Shown here piece by piece: positions 1 through 64,000 of a stretch of 64,000 nucleotides of DNA. Numbering within the stretch: the stretch's first letter is position 1; each line of letters begins with the position of its first letter. The stretch comes from Brevundimonas sp. SGAir0440 (GTDB lineage: Bacteria > Pseudomonadota > Alphaproteobacteria > Caulobacterales > Caulobacteraceae): the NCBI RefSeq assembly GCF_005484585.1, contig NZ_CP039435.1:1798001-1862000 (forward strand). Direction: 5' to 3'. The position numbers and the translations under genes are program-made. The notes beneath the pieces are model-generated. The model did no database searches, was not told the origin of the DNA, and was given only the letters and a program-made list of their open reading frames with translations.

Positions 1-853
1 TCTGCATCTGGTCGCGCTCGCGGCCCAGGTTTTCGGTGAGACGTCGTGCGGTGCGGCCGGCGTTCTCGGCCGCCTCGTTCAGGCGCGTTGTCTCCTGGGC
101 CAACGCCTCTCGAAGCAGGGCCATGTCGTTGCGTGCGCGTTCCGCCGCCAGGGTGGCGTGATCGATGTCAGAACGCAGCGACTGAAGCACCTCGCCGGTC
201 TGCTGGGCGGCCAGGGCGGTCGGGGCCACCAGGGCCTCGGCCAGTTGGCGGGCGCGGCGCGTCTCTGCGGCCAGACCGGCGCCCTGTCGGACGGCATGGG
301 CCAGCATGATGGCCAGGCCCGCAGGGGCCAGGGCGATCAGGGCGTAGATGGCGATCCGCAGCGGGTCCAGTTCGGCCCCGCCGGCGCCGAACTCGTAAGC
401 GGCCCAGGAGGCGACGCCGCCGATCCACAGGGCGGAGGCGACGCCTGCGATCACATAGGCGTGGCGCCCGGACGGCTCGGGCTGGGCCTTGGCTTGAACG
501 GTTTTCACAGCCGGTGGCCTGGACAACTCGAACGGCGCGGGCGGCTGACCCGCGGTGACGGCCATATCGACAGGAGTGTCTGCTGTCGGTTCCGCATTGA
601 CAGGGGCGGCGTCCCTTTCGGCGGCAAGGGCGCGTTCTTCGGCCTGCCGCTGCTCTTCCAGCAGGCGACGGCGACGACGCTCCGACATCGGGGGCTCAAA
701 CGTCGGCTGCACGATCTCGAAATCAGGCTCGGGAATCGGGTCGAGCGACGGTGTCGCCTCCTGGACCGACATTTCATCGGAGGCCGAAAGATCGACCGGC
801 GTGACGGCCTCGTCGTCGGTCAGCTTCAGCGGCGGCCGTTTGGGAGACTTCAT
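1..853 (-). CDS. TipN-like coiled-coil membrane protein, 5' part (runs off the left end)
   Basis: Open reading frame from ATG at 853 to the window edge with no stop, so only the first 284 residues are visible. The N-terminus (about 1-130) is acidic, proline-rich and has an Arg-rich patch (MSERRRRRLLEEQ). Two hydrophobic segments follow, at about 132-152 and 165-187, and then a continuous Ala/Glu/Arg-rich stretch typical of a coiled coil from about 195 onward. A cytoplasmic N-terminus, two TM segments and a long C-terminal coiled coil is the known layout of the Caulobacter birth-scar polarity factor TipN, and the order fits Caulobacterales, so TipN is the best guess. It could be another membrane-anchored coiled-coil protein. 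The rest of the gene lies outside the window. Confidence 0.75.
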   Translation of the reverse strand, partial: MKSPKRPPLKLTDDEAVTPVDLSASDEMSVQEATPSLDPIPEPDFEIVQPTFEPPMSERRRRRLLEEQRQAEERALAAERDAAPVNAEPTADTPVDMAVTAGQPPAPFELSRPPAVKTVQAKAQPEPSGRHAYVIAGVASALWIGGVASWAAYEFGAGGAELDPLRIAIYALIALAPAGLAIMLAHAVRQGAGLAAETRRARQLAEALVAPTALAAQQTGEVLQSLRSDIDHATLAAERARNDMALLREALAQETTRLNEAAENAGRTARRLTENLGRERDQMQ

Positions 854-992
854 AAGCTCAAAAACTCGATCTCTACGCGGGCGTCCGACAGCGCCGAGGA
901 AACCCTAGAGCATGATCGATGCGGACGAAACCGACTCAAGTCCGCAACCTGTCGATGAACCGCGTCATGCAGCGCGCAAAGCGCCGCAGCGT

Positions 993-1175
993 TCAGCAGT
1001 CGCGCTTGGATTCGGAAAGCAGCGTGGCGTTGGAGCCGGCGTCCCGACACTCCACCACCCGGCGCACTTCGCGGTCGCCGTGGTTGGGGTTGTGCGTGTC
1101 GACGCCGAACTGCGTCAGGACAGCGGCGGCCAGCAGGGCGATGAAGCCAGCGATCAGTTCGACAAGCGCCTGCAT
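993..1175 (-). CDS. Small membrane protein of unknown function (60 aa)
   Basis: A 60-residue protein starting MQALVELIAG, with one hydrophobic segment at about residues 5-23 and a charged tail containing two Cys (VECRDAG and the C-terminal Cys). I do not recognise the family. The start is supported by a strong purine-rich ribosome binding site (GAGGGAGGG, four bases before the ATG). It lies alone between the TipN-like gene and the divergent phospholipase D gene. The single N-terminal segment could be a membrane anchor or an uncleaved signal. I infer a real gene from the binding site and the hydrophobic profile rather than from homology. Confidence 0.6.
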   Translation of the reverse strand: MQALVELIAGFIALLAAAVLTQFGVDTHNPNHGDREVRRVVECRDAGSNATLLSESKRDC

Positions 1176-1332
1176 ACTACCCTCCCTCGCAGCCTGTATG
1201 GCTACGCTCCTTATGCGCCAAATCGGCGAACGTCACAATCCCGCCCTGAAAGATTGACCGACGGACACGCGCGTGGAACGGAGGATGCAGGCGCTTCGAC
1301 ACCATGTCACGCGAATCAGACAGATAGGTCGC

Positions 1333-2811
1333 ATGACTTTAGCCGGCGACAGTTACGAAGGCAGCCTGCTGGAGCCTGGGCCCGCGCTGTGGACGTCCGC
1401 CGTCGCGCACCGCTTTTCGGTGCTGATGGAAAACGAGGCCTATTTCGACGCCCTGTCGTCCGCGATTCATAAGGCTCAACGCTCCATCGTGCTGCTTGGA
1501 TGGCAGTTCGATCCCCGCACCCATCTGGATCCGGAAACGCGGCCCGGCGACAAATCGGCGGAAATCGGTCGCCAGCTGCGGATGCTGGTCAAGAAGAAGC
1601 CGGACCTGGATGTGCGACTGCTCATCTGGAAATCGCCGCTGCTGATCGCCGCGTCGCAGGGCTTCTATCCGCACAAGGCGCAGCGCTGGTTCCGTAAGCG
1701 GATGGTGGAGTTCCGGCTCGATTCCCCCGGCCCTATCGGCGCCTGTCATCACCAGAAGATCGTTGTCATCGACGACAAGGTGGCCTTTTGCGGCGGCGGC
1801 GACATCTCGACCGATCGCTGGGATTCCGACGAACATCTGGACGGCGACCCGCGTCGCGCCCTGCCTAGCGGCCTGATCTGCAAGGCGCGTCACGAGGTGA
1901 TGAGCGTGATGGACGGCCCTGCGGCGCGAGCGCTGGGCGATCTGGCGCGCGAACGCTGGTTCAAGGCGACGTGGGAGCGCACCATCCCGGATGAAGTCGA
2001 GGACGATCCCTGGCCCGACGGCGTGCCGGTGCAGATGACCGACGTGCCCGTCGGCATCGCCCGCACAGAGCCGAAATGGTCGGGGCGTCACGAGGTGCGC
2101 GAGAGCGAAGCCTTGCATCTGGAATCAGTTCGGCGCGCCAAGCGGCTGATCTATATCGAGAACCAGTATTTCACCTCGCCGGTCATCGCCGCCGCATTGG
2201 CCGAACGTCTGGCCGAGGTGGATGGGCCGCAGGTCATCGTCATCTCGACCGCCAAGAGCCCGAGTTGGTTCGACAGCATGACCATGGACACGGCCCGGGC
2301 CGAGGTGCTGCACCGGCTGGAACAGGCGGACAAATACAACCGCTTCTTCGCCTTCGCCCCGCTGACCGCCGACGGCGACCGGATTATCGTCCATGCCAAG
2401 GTGACCATCATTGATGATCGGTTGCTCAGGATCGGGTCTACCAATCTGAACAACCGGTCGATGGGCCTGGATACCGAATGCGACATCGCCGCCGAGCCTG
2501 TCGATGCGGCGGGTCGGGCCTTCATCACGGCGTACCGTCACCGGACGATCGCCCATTGGTTAGGTGTCGCGACGGAGGACTATGCGGCGGTCGAGGGCGT
2601 CTTCGGCTCGGTGGGGCAGGCGATTTGCAACTTCGAAACCGATCGGCTGAAGCCGCTAGGCTCAGAGCCGCCGACGCGTATCCAGCGGATGTTCGCGGAA
2701 TGGCAGTTGGGCGACCCGACGTCGTCCAGCGACGCCTGGCGCCCGTGGAAGCGTCTGAACCGTTCGCAGCGCACGCGACCGGCGTCAGAGGGCGGTCACG
2801 CGCCGGGTTGA
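1333..2811 (+). CDS. Phospholipase D family protein (two HKD motifs)
   Basis: A 492-residue member of the PLD/cardiolipin-synthase superfamily. The two HxK(x4)D catalytic motifs are both intact: HQKIVVID from His140 and HAKVTIID from His354, the second followed by the usual GSTNLNNRS box. Such proteins hydrolyse or transfer phosphatidyl groups of membrane phospholipids through a phospho-His intermediate. No obvious TM segment precedes the first domain, so it may be cytosolic or peripheral. I chose ATG 1333 because AGG lies four bases upstream. GTG 1273 and ATG 1285 are in frame and would add 20 or 16 residues. The 3' end overlaps the convergent EEP hydrolase gene by 16 bases. Substrate is not determinable here. 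Confidence 0.85.
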   Translation: MTLAGDSYEGSLLEPGPALWTSAVAHRFSVLMENEAYFDALSSAIHKAQRSIVLLGWQFDPRTHLDPETRPGDKSAEIGRQLRMLVKKKPDLDVRLLIWKSPLLIAASQGFYPHKAQRWFRKRMVEFRLDSPGPIGACHHQKIVVIDDKVAFCGGGDISTDRWDSDEHLDGDPRRALPSGLICKARHEVMSVMDGPAARALGDLARERWFKATWERTIPDEVEDDPWPDGVPVQMTDVPVGIARTEPKWSGRHEVRESEALHLESVRRAKRLIYIENQYFTSPVIAAALAERLAEVDGPQVIVISTAKSPSWFDSMTMDTARAEVLHRLEQADKYNRFFAFAPLTADGDRIIVHAKVTIIDDRLLRIGSTNLNNRSMGLDTECDIAAEPVDAAGRAFITAYRHRTIAHWLGVATEDYAAVEGVFGSVGQAICNFETDRLKPLGSEPPTRIQRMFAEWQLGDPTSSSDAWRPWKRLNRSQRTRPASEGGHAPG

Positions 2812-3533
2812 ACGACCTCGAAATCGACGATCAGCGGCAGGTGGTCCGAGGCCACGCGCGCCAGGGGCGAGAAGGCGGATTGCACCGCGCGGATGCGGAT
2901 ATGCGGGCTGACGAAACAGTGGTCGATGCGAATGGCGGGGAAGGCGGACGGGAAGGTCTTCACGCTGGGCTTCTGGCCCAACTGACGCTGGCAGTCCTGC
3001 AGGCTGCGGCACAGGGTCTGATAGGGGCGAGTGATGGAGGTGGCGTTGAAATCGCCGGCCAACAGGATCGGTCCCTCGCATGCGCCGACCCAGCCGGATC
3101 CGGCTAGAGCGGCGGCCTGAAGCCGCTGCTCGCGTGGGACCAGGCCCAGGTGGGTGTTCATGACGTTGACGGCCGTGCCGTCGATCTCGAGTTCCGACCA
3201 GATCGCCCCGCGCGGTTCCAGGCCCGGAATGCCGCTCACGGTCGGCAAAGCGCCGGCGCGGATCAGCCGTTCGGGATGCGGGGTCAGGATGGCGTCGCCG
3301 TACTGTTCGGCCTCGACCCGCATCGCCGGGTGAAAGCGTGAGGTCATGGCCAGACCGTCGGCGATCGCCTCGGCCTGATCGACCCCGCCTGTGCGCGCGC
3401 GGCCGACATCCAGTTCCTGCAGGCAGACGATGTCCGGCTCGAACTCGGCGATGACGGCGACGATCCGGCCAACATCCAGGCGACGATCCGTGCCGACGCA
3501 GCGGTGGACGTTGTAGGTGAGAAGGCGAGGCAT
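2796..3533 (-). CDS. Endonuclease/exonuclease/phosphatase (EEP) family hydrolase
   Basis: A 245-residue EEP-fold metal-dependent hydrolase. The family landmarks are in order: N-terminal LLTYNVHRCVG (Asn), CLQELD with the metal-binding Glu, NTHLGL, the catalytic LLAGDFNA, and C-terminal ASDHLPL with the catalytic Asp-His pair. Members cleave phosphodiester bonds in nucleic acids, inositol phosphates or sphingolipids, so the substrate cannot be fixed. No signal peptide is visible. The gene is convergent with the phospholipase D gene and overlaps it by 16 bases. PLD and EEP genes are often neighbours in alphaproteobacteria, which hints at linked phosphodiester chemistry (inference). Confidence 0.85.
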   Translation of the reverse strand: MPRLLTYNVHRCVGTDRRLDVGRIVAVIAEFEPDIVCLQELDVGRARTGGVDQAEAIADGLAMTSRFHPAMRVEAEQYGDAILTPHPERLIRAGALPTVSGIPGLEPRGAIWSELEIDGTAVNVMNTHLGLVPREQRLQAAALAGSGWVGACEGPILLAGDFNATSITRPYQTLCRSLQDCQRQLGQKPSVKTFPSAFPAIRIDHCFVSPHIRIRAVQSAFSPLARVASDHLPLIVDFEVVQPGA

Positions 3534-3605
3534 GAGCTGGCGATTGGTTGAACGTTGACCGTGGGCTAGGCCTTCTGGCGCGCGAATGCGACCCCGATGC
3601 GACGA

Positions 3606-4283
3606 TCAGAGCAGGATCAGATGATCGGGCAACTCGTTGCGATTGTCGGCGCGCGGCGGAAAGTGGCGGGCCAGAACCTCGCCGCACAGACCGATGGCGG
3701 CGGCAAAGCCATCGACGGGGCGGTCGGCGCGCAGTTCGCGGGTCAGGACAGCGACGGCCTGAGCCCAGGCGTCCTCATCGACCTTGGCGTAGATGCCTTC
3801 ATCGGCGATCAGTTCGACCTGATGTTCGTCCATGGCCGCGAAGATCAGAACGCCCGTGCGTTCCTGCGTGACATGGACGCCTTGGGCCATGAACTGCTGC
3901 AGGGCCGCCTCCCTGACGCGGCCGCGCCTGACGCCGGCGGGCGTCACGAGGCGGCGCACGGCCGGGATACGGCTCATCAGAAAAACGCCGACGAAGACGA
4001 CGGCCTGCGACAGGCCGTAAAGGCCCAGAGCCTGCGCCGTCGTGGCGTCCTGCGCGGCCTGGTGCGCCGCCTCCCAGCCATCGCTGGGCCAGTGAAGATC
4101 CAGCACGAAAGGAACGAAGACGATCGGGGCCACCAGCGCCATCGCCGCCGCCCAGGCCAGGCTGACGTCCACATAGGTCGAAACCCGGCGCGCGACGACG
4201 CAGAAGATTTCGCCCGATGTCTGACGCTCGGCGGCCGCTATGGCGTCGGCGATGCGGGTGCGGTCGTTGTCCGTGATCTGCAT
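3606..4283 (-). CDS. TPM domain protein, short form
   Basis: A 225-residue membrane protein, last gene of a lemA-TPM-TPM operon. The N-terminal 35 residues (ADAIAAAERQTSGEIFCVV) match the start of TPM/YgcG-like domains. Two hydrophobic segments follow at about 45-65 and 88-110, and the C-terminal half has the second TPM part (RTGVLIFAAMDEHQVELIAD). The start at 4283 overlaps the stop of the upstream gene (TGATG) and has a run of six G six bases upstream. An ATG two codons earlier (4289) has no room for a binding site. TPM proteins are linked with membrane or photosystem-repair phosphatase-like functions in other organisms, but the bacterial role is unclear. Confidence 0.8.
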   Translation of the reverse strand: MQITDNDRTRIADAIAAAERQTSGEIFCVVARRVSTYVDVSLAWAAAMALVAPIVFVPFVLDLHWPSDGWEAAHQAAQDATTAQALGLYGLSQAVVFVGVFLMSRIPAVRRLVTPAGVRRGRVREAALQQFMAQGVHVTQERTGVLIFAAMDEHQVELIADEGIYAKVDEDAWAQAVAVLTRELRADRPVDGFAAAIGLCGEVLARHFPPRADNRNELPDHLILL

Positions 4284-5098
4284 CACCATCCCCCCGAGGC
4301 GCCGCCGCCACCGAAACTGCCGCCTCCGCCGCCGAACCCGCCGCCGCCGCCGCCACCCCAACCGCCGCCGCCTCTGCCGGAGTTCCGCAGCGCCTCGGAC
4401 GCCGCCCACAGCAGGACCGAACTGACATTGCTGCGTCGTCCGCGTCCGGACCGCATGGCGATCAATAAGATGAAGAGGAAAAGCCCGGCGATGATGACCA
4501 GCGGAATGATGGAGTCGCCCTTGGTGTCGGCTTGCTCGGCAGCGGCGGCCTGGGCGCGCGCCTGCGCTTCTGCGGGGTCGAGCGAAAGCTGGGCGATCAG
4601 GGCGTCGACGCCCTTGATCACGCCCGTCTGATAATCGCCGTCGCGAAAGGACGGCAGAAGGTCTTTGCGAATGACCTGGGACGAGAAGGCGTCGGTCAGA
4701 ATGGGCTCCAGTCCGTAGCCGACCTCGATACGCACCTTGCGTTCGTTCGGCGCAACGATCAGCAGGGCGCCGTTGTCGTTTTCCTTCTGGCCGATGCCCC
4801 AGGCGCGACCCAGCTGATAGCCGTAGTCCTCGATCTCCTGATCCTGAAGACTGTTGACCGTCACGACGACCAACTGGTCGGTCGAACTGGCTTCCAGCGC
4901 CGCGAGCTTCTCGGTCAGGGCCTGTTCCGTGGCCGGATCGAGCAGATTGGCTTGATCGACCACGCGGCCGGTCAGGGGCGGGAAGTCGATCTTGCTCTGC
5001 GCCGCCGCCGGCAGAACCAACAGCAGGGCGATGACAAGGCTGAAAAAGAGGGCGGCGACGCCCGGCGAACGCCGCGCCGCCGCTTGACGGTTTGTCAC
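4283..5098 (-). CDS. TPM domain protein, YgcG family, with glycine-rich tail
   Basis: A 271-residue protein with an N-terminal signal/anchor (LFFSLVIALLLVLPAAA, cleavage likely after AAAQ). A periplasmic TPM domain covers about residues 40-165 (GRVVDQANLLD, NDNGALLIVAPNERKVRIEVGYGLEPILTD). One TM helix follows at about 199-216. The tail of about 40 residues is almost all Gly with Trp and Ser, as usual in this family. The start overlaps the lemA stop as ATGA, so translation is probably coupled. LemA and TPM proteins recur together and are thought to act at the envelope, but no reaction is firmly established. Confidence 0.88.
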   Translation of the reverse strand: MTNRQAAARRSPGVAALFFSLVIALLLVLPAAAQSKIDFPPLTGRVVDQANLLDPATEQALTEKLAALEASSTDQLVVVTVNSLQDQEIEDYGYQLGRAWGIGQKENDNGALLIVAPNERKVRIEVGYGLEPILTDAFSSQVIRKDLLPSFRDGDYQTGVIKGVDALIAQLSLDPAEAQARAQAAAAEQADTKGDSIIPLVIIAGLFLFILLIAMRSGRGRRSNVSSVLLWAASEALRNSGRGGGGWGGGGGGGFGGGGGSFGGGGASGGW

Positions 5099-5778
5099 TG
5101 GGCGGGCGGGGTCGCGCCCGGCGCCACGGCCGGTGCGCCGCCGCCGGGCGCCGAGGCGTTGGCGGGCGGGGCGTTCAGGTTGAAGTTGACCTGGGGCGCC
5201 GACTGGGCGGCGGCGGCGGCGGTGAACAACTGCATCGGCTGCGACCCGCCATGCAGGGTCTTGGCCCAGATCACCTGTGGGAAGGTGCGCAGGGTGGTGT
5301 TGTAGTCGCGGACAGCCTCATTGTAGTCGCGGCGCGCGATCTGGATGCGGTTTTCAGTCCCTTCCAGTTGGGACTGCAGGGTCAGGAAGTTCTGGTTAGC
5401 CTGAAGTTGCGGGTACGCTTCGACCGTCACCAGCAAGCGTGACAAGGCGCCGGACAGCTGGCCCTGGGCTTCCTGATATTGCTGGAAGGCCTGCGGATTA
5501 TCGAGGTCGTCGGCCGAGACGTTGACCGAAGTGGCGCGGGCGCGGGCGTTGATGACGTCCGTCAGGGTGGTGCGTTCCTGGATCGCGGCGCCTTGAACCG
5601 TCGCGACCAGATTGGGGACCAGGTCGGCGCGGCGCTGATACTGGCTCTGCACATCGGCCCAGGCGGCCTCGGCGCGTTCCTGCTTGGTTGGAATGGTGTT
5701 GTAGCCGCAGCCCGCCACGGCGGGGACGATCATCAGAGCGCCGGTCAGAGCGACGGCGCGAGCGTTGAAGCGGACCAT
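5095..5778 (-). CDS. lemA: LemA family lipoprotein
   Basis: A 227-residue LemA family protein. The N-terminus is a lipoprotein signal with lipobox AVAGC (Cys24), followed by the family core: QRRADLVPNLV, then a long helical region with ARDYNEAVRDYNT and TFPQVIWA. The last 40 residues are Ala/Pro/Gly-rich and probably disordered. ATG 5778 is preceded by GGGAGA at good spacing, and upstream in-frame codons would spoil the signal peptide. It is the first gene of the lemA-TPM-TPM operon, with ATGA overlaps. LemA is a four-helix protein of unknown exact function, predicted here to sit in the periplasm tethered by lipid. Confidence 0.9.
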   Translation of the reverse strand: MVRFNARAVALTGALMIVPAVAGCGYNTIPTKQERAEAAWADVQSQYQRRADLVPNLVATVQGAAIQERTTLTDVINARARATSVNVSADDLDNPQAFQQYQEAQGQLSGALSRLLVTVEAYPQLQANQNFLTLQSQLEGTENRIQIARRDYNEAVRDYNTTLRTFPQVIWAKTLHGGSQPMQLFTAAAAAQSAPQVNFNLNAPPANASAPGGGAPAVAPGATPPAQ

Positions 5779-5839
5779 GACATCTCCCGTTCGGCGATAG
5801 CGCCGTTCAGCGGGACTATTCACCGCCCCAATGAATGCA

Positions 5840-6763
5840 TCAAGCGTCCAATGGCTCCGGTTGGAGATTGTTGAGGCGGCAGGCGGCCGAATAGGTGTTG
5901 GCCAGCAGACAGGCGATGGTCATCGGCCCGACGCCGCCCGGCACCGGGGTGATGCGGCCCGCGACATCGGCCGCTTCCTTGAAGGCGACGTCGCCGACGA
6001 CGCGGGTCTTGCCCTCGGCGGCCTTGACGGGATCAGCCGAGGGAACGCGGTTGATGCCTACGTCGATGACGGTGGCGCCCGGTTTGATCCAGTCGCCCTT
6101 GATCATCTCGGGCCGACCGACGGCGGCGACCAGAATGTCGGCGCGACGGCAGACGTCGGGCAGGTCCCGCGTGCGCGAATGGGCGATGGTGACGGTGCAG
6201 CTTTCGCCCAGCAGTAACTGCGCCATCGGCTTGCCGACGATGTTCGAGCGACCGACGATGACGGCGTTCAGGCCCGACAGATCGCCGAGTTGATCCTTCA
6301 GCAGCATCAGACAGCCCAGGGGCGTGCAGGGGACCAGACCCGGCAGGCCGACGGCCAGACGACCGGCGTTCACGACGTGAAAGCCGTCCACATCCTTGTC
6401 CGGCGAAATGGCGTCCAGAACCACCGTCGCGTCGATGTGGGCGGGCAGGGGCAGTTGGACCAGGATGCCGTGAATGCCGGCATCCGCATTCAACTGGGCG
6501 ATCAGGGCCAGCAGTTCATCCTGGCGGGTCGATTCGGCCAGGCGGTGGGTGTCGGAGCGCATGCCGGCGCGCAGCGTCGTCTCGCCCTTGTTGCGGACGT
6601 AGATCTGGCTGGCCGGGTCCTCGCCGACGATGACGACGGCCAGGCCGGGTTTGACGCCGTGCGCGGCTTCCAGCCGGGCGACGGCCGCCCCGACGCGGTC
6701 CACCAGTGCGGCCGAGAAGGCCTTGCCGTCGATCAGGGTCGCAGGCGTGGATTGGGCCGACAT
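5840..6763 (-). CDS. folD: Bifunctional methylenetetrahydrofolate dehydrogenase/cyclohydrolase
   Basis: A 307-residue FolD. It oxidises 5,10-methylene-THF to methenyl-THF with NADP and hydrolyses that to 10-formyl-THF, feeding one-carbon units to purine and formyl-Met synthesis in the cytosol. Visible signatures are [14 protein letters not shown] with the catalytic Lys, GILVQLPLP, the DGFHVVNAG loop, PCTPLGC, the nucleotide-binding [17 protein letters not shown], and the C-terminal [17 protein letters not shown]. Length is slightly above the usual 285-300. GGAG lies six bases before the ATG. It stands alone, divergent from the PPC-repeat gene with about 90 bases between starts. Confidence 0.96.
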
Positions 6764-6854
6764 GGCAGCTCCGTCTGGTGGGAAATCAGGATGCGGCGAT
6801 TTACAGCCGTCACGGTTCGGCGTCTATGATCCGCAGCCTATGCTGGAGGAATTC

Positions 6855-8753
6855 ATGAACCGTCCGTCGCTCGCCGCCGCTGTCAGCACCCTGGCCCTCT
6901 TGTGGGCGGTCGCGCCGGCCGTGGCCCAGGACGCGCAGACGTTGCGCATCGGCGCCGACGTGAACGGCGCCCTGACGGACGGCGACGCGAAGGCGGCAGA
7001 TGACGAATATCGCTATGACGACTATCGGTTTGAGGCGCGCGCAGGGCAGCGGCTGGAAGCCACGCTGAGATCGGACGCTTTCGACGCCTATCTGGAAGTC
7101 TACGCCGATGGGGCTGCGGGCGAGCCGCTGGCGTCCGACGACGACGGATTGGGAGACGGCACGAATGCGCGGCTGCGCTTCACGCCGGAACAGGCGGGGA
7201 CCTATGTCCTGAGAGCCCGGACGCTGAGCGGACTGGACGGCGGCGACTATCGTCTGTCGTTGCAGGAACGCCCGGCGCCGCCGCGCGCGCCGCGACCCGG
7301 CGGCATTCGTGTCGGGGCGACCCAGAGCGGCGAACTGACGGCGCGCGATCCTGAGCAGGAAGACGGCGGCCGCTATGACGCCTACGCCTTCCGCGCCAAC
7401 GCCGGCGATCGGTTTGTGGTGACGTTGGATTCCGAGGCCTTCGATCCCCTGGTGCGGGTGGGGCGGATGAACGGTCCCGATTTCCTCGAGATCAGCTCGA
7501 ACGACGACGCGCCCGGCGGCGGGCTGAACTCGCGGCTGACCTTCACGGCGCCCACGGCCGGTGAATATGTGATCCGGGCCACGTCGCTGGAAGACGGGCT
7601 GGGTCGCTACGAACTGGGCTTGGCCGAGGCGCCGCCCGCGCCGCCGTCGAAGCCCATCGCGATCGGTGACGAGATCAAGGGTGAGCTGGGCTCGGACAGC
7701 GCCACGAACGACGGCGGCCAGCGCGCAGAAACCTATCGCTTCACCGGAACGAACGGCCAGCGCGTCGCGATCGAGATGAAGTCGAGCGAGTTCGACGCCT
7801 ATCTGACGCTTCGCCGCGCTTCGGACGATACGGTATTGGCTGAAGATGATGACGGCGCCGGCTCGGGCACCGACGCCCGCATCGCGCGCACCCTGGACGC
7901 CGACGGCGACTACATCATCGAGGCGCGCGGGTTCAGCGACGAGGCCGAGGGCGATTATACGCTGAAGCTGACCGAAACCGCGCCGCCGCCGCCGCCGACC
8001 ACGGCGACCCTGGGTCAAACCGTGGAAGGCGAGATCACCGACGAGGATCCCCAGGGCGACGATGGTAAACGCTATGACGCCTATGTCTTTTCCGGAACGG
8101 AAGGCCAGCGTGTCCAGGCGATCCTGCGGTCCGGCGACTTCGACGCCTATCTGGAGATCGGCAAGGCCGACGGTGAGTTCGAGGCCCTGGCCAGCGATGA
8201 CGACGGCCTGGCGGAGGGCACGGATTCGCGGCTGAACTTCACCCTGCCTTCGGCCGGGAACTATGTGGTCCGCGCCATGCCGCTGGATGCGGAGGGCAAG
8301 GGCCTTTATTCGCTGGAACTGCTGGATCGCGGGCCAGAGCCCAAGCCCGGCAGCCTGCTGATCGGGTCGACCGTGCGCGGAACCCTGTCGAACAGCGCTG
8401 CGCTCAGCGACGAAGGCGCCTTTTTCGACGCTTACCGCTTCCAGGCCAAGAAGGACGAGAAGCTGCGTCTGACGATGGTGTCGAACGCCTTCGACTCCTT
8501 CATCGACCTGGGCAAGGAAGACGAAGACGGCGATTTCACCAGCTTGGCGACCGACGACGACAGCCTGTCCGACGCGCATGCCAAGCTGGATTGGACCGCG
8601 CCGGACGACGGCTGGTACGTCGTGCGCGCCCGCGCCTATGGGCCCAACCAAATGGGCGCCTATGCCCTGACGGTCGAGCGCCAACCGGCCGGCGCATCGA
8701 CCTCGGCCCGCGATGATGCGCCCGCCGCGATGGCGCCCAAGTCGGGCGGCTGA
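6855..8753 (+). CDS. Secreted protein built of five PPC (pre-peptidase C-terminal-like) repeats
   Basis: A 632-residue protein with a clean signal peptide (cleavage near VAQDAQ, about residue 25) and then five tandem domains of about 115-120 residues joined by Pro-rich linkers: roughly 25-138, 142-262, 265-377, 382-493 and 500-612. Each repeat carries Y(D/E)AYxF near its start, FDAYLE or a variant in the middle, an acidic DDDG..G(T)(D/N)(A/S)RL loop, and a G.YV(I/V)RA strand. These are the hallmarks of PPC beta-sandwich domains, usually found as appendages of secreted peptidases. No peptidase domain is present here. The ribosome binding site GGAGGA fixes the start at ATG 6855. Probable periplasmic or extracellular binding protein; the ligand is unknown. 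Confidence 0.85.
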   Translation: MNRPSLAAAVSTLALLWAVAPAVAQDAQTLRIGADVNGALTDGDAKAADDEYRYDDYRFEARAGQRLEATLRSDAFDAYLEVYADGAAGEPLASDDDGLGDGTNARLRFTPEQAGTYVLRARTLSGLDGGDYRLSLQERPAPPRAPRPGGIRVGATQSGELTARDPEQEDGGRYDAYAFRANAGDRFVVTLDSEAFDPLVRVGRMNGPDFLEISSNDDAPGGGLNSRLTFTAPTAGEYVIRATSLEDGLGRYELGLAEAPPAPPSKPIAIGDEIKGELGSDSATNDGGQRAETYRFTGTNGQRVAIEMKSSEFDAYLTLRRASDDTVLAEDDDGAGSGTDARIARTLDADGDYIIEARGFSDEAEGDYTLKLTETAPPPPPTTATLGQTVEGEITDEDPQGDDGKRYDAYVFSGTEGQRVQAILRSGDFDAYLEIGKADGEFEALASDDDGLAEGTDSRLNFTLPSAGNYVVRAMPLDAEGKGLYSLELLDRGPEPKPGSLLIGSTVRGTLSNSAALSDEGAFFDAYRFQAKKDEKLRLTMVSNAFDSFIDLGKEDEDGDFTSLATDDDSLSDAHAKLDWTAPDDGWYVVRARAYGPNQMGAYALTVERQPAGASTSARDDAPAAMAPKSGG

Positions 8754-8782
8754 TCGACCTGCGAGGTTGCCAAGCGCGGGAA

Positions 8783-8930
8783 GCGGCGTGTAGAGAGCCG
8801 CCTCCTGTTGGGGAGTAGCTTCCGGCATTCGTCGTCGGGATCGCGTCAACATACTCGCGCTTCGGCGCGTGGCGCGATCAGCGGAACCACCGCCTAGCGA
8901 GACCAGCGTGTCCTGACGCCGCGACCGGCC
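8783..8930 (+). ncRNA. yybP-ykoY (Mn2+) riboswitch in the mntP leader
   Basis: The leader of mntP contains the three conserved strands of the yybP-ykoY class in order: GGGGAGTAGC at 8810-8819, GTCAACATACTCGC at 8844-8857, and GCGAGACC at 8897-8904. A perfect 7-bp helix can close the element (8783-8789 with 8916-8922). This class senses Mn2+ and is commonly found upstream of mntP-type exporters, so the context agrees. Downstream, CGACCGG (8922-8928) can pair with CCGGTCG (8954-8960) just before the start codon. That could form the expression platform by hiding the weak ribosome binding site (inference). The exact ends are approximate. Confidence 0.88.
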
Positions 8931-8971
8931 GGTGCAGGACCGCTGTCACGCGTCCGGTCGAGTGCTGTTTC

Positions 8972-9544
8972 ATGACCCCAGGCGCCATCGCCATTCTCTC
9001 GCTCAGCATGTCCACGGACGCCTTTGCGGCCGCCGTCGGACGCGGGGCGTCGCATCGACCCGCCGTCAAGGACGCCGTCAAGGCCGGTCTGGTCTTCGGC
9101 GTGATCGAGGCGATCACCCCTCTGATCGGCTGGGGACTGGGCATCATCGCCGCCGGCCTGGTCGAAAAGGTCGATCACTGGATCGCCTTCACCCTGCTGC
9201 TGATCGTCGGCGGCAAGATGATCTGGGAAGGCGTTCAACCTCGCGGCGCGGAGGAGGATGAGGCGCCGCGCCGGTCCGGCCCCTGGGCGCTTGTGGCGAC
9301 GGCGGTCGGCACCAGCATCGACGCTGCGGCCGTCGGCGTGGGTCTGGCCTTCATCGGCGCCAATATCTGGGTGATCGCCGCCTCGATCGGCTTCACCACC
9401 TTCGTGTTGACCACCATCGGAATGCTGATCGGCAAGGCCGTAGGCACGCGCTTCGGCAAGACGGCCGAGATCATCGGCGGCATCGCCCTGATCGGTCTAG
9501 GCTCGGCCATCCTGCTGGAACACCTGGGCGTTCTTGGCGGCTGA
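8972..9544 (+). CDS. mntP: Manganese efflux pump MntP
   Basis: A 190-residue integral membrane protein with six predicted TM helices, the size and layout of MntP (DUF204). The two related halves each carry the family's acidic signature: SMSTDAFAAAVGRG near the N-terminus and GTSIDAAAVGVGLA at about residues 110-123. Both place an Asp inside a helix, where MntP needs it for Mn2+ export across the inner membrane. There is no strong ribosome binding site before ATG 8972, which suits control by the leader riboswitch. It has no partner gene: the hut cluster begins convergently seven bases after its stop. Confidence 0.95.
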   Translation: MTPGAIAILSLSMSTDAFAAAVGRGASHRPAVKDAVKAGLVFGVIEAITPLIGWGLGIIAAGLVEKVDHWIAFTLLLIVGGKMIWEGVQPRGAEEDEAPRRSGPWALVATAVGTSIDAAAVGVGLAFIGANIWVIAASIGFTTFVLTTIGMLIGKAVGTRFGKTAEIIGGIALIGLGSAILLEHLGVLGG

Positions 9545-9550
9545 GCCGGA

Positions 9551-11080
9551 TCAGGCCGAGGGCAGCAGGTCCGCCGCGAAGGGTCGATAACGACCGGCGC
9601 GCACGGCGTCGGTCGCGCGAGCGATGTCCGGGGCGAAATAGTGGTCGCTGGCGTAGGGGGCGGCAGCCTCGCGGACGATGGCGAAGACCTGTTCCAGCGC
9701 CGGCGAGCTAGTGAGCGGCCGATGGAACTCCAGTCCCTGCGCCGCCGCCAGAAGCTCGATGCCGACCACCGTCGCCGTGTTCTCGGCCATGTCCAGCAAA
9801 CGGCGGGCGCCGTGTGTGGCCATGCTCACGTGGTCTTCCTGGTTGGCGCTGGTCGGCACGGTGTCCACGCTGCACGGGTGAGCGACCATACGGTTCTCGG
9901 CGATCAGGGCCGCAGCCGTCACCTGGGCGATCATGAAGCCGGAGTTCAGGCCGCTTTCCCTGACCAGGAAGGCCGGCAGTTCGCTCATCTTGGGATCGAC
10001 CAGGATTGATGTGCGGCGTTCCGAGATATTGCCGATCTCGCAAAGCGCCATGGCGATCTGATCGGCAGCGAAAGCAACGGGTTCGGCGTGGAAGTTGCCG
10101 CCCGAAATGACGTCTCCATCCTCGATGAAGACCAGCGGATTGTCGGTGACGGCGTTCGCTTCGCGCGCCAGCGCAGCGGCGGCGCTGGTTAGCACATCGA
10201 GGATCGCGCCCATGACCTGAGGCTGGCAGCGCAGGGAGTAGGGATCCTGGACCTTGGAGCAGTCGTCGCGGTGGCTGTCGCGGATGGCGGAGCCCGCCAT
10301 CAGCTCGCGCAGGCGGGCGGCGACGGCGATCTGGCCCGGCTGACCGCGCAGGGCGTGGATACGATGATCGAACGGGGCGTCGGACCCTTTCAGCGCATCG
10401 ACCGCCAAGGCGCCGGCGGCGATGCCGGCCGCGAACGCCGCCTCGGCCGCGAACAGACCGGCGAGCGCCAGCGCGGTCGAGCACTGGGTGCCGTTCAGCA
10501 GCGCCAGGCCTTCCTTCGGGCCCAGCGTCAGAGGCGTCAGGCCGACCTTCGCCAGAGCCGCTTCGGCCTCCAAGGTCGCGCCGTTCAGCCGCGCCTCGCC
10601 CACGCCGATCAGGACGCAGGACATATGGGCCAGCGGCGCCAGGTCGCCCGAGGCGCCGACCGATCCCTTGGATGGAATGCAGGGCAGGACGTCCGCGTTG
10701 ACCAGGGCGATCAGGGCCTCCAGCGTCTCGCGCCGAATGCCCGAGGCGCCGCGCGACAGACTGGCGATCTTCAGCACCATCAAAAGACGCGTCACCGAAT
10801 CCGGCAGCAGCGGCCCGACGCCACAGGCGTGGCTGAGAACCAGATTACGCTGCAGCGTCTCCAGGTCTTCAGGCGCGATGGACGTGTTGGCCAGCAGGCC
10901 GAAGCCGGTGTTGACGCCATAGACGGTGCGCCCCTCGGCGACGATGGCGGCGATGGTCGCTGCGCCCCTTTCCACATCGGCCCAGGCGGCGGGCGTCAGT
11001 GAGACGATAGCAGGGCCCTCCAGCACCGCACGAAGCTGAGTAAGCGTGAGAGGCGACTGGCCGAGAGTAATCGCGGTCAT
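9551..11080 (-). CDS. hutH: Histidine ammonia-lyase
   Basis: A 509-residue HutH, which deaminates L-histidine to urocanate, the first step of histidine breakdown. The Ala143-Ser144-Gly145 triad in [12 protein letters not shown] forms the MIO electrophile by self-cyclisation. The active-site YGVNTGFG is present near residue 54, and further family blocks include [20 protein letters not shown] and NFHAEP. Length is standard. It is the last gene of the hutG-U-H operon, starting three bases after the hutU stop, and ends convergently next to mntP. Confidence 0.97.
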
Positions 11081-11083
11081 GGT

Positions 11084-12744
<1,661 letters not shown>

Positions 12745-12748
<4 letters not shown>

Positions 12749-13563
12749 CGTTGGCTCTCGGCGAAGGCGATGCAGGCGGTCAGGACGCGGCGCAGATGGC
12801 CGCGCATCGGCTCGGCGCGGTCCGGCTGGTAGGGGCTGGGCCAGTTGTCGGGCGACACCGGGCCGGCGGGATCGAGGATGTAGCCCCGGTCCGCCAGTTC
12901 CATCTGGATGGCGTGGACGCCGGTTTCAGGACGGCCATAATGGCGCGTGGTCCAGCCACCCTTGAAGCGGCCGTTGACGACGACGCTGTCGCCGCTGATC
13001 GCACAGGCTTTTCCGACAGCCTGCGTCAGCTCGCCGGCGCAGGTGGCGCCGTCGTTGTCGCCGATGTTGAACTGAGGCAGTTCACCCTCGAACAGGCGTG
13101 GCACGACAGACCGGATCGAATGGGCGTCGTAGAGGACGACCGGACCTCGGCTGCGCAGTCGCTCCAACTGGCCCTGCAGGGCGGTGTGATAGGGATCGAA
13201 CCAAGTCGCCCGTCGCTCCTCCGTTTCGGCCGCGTCGGGCTCCTGACCTGCCTGATACAGCGGCTCCCCGTCGAAGGTTTCAGTCGGGCACAGGCCGGTC
13301 GTTGTCATGCCGGGGTAGAGGGAGACGCCCGACGGATCGCGATTCACATCGATGACGCTGCGCGACACGCCCGTTCGCACCAGGGTCGCGCCCATGTCGA
13401 TCGCGAAGTCGTACAGCCGATCCACCCACCAGTCCGCATCCTTGCGGGCCAGCCAGGGCGAGGTCATCCGCGCCTCGATGGCAGCCGGAATGTCGGTGCC
13501 CGTGTGCGGCAGGCCGACCACCAGCGGCGCCGAACCTTCGTGGATGGTCAGCCAGTCCTGCAT
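12745..13563 (-). CDS. hutG: N-formylglutamate deformylase (amidohydrolase)
   Basis: A 272-residue N-formylglutamate amidohydrolase, which releases formate and glutamate from N-formylglutamate in the last step of the five-enzyme hut route. Landmarks are PHTGTDIP near the N-terminus, [25 protein letters not shown] with metal-binding Asp and His, [10 protein letters not shown], and [20 protein letters not shown] set the start at ATG 13563 because AGGGAGG lies eight bases upstream and the homologous region begins there. A start at 13629 would run through the operator. First gene of the leftward hut operon. Its partner hutF supplies the substrate. Confidence 0.93.
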
Positions 13564-13599
13564 CCGTTCGGCCTCCCTCGCCAAATCGATCCATCGTGG

Positions 13600-13613
13600 T
13601 ATGTCTAGACATA
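13600..13613. promoter_or_regulatory. Probable HutC operator between the divergent hut operons
   Basis: A perfect 14-bp palindrome, TATGTCTAGACATA, sits in the 77-bp gap between hutG (leftward) and hutF (rightward). Its core GTCTAGAC fits the GT-N-TA-N-AC pattern bound by GntR regulators of the HutC/FadR-type winged helix, and hutC itself is the second gene of the rightward operon. One site placed this way could repress both operons until urocanate is present. The palindrome is seen directly; the binding is inferred. Confidence 0.78.
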
Positions 13614-13640
13614 TTGATCGCAACGACACGGACCTGTCCA

Positions 13641-15017
13641 GTGACCCTTCAGCCGCAGCCTGTGGATCGCACCCTCTGGTTCGAGTCGGCCCTCTTGCCC
13701 AACGGCTGGGCGCGCGATGTCCGCATCGGCATCGCGAGCGGGCGGATCGTCAGTTTGGAAACCGGCGTGGCGCGCAGCCAGGCGGACGAGGGGGGCCGTG
13801 TCGCCCTGCCGGGCGTCGCCAATGTCCACAGCCACGCCTTTCAGCGCGCCATGGCGGGCCTGACCGAAGCGCGCGGGCCTTCGGACGACGACTTCTGGAC
13901 GTGGCGCGAGCTGATGTACCGCTTCCTGGATCGGGGCGGGCCGGAAGAGATCGAGGCCATCACCGCCCTGGCCTTCATGGAAATGCTGGAGGGCGGCTTC
14001 ACCCGCGTCGCCGAGTTCCATTATCTGCACAACGACCCGTCAGGTGCGGCCTATTCGGACCGGGCCGAGGTCGCCGCGCGGATCGTGGCGGCGGCGCAGG
14101 CGACGGGTGTCGCCCTGACCCTGCTGCCGGTTTTCTACGCCCATGCCGGGTTCGGGGGACAGCCGTCGGCGCATGGACAGCGGCGCTTCATCAACGATCT
14201 GGACGGTTTGGCCGATCTGGTGTCGCGATGCCGGACCCTGACCGACGATCTGCCCGACGCCGTGGTCGGGGTCGCGCCGCACAGCCTGCGCGCCGTCAGC
14301 CCGGACGAACTGGCGGCCATGCCTGCGCTGGCGGGCGACGGGCCGATCCATATCCATGTCGCCGAACAGACCAAGGAGGTTGCGGACTGCCTGGCGTGGT
14401 CAGGCGCGCGGCCGGTCGAATGGCTGCTTGCCAACACGCCGGTCGATCCGCGTTGGTGCCTGATCCACTCCACCCATGTGACTGAGACCGAATGGCGCGG
14501 CGTCGTCGCGCGCGGCGCCGTCGTCGGCCTGTGCCCGATCACCGAGGCCAATCTGGGCGACGGCGTCTTCCCGGCGGTCGATTTCACGCGCGCCGGCGGG
14601 CGGTTTGGCATCGGGACCGATTCCAACGTGCAGATCGGCGTCGCGGAGGAACTGCGGATGCTGGAATACAGTCAGCGGCTGGCGCTGCGCGGTCGCGCGG
14701 TCATGGCGGACCCTGAACGCTCGACGGGCCGCGCCTTGTTTGATCGCGCGCTGGCGGGCGGCGTCCAGGCGACGGGCGCGGCGTCGGGTCTGAGCGTCGG
14801 GGCGTCTGCGGACATCGTGTCGCTGGACACCAGCGGCGTCGCCTTTGCGGGACGATCGGGCGATGCGGTGCTCGACAGCTGGATCTTCGGCGCGCCGACG
14901 GGCTCGATCCGTTCGGTGTGGCGCGCGGGGCGGGAGGTCGTGAAAAACGGCCGCCATATCGCGCGAGACCGCATAGAGGCGCGCTATGGCAAGGCCTTGT
15001 CGACGGTGTTGGGGTGA
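13641..15017 (+). CDS. hutF: Formimidoylglutamate deiminase
   Basis: A 458-residue amidohydrolase-superfamily enzyme that converts N-formimino-glutamate to N-formylglutamate and ammonia. Metal-site motifs are NVHSHAFQRAM near residue 70, PHSLRAV, HIHVAEQ with the metal-binding His, LIHSTHVT and GTDSNVQI with the catalytic Asp. The presence of hutG of the deformylase type next door confirms this branch of the pathway. The start is uncertain: GTG 13641 is the most upstream candidate that clears the palindrome, GTG 13662 is possible, and ATG 13596 overlaps the operator and is unlikely. First gene of hutF-C-I, overlapping hutC by four bases. Confidence 0.92.
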   Translation: MTLQPQPVDRTLWFESALLPNGWARDVRIGIASGRIVSLETGVARSQADEGGRVALPGVANVHSHAFQRAMAGLTEARGPSDDDFWTWRELMYRFLDRGGPEEIEAITALAFMEMLEGGFTRVAEFHYLHNDPSGAAYSDRAEVAARIVAAAQATGVALTLLPVFYAHAGFGGQPSAHGQRRFINDLDGLADLVSRCRTLTDDLPDAVVGVAPHSLRAVSPDELAAMPALAGDGPIHIHVAEQTKEVADCLAWSGARPVEWLLANTPVDPRWCLIHSTHVTETEWRGVVARGAVVGLCPITEANLGDGVFPAVDFTRAGGRFGIGTDSNVQIGVAEELRMLEYSQRLALRGRAVMADPERSTGRALFDRALAGGVQATGAASGLSVGASADIVSLDTSGVAFAGRSGDAVLDSWIFGAPTGSIRSVWRAGREVVKNGRHIARDRIEARYGKALSTVLG

Positions 15018-15739
15018 GCCTGCATCGCCGCATTTACGCCGATCTGGAGGGGCTTATCCTGTCCGGCGAGCTATCGCCCGGCGACCGCATTCCGTTCGAG
15101 CATGAGCTGACCGAACGCTACGGCTGCTCGCGCATGACGGTCTCCAAGGCCATCTCGGAACTGGCGGGGCGTGGGCTGGTGACGCGCCGACGTCGCGCCG
15201 GCACCTTCGTCGCCCAGCCCAAGGCCCACGCCGCCGTCCTGGCTATTCCCGATCTGCGGGCCGAGGTGATCGAGCGCGGGCAGGCTTACGGCTATGTCCT
15301 CCTGGAGCGGATCGAACGCGAGCCGGACGGCGAGGACGAAGTCGAACTGGCGTCGGGCGGTCGTCTGCTGGATCTGACGTGTCTGCATAGCGCCGACGGC
15401 GCGCCCCTGGCCTTGGAACACCGGCTGATCGCGCTTGGCGCGGCCCCTCAAGCCATAAACGTGGATTTTCATACGGTTCCGCCGGGAAGCTGGCTCTTGG
15501 ACTCCGCGCCGTGGACCGAGGCGGAAAACCGCATTTCAGCGATCGCGGCGGACGCCCGCGCTGCCCGCCTACTGGAACTCAAGCCCGGCGCCGCCTGTCT
15601 ATGCGTCGAGCGGCGGACATGGCGGGACGGGCAGGGGGTGACGCGGGTGTGGCAGACCTTCCCCGGCGACCGCTACGATCTGGTGGCGCGCTTCTCGTCA
15701 GCCCATTCACCCGTTCTGGCCAAGGAGCCTCGCCGATGA
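15014..15739 (+). CDS. hutC: Histidine utilisation repressor, GntR family
   Basis: A 241-residue GntR/HutC-type repressor. An N-terminal winged helix-turn-helix covers about residues 3-70 (LILSGELSPGDRIPFEHEL, YGCSRMTVSKAISEL, GLVTRRRRAGTFVA). A UTRA ligand-binding domain follows (about 85-235, ending WRDGQGVTRVWQTFPGDRYDLVARF), which in HutC binds urocanate. It starts with GTG inside the hutF stop (GTGA) and overlaps hutI by four bases. Placing the repressor inside one of the operons it controls implies negative autoregulation through the palindrome at 13600-13613 (inference). Confidence 0.95.
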   Translation: MSLHRRIYADLEGLILSGELSPGDRIPFEHELTERYGCSRMTVSKAISELAGRGLVTRRRRAGTFVAQPKAHAAVLAIPDLRAEVIERGQAYGYVLLERIEREPDGEDEVELASGGRLLDLTCLHSADGAPLALEHRLIALGAAPQAINVDFHTVPPGSWLLDSAPWTEAENRISAIAADARAARLLELKPGAACLCVERRTWRDGQGVTRVWQTFPGDRYDLVARFSSAHSPVLAKEPRR

Positions 15740-16941
15740 AGGCCGACCGTCTGCTGATCGACTGCCATGTCGCCACCATGGTCGAGGGACCGGTCCCTTA
15801 TGGCGCCATCCAGGACGCCGCTGTGGTCGTCGCCAATGGCCGCATCGCCTGGGTGGGACCGCGCGCTGACCTGCCGGCCGTAGAAACGGCTGAAACCCAG
15901 CGTCTGGAGGGGCGATGGGTCACGCCTGGCCTAATCGACTGCCACACCCACCTGGTGTTCGGCGGCGACCGTTCGGCCGAGTTCGAACAGCGGCTGGGTG
16001 GCGCGACCTATGAGGAGATCGCGCGGGCCGGCGGCGGCATCGTCTCGTCCGTGAAGGCCACGCGCGCCGCGTCGGAGGATGACCTATTTGCCTCCGCCAT
16101 GACACGTCTGGCGGGGCTGAAGGCCACCGGGGTCAGCACCGTCGAGATCAAGTCCGGCTATGGTCTGGACCTTGAGGCGGAGCTGAAGATGCTGCGTGTT
16201 GCGCGTCGGATCGGGCGCGAGGGCAGGGTGCGTGTCCGCACCAGCTATCTGGGCCTGCATGCCGTGCCGCCTGAATATCGCGACGACAGGGCGGCCTATG
16301 TTGATTTGGCTATCGAAGACATCCTGCCCGCCGCCCATGCCGAAGGTTTGATCGATGCGGTCGACGCCTATTGCGAGCCCATCGCCTTCTCGACTGCAGA
16401 AGTGTCGCGCCTGTTCGACAAGGCCCGCGCGCTGGGCCTGCCGGTCAAGCTGCACGCCGATCAGTTGTCCAACGGCGGTGGTGCTGCCCTTGCGGCGCGG
16501 TATCAGGCCCTGTCGGCCGATCACATCGAACATGCGACCGAGGAGGGCGTCGCCGCCATGGCCGCCGCGGGCGTGGTCGCCGTCCTGTTGCCGGGCGCCT
16601 ATCTGATGCTGCGCGAGACCAAGGCCCCGCCGATCGATCTCCTGCGCCGCCACGGCGTGCGTATGGCCGTCGCCACCGACTGCAATCCGGGCACCTCGCC
16701 CGTCGCTTCGATGACCACTGCGCTCAATCTGGCCTGCGTCCAGTTCCGTCTGACGCCGGAAGAGGCTTTGGCCGGCACAACGCGGGAGGCGGCGAGGGCG
16801 CTGGACCTGCTGGACGAAATCGGCACTGTGGAACTGGGCAAGGCTGCCGACATCGCCGTCTGGGACATCTCGCGGCCGGCCGAGCTTTGCTATTGGGTCG
16901 GCAAGCCGCTCCTTTATAGCAGCACTGAAGCAGGTCTCTAA
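15736..16941 (+). CDS. hutI: Imidazolonepropionase
   Basis: A 401-residue metal-dependent amidohydrolase that opens the ring of imidazolone-5-propionate to N-formimino-glutamate. Motifs are LIDCHTHLVFGGDRS with the HxH metal ligands, TVEIKSGYGLD, SYLGLHAVP, KLHADQLSN, DHIEHA and ATDCNPGTSP with the catalytic Asp. Length is typical. ATG 15736 overlaps the hutC stop and has AAGGAG at good spacing. Last gene of hutF-C-I. Its end overlaps the convergent response regulator gene by four bases. Confidence 0.96.
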   Translation: MKADRLLIDCHVATMVEGPVPYGAIQDAAVVVANGRIAWVGPRADLPAVETAETQRLEGRWVTPGLIDCHTHLVFGGDRSAEFEQRLGGATYEEIARAGGGIVSSVKATRAASEDDLFASAMTRLAGLKATGVSTVEIKSGYGLDLEAELKMLRVARRIGREGRVRVRTSYLGLHAVPPEYRDDRAAYVDLAIEDILPAAHAEGLIDAVDAYCEPIAFSTAEVSRLFDKARALGLPVKLHADQLSNGGGAALAARYQALSADHIEHATEEGVAAMAAAGVVAVLLPGAYLMLRETKAPPIDLLRRHGVRMAVATDCNPGTSPVASMTTALNLACVQFRLTPEEALAGTTREAARALDLLDEIGTVELGKAADIAVWDISRPAELCYWVGKPLLYSSTEAGL

Positions 16942-17315
16942 ACTTCGGCGACGCCCATGGCCTTCATCAGGGCGTCGCGGATGGCGGCTTCGGTGAAAGG
17001 CTTCTGAATCGTGGGTTGGCCGCGCCATTCGTCGGGCAGTCCGCCTTCGCCGTAGCCGGTTGAAAAGACGAACGGCACGCCGCGTTCCTTCAACGCCTCC
17101 GCCACGGGAAAGACCTGACGACCGGCGACGTTCACGTCCAGCAGAGCGGCGTCGAGATTGTCCGTCTCTCGAGCCAGTTTTTGGCCGTCGTCCACATTGG
17201 AGGCGGGACCGATCGGCACGCATTCCATGTCTTCCAGAATGGTTTCCAGAAGCATGGCCACGAGGGATTCGTCTTCGACCACGAGGACACGGCGACCGGT
17301 CAGAGGTTGAGTCAT
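16938..17315 (-). CDS. Single-domain response regulator (FATGUY-like)
   Basis: A 125-residue lone receiver domain. The acidic pair Glu14-Asp15 (VVEDES), phosphoacceptor Asp60 (ALLDVNVAG) and Lys105 (QKPF) are all present. The motif PFVFSTGYGE near residues 81-90 places it with alphaproteobacterial FATGUY single-domain regulators such as SdrG, some of which take part in general stress signalling. There is no output domain, so it probably acts in a phosphorelay or by protein contact. Its ATG overlaps the upstream kinase stop as ATGA, marking the two as a cognate pair. Confidence 0.9.
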   Translation of the reverse strand: MTQPLTGRRVLVVEDESLVAMLLETILEDMECVPIGPASNVDDGQKLARETDNLDAALLDVNVAGRQVFPVAEALKERGVPFVFSTGYGEGGLPDEWRGQPTIQKPFTEAAIRDALMKAMGVAEV

Positions 17316-18820
17316 TGTGCGGCCGTCCTGTCCAGTGGAACCGTCAGTTCCGCGATCAATCCATCGGCGGCGTAGACCAGATCGATCTCGCCCGCCAGAT
17401 CATGTCGAATGTTTCGTTCAATCAAGCGGCTACCGAAGCCTCTTCTTTCCGGAGCCATAACCTTCGGGCCGCCGATTTCGCGCCAGCTCAGCTTCAGTTT
17501 CCGGTCGCGCTGATCCGCCAGGCCCCAGTCGATGAGGACGCGACCCTCCGGGGTATGAAGCGCGCCATATTTGGCGGCATTCGTCGCCAGCTCATGGAAG
17601 ATCATGCCCAAAGACAATACGACGGCCGGCTCCAGCGACACCGGCGGTCCGTTCAGGCTGATGCGGGTCGGTCCATAAGCCTCAGTCTCGTGCTCCAGAA
17701 TGGCGCGCAGGTCGGCGCCCTCCCAATGGCTTTGCGTCAGCAGATTGTGGGTGTGCGACAGCGCCATGATCCGGGACTGGAAGGTCTCGGCGAAGCTTGC
17801 AGGGTCGGTGTTGGAGCGGGCCGTCTGGATCGCGATGGACTGCACCGTGGCCAGGGTGTTCTTCACGCGATGGTTCAGTTCGTCGATCATCAACTTCTGA
17901 CGCTGGGCGGCCAGGACGTTTTCGGTGATGTCGTGGCCCTGAACGAAGATGCCCACGACCGCTCCCGCGTCGTCGCGGATCGGTTGATAGATGAAGTTGA
18001 GATAGACGGTTTCGAGCAGCCCGTCGGGCTTGCGCTGCAGCTGGGCCGCGCTCTCGCGGCCTTCATAGGGTTCGCCTGTGGCGAAGACGCTGTCGAGAAA
18101 TTCGTAGAAGCCTTGGCCTTCCAGTTCCGGCAGGGCCTGCCTGACGGGCTTTCCGGCGATATCCCTGTGACCGATGAGTTGGCTGTAGGCGTCGTTATGC
18201 ATCTGGAACCGGTGATCCGGCCCGGACAGGATGGCGACGAAGCCGGGCGCCTGCATGAACATTTCAACGAGACGATTGCGCTCGGTCTCCAGGCGACGAT
18301 TGTCCTCCTGCACCGACTGGGCGCGACGCAGGACCGAGCCGCCGACGATGGCGTCCAGCGCGGTGGTTGGCTCATCTGGGCGGATGACGGGCGCGAGGTC
18401 CGTCACATCCGTGGTGTGCTGAAGCAGCATGACCACTTCGCCGTCGGCGTTCAGGATGGGCGTATGGGTGGCGCTCCAGAGACGCTCTTCGAAAACCTCG
18501 CTGCCGTCCGGCTGGGCTCGAGGCATCGAAAAGCGCACGACCGCCAGATGATCGCGTTGGCGGGTGTCGCGCGCCTTTTCCAGTGAGGCACGGACTTGTC
18601 GGACGTTCTCCGGGGCGTCCGAGCCAGGGCCCGAGTCGAAGGTCGAGAATAGGGGCTGACCGACCATGTCGCCACGCTTGGCGCCTGTCACATCTATGTA
18701 AGCTTGGTTGACCTCGGCGATGCGCAGGTCAGGCGTAATCAGCACGTAAGGATTGGGCGAAGCCTGGAAGGCCGCGCCCAGATCGACGGTCAGGTCGCTT
18801 GATTTCACTGTTTCGTTCAA
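17312..18820 (-). CDS. PAS-PAS sensor histidine kinase, HWE/HisKA_2 type
   Basis: A 502-residue soluble sensor kinase. A PAS domain covers about residues 15-140 (ending LLQHTTDVTDLAP), a short coiled linker about 165-188, and a second PAS about 185-305 (ending IFVQGHDITE). Next come the phosphorylation site His317 in ELNHRVKNTLA and a catalytic domain with FHELATNAAKYGAL and SWREIGGP, characteristic of the HWE/HisKA_2 group. No TM segment is seen, so the signal is likely cytoplasmic. It overlaps the response regulator downstream. An AGAAC-N17-GTT element upstream hints at general stress control. PAS cofactors cannot be told from sequence alone. Confidence 0.92.
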   Translation of the reverse strand: MNETVKSSDLTVDLGAAFQASPNPYVLITPDLRIAEVNQAYIDVTGAKRGDMVGQPLFSTFDSGPGSDAPENVRQVRASLEKARDTRQRDHLAVVRFSMPRAQPDGSEVFEERLWSATHTPILNADGEVVMLLQHTTDVTDLAPVIRPDEPTTALDAIVGGSVLRRAQSVQEDNRRLETERNRLVEMFMQAPGFVAILSGPDHRFQMHNDAYSQLIGHRDIAGKPVRQALPELEGQGFYEFLDSVFATGEPYEGRESAAQLQRKPDGLLETVYLNFIYQPIRDDAGAVVGIFVQGHDITENVLAAQRQKLMIDELNHRVKNTLATVQSIAIQTARSNTDPASFAETFQSRIMALSHTHNLLTQSHWEGADLRAILEHETEAYGPTRISLNGPPVSLEPAVVLSLGMIFHELATNAAKYGALHTPEGRVLIDWGLADQRDRKLKLSWREIGGPKVMAPERRGFGSRLIERNIRHDLAGEIDLVYAADGLIAELTVPLDRTAAQ

Positions 18821-18845
18821 CGCCTACCCCGCACAGCGTGGCGAT

Positions 18846-18870
18846 AACGCGCCACATCGAAATCGGTTCT
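18846..18870 (-). promoter_or_regulatory. Possible EcfG-type promoter for the HWE kinase operon
   Basis: On the minus strand AGAAC is followed after 17 bases by GTT, 26 bases before the kinase start codon. The alphaproteobacterial EcfG/SigT consensus is GGAAC-N16/17-GTT, so this is one mismatch off. The spacing equals that of the three promoters at 35.5-35.8 kb. A single near-match can arise by chance, so support is weak. Confidence 0.35.
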
Positions 18871-18939
18871 CTCGTCACGTGTCGTGAACTGTGATCGCAA
18901 GTTTATTGGCGAGACGCCGGAATTTGCTAATCAGCGCGC

Positions 18940-20460
18940 ATGACAATCGCCGGCGTTTTCGCCACCCTCTCGCTCATGATGGCGCCCGCAGCCGACCAGC
19001 CGACCGTCCGCATTTCGCAGGGCGTCCTGAACGGACGCGCGGATGCCGATGTGGCGGCGTTCAAGAACATTCCCTATGCCGCGCCGCCGACGGCCGAGCG
19101 ACGTTGGCGACCGCCCGGTCCCGCGCCGACCTGGCAGGGCCAGCGCGACGCCTCGGCCTATGGTCCGCTGTGCATCCAGGCGCCGCCCAACGGCGACCCT
19201 GGCGTCGGTCCCTTGCCGATGAGCGAGGATTGCCTGAACCTGAACGTCTGGCGCCCCATCAGCGCGGCTCAGCCCGCGCCGGTCATGGTCTGGATCCACG
19301 GCGGCGGCCTGGTGAACGGGTCGGGAACCGCGCCGCTGTATGACGGAACGAACCTGGCCAAGCGCGGCATGGTCGTGGTGACGCTGAACTATCGACTGGG
19401 GCGGCTGGGCTTCTTCGACCATCCGGCGCTGGCGGCCGAGCGGCCGGCGGGGGAGGCGGCGGGCAACTACGGTCTGATGGACGTGACGGCCGCGCTGAAA
19501 TGGGTGCGGGCCAATATCGCGGCCTTTGGCGGCGACCCCAAGAACGTGACCATCTTCGGTGAATCGGCGGGCGGGGCGATCGTCACGCGGCTCATGATCT
19601 CGCCGCCGGCGCGCGGTCTGTTCGACCGGGCGATCGTTCAATCCGGCCTGGGCCGGGAGTTGCAGACTCCACTGGACCGCAAAGGCGCCTATGGCGCGCC
19701 TTCAGCGCGGGAGCGCGGCGAGGTCTGGGCCTATGGCGCGGGATTGCGAACGGCGGCGGATTTGCGTGCGGCGCCGGCCGATCTGTTCCTGACGCCGCCG
19801 CCGGTCTTCGCCAACGGCGACCTGACGCTGATCGACGGGCGGGTCGTGCCGTCCACGGTGGAGGCGGCGTTCAAGGCGGGGCGGCAGGCCCCGGTGCCCT
19901 TCATCATCGGCAGCAACAGCGCCGAGTTCTGGTGGATGCGGCCGACGGATCGCAACGGCTATGGTCAGATCGACGACGACATGACCTGGCTCGAGCGCGC
20001 CGACGCCGTTCAGGCCTATGGCGGGCTGGAAGCGTTCGACAAGCTGGCGATCACGGATCTGGTGTTTTCCGAGCCGGCCCGGATGCTGGCGCGGCTGCAT
20101 ACGAAGGCGGGCCATCCGGCCTGGCTCTATCGGTTCGATATCTCGTCGCCGCAGAATCCGGAGCCGCATGGCGGCGCGACCCATGCGATCGAGCGGCCCT
20201 ATGTGTTCGGCACGTTGAACACCCTGCCGTATCCGGTCGAGGATCGGGACCGGAAGGCGTCGGAGGCCATGATGGGCTACTGGACCGCCTTCGCGCGCTC
20301 GGGCGATCCGAACGGCGTCGGGCGGCCACGCTGGCCCACGGCGACATCGAGGGACACCCGGCTGATGAACTTCCTCAATTCGGGACCGACCGTGACGCCC
20401 GTGCCGTTCAGCGCCCGGCTAGACCTGCTGGAACGGTTCCGCGAGCGGCCCAGGCCTTGA
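18940..20460 (+). CDS. Type B carboxylesterase (secreted)
   Basis: A 506-residue alpha/beta-hydrolase of the carboxylesterase/cholinesterase family with a short N-terminal signal-like segment (about 1-20). The oxyanion motif WIHGGGLVNG, the nucleophile Ser209 in FGESAGG and the early EDCLNLNVW box are all present. The acid is likely the Glu in SNSAEFWW and the base the His in GGATHAIE near residue 413, shifted slightly from the usual GAxHxxEL. It should hydrolyse carboxylic esters in the periplasm or outside. No neighbour suggests a substrate. It ends convergently with gor. Confidence 0.88.
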   Translation: MTIAGVFATLSLMMAPAADQPTVRISQGVLNGRADADVAAFKNIPYAAPPTAERRWRPPGPAPTWQGQRDASAYGPLCIQAPPNGDPGVGPLPMSEDCLNLNVWRPISAAQPAPVMVWIHGGGLVNGSGTAPLYDGTNLAKRGMVVVTLNYRLGRLGFFDHPALAAERPAGEAAGNYGLMDVTAALKWVRANIAAFGGDPKNVTIFGESAGGAIVTRLMISPPARGLFDRAIVQSGLGRELQTPLDRKGAYGAPSARERGEVWAYGAGLRTAADLRAAPADLFLTPPPVFANGDLTLIDGRVVPSTVEAAFKAGRQAPVPFIIGSNSAEFWWMRPTDRNGYGQIDDDMTWLERADAVQAYGGLEAFDKLAITDLVFSEPARMLARLHTKAGHPAWLYRFDISSPQNPEPHGGATHAIERPYVFGTLNTLPYPVEDRDRKASEAMMGYWTAFARSGDPNGVGRPRWPTATSRDTRLMNFLNSGPTVTPVPFSARLDLLERFRERPRP

Positions 20461-20469
20461 GCGCAAGCG

Positions 20470-21852
20470 TCAGCCGGCGGAGGTCGCGCCCGACTGCTTC
20501 TCCTTCAGCGTGACCAGCTCTTCGGCCATGGTGGGGTGCACGGCGCAGGTGGCGTCCCACTGCGCCTTGGTCAGGCCCGCCTTCACCGCGATGGCGGCCA
20601 ACTGAATCATCTCGGGGCTGTCGGGGCCAACGATATGGACGCCGACCACGCGCTGGCTGTCGGCATCGACCACCAGCTTCATCAGCACCCGCTCGTCCGA
20701 GCCGGTGAAGGCGTATTTCATCGGCCGGAAGCGGGTGACGTAGACATCGACGCCGTTCGAGCAGGAGCGGCGGGCCTCCGCCTCGCTGAGGCCCACGACC
20801 CCGACCGGCGGCTGACTGAAGACGGCGGTGGCCACGGCCTCGTAGTCGAAGTGCTGGGGATTGTCGCGATAGACGGTCTGATGGAAGGCGACGGCTTCGC
20901 GGATAGCGACGGGCGTCAGGTTCATCCGGTCGGTGACGTCGCCGATGGCCCAGATGTTGTCCGCCGTCGTCCTGGAATAGGGATCGACCTTGATGGCGCC
21001 CGCTTCATTCAGCTCGACGCCTGCGGTCTCCAGCCCCAGATCCTTGACGTAAGGGACGCGGCCGGTGGCGAACATGACCACGTCCGTCTCCAGCTTCATC
21101 CCGTTTTCGAGGTGGTTGACCAGGCCGGTGTCAGTCTTTTCGATCTTCTCGTGCTGGCAGCCCAGGATGACCTTGATGCCGCGCTTTTCGATCTCTCCGG
21201 CCAGGTGCGCGCGCACATCGTCGTCGAAGCCGCGCAGGATGTTGGGGCCGCGATAGATCAGGGTCGTCTCCACGCCCAGGCCTGCGAAGATGCCGGCGAA
21301 CTCCACCGCGATATAGCCGCCGCCCGCGATCAGAATACGCTTGGGCAGTTCCGGAAGGTGGAAGGCTTCTTCGGACGTGATGGCGTGCTCGATCCCCGGC
21401 AGTTCGTCCGGCTTCCAGGGGCGGCCGCCCGTGGCGATCAGGATCTTCTCGGCGGTGATGGTGCGATCCTTGCCGACAATCTCGACCGTGTGGACGTCTT
21501 TCAGGACCGCCCGCCCGTGGACCAGTTCGACCCCGGCCTTGCCCAGATTGGCGGCGTAGATGCCGGACAGGCGCGCGATCTCGACGTCCTTGGCCTCAAG
21601 GAAGGTGGGCCAGTCGAACCTGGCGTTGTCGAACGACCAGCCGTAGCCCTCGGCGATCTCGAGCGCGTGGCTGACCTCGGAGGCCATAACCATGAACTTC
21701 TTGGGCACGCAGCCGCGAATGACGCAGGTGCCGCCGACCCGATATTCCTCGGCGACCGCGACCTTCTTGCCATCCAGCGCCGTCAGCCGCGCCGCCCGCA
21801 CCCCGCCCGAACCGGCGCCGATGACGAAAAGGTCGTAGTCGTAGTCGGCCAT
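20470..21852 (-). CDS. gor: Glutathione-disulfide reductase
   Basis: A 460-residue FAD/NADPH flavoprotein. The N-terminal FAD site is VIGAGSGGVRAARL, and the redox-active disulfide Cys43/Cys48 lies in GGTCVIRGCVPKK. An NADPH domain has GGGYIAVEFAGIF followed by Arg-containing YRGPN, and the dimerisation domain has the catalytic pair in CAVHPTMAEE (His-x4-Glu). This pattern fits the bacterial/plant glutathione reductases rather than lipoamide dehydrogenase. It keeps glutathione reduced in the cytosol. Single gene, convergent with the carboxylesterase. Confidence 0.93.
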   Translation of the reverse strand: MADYDYDLFVIGAGSGGVRAARLTALDGKKVAVAEEYRVGGTCVIRGCVPKKFMVMASEVSHALEIAEGYGWSFDNARFDWPTFLEAKDVEIARLSGIYAANLGKAGVELVHGRAVLKDVHTVEIVGKDRTITAEKILIATGGRPWKPDELPGIEHAITSEEAFHLPELPKRILIAGGGYIAVEFAGIFAGLGVETTLIYRGPNILRGFDDDVRAHLAGEIEKRGIKVILGCQHEKIEKTDTGLVNHLENGMKLETDVVMFATGRVPYVKDLGLETAGVELNEAGAIKVDPYSRTTADNIWAIGDVTDRMNLTPVAIREAVAFHQTVYRDNPQHFDYEAVATAVFSQPPVGVVGLSEAEARRSCSNGVDVYVTRFRPMKYAFTGSDERVLMKLVVDADSQRVVGVHIVGPDSPEMIQLAAIAVKAGLTKAQWDATCAVHPTMAEELVTLKEKQSGATSAG

Positions 21853-21959
21853 AGGTCGGATTCCGTTCAGCAGCAGGCATCGGCATTTAAGCCGCGCCGC
21901 GCGAAATCCAAGAGCTCAACGGTCTGTCCAGACCTAATCAGGTTGGTCGCGTCGGTGAT

Positions 21960-23471
21960 TCAATTGACCGGCGGCGCCTTGCAGTTGGCGGCGATGAAGG
22001 CCTCGTGGGTCGGCATTCGCGCCACGCCCTGCTGGATCATCGCCTTCATCTTCTGCAACCATTGCTGGACCTGCTCCAGAGGAATGGTCTCCGTGATCGG
22101 ATCGTGCCGCTCGGGGATGACGCCCTGGCCGAGCAACACGGCGATCCAGCTCGTCTCCTGAAACAGTTCGTCCTCGTAGCGGAAGATGCGACCCCGGCTG
22201 CGGAACTGATCCATCTTCTGCTTCAGCGTCTCGGGAATCGGCATGGCCCGCGCGTGGCGCCACAGGGGCGAGTCGTCGCGCGCCGTGGCGTGATAGTGCA
22301 GGATGATGAAGTCGCGGATGCGCTCGGTCTCCAGCCGCATCATGCGGTTGTAGTTGTCGATATCGGCCTGGGCGAAGCCGGTGTCGGGGAAGTGCAGCAG
22401 CAGTTTGGAGATGCCGGACTGCACCAGATGGATGCTGGTCGATTCCAGCGGCTCCAAAAAGCCTGACGCCAGGCCCAGGGCCAAGCAGTTCTTGTTCCAG
22501 GTCTTCTTGCGGCGACCGGTGGTGAACCGCAGGAAGTTGGGTTCCGCCATCGCCTCGCCGTCCAGGGAGGCGCGCAGCCTGGCCTGGGCCGCGTCATCGG
22601 AGATATAGGGGCTGCAATAGACATAGCCGTTGCCGGTGCGGTGCTGCAGCGGAATGCGCCAGCGCCATCCCGCCTCAAGGGCCGTCGATTGGGTATAGGG
22701 CGTCGGATCGCCGACCCGAGTGCAGGGCATGGCCACAGCACGATCCGCTGGCAGCCAGTGGGTCCAATCCTCGTAGCCCGTCTTCAGCGCCCCTTCGATC
22801 AGCAGGCCGCGGAAGCCCGAACAGTCGATGAAGAAGTCCGCCTCCAGCTCGCGGCCGTCGTCCAACCGCACCGACTGGATAAAGCCGTCGCCGTCGCGCA
22901 GGCGCACGTCGGCGATCTTGCCCTCATGCCGCACCACGCCATTCGCCTCGGCGCGCTGACGCAGGAACCTGGCGTATAGGCCGGCGTCGAAATGGAAGGC
23001 GTAGGTCATCTGCGAGGCGGCGCCGCGCGGGTCGGTGTCAGGCCGGGTGAACCGACCCATGCGCGCCGCCATCGTCGTGACGGAATAGGCGTTCAGATCG
23101 TCGTCCAGCCCTGCCTTGTTCAGTCGCAGCCAGTATTGGTGGAAGGAGGCGGCGTCGATGCGCGTGCCATAGGTTCCGAACGGATGGAAGTAACTGTGGC
23201 CCTTCTGGAACCAGTCGTTGAACTGGATGCCCAGCTTGTAGGTGGCCTGGGTGGCGCGGACGAATTCGTTCTCGTCGATGCCCAGCAACTGGTTGAACAG
23301 CAGGATCGGCGGAATGGTGGCCTCGCCGACGCCGACCGTGCCGATGACCTCAGACTCGACTAGTTCGACCTTCACCGTGCCGCGCGTGACGTGCGCCAGT
23401 GCGGCGGCGGCCATCCAGCCGGCCGTGCCGCCCCCGACGATCAGAATACGTTTGAGCGGAGCAGGGGTCAT
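21960..23471 (-). CDS. Flavin-dependent (tryptophan-type) halogenase family protein
   Basis: A 503-residue FAD-dependent halogenase-family protein. The FAD motif [10 protein letters not shown] is at the N-terminus, the VGVGEATIP motif follows near residue 47, and the family signature WRWRIP (here GWRWRIPLQ) is present, as are FIDCSGFRG and [15 protein letters not shown]. The Lys of YKLGIQF near residue 79 may be the catalytic lysine. Family members chlorinate or brominate tryptophan or other aromatics with FADH2. In Caulobacterales such genes usually sit near TonB receptors and cupin/SapC-like genes, none of which is here, so the natural substrate is open. Confidence 0.88.
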
Positions 23472-23652
23472 TGGGCGTAACTGGTGAAGAGGCGAAGTGA
23501 TCGGGCCAGGGCGGCGCCTTGTGCGATCAGTCGCGCGAACTGGCCGAGTTGTCGATCCTCGTTTTATGAGGCCTCGAAACCAATGCTCGAGACTGCAATC
23601 AAGCCCGCCGCAATGCGTGACTGTTGAATGTATGTTTTATGAGAAGCGACGA

Positions 23653-23728
<76 letters not shown>

Positions 23729-23886
23729 ACACCGATCGTCGTGTCTTCGGCGGGGCCAACGCCATCGCCGAAGGGCGCTCCTACTACCCAGCGGTTCGAG
23801 GGTTGGCAAGCGCTTTCGCAAACTTTCTGCGACGGAGTATGGTCCGCGTGGAATCAGCTGCGGCAAGCGGCGGGGGAGCGAACAGC

Positions 23887-25299
23887 ATGGCCTTCTGGAA
23901 CCGGCGTCGATCGATCGACGCGATGATGGCGCCGCACGACGGACCGCGGCTGAAGCCGACGTTGAGCTGGCCGCACCTGCTGGCCCTGGGCGTTGGGGCC
24001 ATCGTCGGCACCGGCATCCTGACGCTGATCGGGGTCGGGGCGGGGTTGGCGGGCCCGGCGGTGTTGATCAGCTTCGGCCTTGCGGGACTGGTCTGCGCCT
24101 GCGCGGCTTTGGCCTATGCCGAGCTGTCGACCATGATGCCGACAGCGGGCAGCGCCTACACCTATTCCTATGCCGTGCTGGGCGAGTTGATCGCCTGGAT
24201 CGTGGGGTGGAGCCTGATCCTGGAATATTCGCTGGTCGTCAGCGCCGTGGCGGTAGGCTGGTCCGGCTATGCGGTCGGTTTCCTGAGCGGGCTGGGGATC
24301 GATCTGCCGACGGCGCTGGTCGCCGGGCCGCATGCCGGGGGGATCATCAACTTGCCGGCCGTGGCCATCATCGGGGTGATCACGGGCTTGCTTCTGCTGG
24401 GAACCAAGGAGAGCGCGACGCTGAACGCGGTGCTGGTCCTGATCAAGATCGCGGCGCTGGTGGTGTTCGTCGCCATCGCCCTGCCGGCGTTCAAGCCCGA
24501 GCATTTCACGCCCTTCATGCCCAATGGATTCGGCGCGCCCTTCGTCCAGACCGGGGTGATGGCGGCGGCGGCGATCATCTTCTTCGCCTTCTACGGGTTC
24601 GACGCCATTTCGACGGCGGCGGAGGAGACCAAGAAGCCCGAGCGTGACCTGGCCATCGGCATCGTCGGCTCCATGCTGGTCTGCACGGCGCTGTATCTGG
24701 TGGTCGCGGCCGCAGCCATCGGCGCGCGGCCGGTCGCGACTTTTGCCAGCAGCCCCGAGCCTCTGGCCCTGATTCTGCGTCAGATGGGGCAGGGGACGGC
24801 AGCCCAGTGGATCGCCGCTGCGGCGGTGATCGCGCTTCCGACCGTCCTGCTGGCCTTCCTGTTCGGCCAGAGCCGCATCTTCCTGGGCATGGCGCGCGAC
24901 GGCCTGTTGCCGCGCCGCCTGGCCAAGGTGTCGAGCCGAGGCGTGCCGGCGGTGGTGACGGTGTTCACCGCCATCGTCGTGGCGATCCTGGCGGGGCTGC
25001 TGCCGCTGGACGAGTTGGCGTCTCTGGCCAACGCCGGGACGCTGGCGGCCTTCTGCTCGGTCGGTGTTTGCCTGATCGTGCTGCGTATCCGCGAGCCGGG
25101 TCGCAAGCGGGTGTTCAAGGCGCCGCTGTGGCCGGTGGTCGGAGCCATCAGCGTGATCGGCTGCCTGGTCTTCTTCCTGAGCCTGAAGCCGGTGACGCAG
25201 ATCGGCTTCGTCGTCTGGAACGTGGTCGGCGTGGCGATCTATCTGCTCTGGTCGTCGCGGAACTCGCGCCTGGCCAAAGGCGAGGAGACGGCGGCCTGA
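23887..25299 (+). CDS. Amino acid permease, APC superfamily
   Basis: A 470-residue transporter with 12 predicted TM helices, of the cationic/neutral amino acid type within the APC superfamily. The first helix has GVGAIVGTGILTLIG, the substrate-backbone motif of the family. YAELSTMMPTAGSAYTYSY (helix 3) and FYGFDAISTAAEE (helix 6) also match. The start at ATG 23887 has GGGAG eight bases upstream; an earlier in-frame start would add a non-hydrophobic stretch. The stop overlaps the next gene (TGATG), so the Hpt protein is co-expressed. It takes up an amino acid by proton symport or exchange. Specificity is unknown. Confidence 0.92.
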   Translation: MAFWNRRRSIDAMMAPHDGPRLKPTLSWPHLLALGVGAIVGTGILTLIGVGAGLAGPAVLISFGLAGLVCACAALAYAELSTMMPTAGSAYTYSYAVLGELIAWIVGWSLILEYSLVVSAVAVGWSGYAVGFLSGLGIDLPTALVAGPHAGGIINLPAVAIIGVITGLLLLGTKESATLNAVLVLIKIAALVVFVAIALPAFKPEHFTPFMPNGFGAPFVQTGVMAAAAIIFFAFYGFDAISTAAEETKKPERDLAIGIVGSMLVCTALYLVVAAAAIGARPVATFASSPEPLALILRQMGQGTAAQWIAAAAVIALPTVLLAFLFGQSRIFLGMARDGLLPRRLAKVSSRGVPAVVTVFTAIVVAILAGLLPLDELASLANAGTLAAFCSVGVCLIVLRIREPGRKRVFKAPLWPVVGAISVIGCLVFFLSLKPVTQIGFVVWNVVGVAIYLLWSSRNSRLAKGEETAA

Positions 25300-25652
25300 T
25301 GGCGCTGCGCGATCTGACGGGCGCGGTCGATTTCGCCGTGCTGAACGGCATGACGGGCGGGGACGACGCCATCAACGAGGAAGTGTTGGGCCTGTTCGTC
25401 AATCAGGCCGGCCTGTGGTCCGTCATGCTGGACCCCAAGGTCGAGGGCTGGCGCGACGGGGTTCATACGATCCGGGGCGCGGCGGCGGGCATCGGCGCGC
25501 GGGACCTGGCGGCGATCTGCGCCGAGGCGGAAGCGGTGGATCAGAAGCTGGCCGCCCCGGCGGTCGAGCGGGTCCGTGATGGTCTGGAAGCGGCGCTGGC
25601 CGATGTCGCGGCCTATCGGCATGAACTGATGCTGCGCGGTCTCAAGGGCTGA
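25299..25652 (+). CDS. Hpt domain phosphotransfer protein
   Basis: A 117-residue all-helical protein made of a single Hpt domain. The phosphorylatable His is likely His56 in GVHTIRGAAAGIGA, matching HxxKG(A)xxxG with Arg in place of Lys. Hpt domains relay phosphate between receiver domains in multi-step His-Asp systems. It overlaps the stop of the amino acid permease by one base, an odd partnership that may mean coupling of transport to signalling or simply a shared transcript. No kinase or receiver gene lies next to it. The nearest two-component pair is at 17-19 kb. Confidence 0.75.
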   Translation: MALRDLTGAVDFAVLNGMTGGDDAINEEVLGLFVNQAGLWSVMLDPKVEGWRDGVHTIRGAAAGIGARDLAAICAEAEAVDQKLAAPAVERVRDGLEAALADVAAYRHELMLRGLKG

Positions 25653-25664
25653 GGCGAAGCGGAT

Positions 25665-25717
25665 GAAATTGCACTGCACTCCGAAAACGCGTGCAAAATA
25701 CAAGAAAGTGCAATTTC
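25665..25717. repeat. Inverted repeat with 11-bp arms between convergent genes
   Basis: GAAATTGCACT at 25665-25675 and its exact reverse complement at 25707-25717 are separated by 31 bases. The region is AT-richer than its surroundings. It lies after the Hpt gene and before the end of the convergent chorismate mutase gene (the 214-base gap 25653-25866 contains nothing else I can name). It could be an RNA 3'-end structure or a protein site, but there is no T-tract. Confidence 0.6.
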
Positions 25718-25866
25718 GGCAGGCGAGGCGAGCCGCTGTGTCAAAGACCGGACGCCCATTATACGGCGCCCTGAAAGAGCGGCGGGGTGATTGACGCTGC
25801 TGCGACCCAATCGGTTGAACGTAGGCCGAACTTTTTCCGCGGATAGGATGGCAAGCGTGCGCCGTC

Positions 25867-26199
25867 CTAGCTGCGAGTCCGGTCGTAGGTGGCGAACTCG
25901 TGGGCGATGCAGCGGTCGATGAGCAGGCGCCAGACGGGTTCGGCGATGTCGGGTGACAGATCGTGGGCCTCGGCCGAGACCAGAACCTTGGCGACCACGT
26001 CGTCGATGCGGGCCTGGTCGAAGACGGCGTCGCGGTCGGGCTTGATGCGGGCGGCGGCGTCCATGTAGCGCTGGCGCTCGGCCAGCAGGGCGACCAGCGC
26101 GCGGTCCAGGGCATCGACGCCTTGGCGGACCTCGGCCATCGACTGGCATTCGGCGGGATCGACGCGCGCGTCGACGGCGACAAGAGCAGGCTTTGACAT
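25867..26199 (-). CDS. Chorismate mutase, AroQ type
   Basis: A 110-residue all-helical AroQ-fold protein. It has the family order of an N-terminal helix with Arg (AEVRQGVDALDRALVALLAERQRYMDAAARIK), a central helix (ARIDDVVAKVLVSAEAHDL) and a C-terminal helix (AEPVWRLLIDRCIAHEF). It would rearrange chorismate to prephenate on the way to phenylalanine and tyrosine. The length is that of stand-alone enzymes such as PchB/monofunctional AroQ. No iron-siderophore genes are nearby, so a role in aromatic amino acids is likelier than isochorismate lyase. Confidence 0.85.
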   Translation of the reverse strand: MSKPALVAVDARVDPAECQSMAEVRQGVDALDRALVALLAERQRYMDAAARIKPDRDAVFDQARIDDVVAKVLVSAEAHDLSPDIAEPVWRLLIDRCIAHEFATYDRTRS

Positions 26200-26240
26200 G
26201 GGCGTGGGGTTAGCGGGTCAGACCGCCCAAGCCAAGGCCG

Positions 26241-27056
26241 TCAACCGACGAAGGCCCGCTCAAGCACGTAGTCCGCCGGTTCGGCATTGGAGCCTTCCTT
26301 CAGGCCATAGGTCTCCAGCAGTTCGCCGGCTTCCTTGATCATGGCCATGGAGCCGCACAGCATGGCTCGGTCGCGGGCCGGGTCGAACCCTTCGGGCAGG
26401 CCCAGGTCGCGGAAGAAGTCGCCGGACTTGATGCGGTCGGTGATCCGGCCCGGCGTCTCGAAGGCTTCGCGGGTCACGGTGGGGTAATAGGTCAGCTGGG
26501 CCTTGGCCTCGTCGCCGATCAGAGGATCGTCGTGGATCTCGCGGGTGAAGAAGTCGCGGTAGGCGAGGTCGGCGACGCTGCGGACCGTGTGGATCACATA
26601 GACATGGCCGAAGCGGGAGTAGGTCTCTGGGTCGCGCGCGACGCTGAGCCAGGGCGCCAGACCCGTGCCGGTGCCGATCAAGAACAGACGCTCGCCGCCG
26701 GTCAGGGCGTCAAGAACCAGGGTGCCGGTCGGCTTCTTGCCCATCAGAACCGTGTCGCCGGGCTGGATTTTCTGCAGGCGCGAGGTCAGCGGGCCGTCGG
26801 CGACCTTGATCGAGAAGAACTCCAGCTCCTCGGCCCAGCAGGGGCTGGCGATGGAATAGGCGCGCAGGACAGGCTTTCCGCCGTCTTCGCCCGGCAGGCC
26901 GATCATCACGAACTCGCCCGAGCGGAAGCGGAAATCCTCGGGCCGCTTGACGCCAAAGCTGAACAGGCTGTCGGTCCAGTGGCGCACCCACAGAACCTCA
27001 AGCTCGTTAAACGGACTGGCTTTCACGGGGGCGGGGGAGAGGGCGGCGTCTGTCAT
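26241..27056 (-). CDS. fpr: Ferredoxin/flavodoxin-NADP+ reductase
   Basis: A 271-residue FAD enzyme of the bacterial subclass of ferredoxin-NADP reductases, exchanging electrons between NADPH and ferredoxin or flavodoxin in the cytosol. The FAD motif is RAYSIASP near residue 66, then the pyrophosphate-binding GDTVLMGKKPTGTL, the NADP site GTGTGLAPW, the CGSMAM loop, and the C-terminal ERAFVG that stacks at the flavin in this subclass. Length fits. It is divergent from the DPP-IV-like gene across about 110 bases. Confidence 0.92.
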   Translation of the reverse strand: MTDAALSPAPVKASPFNELEVLWVRHWTDSLFSFGVKRPEDFRFRSGEFVMIGLPGEDGGKPVLRAYSIASPCWAEELEFFSIKVADGPLTSRLQKIQPGDTVLMGKKPTGTLVLDALTGGERLFLIGTGTGLAPWLSVARDPETYSRFGHVYVIHTVRSVADLAYRDFFTREIHDDPLIGDEAKAQLTYYPTVTREAFETPGRITDRIKSGDFFRDLGLPEGFDPARDRAMLCGSMAMIKEAGELLETYGLKEGSNAEPADYVLERAFVG

Positions 27057-27165
27057 CGTGCCGTCTCTCTAATCTGAGAACCCCTCGCAGGGAAGGACAA
27101 GCCTTTCACCCGGCGACGACATTTCCTCGTGACGGCTTGCAGAAGCACCGCTAGCGTCCCGACCC

Positions 27166-29415
27166 ATGCGCACCCTTCTTCTTGCCTCGACCATCCTCCT
27201 GTCCGCCAGCTCGGCGCTTGCGCAGGAGACGCCCTCCAACATCCTGACGCCCGAGCGGGTGTTTTCCAGCCCCAGCCTGAACGGGCCGGTGGCCAAGGGG
27301 GTCAGCCTGTCGCCTGACGGCCAGTTGGTCGCCTTCCTGCGCTCGCGCGAGGACAATGTGGATGTGCAGGACCTTTGGGCCGCGCCGACGGGTGAGGGTG
27401 AACCCTACAAGCTGATCGATGCACGGGCGCTGGTTCCCGACGCCGGCGAACTGTCGGAGGCCGAGAAAGCTCGGCGCGAGCGGATGCGGATCAGCGCACG
27501 CGGCGTGGTGGAATATTCATGGGACCAGCAGGGCCGCTACATCCTGGCGCCGCTGGAAGGCGACATCTTCCTGGCGAACCGGGCGGACGGCAAGGTGCGC
27601 CGCCTGACCGAGACGCCCGCCGACGAGATCGACGCCAAGGTGTCGCCCAAGGGCAGCTATGTCTCCTATGTCCGCGATCAGAATCTGGTCGTCTATGATC
27701 TGGCGAGCGGCAAGGAGACGCCGATCACCGACGACGGCGCGGGCCTGATCACCTGGGCCACGGCCGAGTTCATCGCCCAGGAGGAGATGGATCGCGACAC
27801 CGGATACTGGTGGAGCCCCGACGAGCGCTACATCGCCATGACGCGCGTGGACGAGAGCCCGGTCGATGTCGTGCCGCGCTTCGAGATCACCGGCGGCGGC
27901 GCGACGATGGTGGAGCAGCGCTATCCTCGCGCAGGGCGGCCCAATGCGGTGGTCGAACTGTATGTGCGCGACCTGCAGGGCGGGGGACGGGTCAAGGTGG
28001 ACCTAGGGTCCAACACCGACATCTATCTGGCGCGGGTGAACTGGTCCGGCGACGGCAAGACCCTGTATGTCCAGCGTCAGTCGCGCGACCAGAAGACTTT
28101 GGATCTGCTGAGCGTCGATCCGACGACCGGCGCATCACGCGTGATCCTGAGCCAGAAGGCGCAGGCCTGGGTCGATCTGAACGACGACTTCCGCGTCCTG
28201 TCTGATGGCCGGTTCATCTGGTCCAATGAGGATTCGGGCTGGCGGCACCTGTATCTGTACGACCGCAACGGGCGTCGCCTGCGGGCCATCACGCGCGGCG
28301 ACTATCCGGTCAAACATCTGGACGGCGTCAACGAACAGACCGGCGATGTCTATTTCACCGCCTCGATGCGCGACGGCAAGGAGCTGCCGATCGAGCAGCA
28401 GATGTTCCGCGCCAATCTAAACCGCACGGTCGATCCGGTCGCGGTGACGCCGGGCGGCGGCTGGTGGACGGTGTCGGTGAACGGGCCGGCGACGGCCTAT
28501 GTCGGCAACTATTCGGACCCGGCGACGCCGACGCAGTCGGCCCTGTACCGTATCGACGGCACGCGCGTGCGCTGGATCGAAGAGAACAAGCTCGACGCCA
28601 GCCATCCGTTCGCCCCTTACGTCTCGCGCCTGCGCACGCCCGAGTTCGGCACGATGCAGAGCCACGGCCAGACCCTGGTGTGGCGCATGACCACGCCGCC
28701 CGACTTCAATCCGTCCAAGAAGTATCCGGTCGTGATGCAGGTCTATGGCGGGCCCGGCACCGGGGCGGGCGTGCAGAAGAGCTGGCAGCCGCTGACCAAC
28801 CAGTTGCTGACAGAGGCGGGCTACATAGTCTTCCGCGTCGACAATCGCGGCGAAGGCGACCGGTCGCAGGCGTTCGAGACCAGCATCTATCGCCGTCTGG
28901 GCATTCCGGCGGTCGAGGATCAGGCCCAGGCCGCGCAATGGCTGAAGACCCTGCCTTACGTCGACGCCGACCATATCGCGGTGATGGGCTGGAGCTTCGG
29001 CGGCTTCCTCAGTCTGCTGACACTGACCGACAAGGACGCCGGCCTGGCCTCGGCCCTGGCGGGCGCAGCGCCGACGGAATGGAGCCTTTACGACACCCAC
29101 TATACCGAACGGTATATGTCCACGCCTCAGGCCAATCCGGAGGGCTATGCCGCCACCGACGTCCTGCCGCGGCTGGACGACATGACGGGGCGGCTGCTGC
29201 TGCTGCACGGCATGGCTGACGACAACGTCATCTTCGGCAATGCGACGCGCGTCATCGACGCCTTGCAGGCCAAGAGCGTGCCGTTCGAGATGATGCTCTA
29301 TCCCGGCCAGCGGCATGGCGTCCGCGGCGATCCGAGGCAACTGCAACAATGGCGCACCTATCTCGACTTCCTGGACCGCACGATCGGCAAGCGGGCCGAA
29401 CCCAAGGCCGACTGA
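27166..29415 (+). CDS. Dipeptidyl peptidase IV-like S9 family serine peptidase
   Basis: A 749-residue secreted peptidase with an N-terminal signal peptide (cleavage after SALAQ). An N-terminal beta-propeller covers about 30-490 and contains the substrate N-terminus-binding Glu pair in FIAQEEMDR, diagnostic of DPP-IV-like enzymes. The C-terminal alpha/beta-hydrolase domain has the nucleophile Ser in GWSFGGF, Asp in MADDNV and His in QRHGVRG. It should release dipeptides (often Xaa-Pro) from peptides in the periplasm. The following amidase gene overlaps it, suggesting joint expression. Confidence 0.93.
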   Translation: MRTLLLASTILLSASSALAQETPSNILTPERVFSSPSLNGPVAKGVSLSPDGQLVAFLRSREDNVDVQDLWAAPTGEGEPYKLIDARALVPDAGELSEAEKARRERMRISARGVVEYSWDQQGRYILAPLEGDIFLANRADGKVRRLTETPADEIDAKVSPKGSYVSYVRDQNLVVYDLASGKETPITDDGAGLITWATAEFIAQEEMDRDTGYWWSPDERYIAMTRVDESPVDVVPRFEITGGGATMVEQRYPRAGRPNAVVELYVRDLQGGGRVKVDLGSNTDIYLARVNWSGDGKTLYVQRQSRDQKTLDLLSVDPTTGASRVILSQKAQAWVDLNDDFRVLSDGRFIWSNEDSGWRHLYLYDRNGRRLRAITRGDYPVKHLDGVNEQTGDVYFTASMRDGKELPIEQQMFRANLNRTVDPVAVTPGGGWWTVSVNGPATAYVGNYSDPATPTQSALYRIDGTRVRWIEENKLDASHPFAPYVSRLRTPEFGTMQSHGQTLVWRMTTPPDFNPSKKYPVVMQVYGGPGTGAGVQKSWQPLTNQLLTEAGYIVFRVDNRGEGDRSQAFETSIYRRLGIPAVEDQAQAAQWLKTLPYVDADHIAVMGWSFGGFLSLLTLTDKDAGLASALAGAAPTEWSLYDTHYTERYMSTPQANPEGYAATDVLPRLDDMTGRLLLLHGMADDNVIFGNATRVIDALQAKSVPFEMMLYPGQRHGVRGDPRQLQQWRTYLDFLDRTIGKRAEPKAD

Positions 29416-30842
29416 GTCTGGCGGCTGCGGTCGCGCTGGCCCTTGCGGGCTGCGCGACCGGGCAGGGCGCTTATCCAACTGCATCCGCCGTGGTCTCGGC
29501 GGGGCGGGCAAACGACAGCGCCCATTCGGTGCTGGTCTGGACCGCGACATCACCCAGCCGGGGCGTGTCGGCGATTTCCGGCATGCCGATCCTGCTGAAG
29601 GACAATATCGAGACGGCGGACATGCCGACCACAGCCGGGTCGTTGGCGCTGGCGAACAATGCGCCGGGACGGGACGCGCCGCTGGTCGGGCGACTGCGCG
29701 CCGCCGGGGCCGTGATCATCGGCAAGACCAACCTGTCGGAGTGGGCCAATATCCGCTCGTCGGACTCGATCAGCGGCTGGAGCGCCGTCGGCGGCCAGAC
29801 GCTGAATCCCTATGATCCGGCGCGCACACCGTGCGGATCATCGTCCGGCAGCGGGGCGGCGGTGGCGCTGGGGCTGACGCCCGTCGCCATCGGAACGGAG
29901 ACGGACGGGTCGATCACCTGCCCGGCGTCGGTCAACGGCGTGGTCGGGTTCAAACCGACCGTTGGCCTGGTCTCGCGCACCCACATTGTGCCGATCAGCC
30001 ATTCGCAGGACACGGCCGGGCCGATGGCGACGACCGTCAGGGATGCGGCCAGGGTGCTGACGGTCATCGCCGGGACCGATCCGGCCGATCCGGCGACGGT
30101 CGAGGCCGATGCGCGCAAGGTCGACTACGCCGCCGGGCTGGACGCCAACGCGCTGCGTGGTGCGCGGATCGGGGTGATGCGGTTCCTGAAAGGCTACTCG
30201 CCCCAAACCCAGGCGGTGTTCGAGCAGAACCTGAAGGCCCTGCGCGATGCCGGCGCCGTTCTGGTCGACCTGCCCGAGGGCCCGGATGGCCGGGTCATAG
30301 GCGCAGCTGAGTTCAAGGTGCTGCTCTATGAGCTGAAGCACGATCTGAACGCCTATCTGGCCTCGACCGACCCGCAGCAGGTCCGCACCCGCACCCTGGC
30401 CGACGTCATCGCCTTCAACGCCGCCGAACCGCGCGAGACGGTGCTGTTCGGTCAGGACATCTTCGAGCGCGCCCAGGCGATGGGGGATTTGACCGACGCC
30501 GACTATCTGGAGGCGCGCGCGACCTCGCTCAGACTGGCGGGGCCGGAGGGCATCGATCGATTGATGAGGGACAATGGCGTGATCGCCCTGATCGCGCCCA
30601 CTACGTCGCGCGCCTGGACCAACGATCCCAAGGACGACGACGATATGCAGGGATCGGCCAGCCAGCTGGCCGCCGTCGCCGGTTATCCGCACCTGACCGT
30701 GCCGATGGGCTTTGATCGGGGAATGCCGGTGGGAATCAGCTTTCTCGGTGGGAAGTGGGACGACGCGCGCATCCTTTCGCTGGGTTACGCCTTCGAACAG
30801 GTGACCCAGGCCAGACGGCCGCCGCCTGGCGTTCGACGCTGA
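29349..30842 (+). CDS. Amidase (amidase signature family), probable lipoprotein
   Basis: A 497-residue amidase signature enzyme with the Ser-cisSer-Lys triad: Lys in PILLKDNIE, the Gly/Ser-rich [11 protein letters not shown], and the nucleophile Ser region [13 protein letters not shown]. Related enzymes hydrolyse amides such as peptide amides or glutamyl amides. The N-terminus has a lipobox (LALAGC), so it is probably anchored in the envelope. The start is uncertain: ATG 29349 overlaps the preceding peptidase gene by 67 bases and gives a long basic n-region. Shorter forms would need a CTG codon at 29412 or 29418. Confidence 0.88.
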
Positions 30843-30914
30843 CATCCTTTGGGGCGGCCGCTGAGAGTGCGGCATGTGCAGATTTAGCCTCAACGTCATA
30901 TCGACGATCACGGC

Positions 30915-31193
30915 ATGAGCGACCTGATCGCCAATATCGTCGGCTCAGCGGCTGCGATCTGCTCGATCACCAGCTTCGCGCCTCAGGCGATAAAGATCTG
31001 GAAGGAGCGCGACGCGTCGTCGGTCAGCTTGAAGACCTACTCCCTGACGGTGACCTGCTTCGTGCTGTGGGTCGTCTATGGCGTCATGACGCAGGCCTGG
31101 CCTGTCACGGTCGCCAACGCCTGCGCGCTGGTGATGGCGTCGGGCGTACTGGTAATGAAATGGCGGTTCCGCGACGGCGATCCGGAGAAGTGA
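30915..31193 (+). CDS. SemiSWEET sugar transporter
   Basis: A 92-residue protein with three predicted TM helices, the size of bacterial SemiSWEETs (PQ-loop family). The diagnostic proline-glutamine is in SFAPQAIKIWKERDASSVSLKTY after helix 1, and helix 2-3 carry VLWVVYGVMTQAWPV and the Asn of VANACALVMA. Such proteins dimerise to move small sugars across the inner membrane. The start ATG 30915 follows a short AT-rich gap. No sugar gene is adjacent, so the substrate is open. Confidence 0.88.
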   Translation: MSDLIANIVGSAAAICSITSFAPQAIKIWKERDASSVSLKTYSLTVTCFVLWVVYGVMTQAWPVTVANACALVMASGVLVMKWRFRDGDPEK

Positions 31194-31279
31194 TCAGACC
31201 TTTCCCCAACGTGATCTTGGCGCCCCCGCCGATGCGGGCTAACCCATAGTCCACAAAGTCCAACAGGGAGACGCCCCCA

Positions 31280-31585
31280 ATGCCCGATCTCGCACAAGTC
31301 ACCGAACACATCCGCGGCGCCGTCGGCGACAACTCCGGCCTCGGCAAGACCGTGAAGCTCGACCTCGGCGACGAGGGCAAGATCTTCATCGACGGCGCCT
31401 CCACGCCGAATACGGTGACGAACGAGGACAAGCCCGCCGACGCCACCGTCTCGATGAAGTGGGATGACTTCATGGCTCTGTCGGAAGGCAAGCTGGACCC
31501 GATGATGGCCTTCATGCAGGGCAAGCTGAAGATCGCCGGCGACATGATGATCGCCCAGAAGCTGGCGCCGCTGCTGAAGCGCTGA
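31280..31585 (+). CDS. SCP2 sterol-binding domain protein
   Basis: A 101-residue single SCP2 domain. The order of strands and helices is seen in LDLGDEGKIFIDG, DATVSMKWDDFMALSEGKLDPMMAFMQGKLKIAGDMMIAQKLAPLL, close to SCP2/thiolase-associated lipid carriers. It is expected to bind fatty acyl-CoA or other lipids in the cytosol. It has a good AGGGAG binding site seven bases before the ATG and ends with its own terminator. The acyl-CoA dehydrogenase gene follows, a sensible partner in lipid oxidation (inference). Confidence 0.9.
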   Translation: MPDLAQVTEHIRGAVGDNSGLGKTVKLDLGDEGKIFIDGASTPNTVTNEDKPADATVSMKWDDFMALSEGKLDPMMAFMQGKLKIAGDMMIAQKLAPLLKR

Positions 31586-31611
31586 TGCCGGTCTGAACGA
31601 CCAGTTATGGC

Positions 31612-31645
31612 GGCGCGGCTCCCGACCAGGGGCCGCGCCGTTTTC
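31612..31645 (+). terminator. Rho-independent terminator after the SCP2 gene
   Basis: GGCGCGGCTCCC and GGGGCCGCGCC form a GC-rich hairpin with a short loop, followed by TTTT. It separates the SCP2 gene from the acyl-CoA dehydrogenase. Confidence 0.75.
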
Positions 31646-31690
31646 GTATCGAGCGCTCGACAGAAGCGCGAACGGAAAAGAGGAAACGAC

Positions 31691-32902
31691 ATGGACTTCA
31701 AACATTCCGACCGCGCCCTGGATTGGCACGCCCGCGTCCGTCGCTTCCTGGACGAGCAGGTCATCCCGCGCGAAGCCGAATATTTCGCCCAGGTGCGCGA
31801 GGATTCGAACCGTCAGCCGCCGGTCATGGAGACGATGAAGGCGGCCGCGAAAGAAGCCGGGCTGTGGAACATGTTCCTGCCCGGCGAGCACGGAGCGGGT
31901 CTGACGAATCTGGAATACGCGCCGCTGGCCGAGATGATGGGACGGCATCTGTGGTCGGCCGAGGTGTTCAACTGCAATGCCCCCGACACCGGCAATATGG
32001 AGGTGCTCCATATGTACGGGAACGCCGAGCAGCAGGCGCGCTGGCTGAAACCCCTGATGGCGGGTGAAATCCGTTCGGCCTTCCTGATGACCGAACCTGA
32101 GGTCGCCTCATCCGACGCCACCAATATCCAGACCCGGATCGAGCGCGACGGCGACCACTATGTCATCAACGGCCGCAAATGGTGGTCGACCAATATGGGC
32201 CATCCGAATCTGGCCGTGACCATCGTCATGGGCAAGACGGATCCGGACGCCGCATCCCACGCCCAGCAGTCGCAGATCATCGTGCCCGCCGACACGCCGG
32301 GATTCCGCGTCGAGCGGATGCTGTCGGTGTTCGGCTATGATGAAAAGCCGATCGGCCACGCCGAGGTTGTGCTGGAGAACGTCCGCGTGCCTGTCGAGAA
32401 CCTGATCGCGGGCGAGGGCAGGGGCTTCGAGATCGCCCAGGGGCGGCTTGGCCCGGGCCGTATTCACCACTGCATGCGCACCATCGGTGCGGCCGAGCGG
32501 GCGCTGGAACTGATGGTGACGCGGCTGCTGAACCGGACGGCGTTCAAGAAGCAGTTGGCCGAGCATTCGGTGTGGGAACAACGCGTCGCGGAGGCGCGCA
32601 CCAACATCGAGATGTGCCGCCTGCTGGTGCTGAAGGCCGCCTGGATGATGGATCAGGCGGGGGCCAAGAACGCCCGCTCCGAGATCGCCCAGATCAAGGT
32701 CGCTGCGCCGAAGATGGCCTTGCAGATCATCGACGACGCCATTCAGGCGTTCGGCGGCGCCGGGGTCTCGGGCGACACGCCTTTGGCCGAGCTTTACGCG
32801 GGTGTCCGCACTTTGCGCATCGCCGACGGCCCGGACGAGGTCCACAATCGCACCATCGCGCGGTTGGAATACGCCAAACATGGCGGCCGCCCGATGCGCT
32901 GA
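31691..32902 (+). CDS. Acyl-CoA dehydrogenase family protein
   Basis: A 403-residue FAD-dependent acyl-CoA dehydrogenase, introducing a double bond at C2-C3 of an acyl-CoA. Family blocks are [18 protein letters not shown] (FAD/substrate loop), [10 protein letters not shown], the [16 protein letters not shown] helix, and the C-terminal [32 protein letters not shown]. This resembles the ACAD10/11-like branch that acts on longer or 4-hydroxy acyl-CoAs, but specificity cannot be fixed. AGGAAA precedes ATG 31691. It is flanked by terminators and the egt gene, so probably monocistronic. Confidence 0.9.
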
Positions 32903-33004
32903 TGTGCGGTTTCGGACACCAAGTCGTTGGGAACCTTAGCCTTGTTGGTGCGTTTGGAATTCACTGACAAGGCGCTGGGGCTGGTGTCGGACGGGACAGC
33001 TGAC

Positions 33005-35164
33005 ATGAATGCGCGCTCCGAGCCCGAACCGCGGGTTGCGTCAGACGTGGCGCGGTTCAAGGCCGTGCGTGCACGCATGATCGCTCTGGCTGAAGGTTTG
33101 TCTGCCGAGGATATGTCAGCCCAGTCGATGGCGGATTGCAGCCCCGGCAAATGGCATCTGGCGCACACCAGCTGGTTTTTCGAGGCGATGATCCTGTCGT
33201 CCGATCCTGAATACCAGCCTGTCGATCCGCGTTTTCAGCAGTTGTTCAACTCCTACTATGAGGCCTTGGGCGAGCGGGTCAGGCGTGACCAGCGCGGACT
33301 GATGACCCGGCCGTCCGTCGACGAGGTCCTGGCTTATCGACGCGAGATCGACCGCCGCATGATCGCCTGGCTGGCGCAGGGTGAGACCAGCGGCCATCAA
33401 CGCTATCTGTTCGAGCTGGGTCTGCACCATGACCAGCAGCATCAGGAGCTTTTCCTGATGGATGTGCTGAACCTGATGTCGCGCTCTCCGCTCGACCCCG
33501 CCGCCTATGAGATCGAGCCCAGAGCCGAGACGCTCCAGATCACGCGCGGTGGAACGGTGGCGTTCGACGGCGGTCTGGTGACGATCGGCCATGACCAGGC
33601 GGGCTTCGCTTTCGACAATGAGGGTCCTCCGCACCGTGTCTGGCTGGAGCCGTTCGCTCTGGCTGCGGATCTGGTGACGAACGGCGACTGGATCGGCTTC
33701 ATCCAGGATGGCGGCTATTCGCGTTCCGACCTGTGGCTGTCGGACGGCTGGGCGACGATCAAGGCTGAGGGTTGGACTGCGCCGCTTTACTGGCGTTTCG
33801 AGGATGGCGATTGGACCGTGATTGGTTTGACCGGGCGTACACCTGTCGATCCTGCCGCGCCGGTTCGCCACATCAGCTTTTACGAGGCTGACGTCTATGC
33901 CCGATGGGCCGGCAAGCGCCTGCCGTCCGAGGCGGAATGGGAACATGCCGCCGCCTCTTCGCCTGACGCGTTCTCGAACCTTGCTGGCGAAGTGTGGCAG
34001 TGGACGTCCAGCGCGTATGCGCCCTATCCCGGCTTCCAGCCGACGCCGGGCACCGCCGCCGAATACAACGGCAAGTTCATGGCCAATCAGATGGTGTTGC
34101 GGGGCGGATCATTCGCCACGCCGCCGGGCCATGACCGCATCACCTATCGCAACTTCTTCTATCCCCAACAGAGGTGGGCCTTCATGGGTTTGAGACTGGC
34201 TGAAGACCGGACCGTGGCGCGAGACGCCGCCGTGGACGACGCCCAAACCGCCGCCTTTCGAAAGGATATGATCGAAGGGCTGTCGCGGGCGCAAAAGGCC
34301 GTGCCGCCGAAGTGGTTCTATGACGCGGACGGGTCGCGACTGTTCGAAGACATCACCGTGCTGCCCGAATACTATCCGACCCGGCAGGAAATGGTGCTGT
34401 TGCGAGATCGCGCAGCGGAGTTGACGGCCGACTTCGGCCCCGACGCGGTGCTGGTCGAATTCGGATCCGGCGCCAGCGAGAAGACGCGGATCTTGTTGGA
34501 CGCCGCCACCGATCTCGGCGCCTACGTCCCCCTCGACATCAGCGAGAGCGCCTTGATGGACGCCGCCATTCGCGTCCGCGCTGATTATCCGACGCTGCGC
34601 GTGCAGCCGGTTCTGGGAGACTTCGAGCATTTGGCGCCGCTGCCCGATGACCTGCCGTCGGGGCGACGGATCGGCTTCTTCCCCGGCTCAACCATCGGCA
34701 ATCTGCAACCAGACGAGGCCGAAGCATTCCTGGCCGCGGCGCGTCGGATGCTGGGCGAGGGGGCGTTGTTCATTTTGGGCGTCGATCTGGTCAAAGACCC
34801 TGCGATCCTGGTCGCCGCCTATGACGACAGTCAGGGCGTGACGGCGGCCTTCAATCGCAATGTTCTGATCCGCGCCAACACCGAGCTGGATGCTGATTTC
34901 GATGTGGACGCCTTTGTTCACCGCGCCGTGTGGAACCCGGACGCCTCGCGCATGGAAATGCATCTGCAAGCGATTGCGCCGACGACCGCACGCATCGGAG
35001 ACCGGACGTTCCGCTTCATGACCGGCGAGACGATCCACACCGAAAGCTCGCGCAAGTTCACGCCTGAATCGATCCAAACCATGGCGGCCGCCGCCGGCTG
35101 GACGGTCGTCCGCATCGATACCTCTCCGGCGCCGAGCGTGGCCTTGGCGGTGCTACGCACCTGA
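33005..35164 (+). CDS. EgtB-EgtD fusion (ergothioneine sulfoxide synthase plus histidine N-alpha-trimethyltransferase)
   Basis: One 719-residue ORF with two ergothioneine enzymes in tandem. Residues 1-400 are EgtB: a DinB-like half with KWHLAHTSWFFE (His51/His54) and the iron-ligand pair His142-His146 in HHDQQHQE, then a formylglycine-type domain ending VLRGGSFATPP and RWAFMGLRLA. Residues 415-719 are EgtD: the entry PPKWFYDADGSRLFEDIT, the SAM site VEFGSGASEKT, and FFPGSTIGNL. EgtD trimethylates histidine to hercynine, and EgtB joins it to a thiol donor with O2. No stop or start interrupts the junction (about 400-425). The order is the reverse of fungal Egt1. No egtA, egtC or egtE is nearby. 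Confidence 0.93.
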   Translation: MNARSEPEPRVASDVARFKAVRARMIALAEGLSAEDMSAQSMADCSPGKWHLAHTSWFFEAMILSSDPEYQPVDPRFQQLFNSYYEALGERVRRDQRGLMTRPSVDEVLAYRREIDRRMIAWLAQGETSGHQRYLFELGLHHDQQHQELFLMDVLNLMSRSPLDPAAYEIEPRAETLQITRGGTVAFDGGLVTIGHDQAGFAFDNEGPPHRVWLEPFALAADLVTNGDWIGFIQDGGYSRSDLWLSDGWATIKAEGWTAPLYWRFEDGDWTVIGLTGRTPVDPAAPVRHISFYEADVYARWAGKRLPSEAEWEHAAASSPDAFSNLAGEVWQWTSSAYAPYPGFQPTPGTAAEYNGKFMANQMVLRGGSFATPPGHDRITYRNFFYPQQRWAFMGLRLAEDRTVARDAAVDDAQTAAFRKDMIEGLSRAQKAVPPKWFYDADGSRLFEDITVLPEYYPTRQEMVLLRDRAAELTADFGPDAVLVEFGSGASEKTRILLDAATDLGAYVPLDISESALMDAAIRVRADYPTLRVQPVLGDFEHLAPLPDDLPSGRRIGFFPGSTIGNLQPDEAEAFLAAARRMLGEGALFILGVDLVKDPAILVAAYDDSQGVTAAFNRNVLIRANTELDADFDVDAFVHRAVWNPDASRMEMHLQAIAPTTARIGDRTFRFMTGETIHTESSRKFTPESIQTMAAAAGWTVVRIDTSPAPSVALAVLRT

Positions 35165-35191
35165 GCCGAAAGCGCGGCTGATCGCGAACAA

Positions 35192-35230
35192 GAAAAAGGG
35201 CGGCGCATCGATCGATGGGCCGCCCTGTTT
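35192..35230. terminator. Bidirectional terminator between egt and the KGG stress gene
   Basis: AGGGCGGC at 35197-35204 pairs with GCCGCCCT at 35219-35226. An A-tract on the left and GTTTGT on the right let it serve both converging genes. Confidence 0.75.
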
Positions 35231-35247
35231 GTATCGAGTTTCGCCGA

Positions 35248-35469
35248 CTATTGCCCGTCGGCTGCGTCCGCATCTTTCTTCGTTCCGTGCGACGCCTCGC
35301 CACCCTTGCGGCCGGCCTGCGCAGCGAGGCTGCGGTCCTGCGAGAAGCTGCGTTTTTCGCTGGGGACGCTGGCGCCCCCCTTGCGCGCGATTTCGCGCTG
35401 CCGTTCGGGATCCATGGAGGCGAAACCTCGCTTGGAAACGCCGGAGGGGCGTGTGGGTTGGCTGTCCAT
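35248..35469 (-). CDS. KGG-domain stress protein (73 aa)
   Basis: A 73-residue hydrophilic protein with two KGG motifs: GFASMDPERQREIARKGG and AAQAGRKGGEASHG. This is the stress-induced KGG (acidophilic repeat, YciG-like) family, found in general stress regulons of many bacteria; biochemical role unknown. AAAGGA lies six bases before ATG 35469. A GGAAC-N17-GTT promoter sits about 40 bases upstream, so induction by an EcfG-type sigma factor is likely. It ends at the shared terminator with egtB-D. Confidence 0.88.
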   Translation of the reverse strand: MDSQPTRPSGVSKRGFASMDPERQREIARKGGASVPSEKRSFSQDRSLAAQAGRKGGEASHGTKKDADAADGQ

Positions 35470-35508
35470 CGTGTTCCTTTCAGTGCTGCCGTTGCGCTTG
35501 CTGAAGTG

Positions 35509-35533
35509 AACCCAGTGACTGGGTGACGGTTCC
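35509..35533 (-). promoter_or_regulatory. EcfG/SigT-type promoter of the KGG gene
   Basis: On the minus strand GGAAC is followed after 17 bases by GTT, matching the alphaproteobacterial general stress consensus. The start codon is 40 bases downstream of the -10 element. A perfect palindrome, ACCCAGTGACTGGGT (35510-35524), lies within the spacer and -10 and may be a second regulator's site. Confidence 0.68.
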
Positions 35534-35585
35534 GTCGGGAACTCCGTTTTACTGTTGCGATCCTCAAGCGCGCGTAGGTTTGACT

Positions 35586-35747
35586 TTACCCAGCGCCATA
35601 AGGCCGCGAATCACCTTCGCCGCCACCATCCGGTTCCATCGGCGGAACTTCATCGGGCGTGTCCGAAGGCTGTATTTCCGGCTGCTGCGACGGTTCAGGC
35701 TGGATTTCGGGTTGCGGCGTGGTCGGAGTGGGTTCGATATAGGTCAT
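35586..35747 (-). CDS. Small proline/glutamate-rich protein (53 aa), unknown function
   Basis: A 53-residue ORF found by direct reading: begins MTYIEPTPTTPQPEIQ, has repeats of PEIQP, and ends GEGDSRPYGAG. It is about one quarter Pro and rich in Glu and Gln, with no hydrophobic segment, so probably disordered. A perfect AAGGAG lies six bases before ATG 35747, and a TGAAC-N17-GTT element (one mismatch from the EcfG consensus) lies just upstream. The two stress-type neighbours on either side support it as a real gene. Alternative: a spacer with chance coding potential, which I consider less likely given the ribosome binding site. Confidence 0.68.
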   Translation of the reverse strand: MTYIEPTPTTPQPEIQPEPSQQPEIQPSDTPDEVPPMEPDGGGEGDSRPYGAG

Positions 35748-35771
35748 GAGCGGCTCCTTGTGCGATCAACC

Positions 35772-35796
35772 AACGCACCCTGATCGCCCGCGTTCA
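35772..35796 (-). promoter_or_regulatory. Probable EcfG-type promoter of the 53-aa gene
   Basis: On the minus strand TGAAC, 17 bases, then GTT, one mismatch from GGAAC-N17-GTT. It lies back to back with the rightward promoter at 35802-35826, with only five bases between the two -35 elements. Confidence 0.5.
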
Positions 35797-35801
35797 AAGA
35801 A

Positions 35802-35826
35802 GGAACCATGGGTCGCAACGCCGGTT
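35802..35826 (+). promoter_or_regulatory. EcfG/SigT-type promoter of the YqjD-like gene
   Basis: GGAAC at 35802-35806 and GTT at 35824-35826 with a 17-base spacer, an exact match to the general stress consensus, 26 bases before the start codon at 35852. Confidence 0.72.
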
Positions 35827-35851
35827 TGTTCAGCGAACCACGGAGATCGAC

Positions 35852-36145
35852 ATGACCAACACCCCGATAAGCGCGACATCACCCGACGACATCGTCCTAG
35901 AGGACGATGACCGGACCCAACGTCTGGACCGACAGGCGGACGCAATCCTCGCGCAAGGCGAGGGTCGTAGCTTTGGCAAGACCACGTCGGTCCGTCAGGC
36001 CGTCAGAGAAGACGCCGGTCTGGTGCGTGAGAAGATTTCCGGACGCGTTCATCGCGTGCAGGAAGACATTCAGGACAATCCGATGAAGGCGACGCTCTAT
36101 GCGTTGGGCATCGGCGTCATCATCGGCATGATCCTGCGCCGATAA
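35852..36145 (+). CDS. ElaB/YqjD (DUF883)-like membrane-anchored protein
   Basis: A 97-residue protein: a charged, helical N-terminal part of about 75 residues (REDAGLVREKISGRVHRVQEDIQDNP) and one C-terminal TM helix with a glycine zipper, ALGIGVIIGMILRR. This arrangement is that of the DUF883/ElaB-YqjD family, inner-membrane proteins some of which bind ribosomes in stationary phase in E. coli. GGAG precedes the start, and an exact EcfG-type promoter lies upstream, so it is likely induced in general stress. It is divergent from the 53-aa gene. Confidence 0.82.
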   Translation: MTNTPISATSPDDIVLEDDDRTQRLDRQADAILAQGEGRSFGKTTSVRQAVREDAGLVREKISGRVHRVQEDIQDNPMKATLYALGIGVIIGMILRR

Positions 36146-36163
36146 GCCACACGATCAGCAGGC

Positions 36164-36865
36164 TCAGGCAGGCCCCAACGGCTCACGCTGGATCGGGGCC
36201 TGTCGCATTGCGGCGTCAGACACGAACGGATTGGTCCGTCGCTCTTCGCCAAAGGTTGAGATCGGCCCGTGGCCCGGCACAAAGGTGACGTCGTCGCCCA
36301 GCGGCCAGAGCTTTTCGATCACCGAGCGGATCAGGGCCGGCGGGTCGCTCATCGGGAAGTCGGTGCGGCCGACCGAACCCTTGAACAGAACGTCGCCGAC
36401 CTGAGCGAATCGCGCCGCGCGATTGAAGAAGATGACGTGCCCGGGCGTATGGCCGGGGCAGTGACGCACCTCCCAGATCGTTTCCCCCAACGATACCGTA
36501 TCGCCATCCTCCAGCCAGCGGTCGGGCGTGAAGGGGCGGGCGTCGGGCAGGCCGTACATCCGGCCGCTCTCCACGATTCGGTCGATCCAGAACTGGTCGG
36601 CCTTCTGAGGGCCTGTGATCTGGACGCCGGTTTTTTCCTGCATTTCGGCTGCGCCGCCCGCGTGATCCAGATGGCCATGGGTGATCCAGATCTGATCCAG
36701 CGTCAGGCCGCGCCGCGTGACCTCGCCCAGCACCGCATCGACCGAACCGCCCGGATCGATGACCGCGGCCTTGTTGGTGGCGGTGCACCAGACGGTCGTG
36801 CAGTTCTGTTGAAGCGGGGTGACGGGCGTGACGAAAACGCCGATGGGGGAGGCAGGTTGGCTCAT
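36164..36865 (-). CDS. MBL-fold hydrolase, glyoxalase II-like
   Basis: A 233-residue metallo-beta-lactamase-fold protein with all metal ligands: THGHLDHAGG, CPGHTPGH, GDVLFKGSVGRTD and a final His in FVPGHGP. The order and the GSVGRTD box match the YcbL-type branch of hydroxyacylglutathione hydrolases, which may cleave S-lactoylglutathione or other thioesters. ATG 36865 is preferred because homology begins there. The ATG 12 codons upstream has no better binding site. Monocistronic, divergent from tig. Confidence 0.87.
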   Translation of the reverse strand: MSQPASPIGVFVTPVTPLQQNCTTVWCTATNKAAVIDPGGSVDAVLGEVTRRGLTLDQIWITHGHLDHAGGAAEMQEKTGVQITGPQKADQFWIDRIVESGRMYGLPDARPFTPDRWLEDGDTVSLGETIWEVRHCPGHTPGHVIFFNRAARFAQVGDVLFKGSVGRTDFPMSDPPALIRSVIEKLWPLGDDVTFVPGHGPISTFGEERRTNPFVSDAAMRQAPIQREPLGPA

Positions 36866-37056
36866 TTGGTCAACATAGCCACGCAAAGGCCGCGAAACCA
36901 CCGGCTCTGACCACGCCCGCGTTGACCTTTCGGGCCCTTCTCGACATAAGGGCGGGCTTCGAGGCGCCGCTCCACACGGGGCGGCCTTCTTGCTTTATCC
37001 ATTCCGCGCCGGCCGTCTCGATGGCTCATGCGCCCCAGAGCGTCAGAATCCCGACC

Positions 37057-38403
37057 ATGCAAGTCGTCGAAAAGTCGAACGAAGGCCTCAGCCGCGTGAT
37101 CGCGGTCACCATTCCCGTCGCGGAGCTGAACGAAAAGCTCGAAGCCCGCGTCAAGGAAGTCGCCCCGCAGGTGAAGCTGAAGGGCTTCCGTCCGGGCAAG
37201 GTGCCGGTCGCCCACGTCAAGAAGACCTTCGGCCGTGAGTTCATGGGCGAGATCATCAACGCCGAGCTGAACGAAACCAGCCAGAAGGCCCTCGACGAAG
37301 CCAAGATCCGCCCGGCCGCGCCCGCCGAGATGAAGCTGACCTCCGACATGGACAAGGTCATCGCCGGTCAGGAAGACCTGGCCTACGAAATGTCGCTGGA
37401 AATCATGCCGGACTTCGAGCCGGTCGATCCCAAGACCCTGAAGCTGGAACGCCCGACCTATGAAGCGTCGGACGCCGATCTGGACGAGGCCCTGACGGAA
37501 CTGGCTGGTCAGGCCAAGACCTACGAAGACAAGAAGGGCAAGACCGTCAAGGCCGCCGAGGGCGACCAGCTGACGATCGACTTCCTGGGCAAGCTGGACG
37601 GCGAGCCCTTCGAAGGCGGCGCCGCTGAGGACGCGGACCTGGTGATAGGCTCGGGCCGCTTCATCCCCGGTTTCGAAGAGCAACTGACGGGCGCCAAGGT
37701 CGGCGAAGAGAAGACCATCGAGGTCACCTTCCCCGAGAACTATCAAGCCGCCCATCTGGCCGGCAAGAAGGCCACCTTCGACATCAAGGTGAAGGCCATC
37801 AAGGCGGAAGCCGAATCCAAGATCGACGACGATTTCGCCACCCGCATCGGTCTGGAGTCGCTGGACAAGCTGAAGGAACTGCTGAAGTCCAACCTGGACC
37901 AGCAGTACGCCGGCGCCGCCCGTTTCAAGCTGAAGCGCGCTCTGCTGGACCAACTGGATGAGGCCCACGACTTCCCGCTGCCGCCGAAGATGGTGGACGC
38001 CGAGTTCGACGGCATCTGGCAGCAGGTCGAGGCCGACAAGGCCGCCGGCCGCCTGCCGGAGGACGACGCCAAGAAGTCCGACGACGAGCTGAAGACCGAA
38101 TACCGCAAGATCGCCGAGCGCCGCGTGCGCCTGGGTCTGGTGCTGGCCGAAATCGGCCGCGCCCACAACGTCCAGGTCACGGACCAGGAGTTGAACGCCG
38201 CCATCCTGCAGGAAGCCCGCAACTATCCGGGCCAGGAACAGGCCGTCCTGAACTTCTACCGCCAGAACCCGAACGCCGCCGCCCAGATGCGCGCGCCGAT
38301 CTATGAAGAGAAGGTCGTCGACCTGATCGTGGGCGTCGCCGACGTGACCGACAAGCCGATCACGAAGGAAGAGCTGCTGAAGGAAGACGAGGACGAGGGC
38401 TAA
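37057..38403 (+). CDS. tig: Trigger factor
   Basis: A 448-residue ribosome-associated chaperone and peptidyl-prolyl isomerase. The N-terminal ribosome-binding domain has the signature GFRPGKVP near residue 45. The FKBP-type PPIase domain covers about 155-240 (GDQLTIDFLGKLDGEPFEGG, FIPGFEEQLTGAKVGEE). A long helical C-terminal domain follows and ends in an acidic tail (EDEDEG). Start ATG 37057 gives the standard N-terminus MQVVEKSNEGLSR. It opens the tig-clpP-clpX-lon block and ends at a strong terminator. Confidence 0.97.
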   Translation: MQVVEKSNEGLSRVIAVTIPVAELNEKLEARVKEVAPQVKLKGFRPGKVPVAHVKKTFGREFMGEIINAELNETSQKALDEAKIRPAAPAEMKLTSDMDKVIAGQEDLAYEMSLEIMPDFEPVDPKTLKLERPTYEASDADLDEALTELAGQAKTYEDKKGKTVKAAEGDQLTIDFLGKLDGEPFEGGAAEDADLVIGSGRFIPGFEEQLTGAKVGEEKTIEVTFPENYQAAHLAGKKATFDIKVKAIKAEAESKIDDDFATRIGLESLDKLKELLKSNLDQQYAGAARFKLKRALLDQLDEAHDFPLPPKMVDAEFDGIWQQVEADKAAGRLPEDDAKKSDDELKTEYRKIAERRVRLGLVLAEIGRAHNVQVTDQELNAAILQEARNYPGQEQAVLNFYRQNPNAAAQMRAPIYEEKVVDLIVGVADVTDKPITKEELLKEDEDEG

Positions 38404-38460
38404 TTTTCCGCTCGATTACACGACCGTAACTGGCGGTTGTGGTGTCTGGATTGTAAGTGG

Positions 38461-38494
38461 AATGGGTCCGCAGTGCGGGCCCATTTTGCTTTTC
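38461..38494 (+). terminator. Rho-independent terminator after tig
   Basis: AATGGGTCCGCA and TGCGGGCCCATT pair over 12 bp (one G-T pair) and are followed by TTGCTTTT. The hairpin ends directly before the start codon of the next gene at 38499. Confidence 0.75.
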
Positions 38495-38498
38495 AGGT

Positions 38499-39413
38499 AT
38501 GTCTTCTATGTCTTTTTCCGCTGTCGCTCTGGCCGCCCTCATCACCGCAGGCGCGCAGGCGCAGGATCCGGGACAGCCGCCTCCGACAGATCTGGAGGAG
38601 ATCACGGTCGAGGGGCAGTCGCCGCGGCAGGCCGCGCGCCAGTTTGTTCAGCGCGTCGCGACCGCGCCCGCCGGTGCTCGGCTTGGACGATGGAATACGC
38701 CGCTGTGCGTCAGCGTCGCCGGATTGAAGGCGCCCTACGGTCAGATGCTTGCCGATCGCATCGGCCAGATCGCGCATGACCTTGAAATTCGGGTGGGTGA
38801 GCCTGGTTGCTCGGCCAATGTGCTCATCATCGCCACAGAGGGTGGTCCCAGCGTCGCATCGGCGCTGGTGGAAGGTTGGCGTCTTCGCTTCCGTCCTCCG
38901 ATCGACAACACCAACATGGGTTTGGCGGCGCTGGAACGGTTCAAAACCAGTAATGCGCCGGTGCGATGGTGGCACATTTCCCTGCCAGTCTCAGCAGACA
39001 CGGGTCAACTGGCGGCCCGTGTCTCCGGTGGAGAGCCCCCTTGGATTGCATCGCGCAACGTCAGCCGCATGAGGTCGCCACTGCGGTACGACCTGAACTC
39101 TGCGACCGTCGTCATCGATATGACCAAGGCCAATGGCGTGCTTTTGCCGGCTTTGATGGACTACGTCGCGATGGTCGTCCTGGCCCAGGTCGATCCCCGC
39201 GCCGACTACTCCGATCAGCCCACGGTGCTGAATCTATTTGGTGATTCCCAGAACGTGACCGGCCTCACGGACTGGGATCGCGCCTATCTGCAAGCTCTTT
39301 ATGAAGCGGAGCCTGATCGCGCATCCGCCGCTGCACAGGAGGCCGCCGTGGCGGAACGGCTGCAAAAAGGCCGTCGTGCAGCGGCGAACCAGCAAGACGC
39401 GCAGTCCGAATGA
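38499..39413 (+). CDS. Secreted protein of unknown function (304 aa)
   Basis: A 304-residue protein with an N-terminal signal peptide (cleavage near AQAQDPG) and no domain I recognise. The mature part has CVSVAGL and EPGCSANVLIIA, two Cys that may pair, followed by SRNVSRMRSPLRYDLNSATVVIDMTKANGVLLPALMDYVAMVVLAQVDP. The C-terminus is Ala-rich and charged, probably helical. It lies between tig and clpP and starts four bases after the tig terminator stem. AGG near the ATG is weak. ATG 38508 is an alternative start. Confidence 0.75.
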   Translation: MSSMSFSAVALAALITAGAQAQDPGQPPPTDLEEITVEGQSPRQAARQFVQRVATAPAGARLGRWNTPLCVSVAGLKAPYGQMLADRIGQIAHDLEIRVGEPGCSANVLIIATEGGPSVASALVEGWRLRFRPPIDNTNMGLAALERFKTSNAPVRWWHISLPVSADTGQLAARVSGGEPPWIASRNVSRMRSPLRYDLNSATVVIDMTKANGVLLPALMDYVAMVVLAQVDPRADYSDQPTVLNLFGDSQNVTGLTDWDRAYLQALYEAEPDRASAAAQEAAVAERLQKGRRAAANQQDAQSE

Positions 39414-39506
39414 GCCGGGCGTCTTGCGCAGGGTGTCATCGAACGCGATATGCACCATAACCGGCTGACGACATTGAATCGTCGCCACTGCATCCGAGAA
39501 GGCTAA

Positions 39507-40154
39507 ATGCGCGATCCGATCGAACTGATGAACATGAACCTGGTGCCGATGGTGGTGGAGCAATCCAGCCGCGGCGAGCGCTCCTTCGACATCTTCTCGC
39601 GTCTGCTGCGCGAGCGGATCATCTTCCTGACGGGACCGTTCGAGGACGGTATGGCGTCGCTGATCTGCGCCCAGCTGCTGTTCCTTGAATCGGAGAATCC
39701 GAAGAAGGAAATCAGCATGTATATCAACAGCCCCGGCGGTCAGGTGACCTCGGCGCTCGCGATCTACGACACCATGCAATACATCAAGAGCCCGGTTTCG
39801 ACCGTGGTGATGGGCATGGCGGCCTCGGCCGGTTCGCTGATCCTGACGGCCGGTGAGGCAGGCCAGCGCATCGCCCTGCCGAATGCGCGGGTCATGGTGC
39901 ACCAGCCGTCGGGTGGTTTCCGCGGCCAGGCGTCGGACATCGAACTGCACGCCGCCGACATCCGCTACACCAAGCGTCGTCTGAACGAGATCTACGTCCA
40001 CCACACCGGCCGCACGTATGAGGAGGTCGAAAAGACGCTGGACCGCGACCACTTCATGTCGGCCGAGGAAGCCAAGGCTTGGGGCATCGTGGATCACGTG
40101 TACGATCGCCGCGAACAGGCCGACGCCGACGGCGTGAAGACGCCCGGCAACTAA
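39507..40154 (+). CDS. clpP: ATP-dependent Clp protease proteolytic subunit
   Basis: A 215-residue ClpP. The catalytic Ser107 is in GMAASAGS, His132 in MVHQPSGG, and the acidic partner Asp about 181 in the [12 protein letters not shown] region. The hydrophobic N-terminal loop ([20 protein letters not shown]) is standard. Fourteen subunits form the barrel that degrades substrates delivered by ClpX or ClpA. ClpXP is known as essential for the Caulobacter cell cycle. The clpX gene follows at 41393 with cicA between them on the other strand. The 93-base leader may hold a heat-shock promoter, but I could not decide it. Confidence 0.97.
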
Positions 40155-40176
40155 GACGGCTGTCGAAAGACGAGAA

Positions 40177-40203
40177 GGCGCGCCCGTTGCGGCGCGCCCT
40201 TTT
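40177..40203 (+). terminator. Rho-independent terminator after clpP
   Basis: Two copies of GGCGCGCC (self-complementary) at 40177-40184 and 40191-40198 form a hairpin with a six-base loop, followed by TTTT. Confidence 0.75.
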
Positions 40204-40226
40204 CATTTTGTGCTATCGGAGCTGTC

Positions 40227-40547
40227 ATGCAGTTCACACGAGATCAAAGCGGCACGGTCGATGTCGATGGCGAAAGCTACGTCTGGGAGCTTCGTCGCCA
40301 ACCTCAGCCCAAGGGGGGGAATGTCTGGGAGGGCATGGCCGTTTCCCTTCGCCACGCGGACTTCAAGCGCGAAGCCATCGTGCAGTTCCCGCCGCCGCTT
40401 CGGCCCAACGGCCGGCCGGACGTGGAAAAGCAGCGCGTCAACGTCGACGCCGTCCGTACCGCCGTCGCCTCGGCGATCGAGGCCGGTTGGGACCCCACGT
40501 CACGCGGCAAGGCGATGGTGTTCGACGTGGACGCCGACGGGAACTGA
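40227..40547 (+). CDS. Small conserved-type protein of unknown function (106 aa)
   Basis: A 106-residue soluble protein, MQFTRDQSGTVDVDGE onward, with alternating beta-like segments (SYVWELRRQP, WEGMAVSLRH, EAIVQFPPPL) and a C-terminal helix-strand part (RVNVDAVRTAVASAIEAGW ... KAMVFDVDA). I do not know the family. It has its own transcription unit after the clpP terminator and ends three bases before the convergent cicA stop. The W(D)PTSRGKxMVFDVD ending is reminiscent of short uncharacterised Caulobacterales proteins. Confidence 0.72.
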   Translation: MQFTRDQSGTVDVDGESYVWELRRQPQPKGGNVWEGMAVSLRHADFKREAIVQFPPPLRPNGRPDVEKQRVNVDAVRTAVASAIEAGWDPTSRGKAMVFDVDADGN

Positions 40548-40550
40548 ACG

Positions 40551-41198
40551 TCAGGGCTTCTGACGGAAGACCCGAAAACCTGACTGCTGGGCTATCGCCA
40601 GCATTTCGGTATCGCCCGAAGTGTCGCCATAGGCGGCCGTCAGGGTCACGTCTTCGCCATAGGCCGCCTTCAGCCGCCGCACCTTTTCCCGACCCCGACA
40701 ATTCGGACCGGCGAAGTCGCCGGTTATCCGGTCATCGGCGTCGAAGACGAACTCCGTGCCCAGCAGGGCCTCGGCCCCCAGCTTTCGGGCGAATGGCGCG
40801 ACGGTCGTCGTGGGCGACGCGGTCACGATGACGCGATGCGCGCCGCGTCGGCCCCAGTCGTTCCACACCTCAAGCGCATCGGGGCGCATGAAGCGGGGCC
40901 AGATCGCTTCGGCGAAGGCTGCGGCTTCCGTTTCCAGCGTCTGGCGGCTCACGCCAAGCAGAAACTCCCTGACGGAGGCCGCCTTAATCCGTCCCCGGTC
41001 GCGATCCTTGGCGTAGGCGGCCAGCGCCGGAGCCAGCTTGACCAGTCCCAGCGCCCAGGCGCCCGGACCAGCGCGCCAGCGCAGGAACTCGGTGAAGCTG
41101 TCGCGAATCGTCAGCGTACCGTCGAAATCGAAGGCGACGATGACACGTCCATTTGCCGTGGACTGGCGTAAATCCTGCACAATACCCATGTCAGACAT
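40551..41198 (-). CDS. cicA: HAD-superfamily phosphatase, CicA
   Basis: A 215-residue HAD/phosphoserine-phosphatase-like protein. Motif I is FDFDGTLT with nucleophile Asp, motif II is VTASPTT, and motif III/IV is AAYGDTSGDTEML. It lies between clpP and clpX on the opposite strand, the position of cicA in Caulobacter crescentus, where its dosage affects growth and cell shape. That synteny is the reason for the symbol. Start ATG 41198 has AAGG upstream; ATG 41189 is possible. The physiological substrate is unknown. Confidence 0.87.
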   Translation of the reverse strand: MSDMGIVQDLRQSTANGRVIVAFDFDGTLTIRDSFTEFLRWRAGPGAWALGLVKLAPALAAYAKDRDRGRIKAASVREFLLGVSRQTLETEAAAFAEAIWPRFMRPDALEVWNDWGRRGAHRVIVTASPTTTVAPFARKLGAEALLGTEFVFDADDRITGDFAGPNCRGREKVRRLKAAYGEDVTLTAAYGDTSGDTEMLAIAQQSGFRVFRQKP

Positions 41199-41392
41199 TC
41201 GCCTTGATCCCCGTCGACACTGATCCATCCACGCACTGCAACAATCCCCTGCCGCCTTCGGGGTTGTTCCGGAACGTGTGATGGGTGATTGTCATTTTTT
41301 GAAGACCTTCGCATCCAGAGTGCTGGAATCAATGTGAGGGAAGCGCGTTTCGGGCCATTTCGGTCCGCCCCGCGGGAGTGAGATAAGGGTCT

Positions 41393-42661
41393 ATGACCAA
41401 AGCAGCCGGCACCGACGCCAAAAGCACCCTCTACTGCTCGTTCTGCGGAAAGAGCCAGCACGAGGTCCGCAAGCTCATCGCGGGCCCGACCGTCTTCATC
41501 TGCGATGAATGCGTCGAACTGTGCATGGACATCATCCGCGAAGAGCACAAGATCGGCTTCAAGAAGACGACCGACGGCGTGCCCACGCCCAAGGAAATCC
41601 GCGACGTGCTGGACGACTATGTCATCGGCCAGGCGCACGCCAAGAAGGTGCTCTCGGTCGCCGTCCACAATCACTACAAGCGCCTGAACCACGCGACGAA
41701 GAACAACGACGTCGAACTGGCCAAGTCGAACATCATGCTGATCGGGCCGACGGGCTCGGGCAAGACGCTGCTGGCTCAGACGCTGGCGCGCATCATCGAC
41801 GTGCCCTTCACCATGGCCGACGCCACGACGCTGACCGAGGCCGGTTATGTGGGCGAGGATGTCGAGAACATCATCCTGAAACTGCTCCAGGCGTCGGATT
41901 ACAACGTCGAGCGGGCCCAGCGCGGCATCGTCTACATCGACGAGATCGACAAGATTTCGCGCAAGTCGGACAACCCGTCGATCACCCGCGACGTGTCGGG
42001 CGAAGGCGTGCAGCAGGCCCTGCTTAAGATCATGGAAGGCACCGTCGCCTCCGTGCCGCCGCAGGGCGGCCGCAAGCATCCGCAGCAGGAGTTCCTGCAG
42101 GTGGACACCGCCAACATTCTGTTCATCGTCGGCGGCGCCTTCGCCGGCCTGGAAAAGGTGATTTCGGCGCGTGGATCCGGCGCGTCGATCGGCTTCGGCG
42201 CCAAGGTCAAGGAGATCGACGAACGCCGCACGGGCGATATCCTGAAGGGTGTCGAGCCTGACGACCTGATGCGGTTCGGCCTGATCCCCGAATTCATCGG
42301 CCGCCTGCCTGTTCTGGCGACGCTGGAAGACCTGGACGAGACGGCGCTCGTCACCATTCTGACCGAGCCGAAGAACGCCTTGGTCAAACAGTACAAGCGT
42401 CTGTTCGAGATGGAGAATGTCGAACTGACCTTCACCGACGACGCGCTGATCGCCGTCGCCAAGAAGGCCATCACCCGCAAGACCGGCGCGCGCGGCCTGC
42501 GCTCGATCCTGGAAGGCATTCTACTGGAGACCATGTTCGAGCTGCCGACCTTCGAAGGCGTCGAAGAGGTGGTGGTCAACGCCGAGGTCATCGACGGCAA
42601 GGCCCAGCCCCTGCTGATCTACTCGGAAGCCTCCAAGAAAAAGGCCGACGGCGCCGCCTGA
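41393..42661 (+). CDS. clpX: ATP-dependent Clp protease ATP-binding subunit ClpX
   Basis: A 422-residue AAA+ unfoldase. The N-terminal zinc-binding domain has CSFCGKSQ and CDECVELC (C4), Walker A is GPTGSGKT, Walker B region IVYIDEIDK, the pore loop is GYVGEDV, and the RKH box and sensor 2 ([10 protein letters not shown]) are present. ISFG-like IGFGAKV is the loop for ClpP docking (IGF). It feeds tagged proteins to ClpP. A strong terminator follows. The 194-base leader shared with divergent cicA holds the promoters. Confidence 0.98.
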
Positions 42662-42686
42662 ACCGGCGAAAACTCCCGAAATGACG

Positions 42687-42718
42687 AAGGCCGGAGCGAT
42701 CTCGCTCCGGCCTTTTTC
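42687..42718 (+). terminator. Rho-independent terminator after clpX
   Basis: AAGGCCGGAGCGA and CGCTCCGGCCTT form a 12-bp hairpin with a short loop, then TTTTTC. Confidence 0.85.
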
Positions 42719-42732
42719 TTGATCTGAGGCGA

Positions 42733-42927
42733 TCAGGCGGGTTCGGCCAACATCAGGACATGGCCTGGGTGCGCCTCGGCCTCCGCTCTGGCGCATCGGA
42801 CGGCGCTTTTGGCGTCGGTGAAGACGCCTTCGAACAGGCCGTCGCTTGAGGTGATGCGCCAGCGATCGCCGACAGGCTGTATCGTCAGGATTTCGATGGC
42901 GGGTGGCGAGGCTAGGGGCGTTATCAT
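42733..42927 (-). CDS. Small protein of unknown function (64 aa), third gene of a small-protein operon
   Basis: A 64-residue protein, MITPLASPPAIEIL onward, with WRITSSDGLFEGVFTDAKSAVRCARAEAE in the middle. The alternation of a W-x-I strand, an F-rich turn and a helix with A..A..A recalls short DUF2188-like domains, but I am not sure. Its ATG overlaps the stop of the gene upstream (ATGA), so the two are translationally coupled. The upstream frame extension to 43053 is rejected because it lies inside the neighbour. Confidence 0.68.
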   Translation of the reverse strand: MITPLASPPAIEILTIQPVGDRWRITSSDGLFEGVFTDAKSAVRCARAEAEAHPGHVLMLAEPA

Positions 42928-43133
42928 TGTGTCAGGCGATGTTGGTCGCGGTTCAGGCGGTCGGCCTCGGCTTGAAGTCGGGCGGCGAGACGTTCGGCCG
43001 AGATGCGATCGGGCAGGGGGCGGGTGCAGGCGTTGTTGACCGCCACGGCCCAACCGCTGGCGCGAGGCACGACCCGATAGCGTCGGGGAGGGGCGGCGCG
43101 TGTCACGCCGCCCTCGACATGGCCCTGCATCAT
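42924..43133 (-). CDS. Small basic protein of unknown function (69 aa), second gene of the operon
   Basis: A 69-residue basic protein beginning [20 protein letters not shown], then VVPRASGWAVAVNNACTRPLPDR and the helix ISAERLAARLQAEADRLNR. It shares with the next gene a GW-x-V strand followed by a turn and an Ala-rich helix, so the two may be distant relatives. The start overlaps the stop of the 42-aa gene upstream (TATGATG), and its own stop overlaps the next start as ATGA. No family recognised. Confidence 0.68.
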   Translation of the reverse strand: MMQGHVEGGVTRAAPPRRYRVVPRASGWAVAVNNACTRPLPDRISAERLAARLQAEADRLNRDQHRLTQ

Positions 43134-43258
43134 AGCGCGCGGCCCTTGCGGATCGGGGCGCCGAACAGGGCGCCGATGAAGGTCATCGCCATCTGAAGGG
43201 TTGTCGGCGCCGCGACGGGACGTTTCAGGGTCTCGGCCAGCAGGTGGGAACGGCTCAT
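43130..43258 (-). CDS. Very small protein (42 aa), first gene of the operon
   Basis: A 42-residue ORF found by direct reading: MSRSHLLAETLKRPVA, then a moderately hydrophobic helix TTLQMAMTFIGALFGAP and a basic end IRKGRAL. AAGGAG lies six bases before ATG 43258, which fixes the start; an ATG two codons earlier lies next to that site. Its stop overlaps the ATG of the 69-aa gene. The hydrophobic stretch could be a single membrane-inserting helix. Function unknown. It is divergent from lon across 281 bases. Confidence 0.65.
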   Translation of the reverse strand: MSRSHLLAETLKRPVAAPTTLQMAMTFIGALFGAPIRKGRAL

Positions 43259-43400
43259 GGTCATCTCCTTGGAGCCGCAGAAGACGCCAAATCCCCGTAA
43301 AGTCGCCATGTCGAAAGCGTCGCCGGGCGTAATGCGGACCTAAAGCGGCGCGATCGGAAGGGCTTGTGGCCACGCAGATGTGGGCCGTTCCGCGGTCACG

Positions 43401-43430
43401 CTTGAACCGCGGGTCTTTCAAACCACATAC
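43401..43430 (+). promoter_or_regulatory. Possible heat-shock (sigma-32) promoter of lon
   Basis: CTTGAA at 43401-43406 and CCACATAC at 43423-43430, 16 bases apart, resemble the sigma-32 pattern CTTGAA-N13/17-CCNNATN. The lon start lies about 110 bases downstream. The match is partial, and only the gene's usual heat-shock control supports it. The rest of the 281-base gap 43259-43539 shows nothing I can name. Confidence 0.35.
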
Positions 43431-43539
43431 TCATCCGAACGCCGTCGGAATCGACGGGCCGTCATGCGCCGGTCGGGCCTCTTGCCCGGCGGACCCTGGC
43501 GGCGGGCCGGAGATGATCAATGGCCCAGGAGTACGCATC

Positions 43540-45936
43540 ATGACTGAACCAAAAATCCTGCCCGTCCTGCCGCTGAGAGACATCGTCGTCTTCCCGCACA
43601 TGGTCGTGCCGCTCTTCGTCGGACGCGAAAAGTCGGTGAAGGCGCTGGACGAGATCATGAAGGGCGAAAAGCAGATCCTGCTGGCGACCCAGAAGAATAG
43701 CGTCGATGACGATCCGTCGCCGGACGCCATTTATCCCATCGGCGTGCTGGCCTCGGTGCTGCAACTGCTGAAACTGCCCGACGGCACGGTCAAGGTGCTG
43801 GTGGAGGGCAAGGGCCGCGCGCGCCTGACCCGCTTCACCGACCGCGAGGAGTATTTCGAGGCCGAGGCCGTCGAGATCGAGGACGAAGCCGGCGACGCCT
43901 CGCAGGCCGAGGCCATGCTGCGCGCCGTGGTCGAGCAGTTCGAAAACTATGTGAAGTTGAACAAGAAGGTCCCGCCCGAGGCCCTCAGCTCCATTCCCCA
44001 GATCACCGACGCCTCCAAGCTGGCGGACTCGGTCGCCGCTCATCTGTCGGTCAAGATCGCTGACAAGCAGGGCCTGCTGGAAACCTTCGACGTGCCCAAG
44101 CGACTGGAGAAAGTCTATGGGCTGATGGAGGGCGAGATCTCGGTCCTTCAGGTCGAGAAGAAGATCCGCTCGCGCGTGAAGCGCCAGATGGAGAAGACCC
44201 AGCGCGAATATTATCTGAACGAGCAGATGAAGGCGATCCAGCGCGAGCTGGGCGAGACCGACGACGCGCGCGACGAGATCATGGACCTGGAAAAGCGCAT
44301 CCGCAAGACGCGCCTGTCCAAGGAGGCGCGCACCAAGGCCGAGGCCGAGGTCAAAAAGCTGCGCAACATGAGCCCGATGTCGGCGGAATCGACGGTCGTG
44401 CGCAACTATCTCGACTGGCTGCTGTCCGTGCCGTGGGGCAAGGCCAAGCAGAAGCCTATCGATCTGGCCAAGGCCGAGGACATCCTGGAAGAGGATCACT
44501 TCGGCCTGGAGAAGGTCAAGGAACGGATCATCGAGTATCTGGCCGTCCAGGCCCGCACCGGCAGCCTGAAGGGTCCGATCCTATGCCTGGTCGGCCCTCC
44601 TGGCGTCGGCAAGACCTCGCTGGCCAAGTCCATCGCCAAGGCGACGGGGCGTGAATACGTCCGCATGTCGCTGGGCGGCGTGCGCGACGAGAGCGAGATC
44701 CGGGGTCACCGCCGGACTTACATCGGCTCCATGCCCGGCAAGATCATCCAGTCGATGAAGAAGGCCAAGACCACCAACGCCTTCGTCCTGCTGGACGAGA
44801 TCGACAAGCTGGGGTCCGACTGGCGCGGCGATCCGTCGTCGGCCCTGCTGGAGGTGCTGGACCCGGCGCAGAACTCGACTTTCGGCGACCACTATCTGGA
44901 GGTGGACTACGACCTGTCCCAGGTGATGTTCGTGACGACCGCGAACAGCCTGAACATGCCGCAGCCGCTGATGGACCGGATGGAGATCATTCGGGTCTCG
45001 GGCTATACCGAAGATGAGAAGGTCGAGATCGCCAAGCGCCACGTCCTGCCCAAGCAGTTGGCGGACCATGGTCTGAAGGACGGCGAGCTGATCGTGCCGG
45101 AAGACACGATCCGCGATCTGATCCGCTATTACACCCGCGAGGCGGGCGTGCGTTCGCTGGAGCGCGCTCTGGGCGGGCTGGCACGCAAGGCCGTGCGCGA
45201 GATGGCCAAGACGGGCGCCAAGTCGATCACGGTCGATGAGGCCAAGCTGGCCGACTATGCGGGCGTGAAGAAGTTCCGATACGGCGAGACGGACGAGGAG
45301 GATCAGGTCGGTATCGTTACGGGTCTGGCCTGGACCGAGTTCGGCGGCGACATCCTGACCATCGAGGCGATTAAGATGCCGGGCCGCGGGCGCATGACCG
45401 TGACCGGCAATCTGAAGGACGTGATGAAGGAGTCGATCTCGGCTGCGGCGTCCTATGTGCGGTCGCGGGCCCTGGCCTTCGGCGTCAAGCCGCCGGTCTT
45501 CGAGAAGACCGACATCCACGTCCACGTGCCGGATGGCGCGACGCCTAAGGACGGCCCGTCCGCCGGCGTAGCCATGACGGTGGCGATGGTCTCGGTCCTG
45601 ACCGGCATTCCGATCCGCAAGGATATCGCCATGACCGGCGAGATCACCCTGCGCGGCCGGGTCACCGCCATCGGCGGCCTGAAGGAGAAGCTGCTCGCGG
45701 CCCTGCGCTCCGGCGTCAAGACGGTGCTGATCCCGCAGGAGAACGAGAAGGATCTCGCTGACGTGCCGGATAATGTGAAGTCGGCGCTGGAGATCGTACC
45801 GATCTCCACGGCGGACGAAGCGCTGAAGTGGGCGCTTGTCGGCACACTGACGCCGGTGGAGTGGGACGAGGCGGCCGAACCCCTGCCGGCCCCGGTCGCG
45901 GCTCCGGAAGGACCGGCGGCGGCGGTCAGCCACTAA
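43540..45936 (+). CDS. lon: ATP-dependent protease Lon
   Basis: A 798-residue Lon. The N-terminal substrate domain begins LPVLPLRDIVVFPHMVVPLFVGR, a coiled region follows (VKRQMEKTQREYYLNEQMKA), Walker A is GPPGVGKT, Walker B FVLLDEIDK, and the proteolytic domain has the Ser-Lys dyad in DGPSAGVAM (Ser) and the conserved Lys of the GGLKEKLLAA region. In Caulobacter Lon degrades CcrM, SciP and DnaA and so tunes the cell cycle. ATG 43540 fits the family start, with AGGAG upstream. The ATG ten codons earlier (43510) is less likely. Confidence 0.98.
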   Translation: MTEPKILPVLPLRDIVVFPHMVVPLFVGREKSVKALDEIMKGEKQILLATQKNSVDDDPSPDAIYPIGVLASVLQLLKLPDGTVKVLVEGKGRARLTRFTDREEYFEAEAVEIEDEAGDASQAEAMLRAVVEQFENYVKLNKKVPPEALSSIPQITDASKLADSVAAHLSVKIADKQGLLETFDVPKRLEKVYGLMEGEISVLQVEKKIRSRVKRQMEKTQREYYLNEQMKAIQRELGETDDARDEIMDLEKRIRKTRLSKEARTKAEAEVKKLRNMSPMSAESTVVRNYLDWLLSVPWGKAKQKPIDLAKAEDILEEDHFGLEKVKERIIEYLAVQARTGSLKGPILCLVGPPGVGKTSLAKSIAKATGREYVRMSLGGVRDESEIRGHRRTYIGSMPGKIIQSMKKAKTTNAFVLLDEIDKLGSDWRGDPSSALLEVLDPAQNSTFGDHYLEVDYDLSQVMFVTTANSLNMPQPLMDRMEIIRVSGYTEDEKVEIAKRHVLPKQLADHGLKDGELIVPEDTIRDLIRYYTREAGVRSLERALGGLARKAVREMAKTGAKSITVDEAKLADYAGVKKFRYGETDEEDQVGIVTGLAWTEFGGDILTIEAIKMPGRGRMTVTGNLKDVMKESISAAASYVRSRALAFGVKPPVFEKTDIHVHVPDGATPKDGPSAGVAMTVAMVSVLTGIPIRKDIAMTGEITLRGRVTAIGGLKEKLLAALRSGVKTVLIPQENEKDLADVPDNVKSALEIVPISTADEALKWALVGTLTPVEWDEAAEPLPAPVAAPEGPAAAVSH

Positions 45937-45956
45937 CGCCGAGTTGAACAGCGAGC

Positions 45957-45992
45957 GCCGCCGGTGACCCCACCGGCGGCGTTTTCGTTTTT
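45957..45992 (+). terminator. Rho-independent terminator after lon
   Basis: GCCGCCGGTG (45957-45966) pairs with CACCGGCGGC (45971-45980), a 10-bp stem with loop ACCC, followed by GTTTTCGTTTTT. Confidence 0.85.
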
Positions 45993-46041
45993 GACGCAAC
46001 CGCCGATCTGTCCTTTAGTGATTCGTTCTAGAGGGGGACGG

Positions 46042-46317
46042 ATGACAAAGGCGGAACTGATCGGCCGGATGGCCAGTGCGGCGAACATCAGCCGCGACCA
46101 GGCCAAGACGGCGCTGGAGGCGTTTACCGACGGCGTGACCGAGTCGCTGACGCGGGGCGCGGATGTGAAGCTGATCGGTTTCGGCAGTTTCGTCGCCGTG
46201 GACCGCAAGGCCGGCGTTGCGCGCAATCCGCAGACCGGCGCGGCCGTCGCGCGCCCGGCCTCGCGCACCGCGCGCTTTCGTCCGGGCGAAGGTTTGAAAA
46301 GCGCCTTGAACGGTTGA
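46042..46317 (+). CDS. HU family DNA-binding protein
   Basis: A 91-residue HU/IHF-fold histone-like protein: helices MTKAELIGRMASAANISRDQAKTALEAFTDGV, the strand GADVKLIGFGSFVAVDRKAG, the DNA-intercalating arm ARNPQTGAAV with the key Pro, and a basic end. It forms dimers that bend chromosomal DNA. It follows lon, as in many proteobacteria where lon and hupB are neighbours, but is separated from it by a terminator, so it has its own promoter. GGGGGA precedes ATG 46042. Confidence 0.94.
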   Translation: MTKAELIGRMASAANISRDQAKTALEAFTDGVTESLTRGADVKLIGFGSFVAVDRKAGVARNPQTGAAVARPASRTARFRPGEGLKSALNG

Positions 46318-46352
46318 GGCGCGACGGGCATAAGCCCGTCTCTGCCCTTTGG

Positions 46353-46429
46353 GGGCGGCTAGCTCAGCTGGTCAGAGCATCTCGTTTACACCGAGAGGGT
46401 CGGCGGTTCGAACCCGTCGCCGCCTACCA
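46353..46429 (+). tRNA. tRNA-Val (TAC)
   Basis: A 77-base tRNA: acceptor GGGCGGC with GCCGCCT (one G-T pair), D arm AGCTCAGCTGGTCAGAGC, anticodon stem-loop CTCGT-TTACACC-GAG region with anticodon TAC, T arm GGTTCGAACC, discriminator A and encoded CCA. A terminator hairpin follows immediately. Confidence 0.95.
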
Positions 46430-46434
46430 AACAA

Positions 46435-46464
46435 AAAGGCCGCCGGATCGCTCCGGCGGCCTTT
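46435..46464. terminator. Bidirectional terminator between tRNA-Val and the autotransporter gene
   Basis: AAAGGCCGCCGGA (46435-46447) pairs perfectly with TCCGGCGGCCTTT (46452-46464) around a 4-base loop, with A and T tracts on the flanks. Confidence 0.8.
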
Positions 46465-46487
46465 CGTTTGTCTGGATCGGGCTGTGA

Positions 46488-49400
46488 TCAGAAGCGGAAG
46501 CTGGCCCGCAGCAGCAGCGAGTAGCGGACGTAATCTTCCAACAGCTCGGCGTCGCCGGTCAGCGACAGCATGCCCAATTCGTTGCCGAAGTTCAGGCGGA
46601 AGCCCAGGATCGGCCCGCCGCCTTCGATGGCGTCCGGCGACAGGATGAAGTCCGGGCCACCGCTGGCGAAGCGGGCGATGGTTTCGCCGGCGTCGACCGA
46701 GATGTTCTGACGATAGCCGACGCGGAGCTCTGGACGGATCCAGCCATTGCGGCCGAAGCCATAGCCGACGTTCATCGCCGCCACCGCCGAGAAGATGTGG
46801 CTGTCGCGCGAATCGATGTCGAGATCGAAGCCGTCGCCGCCGCCCTTCTCGCTGCGCGAGCCTTCCGACAGGCTGAAATACTCGCCGTAGATTTCGGGGC
46901 GGATGTTCAGACGGCCGAAGTTGCGCTCATACGAGGCGCCGCCGGCGACCGCCGCCGTCCAGCCATGCCAGTCGGACTTGTTGTTCAGATAGACGCCGGT
47001 GGCGACCAGCGAGCGATCGGCGCTGAAGGAGGCGTAGCCCCCCGCCGCACGGGCCCAGGTCGTCCAGTATTGACCCTGAGCGCGCCAGTACAGGCCCAGT
47101 TCCAGCAGGTTGGCGGACAGGACCTCTTCGGCCTCGGCCTCGGGGTCCTTGATGTCGGACGAGGTGAAGGCGGCCGAGATGCCGACGGCGCCCAGGCTGG
47201 TGCCCTTTTCGACGCCGCCGGCGACGCCGAAGCCTTCGGACCGGAATCCGTAGGAGTCGGTCTTGTCCTTGTCGGCGTAGAAGTTGATCTCCTGCACCCA
47301 GGCGCTGGTTTCACCCGGCGCAGCGGCGGCGTTGCGGCCGGTCAGCGCGCGGGTGACCGCATCGACGCCGGCCGACAGCGACATCAGCGGCCCGCCCGAG
47401 TGGTCAGGCAGCATCTGCTCATAGGCGTCGATGAAGCCGTCGCGCGACGTCTGCGACAGGAACAGGTTGCGCAGGGCCTCATTGGACCCCAGCGCGCCAT
47501 AGACGGCGTCGTAGGCGGACGCTTCGACGGGGATCAGCCCGGCCTCGGCAGCGGTGCGGCGACGGGCGTCGACATAGACGGTGTTGCCGGCCACGCCGCC
47601 CTGCACGACGTAAAGATAGGGCGAGTTGTCCGACAGCAGGGTCTGGTTGATCTGACCCACATTCAGCGTGCCGGCCGTGATGACGTTGAACCGCTCAGGC
47701 TGATCGATCAGCGACGAGAAGCGGACGCCCAGAGTGGAGCCTGTCGCCAGGGTCGCATTGCCGCTGACATTGAAGCCGCCGGCGCGGTCGTTGGCGGGGT
47801 CAAGATTGACCAGCAACGTCCCTTCGGCGCCGATGTTCAGGTTGGAGATCGCCGTGGCGCCGGTCTGGGTGGCGGCGAGGGTGCCCTTGGACACGTTGAT
47901 GTCCAGCAGGCCGTCGCTGTTGGCGATGGCGCCGGTCACGACGGCGCCGCCGCTGATGTTCAGCCGGTCGGCGCCGGCGCCGAAATCGATGTCGCCGTTG
48001 ACGACGCCGTTCTCGATATTGAGCGTGTCGGCGCCAGAGCCCAGCTTGATCGCGCCGACGATGGCGGGTTCGTTCGCGTCCGGCACGCCGTCCTTGTCCG
48101 TGTCCGTCGCCGTGCTGCCGGCAGCGGCGGGGATGCCGTACTGCCGCAGGGTGACGCCGGTCGTGTTGGCCGAGACGTCGATGGCGGTCACCTTGCCGGT
48201 GACCGGATTTGTATCGTCGGTGTTAGGGGTGAGCGAGCCGATGATCGAGCCGGCGTTGTTCAACTGGGTCAGGCTGCCGGATTGATCGCGAATAACGGTT
48301 GCTGAACCCTGATTGCCGCCGAAAGAGGCGACGAGGTTGCCGGTGTTGGTCAGGGAGCCGACGTTGGCGCCTGCACCAATCAGAATGCCGGTCGCGCTCT
48401 GGGTCTGCTTGCCCGAGGCGACGGCCTGAATGGCGCCCGAGTTGTTGATTGTGGGAGCGGTCACGCCCGAGCCGATCCAGAGACCCGTGGCGTTGGCATC
48501 AACGGCCGTGGACGAGATGCCGCCCTCGTTGCGGACGCCGCCAGTAACATTCACGGCCTGGCCGCCGGTCACGCCGAGTTGCACGGCGCGCGATTCCACG
48601 CCGGAGTAAAGGCCGGATCCGACAATGGTGCCGCGGTTGATCAGACCATAGGCCGCATCGCCTGTACCGACGGCGCCGAGGGTCACGGTGTTCGCCGTCG
48701 AGCCGATCAGCAGCGCAGGCGCGCCGCCCAGGGACGTGATGGAGGCGGCTGTCTCGCTGGCGTCCGGGATGCCGTCGCCGTCACGGTCCGGATCGTCGCG
48801 GTTCTTGATGCCGTCGCCGTCATCGTCCTCGTCGCCGTTCTTGACGCCGTCCTTGTCGTCGTCGCCCTCGATGCCGGCCTCGGAATAGGCGAGCGCCTTG
48901 TCCAGCAGCACGCCGCCGGCGACATTGGCGCCGACGCGCACGGCCGGTCCCCCTTGCAGCAGATCGTCTGCGTCGAGTTCGTCGAGGAACAGGGTCGTGG
49001 CGTTGTCGAACGTGCCGGTCGTTGGACGCGCGGGCGGCGGGGTGGTGTAGCGATAGCCGGTGGCCACCACGGAGGAATGGATCTTGAGCGCCCCTCCGAC
49101 ATCGCCTTCGATGGAAACGCCCGTCGCATTGGCGCCAAGCGCGGAGATGGTGCCGGCGAGATCGACGTTGCCGGAAATCGGACCCGTCGTGCGGATGGCG
49201 GTGCTGTCGTTGCCGGTCACCCGGACCGTTCCCAGGCTCTGAAGCTTGCCGTTCAGGGCGGATTCGACGGACAGGCCGTAGGAGTTATTGCCCTCGACCG
49301 CGATCGCGCCCGTGCCCTCGACCAGGATGTTGCCGGTGAAGGGCGAGGCGCCGGTGACCCGCACGCCGTAGCGGCCGGTTCCGGTGGCGAACGGGCCGTC

Positions 49401-49781
49401 CAGATCACCGTCGCCGTCGGTATCCTTGATGTCTGCCGCTTCCAGCGTGTCGTTGACGGTGATCGAGCCGCCGACGATCACCGAGCCGGTGTTGCCGCCG
49501 TTGACCAGAAGACCCGTCGAGCCGTCGGCCGACTTGTCCATCGTGATCGAGCTGCCGCTATCCAGATCGACCGTGTTGTTGCTGTTCAGGGTCACCGCCG
49601 CGCCCGAGGCGACGGCGACGCTGCCGCCGCTGGCGATGCGGATGTTGTCGGCGGCCGTGCCCGTCGCGTTGGCCGTCTGGATCGGCGTGGTCCGGGCGTT
49701 CGAGATGACGATCTCGGCCTGGGATCCTGTAGCGACCATCAAGGGGGCGATCGCCACGGCGGTCGCGAGCAAAATACGCAT
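46488..49781 (-). CDS. Autotransporter (type V secretion) with Ca2+-binding-type aspartate repeats
   Basis: A 1097-residue outer-membrane autotransporter. A signal peptide (about 1-22, ATGSQA) precedes a Thr/Asn/Gly-rich passenger of beta-helix type with many NxGxI and G-T-I turns. Two Asp-rich inserts near residues 305-345 (DDDKDGVKNGDEDDDGDGIK, DRDGDGIPDAS) and near 565 (DTDKDGVPDANEP) look like thrombospondin type-3/EF-loop Ca2+ sites. The C-terminal 280 residues form the 12-strand translocator, ending RASFRF with the terminal Phe. ATG 49781 is used; GTG 49805 is an alternative. Probably an adhesin or secreted surface protein; no protease or lipase motif seen. Convergent with tRNA-Val. Confidence 0.9.
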   Translation of the reverse strand: MRILLATAVAIAPLMVATGSQAEIVISNARTTPIQTANATGTAADNIRIASGGSVAVASGAAVTLNSNNTVDLDSGSSITMDKSADGSTGLLVNGGNTGSVIVGGSITVNDTLEAADIKDTDGDGDLDGPFATGTGRYGVRVTGASPFTGNILVEGTGAIAVEGNNSYGLSVESALNGKLQSLGTVRVTGNDSTAIRTTGPISGNVDLAGTISALGANATGVSIEGDVGGALKIHSSVVATGYRYTTPPPARPTTGTFDNATTLFLDELDADDLLQGGPAVRVGANVAGGVLLDKALAYSEAGIEGDDDKDGVKNGDEDDDGDGIKNRDDPDRDGDGIPDASETAASITSLGGAPALLIGSTANTVTLGAVGTGDAAYGLINRGTIVGSGLYSGVESRAVQLGVTGGQAVNVTGGVRNEGGISSTAVDANATGLWIGSGVTAPTINNSGAIQAVASGKQTQSATGILIGAGANVGSLTNTGNLVASFGGNQGSATVIRDQSGSLTQLNNAGSIIGSLTPNTDDTNPVTGKVTAIDVSANTTGVTLRQYGIPAAAGSTATDTDKDGVPDANEPAIVGAIKLGSGADTLNIENGVVNGDIDFGAGADRLNISGGAVVTGAIANSDGLLDINVSKGTLAATQTGATAISNLNIGAEGTLLVNLDPANDRAGGFNVSGNATLATGSTLGVRFSSLIDQPERFNVITAGTLNVGQINQTLLSDNSPYLYVVQGGVAGNTVYVDARRRTAAEAGLIPVEASAYDAVYGALGSNEALRNLFLSQTSRDGFIDAYEQMLPDHSGGPLMSLSAGVDAVTRALTGRNAAAAPGETSAWVQEINFYADKDKTDSYGFRSEGFGVAGGVEKGTSLGAVGISAAFTSSDIKDPEAEAEEVLSANLLELGLYWRAQGQYWTTWARAAGGYASFSADRSLVATGVYLNNKSDWHGWTAAVAGGASYERNFGRLNIRPEIYGEYFSLSEGSRSEKGGGDGFDLDIDSRDSHIFSAVAAMNVGYGFGRNGWIRPELRVGYRQNISVDAGETIARFASGGPDFILSPDAIEGGGPILGFRLNFGNELGMLSLTGDAELLEDYVRYSLLLRASFRF

Positions 49782-50092
49782 TCGGTAGAAACCCCTGGTG
49801 GTCACGCGTCACGTTACGGGAGACCCCTTAGCAGGGTCCGCGCCAGCGTTCCAAGTTTATCGAATTTGAGGCGAATGCAAGGCCGTGGTGGTTCTGAGGC
49901 GATCCTGCAAGGCGACCTGCGTTCGCTCGTCGATGCCTCATAGGCCGAATGCGGAGGAAATCGCGACGGCGCGCACTTGAGCTTTGCCGCGCCCGGGTTT
50001 ACGGGCGTCGAACGGTCCAAAGGCCGCGTCCCGTGGACGCATCCATCGAACCCCTCCGGCGTTCGACAGCCCAGACCAGGCGAGAACACTCC
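49782..50092. other. 311-base divergent intergenic region
   Basis: Holds the promoters for the autotransporter (leftward) and the glycosyltransferase (rightward). On the minus strand TTGGAA (complement of 49849-49854) and GCTAAGG (complement of 49826-49832) resemble a housekeeping promoter of the alphaproteobacterial type; weak evidence. I see no gene, RNA or strong repeat in it. Confidence 0.5.
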
Positions 50093-51343
50093 ATGAGCAT
50101 GACAGACCTCGACGTCCAGGAAAGCGAACTCCGACTGATTCCGGGGCTGGACGTGGAAGTCGCCGATACGCTGCGGGCCTTAAAGGCGGCGGCGATGGAC
50201 GAGCGGCCTCGCCTGGTGGACACCACAATGCTTTATGCGCCGCGCTCGGGCGGGGTGAAGCGCTATATCCTGTCCAAGAAGGCGTGGATCGAGGCCAATC
50301 GGCCGGGGGTCAGCCACTCGCTGATCGTGCCGGGTGCGCGGCACAAGGCGCGCGCCGACGGCATCGTGCAACTTCGGGCCACCAAGCTGCCGTTCGGCGA
50401 CGGCTATCGCTGGCCCAGTTCGGTGAAGCGCTGGAGCGCCTGGGTGGCGGCCATGAAGCCGTCGATCATCGAGGCCGGAGATCCTTACACGCCGGGGCAG
50501 GGGGCTTTGGAGGCCGGGCAGCGGGTCGGATGCCCGGTCGTCGGTTTCTGCCACTCCGATCCGGCTGGGCTGGCGGCGCTGCATTTCGGCGAGTGGGCCA
50601 AGAAGCCGGTGGAGAAGCGCTGGGCGAAGCTGTTTTCACAGTTCGACCGGGTTGTGTCGCCCAGTCGCTTTATCGCGCGGCGCCTGGAAGAGGCCGGTGT
50701 CAGCAACATCGTCATTCGACCTCTGGGCGTGGAGATCGACACCTTCCGACCGGACCGTCGTGACCGGCAGTGGCTGCTGAAACAGCTGGGTCTGGGCGAT
50801 GACGCGCGGCTGCTGTGTTTCGCCGGTCGTCCGGCCAAAGAGAAGAACGTCGACGTGCTGATCGAGGCGGTCCAGAAGCTGGGCGCCCCCTATCACCTCG
50901 TTCTGGTCGGTGCAGGCGCGGGGATGCCGGAAGAGGATCGCGTCATCTCCATGCCTTATGAAAGCGATCCCAAGGCGGTCGCAAAGATCATCGCCAGCTG
51001 CGACGCCTTCGTTCACGCCAATGATAAAGAGCCGTTCGGGCTGATCGTTTTGGAGGCCATGGCCTGCGGTCGCCCCGTGGTCGGGGTCAATGCGGGCGGC
51101 GTCGCCGAGACGGTCGACGAGAGCGTGGGGCAACTGGCCGCCAGCGCGGACGCCGCCGATTACGCCCAGGCGGTCGAGGCCCTTTTCGCGCGCGATATCG
51201 AAGCGATCGGCCGGGCGGCGCGCGAAAAGGCGGTCAGCCAGTTCGCCTGGAATCGCGTCTTCGAGGATCTTTGCATGGTCTATGGCGAGCTGACGGGCGA
51301 AGCGGCGTTCGTAAACCCGGATATGGCGCTGCCGCTGCACTGA
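50093..51343 (+). CDS. Glycosyltransferase family 4-type protein
   Basis: A 416-residue GT-B-fold glycosyltransferase of the GT4/GT1 kind. The N-terminal acceptor half has an early GGVKRYILSKKAW (sugar-acceptor loop). The C-terminal half has FAGRPAKEKNVDVLIEAVQKL, LVLVGAGAGMPEE and the donor-site EPFGLIVLEAMACGRPVVG (EX7E). It transfers a sugar from a nucleotide donor to a lipid or saccharide, perhaps in envelope polysaccharide synthesis. ATG 50093; ATG 50099 is possible. No polysaccharide genes flank it, so acceptor and donor are open. Confidence 0.9.
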   Translation: MSMTDLDVQESELRLIPGLDVEVADTLRALKAAAMDERPRLVDTTMLYAPRSGGVKRYILSKKAWIEANRPGVSHSLIVPGARHKARADGIVQLRATKLPFGDGYRWPSSVKRWSAWVAAMKPSIIEAGDPYTPGQGALEAGQRVGCPVVGFCHSDPAGLAALHFGEWAKKPVEKRWAKLFSQFDRVVSPSRFIARRLEEAGVSNIVIRPLGVEIDTFRPDRRDRQWLLKQLGLGDDARLLCFAGRPAKEKNVDVLIEAVQKLGAPYHLVLVGAGAGMPEEDRVISMPYESDPKAVAKIIASCDAFVHANDKEPFGLIVLEAMACGRPVVGVNAGGVAETVDESVGQLAASADAADYAQAVEALFARDIEAIGRAAREKAVSQFAWNRVFEDLCMVYGELTGEAAFVNPDMALPLH

Positions 51344-51393
51344 AGCGGCCAGGGCTGTGACCCGTTCGAATGGCGCGTTTCCAAAAACGGGAG

Positions 51394-51435
51394 CGCGCCA
51401 CTTCTTTTATCGATGTCTTAAAAAGAAGTGGCGCG
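51394..51435 (-). other. Hairpin overlapping the 3' end of the first tRNA-Asp
   Basis: CGCGCCACTTCTTTT (51394-51408) and its exact complement at 51421-51435 form a 15-bp stem with a 12-base loop. In the leftward transcript the 5' arm begins with the last seven bases of the tRNA (including CCA). A TTTTT tract follows six bases after the stem, so it may also terminate transcription. Confidence 0.68.
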
Positions 51436-51505
51436 AGTGACGGGGCTCGAACCCGCGACCTCCGGCGTGACAGGCCGGCACTCTAACCAACTGAGCTACA
51501 CCCGC
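51429..51505 (-). tRNA. tRNA-Asp (GTC), downstream copy
   Basis: A 77-base tRNA read on the minus strand: acceptor GCGGGTG with CACTCGC (one G-T pair), D arm AGCTCAGTTGGTTAGAGT, anticodon stem-loop CCGGC-CTGTCAC-GCCGG with anticodon GTC, T arm GGGTTCGAGCCC, discriminator G and encoded CCA. Identical to the copy at 51586-51662, in the same orientation. Confidence 0.97.
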
Positions 51506-51558
51506 GTATCAGGTCGAAACTTTTGAGCTGTTTCGAAAGCTTTTTGGGAAGGCGGTGT

Positions 51559-51591
51559 GCGCCACTCTTCTATTTCTAGAAAGAGTGGCGC
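51559..51591 (-). other. Hairpin overlapping the 3' end of the second tRNA-Asp
   Basis: GCGCCACTCTT (51559-51569) and its complement AAGAGTGGCGC (51581-51591) form an 11-bp stem with an 11-base loop. As in the other copy, the 3' end of the tRNA supplies one arm. The sequence beyond CCA differs from the other copy, yet pairing is kept. Confidence 0.65.
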
Positions 51592-51662
51592 GAGTGACGG
51601 GGCTCGAACCCGCGACCTCCGGCGTGACAGGCCGGCACTCTAACCAACTGAGCTACACCCGC
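51586..51662 (-). tRNA. tRNA-Asp (GTC), upstream copy
   Basis: The same 77-base tRNA as the copy at 51429-51505, with acceptor GCGGGTG, anticodon loop CTGTCAC (GTC) and encoded CCA. It is transcribed first on the minus strand, 80 bases ahead of the second copy. It probably shares a promoter in 51663-51758. Confidence 0.97.
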
Positions 51663-51758
51663 GTTTCCCGGCCGAAGCGGCTGTGCGCCCCGGCGAGGGG
51701 CGTCGTTTAGGCGGGCTGACACATCGCGTCAAGCGACCTTTTCGGAGAAACGCGCCCC

Positions 51759-53390
51759 TCAACGCGACGGGGCTGTGGACGGTGTGACGATCGCCGCCTG
51801 GGGCGGGCTGTGCGGGCCCGCTACGCCGCCGTCTGCAGGCTCATGGGCCGCCACGGCGGGAGGCGGCGGCTCATAGTGGACGCCGACGCCCGGCCCCAAC
51901 GGCAGGTCAAAGGCGACCCAGGCCGCCACCATGGCCAGACCGGCAACCAGGAAGGCCCCGGCGTAGGGCAGCATGGTCGCCATCAAAGAACCGAGGCCGA
52001 ATCGCGGATCCCAGCGCTGGGCGAAGGTCAGGATCAGCGGGAAGTAGCTCATCAACGGCGTGGCGATGTTGGTGACGGAATCCCCCATGCGATAGGCGGC
52101 GGTCGTCATCTCGGGCGAAATGCCCAGCAGCATGAACATCGGCACCACGATCGGCGCCAGGGCTGACCACTTGGCCGAGGCCGAGCCGATGAACAGATCG
52201 AAGAAGCACGAGACGAAGACCACGCAGATCAACAGCAGAGGTGCGGGCAGGGCCAGGGTCTTCAGACCCGCCGCTGCATTGACCGCCAGGATCGGCCCCA
52301 GCCCCGACCAGTTGAAGATGGCCACGAAGTGGGCGGCGAAGAAGGCCAGCACGATATAGGGCGCCAACTGGGCGATGCCGTCACGCATCATCGTGACCAT
52401 GTCGCGATGCGACTGGATTGTGCCGGCTCCGGCCCCATAGGCACCGCCGGTGACGAAGAAGGTGATGGCGAAGAAGGCGACCAGGGACTTGTAAAGGGGA
52501 TTGAACTTCTGCTCCGGGTCCACCTCGGGATCGACGAACGGCGAGCCCGGTATGAAGGTCAGCAGGGCCCAGAGCGCGATCATGCCCAGAAGCGCCAGGC
52601 CGGCGAACTTCAGGCCGCGCTTTTCGGCGGCGGTCAGGGGATGTTTTTCCGAAGCGTTCGGGGCGGCGACGCCCTCTGACGGCTTCCAGGCCCCGAGGCG
52701 CGGCTCGATCACCCGGTCGGTCAGAAACCAGACGATTGGGGTGAAGACGAAGACGACGCCGACAATGAAGAACCAGTTGCCGGCGATGTTGACCGAATAG
52801 GACGGATCGATCAGACGGGCGGCCGGCTCGGTGATGCCCAGGATCAAGGCGTCGCTGGCGCCAGGGAACAGGTTGCCGGCGTATCCGCCCGACACGGCGG
52901 CGAAGCCTGCGGCCAGACCTGCCAGTGGATGGCGGCCTGCTGCGGCGAAGATGACGGCCGCCAGCGGGATGACCACGACATAGGAGGCGTCCGACGCGTG
53001 ATGGGACACCATGCCGGTGATCACGACGACGGGCGTCAGTATGGAACGGGGTGCGTTCAGCAGGGCGCCGCGAATGGCGGTCGCGAACATCCCGGTGCGT
53101 TCGGCGACCGAAGCGCCATAGATGATGGTGATGACGATGCCGAGGGGCGGAAAGTCCGCCAGGGTGCGCGGCATGCCGATGATCAACTGTTCCAGATTCT
53201 CGGCCGACAGCAGGCTCTTGGCGACCAGTTGATCGCCGGTGACCGGATTGACGGCGGACCAGCCCAGGCCGGCGCCGACCATGCTGAGGACGATCAGACC
53301 GCCGATCAGCCACAGGAACAGGAAGACAGGATCGGGAAGTCGATTACCGACCCGCTCGACAGCGTTCAGGGCGCGGCTGGCTAGGCTCAT
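51759..53390 (-). CDS. AbgT family transporter
   Basis: A 543-residue membrane protein with about 11-13 TM helices, of the AbgT family (E. coli AbgT, Neisseria MtrF, Alcanivorax YdaH). Family blocks are RLPDPVFLFLWL near the N-terminus, ERTGMFATAI, HHASDASYVVVIPLAA, GGYAGNLFPGASDA, FFDLFIGSASAKWSALAPIVVPM and the second hairpin region. Members import p-aminobenzoyl-glutamate or export sulfonamides; the direction here is unknown. No abgAB peptidase genes are next to it. The C-terminal 35 residues are Pro/Ala-rich and cytoplasmic. Divergent from nuoA. Confidence 0.93.
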   Translation of the reverse strand: MSLASRALNAVERVGNRLPDPVFLFLWLIGGLIVLSMVGAGLGWSAVNPVTGDQLVAKSLLSAENLEQLIIGMPRTLADFPPLGIVITIIYGASVAERTGMFATAIRGALLNAPRSILTPVVVITGMVSHHASDASYVVVIPLAAVIFAAAGRHPLAGLAAGFAAVSGGYAGNLFPGASDALILGITEPAARLIDPSYSVNIAGNWFFIVGVVFVFTPIVWFLTDRVIEPRLGAWKPSEGVAAPNASEKHPLTAAEKRGLKFAGLALLGMIALWALLTFIPGSPFVDPEVDPEQKFNPLYKSLVAFFAITFFVTGGAYGAGAGTIQSHRDMVTMMRDGIAQLAPYIVLAFFAAHFVAIFNWSGLGPILAVNAAAGLKTLALPAPLLLICVVFVSCFFDLFIGSASAKWSALAPIVVPMFMLLGISPEMTTAAYRMGDSVTNIATPLMSYFPLILTFAQRWDPRFGLGSLMATMLPYAGAFLVAGLAMVAAWVAFDLPLGPGVGVHYEPPPPAVAAHEPADGGVAGPHSPPQAAIVTPSTAPSR

Positions 53391-53596
53391 TCGGATGACT
53401 TTCGGTTACGCGATCGGCCCGCCAATAGGCCTTTGCAGCCCTGCGACGCGCAAGCGTCGGCCCTGCGACATATGGCGCGCCAAGTTGCGAGCCGTTCTCA
53501 ATGAAAAATCCAATGGCCGCAGGGGTTTGAACGGCGGCGGTCTTGGGTCTAAGAAGCGCCGAATCCCGCCTCTCCCCGGCGGACGAGGTTCTTCGA

Positions 53597-53974
53597 ATGA
53601 ACGCATTCCTTCTCGAATATCTTCCGGTCCTGGTCTTCGCCGGCGTAGCCGCCTTCATCGGCGTTCTTTTCATCGTGCTGCCGCTGCTGCTGGCGCCGAA
53701 GAGCCCCGATAGCGAAAAGCTGTCGGCGTATGAGTGCGGCTTCAACGCCTTCGACGATGCCCGGATGAAGTTCGATATCCGCTTCTATCTGGTGTCGATC
53801 CTGTTCATCATCTTCGACCTGGAAGTCGCCTTCCTGTTCCCGTGGGCGGTGTCGATGTTCGATCTGTCGCATGCCGGCATGGTCTTCGCCTTCTGGTCGA
53901 TGATGGTCTTCCTGGGCGTGCTGACCATCGGCTTCATCTACGAATGGAAGAAGGGAGCCCTGGAATGGGAGTAG
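53597..53974 (+). CDS. nuoA: NADH-quinone oxidoreductase subunit A
   Basis: A 125-residue complex I subunit with three TM helices. The signature [32 protein letters not shown] covers the loop and second helix. It sits at the junction of the membrane and peripheral arms. The start ATG 53597 gives a standard short N-terminus. It opens the nuo operon, and its stop lies ten bases inside nuoB. Confidence 0.96.
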
Positions 53975-54573
53975 TCGCCGCTTCCAAGCCCGCAGGCCTG
54001 GTGTCCGCATCGGGCGCGCCGCTGGTTCCAGCCGGCGCCGGTGCGCGTTCGACTGTCGAGGGTTATGACCCCAAGGTCCACGACAAGTTCTTCGAGGCCG
54101 TGAACATGGAGCTCGGCGAGCGCGGCTATCTGGTCGCCGCCGCCGACGACGTCATCAACTGGGCCCGCACGGGCTCGCTGATGTGGATGACCTTCGGCCT
54201 AGCCTGCTGCGCCGTCGAGATGATCCAGATGTCGATGCCGCGCTTCGATGTCGAGCGCTTCGGCATGGCGCCGCGCGCCAGCCCGCGTCAGTCGGACCTG
54301 ATGATCGTCGCCGGCACCCTGACCAACAAAATGGCCCCGGCCATCCGCAAGGTTTACGACCAGATGCCCGATCCGCGCTATGTCGTGTCGATGGGCAGTT
54401 GCGCCAACGGCGGCGGCTACTACCACTATAGTTACAGCGTCGTGCGCGGTTGCGACCGCGTGGTGCCGGTCGACGTCTATGTGCCCGGCTGCCCGCCGAC
54501 GGCCGAGGCGCTGCTGTACGGCCTGCTGCAACTGCAGAAGAAGATCCGTCGCACGGGGACCATCGACCGATGA
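53965..54573 (+). CDS. nuoB: NADH-quinone oxidoreductase subunit B
   Basis: A 202-residue subunit carrying cluster N2, the last Fe-S centre before quinone. Ligands are the adjacent Cys pair in [10 protein letters not shown], the Cys of MGSCANGGG and that of [11 protein letters not shown]. The N-terminal 35 residues form an Ala/Pro-rich extension. It starts inside nuoA (10-base overlap), and the nuoC start overlaps its stop as ATGA. Soluble, in the hydrophilic arm of complex I. Confidence 0.97.
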
Positions 54574-55199
54574 CCTCTCTGGCTGTTCAAGCGCAACACG
54601 AAGCCGCCCTGACGCCGCTGGGCGCGGAGATGGTCGGGGCGTTGGGCGTCGAGGCCCAGGTGGCGTTCGGCGAACTGACGCTGGTCGCGCCGCGCGAGCG
54701 GATCGTCGAGGTGCTGACGACGTTGCGCGATCAATTCGGCTTCCAGCAGCTGCTCGACCTGTGCGGCGTGGACTATCCGGATCGCAAGGAGCGGTTCGAA
54801 GTCGTCTATCACCTGCTGTCGATGACGCGGAACGCGCGCCTGCGGGTCAAGGTCTCGACCGACGAGACCCAGCCGGTGCCGTCGGTCATCTCGGCCTATC
54901 CGGCCGCCAACTGGTTCGAGCGTGAAGCCTACGACATGTACGGCATGCTGTTCTCGGGTCACCCGGACATGCGTCGCCTGCTGACGGACTACGGCTTTGA
55001 AGGCCATCCGCTGCGCAAGGACTTCCCGATGACGGGCTATGTCGAGGTCCGCTACGACGAGGAACAGCGCCGCGTGGTCTATGAGCCGGTCAAGCTGACC
55101 CAAGAATTCCGCACCTTCGATTTCTTGTCGCCCTGGGAGGGCGCCGAATACCCCGCGCCGGTCCTGCCCGGCGACGAGAAGGCGGGAGGCCAGGCGTAA
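54570..55199 (+). CDS. nuoC: NADH-quinone oxidoreductase subunit C
   Basis: A 209-residue subunit of the quinone-module. The signature is [22 protein letters not shown] followed by [41 protein letters not shown]. It is a separate gene, not fused to nuoD. It starts at the ATGA overlap with nuoB and ends at TAATG joining nuoD. Confidence 0.97.
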
Positions 55200-56464
55200 T
55201 GGCTGACGGAAACCCCACTCTGCCGCCGCTGGGCGTCGATGTGTTCGAGGACGACCTCGACACCCGCACCGTCCACGCGCGCGAGATGGAAGACCGCAAG
55301 TTCACCATCAACTTCGGTCCGCAACACCCGGCCGCCCACGGCGTGCTGCGCCTGGTGCTGGAGCTGGACGGCGAGATCGTCGAGCGTGTCGATCCGCACA
55401 TCGGCCTGCTGCACCGGGGTACCGAAAAGCTGATGGAGGCCCGCACATACCTTCAGAACGTGCCGTATCTGGATCGGTTGGACTACGTCTCGCCGATGAA
55501 CCAGGAGCACGCCTTCTGCCTGGCGATCGAGAAGCTGCTGGGCATCGAGGTTCCGTACCGGGCGCAGCTGATCCGCGTCCTGTACTCGGAAATCGGCCGC
55601 ATCCTGTCGCACATGCTGAACGTGACGACCCAGGCCATGGACGTCGGCGCCCTGACGCCGCCGCTCTGGGGCTTCGAGGAACGCGAAAAGCTGATGGTGT
55701 TCTACGAGCGCGCCTGCGGCGCCCGTCTGCACGCCAACTATTTCCGTCCCGGCGGCGTCCACCAGGACCTGCCGATGGACCTGATCGACGACATCGGCCG
55801 CTGGTGCCACGAGTTCCCGCCGGCGCTGAAGGACATCGAAAGCCTGGTCACCGAGAACCGCATCTTCAAACAGCGCAACGTCGACATCGGCGTGGTGTCC
55901 AAGCAGCAGGCCCTGGAATGGGGCTTCACCGGCGTGATGCTGCGCGGCTCGAACATCGCCTGGGATCTGCGCAAGTCGCAGCCCTATGAGTGCTATGCCG
56001 AGCTCGACTTCGATGTGGTGGTCGGCAAGAACGGCGACTGCTGGGATCGCTATCTGGTGCGCATCGAGGAGATGAAGCAGTCTGTGCGGATCATGGAGCA
56101 GTGCATCCACAAGCTGCGCAACTGCCCCGGCGAGCCGGTGATGGTCGAGGACAACAAGATCGTTCCGCCGCGCCGGGGCGAGATGAAGCGCTCGATGGAG
56201 TCGCTGATCCACCACTTCAAGCTCTACACCGAAGGCTTCAAGACGCCCGAGGGCGAGGTCTACGCCTCGGTCGAGGCGCCCAAGGGCGAGTTCGGCATCT
56301 ATCTGGTGTCGGACGGCACCAACAAACCCTATCGCGTGAAGATCTCGGCGCCGGGCTATCGCTCGCTGCAGGCGATGGACTGGATGAACCGCGGCCACCA
56401 GCTGGCCGACGTGTCCGCCATCCTGGGCTCGCTCGACATCGTTTTCGGAGAAGTGGACCGATGA
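55199..56464 (+). CDS. nuoD: NADH-quinone oxidoreductase subunit D
   Basis: A 421-residue 49-kDa-type subunit that helps form the quinone-binding cavity. Blocks are [22 protein letters not shown] near residue 38, [31 protein letters not shown] and the C-terminal DIVFGEVDR. The His and Tyr of the quinone site (GPQHPAAHG and the SPMNQEHAF region) are retained. A 20-30 residue extension precedes the conserved part. The nuoE start overlaps its stop by four bases. Confidence 0.98.
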
Positions 56465-57138
56465 GCGTTCGTCGTCTCGCCAAGGAACAGCCGGCCTCGT
56501 TCGCCTTCTCGGCCGATACGACGGCCAAGGCCGAATGGTGGATCAAGAAGTATCCGGAAGGCCGTCGTCAGTCGGCGGTGATCCCGATCCTGTGGCTGGT
56601 GCAGAAGCAGGAAGGCTGGGTGTCCGAACCCGCCATCCGCGCGATCGCCGAACTGCTGGACATGGCTTATATCCGGGTGCTGGAGGTCGCGACCTTCTAC
56701 ACCATGTTCATGCTGGAGCCGGTCGGCAAGACGGCGCTGATCCAGGTGTGCGGCACCACGCCGTGCATGCTGCGCGGCGCCAATGAGCTGATGCGTGTTT
56801 GCAAGGAGAAGATCGGTCCCAAGGATCATCTCTCCGCCGACGGCCGCTTCACCTGGCAGGAAGTCGAGTGCCTGGGCGCCTGCTCCAACGCCCCGATGGC
56901 CCAGATCAACGACTACTATTTCGAGGATCTGACGCCCGAGACGATCGGCCGGATCATCGACGATTTCGCCGCCGGAAAGACGCCCGAGCCGGGCTCCTAC
57001 ATCGGTCGCACCAATGCGGCGCCGGAGGGCGGGGCCAAGACCCTGCTTGATGCGACGCTGTATGACGGATCGGCCGCCAAACCGATCAAGAAGCTGCCGA
57101 ACAGCGACCCCGCGCCGGTCGAGAAGGCGCCGGCCTGA
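56461..57138 (+). CDS. nuoE: NADH-quinone oxidoreductase subunit E
   Basis: A 225-residue thioredoxin-like subunit with one [2Fe-2S] centre. Its four Cys are in [10 protein letters not shown] and [10 protein letters not shown]. The first half is helical ([27 protein letters not shown]). A Pro/Ala-rich C-terminal tail of about 50 residues is longer than in E. coli. Part of the NADH-oxidising module with NuoF and NuoG. Its stop is adjacent to the next small gene. Confidence 0.97.
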
Positions 57139-57401
57139 TGTCGCCGCCGGATCTGAACACCGAGGAGGGCCGCGCAGCCTACCGCAAGGAACTGCGCAAC
57201 GTCGGGCGTCCGCTGCGCGCGGGCGGCCTGGCCATGGTCGTCGGCGCGGCCGTTCTGATCCTGATCTCGCGTCAGGGCGCAGTCGGACCGTGGGCGGTCA
57301 ATCTCTCCTACTTCATGCTGGCGGCGGGCTGGGTGATGGTCATCGCGGCCATCTGGATGCGCACGCGCCACCACAAGCGCCGTCTGGCGGAAGGACTCTG
57401 A
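57138..57401 (+). CDS. Small membrane protein inserted in the nuo operon (87 aa)
   Basis: An 87-residue protein with a charged N-terminus ([21 protein letters not shown]) and two hydrophobic segments at about 29-46 and 54-73, ending [14 protein letters not shown] do not recognise it as a complex I subunit. It lies between nuoE (overlapping its stop by one base) and nuoF (five bases on), so it is co-translated with them. It could be an assembly factor or an accessory subunit (inference). No E. coli counterpart. Confidence 0.8.
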
Positions 57402-57406
57402 GGGCC

Positions 57407-58720
<1,314 letters not shown>

Positions 58721-58722
58721 AG

Positions 58723-59118
58723 ATGCGCCTCGCCGTCGCCCTGTTGCTGACGCTTCCGATCCTCGCGGCTTGCGACGAGGGGGGAAGGGTTGCGCCCGAA
58801 GCCCCGCCAGCGCCCGAGGCGGCGTCGGCCGAGGCTGCGCCGGTCGCGGCTCAAGCGGCGTCGGCGGCTCCGGCGAACCTCGAAGCGGCCTGCCGCGACG
58901 TGGTGAACCGCATGTATGGCCAGGAAGGCGACGCGGTCGCCTTCACCGCCACCGGCGAACGCACGGCCCAGGTGTCGTGGCGCGCGCCGGTCGATGGCGG
59001 CAGGCTGGAATTCGAATGCCGGGCGCAAGCCGACGGCGCGGGCCTGTTCCGCGACGGTCAGCCGATGTCCGTGGATGTACAAATGGCGGCTCCCGCCGCC
59101 AAGCAAGAGGCCCGCTGA
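58723..59118 (+). CDS. Probable lipoprotein inserted in the nuo operon (131 aa)
   Basis: A 131-residue protein with a lipoprotein signal: MRLAVALLLTLPILAAC with lipobox LAAC at Cys17. An Ala/Pro/Glu-rich linker follows to about residue 50, then a compact domain with Cys in AACRDVVNRMYGQEG and FECRAQADG, likely a disulfide. I do not recognise the family. It lies between nuoF and nuoG with a two-base gap and a TGATG overlap, so expression is coupled to complex I. It should face the periplasm. Confidence 0.8.
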   Translation: MRLAVALLLTLPILAACDEGGRVAPEAPPAPEAASAEAAPVAAQAASAAPANLEAACRDVVNRMYGQEGDAVAFTATGERTAQVSWRAPVDGGRLEFECRAQADGAGLFRDGQPMSVDVQMAAPAAKQEAR

Positions 59119-61163
59119 TGCCTATCGCCAAGGTCAACGGCGTCGAAACCGAGTTCGAGCCCGGCATGACCGTGCTCCAGGTCGCCGAACGCGCCGGACA
59201 AGAGATTCCGCGCTTCTGCTATCACGAGCGCCTGTCCATCGCGGGCAACTGCCGCATGTGCCTGGTCGAGGTGAAGCCTGGACCGCCGAAGCCGCAGGCT
59301 TCGTGCGCGCTTCCGGCCGCCGACGGCCAGGAAATCTTCACCGACACGCCGATGGTCAAGAAGGCCCGCGAAGGGGTGATGGAGTTCCTGCTCATCAACC
59401 ACCCGCTGGATTGCCCGATCTGCGACCAGGGCGGCGAGTGCGACCTGCAGGACCAGTCGGTCGGCTATGGCCGCGACGGCTCGCGCTATTCGGAGAACAA
59501 GCGCGCGGTCGAAGAAAAGGCGATGGGGCCGACCATCAAGACCTTCATGACGCGCTGCATCCAATGCACGCGCTGCGTCCGCTTCATCACCGAAGTCGCC
59601 GGCGTGCCGGACATCGGCATGATCTCGCGCGGCGAGGACGCTGAGATCACGACCTATCTGGAGAAGTCGGTCGCCTCGGAACTGTCGGGCAACGTCAATG
59701 ACCTGTGCCCGGTCGGTGCCCTGACGCACCGCCCGTGGCAGTACCACTATCGTCCGTGGGAACTGAAGAAGACCGAGACCATCGACGTCATGGACGCCCT
59801 GGGCTCGAACATCCGCGCCGACTACCGCGGGTCCGAGGTCATGCGCGTGCTGCCGCGCGTCAATGAGGGCATCAACGAGGAGTGGCTGTCGGACAAGAGC
59901 CGCTATGTCGTCGATGGCCTGACCGCGCGTCGCCTGGACCGTCCGTGGATCCGTGAGAACGGCAAGCTGCGCGCCGCCTCGTGGAACGAGGCGCTGGACG
60001 CCGTCGCCGCCAAGCTGAAGGCCGCGCCGGCCGACCGTATCGGCGTGATCGCGGGCGATCTGCAGGACGCCGAGTCGATGAAGGCGACGCTGGATCTGTT
60101 CCGCGCGCTTGGCTCCAACAACACCGACTGCCGCCAGGACGGCGCCGCCGTGGGTTATGGCCCTCGTGAGGGATGGCTGTTCAACTCCGGCCTGGAAGGC
60201 ATTGAAAAGGCTGACGCCGTTCTGATCGTCGGCGCCAATCCGCGCACCGAGGCGCCGCTGCTGAACGCCCGCCTGCGCAAGGCCTGGCTGAAGGGCGACA
60301 TGGAGATCGGTCTGATCGGCGAACAGGCCGACCTGACGTTCGACTACGCCTATCTGGGCGCAGGCACGCAGACCCTGGCCAAGCTGCCGAAGTCGGCGCT
60401 GGACTTCCTGACCAAGGCCGAGCGTCCGGCGATCATCGTCGGCTCCGGCGCGCTGAGCGGGAAGGGCGGCCCGGCCGTCCTGAACGCGCTCGGCGCCCTG
60501 GCCAAGAAGGTCGGCGTCGTCGCTGACGGTTGGAACGGCTTCAACGTGCTGCACCACGCCGCGTCGCGCGTCGCCGGTCTGGACATGGGCTTCGTGCCGG
60601 CTGAGGGCGGCCTGACCGTCGCCGAAATGCTAAAGCCGGATGCGCTTGACGTGCTGTTCCTGCTGGGCGCCGACGAGGTCGATCCGACCGGTTCGAACGC
60701 CTTCCGCGTCTATCTGGGCAGCCACGGCGACCGTGGCGCGCATGGCGCCGACGTCATCCTGCCGGGCGCGGCCTACACCGAGAAGGCCGGCCTGTACGTC
60801 AACACCGAGGGCCGGGTGCAGATGGCCGAACGCGTCGTCTTCCCCAAGGGCGAGGCCAAGGAAGACTGGGCCATCATCCGCGCCCTGTCGGCGCGCGTCG
60901 ACAAGACCCTGCCTTACGACACGCTGGAGCAACTGCGCGCCAAGCTGATGGGCGATCACCCGACCTTCGGCCGGATCGACTATCTGCCCGCGCCGGCGGC
61001 GTTCGACGTGGCGGCCTTGGGCGCCAAGGGCGATCTGGGCGACCGCGCCTTCGTCTCGGCCGTGACCGACCCGTATCTTTCCAATCCGATAGCGCGCGCC
61101 AGCGCGACGATGGCCGAGCTGTCCGTTCTGCGGACCCAGCCGGTCGCAATGGCGGCGGAGTAA
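59118..61163 (+). CDS. nuoG: NADH-quinone oxidoreductase subunit G
   Basis: A 681-residue subunit of the NADH module carrying several Fe-S clusters. The N-terminal [2Fe-2S] site is in FCYHERLSIAGNCRMCLVE plus Cys of SCALP, the HxxxCxxC motif is HPLDCPICDQGGECDLQD, the [4Fe-4S] site is CIQCTRCVRF with DLCPVGAL, and a molybdopterin-like C-terminal domain covers about 220-681. Length is typical. It overlaps the lipoprotein gene by one base; nuoH follows three bases on. Confidence 0.98.
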   Translation: MPIAKVNGVETEFEPGMTVLQVAERAGQEIPRFCYHERLSIAGNCRMCLVEVKPGPPKPQASCALPAADGQEIFTDTPMVKKAREGVMEFLLINHPLDCPICDQGGECDLQDQSVGYGRDGSRYSENKRAVEEKAMGPTIKTFMTRCIQCTRCVRFITEVAGVPDIGMISRGEDAEITTYLEKSVASELSGNVNDLCPVGALTHRPWQYHYRPWELKKTETIDVMDALGSNIRADYRGSEVMRVLPRVNEGINEEWLSDKSRYVVDGLTARRLDRPWIRENGKLRAASWNEALDAVAAKLKAAPADRIGVIAGDLQDAESMKATLDLFRALGSNNTDCRQDGAAVGYGPREGWLFNSGLEGIEKADAVLIVGANPRTEAPLLNARLRKAWLKGDMEIGLIGEQADLTFDYAYLGAGTQTLAKLPKSALDFLTKAERPAIIVGSGALSGKGGPAVLNALGALAKKVGVVADGWNGFNVLHHAASRVAGLDMGFVPAEGGLTVAEMLKPDALDVLFLLGADEVDPTGSNAFRVYLGSHGDRGAHGADVILPGAAYTEKAGLYVNTEGRVQMAERVVFPKGEAKEDWAIIRALSARVDKTLPYDTLEQLRAKLMGDHPTFGRIDYLPAPAAFDVAALGAKGDLGDRAFVSAVTDPYLSNPIARASATMAELSVLRTQPVAMAAE

Positions 61164-61166
61164 GCC

Positions 61167-62243
61167 ATGGACCCCGTTTCCTTCTGGGCCACGCCTCTGG
61201 GCTGGACGCTGATCACGGTCGGCCAGGTCCTGCTGATCACGGTCGGCGTGTTGATCGCCGTCGCCTTCCTGCTGCTGGCCGACCGCAAGGTCTGGGCGGG
61301 CGTCCAGATGCGCAAGGGCCCGAACGTCGTCGGTCCCTTCGGCCTGCTTCAATCCTTCGCGGACATGATCAAGTTCGTGCTGAAGGAGGTCGTGATCCCG
61401 GCTGGCGCCGACAAGGCGGTCTTCATCATCGCCCCGATCATCACTGTGATCCTGGCCTTCATGGCCTGGGCGGTCATTCCGTTCGCGCCCGGCTGGGTGG
61501 TGTCGGACCTGAACGTCGGCATCCTATATATCTTCGCCGTGTCGTCGCTAGGCGTTTACGGCATCATCATGGGCGGCTGGGCTTCGAACTCGAAGTATCC
61601 GTTCCTGGGTTCGCTGCGTTCGGCGGCGCAGATGGTGTCCTATGAAGTCTCGCTGGGCCTGATCATCATCAATGTGATCCTGCTGGCCGGGACCATGAAC
61701 CTGTCGGAAATCGTGGCCAGCCAGAGCGGTTACGCCTGGAACTGGTATGCCTTCGGCGGCGGCAAAGACACATGGCCGCTGGTCGTGATCCTGTTCCCGA
61801 TGTCGATCATCTTCTTCATCTCGGCCTTGGCCGAGACCAACCGTCCGCCGTTCGACCTGCCTGAGGCCGAGTCCGAACTGGTCGCGGGTTATCAGGTCGA
61901 ATACAGCTCGACGCCGTATCTGCTGTTCATGATGGGCGAGTACGTCAACATCGTCTTCATGTCGGCGATGATCAGCCTGCTGTTCTTCGGCGGCTGGAAC
62001 CCCGGCGTAGTTCCGCAGTCATTCCTAGACAGTCTGCCGGCCTGGATCGCCTATACGATCTATCTGCTGACCTTCATGATCAAGACGGTCTTCTGGTTTA
62101 TCATGATCTCGATGGTGAAGGCCTTCGTGCCGCGCTATCGCTATGACCAACTGATGCGTCTGGGCTGGAAGATCTTCCTACCGACGTCGCTGGTCGCGGT
62201 CGTGATCGTATCGGCCTGGCGCGTCTTCGTGGTGGGGTCGTGA
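61167..62243 (+). CDS. nuoH: NADH-quinone oxidoreductase subunit H
   Basis: A 358-residue membrane subunit with eight predicted TM helices, forming the base of the quinone chamber. Signatures are [27 protein letters not shown] and [26 protein letters not shown]. The conserved acidic chain links quinone reduction to proton movement. It starts at ATG 61167 after nuoG, and its stop overlaps the next small gene (TGATG). Confidence 0.98.
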
Positions 62244-62422
62244 TGCGCGGCCTCATCATCGGCCTGGGTCTTCTGACGATGACCGCCGCCTGCGCGCCCG
62301 ACGCGTCGCGCATGCCCGAGTCGAGCTATCAATGGCAGCAACGCCAGGACCGCATCGAACAGGACTGGCGCGCCAGCCAGACCGCCCCCAAGACGACGCC
62401 CGCCCCCAAGGATAAGCCCTGA
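62243..62422 (+). CDS. Small probable lipoprotein inserted in the nuo operon (59 aa)
   Basis: A 59-residue protein with a lipoprotein-like start, [17 protein letters not shown] (lipobox TAAC, Cys17), then a short hydrophilic helix ([19 protein letters not shown]) and a Pro/Lys tail. Not a known complex I subunit. It overlaps the nuoH stop by one base, and its own stop overlaps nuoI at TGATG, so it is translated with both. GTG 62240 could add one residue. Function unknown; a periplasmic tether is possible. Confidence 0.75.
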
Positions 62423-62913
62423 TGTTCACCCGTATCGTCCAGGCGACCAAGGGCGCGATGATGCTGGACGTCATCGGCGCCATCGGTTTGTCGCTGAAAT
62501 ATATGGCCCGTCCCAAGATGACGGTGAACTATCCCTTCGAGCGCAATCCGCAGTCGCCGCGCTTCCGGGGCGAGCACGCTCTGCGTCGCTATGCGAATGG
62601 CGAGGAACGCTGCATCGCCTGCAAGCTGTGCGAGGCCATCTGTCCCGCCCAGGCCATCACCATCGAGGCCGAGCCACGCGCCGACGGCAGCCGCCGCACG
62701 ACCCGCTACGACATCGACATGGTCAAATGCATCTACTGCGGCCTTTGCCAGGAGGCCTGCCCGGTGGACGCCATCGTGGAAGGGCCGAACTCGGAGTTCG
62801 CCGTCGAGACGCGCGAAGAGCTGCTCTACGACAAGCAACGCCTGCTCGATAACGGCGACCGCTGGGAACGGCAGATCGTCAAGAATCTGGAACTCGACGC
62901 GCCTTACCGCTAA
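62422..62913 (+). CDS. nuoI: NADH-quinone oxidoreductase subunit I
   Basis: A 163-residue ferredoxin-like subunit with two [4Fe-4S] clusters: [16 protein letters not shown] and [16 protein letters not shown]. They carry electrons between NuoG and cluster N2 in NuoB. An N-terminal amphipathic part ([18 protein letters not shown]) docks it on the membrane arm. It is followed by a 74-base gap, the longest inside this operon, before nuoJ. Confidence 0.98.
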
Positions 62914-62987
62914 GGCGCATCTCGCTAAACGGGTCGGCGATTCCTGCAACGGGGTCGCGGCCGATACGAAAGGGGCTTCGTCCCGAC

Positions 62988-63614
62988 ATGCTGCAAGGCA
63001 TAGCCTTCTATCTGCTGGCGGCGGTCGCCACGGTTTCCGGCCTTCTGGTCGTGACCGCGCGCAACCCGGTGCACAGCGTGCTGTGGTTGATCCTGGCCTT
63101 CTTCTCGTCGGCGGGTCTGTTCGTCCTGCTGGGCGCCGAGTTCCTGGCGATGCTGCTGGTCGTCGTCTATGTGGGCGCGGTCGCGGTGCTGTTCCTGTTC
63201 GTCGTCATGATGCTGGACGTGGACTTCCTGAAGCTGCGCGAAGGGTACGCGCGCTATCTGCCGCTGGGCGCCATCATCGCCGCCGTGCTTCTGGTCGAGA
63301 TGATCATCGTCTCGGTCGCCGTGGTTCAGGGCGGGGCCGCTGCGGGCCTGCCGGCGCCGGGCGCGCCGGACGCCAGCGTGACGAATGTCGAGGCCATCGG
63401 CCGCGTGCTCTACACGGACTATGTCTACTTCTTCCAGGCGGCCGGGATCGTGCTGCTGATCGCGATGATCGGCGCCATCACCCTGACGCTGCGCCACAAG
63501 CCGCACATCAAACGCCAGAACCCCGGCGACCAGGTGAACCGCGATCGTCGCAAGTCGGTCGAGATCAAGTCCGCCGCCACGGGCGAAGGCGTCAGCGCCG
63601 AGGAGCTTCTCTGA
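62988..63614 (+). CDS. nuoJ: NADH-quinone oxidoreductase subunit J
   Basis: A 208-residue membrane subunit with five TM helices. The conserved helix-2/3 region is [51 protein letters not shown], with a Gly/Tyr-rich third helix near YVGAVAVL. It is part of the proton path near the quinone site. The C-terminal tail is charged and extended beyond residue 170. Overlaps nuoK by one base. Confidence 0.97.
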
Positions 63615-63919
63615 TGATCGGTCTGACCCACTATCTGACGGTCGCCGCGATCCTGTTCACCATCGGGGTGTTCGGCATCTTCGTGAACCGCAAGAACGTC
63701 ATCATCATCCTGATGTCGATCGAGCTGATCCTGCTGGCGGTGAACATCAACTTCGTCGCCTTCTCGGCCTATCTGAACGAGATCAGCGGGCAGATCATGG
63801 CGATGTTCGTCCTGACCGTCGCCGCAGCCGAGGCCGCCGTCGGCCTGGCGATCCTGGTGACCTTCTTCCGTAACCGCGGCGACATCGCCGTGGACGACGC
63901 CTCCGTGATGAAGGGCTGA
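63614..63919 (+). CDS. nuoK: NADH-quinone oxidoreductase subunit K
   Basis: A 101-residue subunit with three TM helices. Two conserved Glu lie in helices 2 and 3 ([15 protein letters not shown] and [14 protein letters not shown]), as needed for proton pumping. It overlaps the nuoJ stop (TGATG), and nuoL follows two bases after its stop. Confidence 0.98.
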
Positions 63920-63921
63920 GC

Positions 63922-64000
63922 GTGACCTTCCATACCCTCGTCATTCTCGGGATCTTCGCCCCGCTGCTGGGCGCGGCCATCGCCGGCTTCTTCGGACGCC
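63922..64000 (+). CDS. nuoL: NADH-quinone oxidoreductase subunit L, 5' end only
   Basis: The frame begins at GTG 63922 and runs off the right end after 26 codons, MTFHTLVILGIFAPLLGA, a hydrophobic first helix as in NuoL. Position after nuoK supports the call. The rest of this antiporter-like subunit lies outside the window. Confidence 0.88.
   Translation, partial: MTFHTLVILGIFAPLLGAAIAGFFGR

Follow-up and report, generated by a model that had tools for sequence, protein, structure and literature searches.

A Mn2+ riboswitch leader before mntP in Brevundimonas: aptamer, competing helices P1 and P5, and a possible ON-state role for helix S2

Among the described manganese-responsive leaders and their relatives, three come closest to the one considered here. 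Passages of the report on Escherichia coli mntP describe a ribosome site that is masked when Mn is absent and exposed when it is present, and they place the gene under MntR as well (PMC11647493). For the E. coli alx element, sections of the published account attribute the translationally active form to pairing of the loop of hairpin C with that of hairpin D (PMC3874183). In Lactococcus lactis yoaB, according to part of the source, the 3' segment of helix P1.1 is common to the aptamer and to the OFF structure, which is a terminator (PMC11087558).

The present analysis concerns a leader in Brevundimonas sp. SGAir0440, within a window of 64,000 nucleotides (contig NZ_CP039435.1, positions 1,798,001 to 1,862,000, forward strand), and all coordinates below count from the first letter of that window. 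The leader is unexceptional within a riboswitch class that is already well known, so the locus itself offers only modest discovery value. The anatomy of the expression platform could be worked out by comparing leaders, and the comparison names the strands by which a proteobacterial Mn2+ riboswitch may act on translation, many genera supplying self-complementary variants of them.

The aptamer, its gene and their surroundings

A scan of the whole window with Rfam places model RF00080 (the Mn2+ riboswitch, yybP-ykoY) at 8801-8944 on the + strand with 58.9 bits (E 6e-13), above the gathering score of 45 bits, and this is the single match in the 3.15-Mb genome. The covariance-model check proposed with the original prediction, which had read the segment as a riboswitch of this class in front of a Mn exporter gene, therefore came out in its favour, and the aptamer match together with a PF02659 open reading frame downstream bears out the pairing of class and gene. 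By its sequence the mntP leader is a member of the known Mn2+ riboswitch class. The 3' boundary of the Rfam match is loose, the aptamer proper finishing with the 3' strand of P1 at about 8907. As had been claimed, three conserved strands and a closing helix occur in order, namely GGGGAGUAGC, GUCAACAUAC and, at 8897-8904, GCGAGACC, with GUUGG/CCAGC as P1; the first two are closed by P1 and both consensus strands also stand in the printed Rfam alignment. P1 is paired in all 55 distinct mntP leaders of the genus, where it is so nearly invariant that covariation cannot be judged. The features of the locus are as follows.

8767-8795, + strand: probable promoter by eye, -35 TTGCCA at 8767-8772 and -10 about TGTAGAG at 8789-8795
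8801-8944, + strand: RF00080 Mn2+ riboswitch match
8807-8811, + strand: P1 5' strand GUUGG (switch helix), pairing with 8903-8907
8810-8819, + strand: aptamer loop strand GGGGAGUAGC, kept across the genus
8845-8854, + strand: aptamer loop strand GUCAACAUAC, kept across the genus
8897-8902, + strand: aptamer 3' strand GCGAGA, aligned across the genus, which an extended P5 can pair too
8903-8907, + strand: P1 3' strand CCAGC, common to P1 and P5
8904-8915, + strand: 5' strand of P5 (anti-P1), the CAGCG-ug-UCCUG region, pairing with 8935-8945 and supported by swap tests
8922-8928, + strand: S2a, CGACCGG, in the P5 loop
8935-8945, + strand: 3' strand of P5, CAGGACCGCUG, from the sequence and the genus alignment
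8954-8960, + strand: S2b, CCGGUCG, 11 nt 5' of the start codon
8960-8962, + strand: weak Shine-Dalgarno GAG; many relatives have GGAG within GGYGGAG
8972-9544, + strand: mntP, MntP-family Mn exporter of 190 aa (PF02659, NF008546)

The mntP reading frame begins 28 nt past the end of the Rfam match. It scores 167.6 bits against PF02659 (cut-off 24.4) and 190.2 bits against the NCBIfam MntP equivalog NF008546, under the cut-off of 214, and is therefore named only as a member of the MntP family; its product is 98% identical to MntP of Brevundimonas vesicularis strain S00192. Upstream, the gene at 6846-8750 encodes a protein with four stretches of PF04151 (pre-peptidase C-terminal domain) and no further Pfam domain at E <= 0.001. 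Elsewhere in the window two tRNA genes (51432-51505 and 51589-51662), 83 bases apart, are identical in Rfam score and in aligned sequence.

Compared by eye, most of 22 mntP leaders of the genus carry boxes resembling TTG(C/A) and (C)TAGAG/TAAAG that stand about equally far from the aptamer, and the transcript would be expected to start near 8800; a strict sigma-70 scan of the leader returned no promoter. Before mntP the weak GAG is the only sequence resembling a ribosome site, in agreement with the original prediction, which had seen no clear one. A search of 8650-9050 for terminator-like sites gave none, which agrees with the earlier remark that a clear T-tract is lacking and supports the view that translation is a likelier target than intrinsic termination.

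Distribution of the riboswitch and an alternative operator

RF00080 is found in 91 of 101 Brevundimonas genomes at E <= 0.001, in 76 of them above the gathering score; the corresponding counts are 155 of 199 genomes for the family and 57 of 385 for the class. The 104 loci of the genus (L001-L104) comprise 60 before mntP and 44 before gdt1 (GDT1/UPF0016), the genes themselves being present in 62 and 46 of the 101 genomes respectively, and the window's genome has mntP only. Among 115 family and class loci, 94 precede GDT1, 2 precede MntP and 19 neither. One of these 19 (L123) stands before a sodium/calcium exchanger gene (PF01699), most of the others (L134, L146, L206 and more) look alike by eye, and at L221 the riboswitch precedes a cation-efflux gene (PF01545). 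The 44 gdt1 loci of the genus, which lie between L003 and L090, mostly use TTG as start codon, and in several gdt1 leaders an insertion of repeat-like sequence precedes the conserved GCAAGACC strand. The genus scan missed one mntP leader with a degenerate aptamer (L108, genome G066; 19.9 bits, E 0.067).

Five genus genomes (G034, G052, G059, G078, G091) have mntP without an RF00080 match, and a permissive Rfam scan before mntP in these five found no riboswitch; a palindrome close to TTCAGYCTNGGCTAAC lies before the gene, and we take it to resemble an MntR box. In six genomes such a palindrome replaces the riboswitch before the exporter (mntP at L105, L106, L107, L109 and L111, gdt1 at L112). 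A DtxR-family regulator (PF02742) was found, among 20 genomes tested, in those five only; over the genus it occurs in 12 of 101 genomes, the same five and seven whose riboswitch is on gdt1, and in none of those with the riboswitch before mntP. A search of the window's genome for the DtxR family gave no match. Given the family and the box, MntR would be the regulator in the palindrome genomes. In two of the palindrome genomes a second copy is found at a DUF2061 membrane-protein locus (L235 and L236, assigned by PF09834 for L236 and by eye for L235), making the DUF2061 gene a candidate member of the same regulon as the palindrome-bearing exporter. Brevundimonas thus offers a natural comparison, in which mntP carries either the riboswitch or a DtxR/MntR-like operator.

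The anti-P1 hairpin P5 and helix S2

Four sets of leaders were compared. The 60 mntP loci of the genus, less 5 duplicate leader strings, gave 55 leaders, with L094 and L071 re-anchored; the 44 gdt1 loci of the genus formed the second set. From the 94 family and class GDT1 rows, four were removed as distal query matches only (L148, L149, L159, L166) and one for want of the motif (L181), leaving 89; in 14 family/class rows the first aligned codon is no start codon, so that start spacing there is approximate. The fourth set, of mainly gamma- and betaproteobacterial mntP, began with 65 loci, and 57 were analysed after the 8 without an aptamer motif had been dropped; among L268-L276 the 65 also take in a few loci from Brevundimonas, Caulobacterales and sphingomonads. 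In the swap test for P5 each P1 3' strand was offered its own downstream region or that of another leader, with significance from permutations that ignore relatedness except in the non-redundant step. Only distinct platforms entered the swap tests (49 genus mntP, 44 genus gdt1 and 84 family/class gdt1).

The CCAGC strand of P1 can alternatively pair with GCUG some 40 nt downstream, forming hairpin P5, so P5 and P1 compete for the same strand. The original account had left out this anti-P1 hairpin. The 3' strand of P1 is thereby common to an alternative helix, as is looked for in a translational switch, and the exclusion of P1 by P5 is what would be expected of the class, since part of PMC11087558 describes the P1.1 segment of L. 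lactis as common to the terminator. Among the 55 genus mntP leaders, the P5 pair 8908-8941 is GC in 36, AU in 18 and GU in 1; higher pairs show several two-sided changes with part of the set mismatched, 33 to 46 of the 55 being paired. Own partners did better than swapped ones, at -16.2 against -13.6 in genus mntP (n 49) and -14.0 against -11.1 in family/class gdt1 (n 84), a difference equalled in 0 of 2000 permutations each time; the genus gdt1 set alone gave a weak signal (93/2000). With non-redundant leaders the values were 6/5000 for 6 genus mntP and 0/5000 for 24 family/class gdt1 leaders, and 6 genus gdt1 leaders gave no support (1293/5000). P5 thus looks real in most sets, judged by these comparisons, and looks to exclude P1.

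The two halves of the hairpin originally proposed, CGACCGG at 8922-8928 and CCGGTCG at 8954-8960, are present in the sequence and are, by alignment, helix S2 of the conserved module, which joins the P5 loop to the segment just 5' of the ribosome site. Considered in isolation, the 7-bp helix is close to what chance gives: among 2000 dinucleotide shuffles of 8902-8971, 125 had a helix of equal length ending 8-16 nt before the start codon, and 432 had one anywhere. Within the genus mntP set the only S2 pair that varies informatively is 8924-8958 (AU 26, GC 20, AC 7, other 2 of 55), and the tree reduces its changes to about 1-3 independent events. Swapping S2 partners within that set gave no signal (938/2000; non-redundant 3575/5000), since the core, CCGG, is a palindrome that hardly varies. 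In the non-redundant sets from elsewhere S2 is well supported, with values of 0/5000 for 24 family/class gdt1 leaders, 60/5000 for 6 genus gdt1 leaders and 0/5000 for 11 mntP leaders, mainly of gamma- and betaproteobacteria. Both P5 and S2 recur in other Proteobacteria, and the distance from the end of S2b to the start codon is steady, the four sets having medians of 11.5, 12, 14 and 12 nt and E. coli mntP a distance of 12 nt. Overall, comparison across leaders demonstrates the aptamer, P1, P5 and S2 as sequence elements of the mntP leader. No description of a common P5/S2 layout was found in the accessible part of the open-access literature searched.

Two further pairings were considered and not adopted. 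A hairpin P6, between the 3' strand of P5 and nucleotides before S2b, has two near-universal pairs and a third in 35 of 55 genus mntP leaders, with almost no two-sided change. Pairing of the CCGCC of P4 with GGYGG as a mask of the ribosome site involves two near-invariant partners, and L093 is without the pairing.

The state that holds S2 and the known systems

S2 topologically crosses P5, and it has no strand in common with P1, with which it is compatible; S2 may therefore belong to the Mn2+-bound state. The S2/P5 geometry, scored in 225 of 228 leaders, points the same way. When P5 is extended into GCGAGA its median length across the four sets is 18-21 bp, which leaves 1-2 nt before S2b (2 nt in the window, 3 nt in E. 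coli mntP), and in 182 of the 225 leaders P5 has 12 bp or more and is separated from S2b by 4 nt or fewer. If this extension holds, so short a linker would keep S2 from forming as long as P5 stays closed. The steric case is weakened, since the control fractions are high: against 0.81 observed, the geometry was found in 0.60 of leaders with the last 12 nt shuffled and in 0.46 when the whole stretch separating S2a from S2b was shuffled. Nested folding, of the leader as such and with P1 forced or forbidden, showed no difference in access to the ribosome site, and the mean energies with P1 forced and forbidden were near-equal (-88.2 vs -90.8 in genus mntP). When the states themselves are forced, the Shine-Dalgarno is open slightly more often with P1 and S2 than with P5 (20 vs 12 of 47, 13 vs 9 of 44, 25 vs 16 of 84 and 12 vs 11 of 48 folds in the sets). 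In folds with P5 forced, no single conserved segment dominated as the partner of the ribosome site; in genus mntP, 43% of the ribosome-site region is paired to the central part of the aptamer, as CCGCC/GGYGG by eye.

From these observations we consider it probable that the riboswitch turns mntP translation on at high Mn2+ through an exchange of P1 and P5, with S2 leaning to the ON state; Mn2+-ON control of translation as such is likely by the E. coli precedent. At low Mn2+, P5 would form and dismantle P1. At high Mn2+ the metal-bound aptamer would take CCAGC into P1 and P5 would lose its lower half, and S2 may then form together with P1 and leave the ribosome site and the adjacent AUG free. 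That S2 is a helix of the ON state, rather than the lock originally proposed, is a leaning of modest confidence, suggested by the compatibility of P1 and S2, the geometry of P5, the forced folds, the active form of alx and the layout of E. coli mntP. More broadly, the mntP and gdt1 leaders of Proteobacteria could possess one common three-strand platform, in which a long P5 takes the P1 3' strand and GCGAGA at low Mn2+, and P1, held by Mn2+, frees the P5-loop strand so that S2 becomes the ON helix, the platform perhaps being kept while the exporter family was exchanged; taken as a whole, this wider proposal is tentative and somewhat doubtful.

The original prediction had made the CGACCGG/CCGGTCG hairpin an off-state lock beside the start codon, which Mn2+ binding would open. 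S2b does abut, and in the window's species partly overlaps, the weak ribosome site; S2 is conserved at a constant spacing from the start codon, the alignment giving it 7 bp in the window's clade, 6 in the CACCGG/CCGGUG relatives and 5 in L068 and L080; and the hidden ribosome site of E. coli mntP without Mn, as passages of PMC11647493 describe it, is what a lock would produce. Against this, capture of P1 by Mn2+ would not directly open a helix that contains no P1 strand, and removal of P5 would, if anything, let S2 form; moreover, in most relatives S2b ends beside the Shine-Dalgarno, short of covering the ribosome site, and the 7-bp helix alone is near chance in the shuffles, so that a lock appears rather unlikely. 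A different arrangement would hold S2 and P5 together without Mn2+ as an H-type pseudoknot that blocks the 30S subunit, until P1 unzips the base of P5 and the pseudoknot collapses. Within the P5 loop, S2a is separated from the 3' strand of P5 by medians of 0-1 nt, as a coaxial pseudoknot would have it, and the linker to S2b is 8 nt when P5 is counted from the P1 strand only (genus mntP median 8; window 8); however, with P5 extended into GCGAGA the linker falls to 1-3 nt, too short for a helix of 18-21 bp, an objection itself tempered by the high shuffle controls, and we regard the pseudoknot as improbable.

The regulated step might also be, in large part, Rho-dependent termination in the untranslated leader, relieved by coupling to translation, as reported for the E. 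coli mntP riboswitch in passages of PMC11647493 and in keeping with the want of an intrinsic terminator in 8650-9050; such a mechanism can co-exist with translational control, and as the principal step it seems unlikely. That the hairpin is a functionless inverted repeat, fallen together by chance in GC-rich DNA, would fit the 125 of 2000 shuffles and the negative S2 swap test in genus mntP. Yet the helix recurs at its position with different self-complementary sequences in gdt1 leaders of the family and class and in mntP leaders of mainly gamma- and betaproteobacteria (0/5000 each), which leaves chance a very improbable explanation.

How, then, does the Brevundimonas leader stand beside the known systems? 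With L. lactis yoaB it shares the use of the P1 3' segment in an alternative helix, as described in part of the source; the L. lactis switch is transcriptional, its OFF form being an intrinsic terminator, whereas none was found in 8650-9050 here. In E. coli alx, by the sections of its account cited above, the PRE has a hairpin that re-uses the P1 3' strand and a loop pairing downstream in the active form, much like P5 and S2, so that hairpin C may correspond to P5 and stem C/D to S2; in alx, unlike here, the downstream partner is in the loop of hairpin D, well 5' of the ribosome site, and the element was studied as pH-responsive. A further counterpart is E. coli mntP, whose riboswitch (L228, 962-1058) scores 41.6 bits, under the RF00080 gathering score of 45. 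There the P5 loop is much longer and has an inner hairpin, unlike that of Brevundimonas, and E. coli has MntR, whereas the window's genome gave no DtxR-family match. Gene family and aptamer class are nevertheless the same, and the E. coli leader has the same P1 and P5 and an S2-like helix that ends 12 nt before the AUG.
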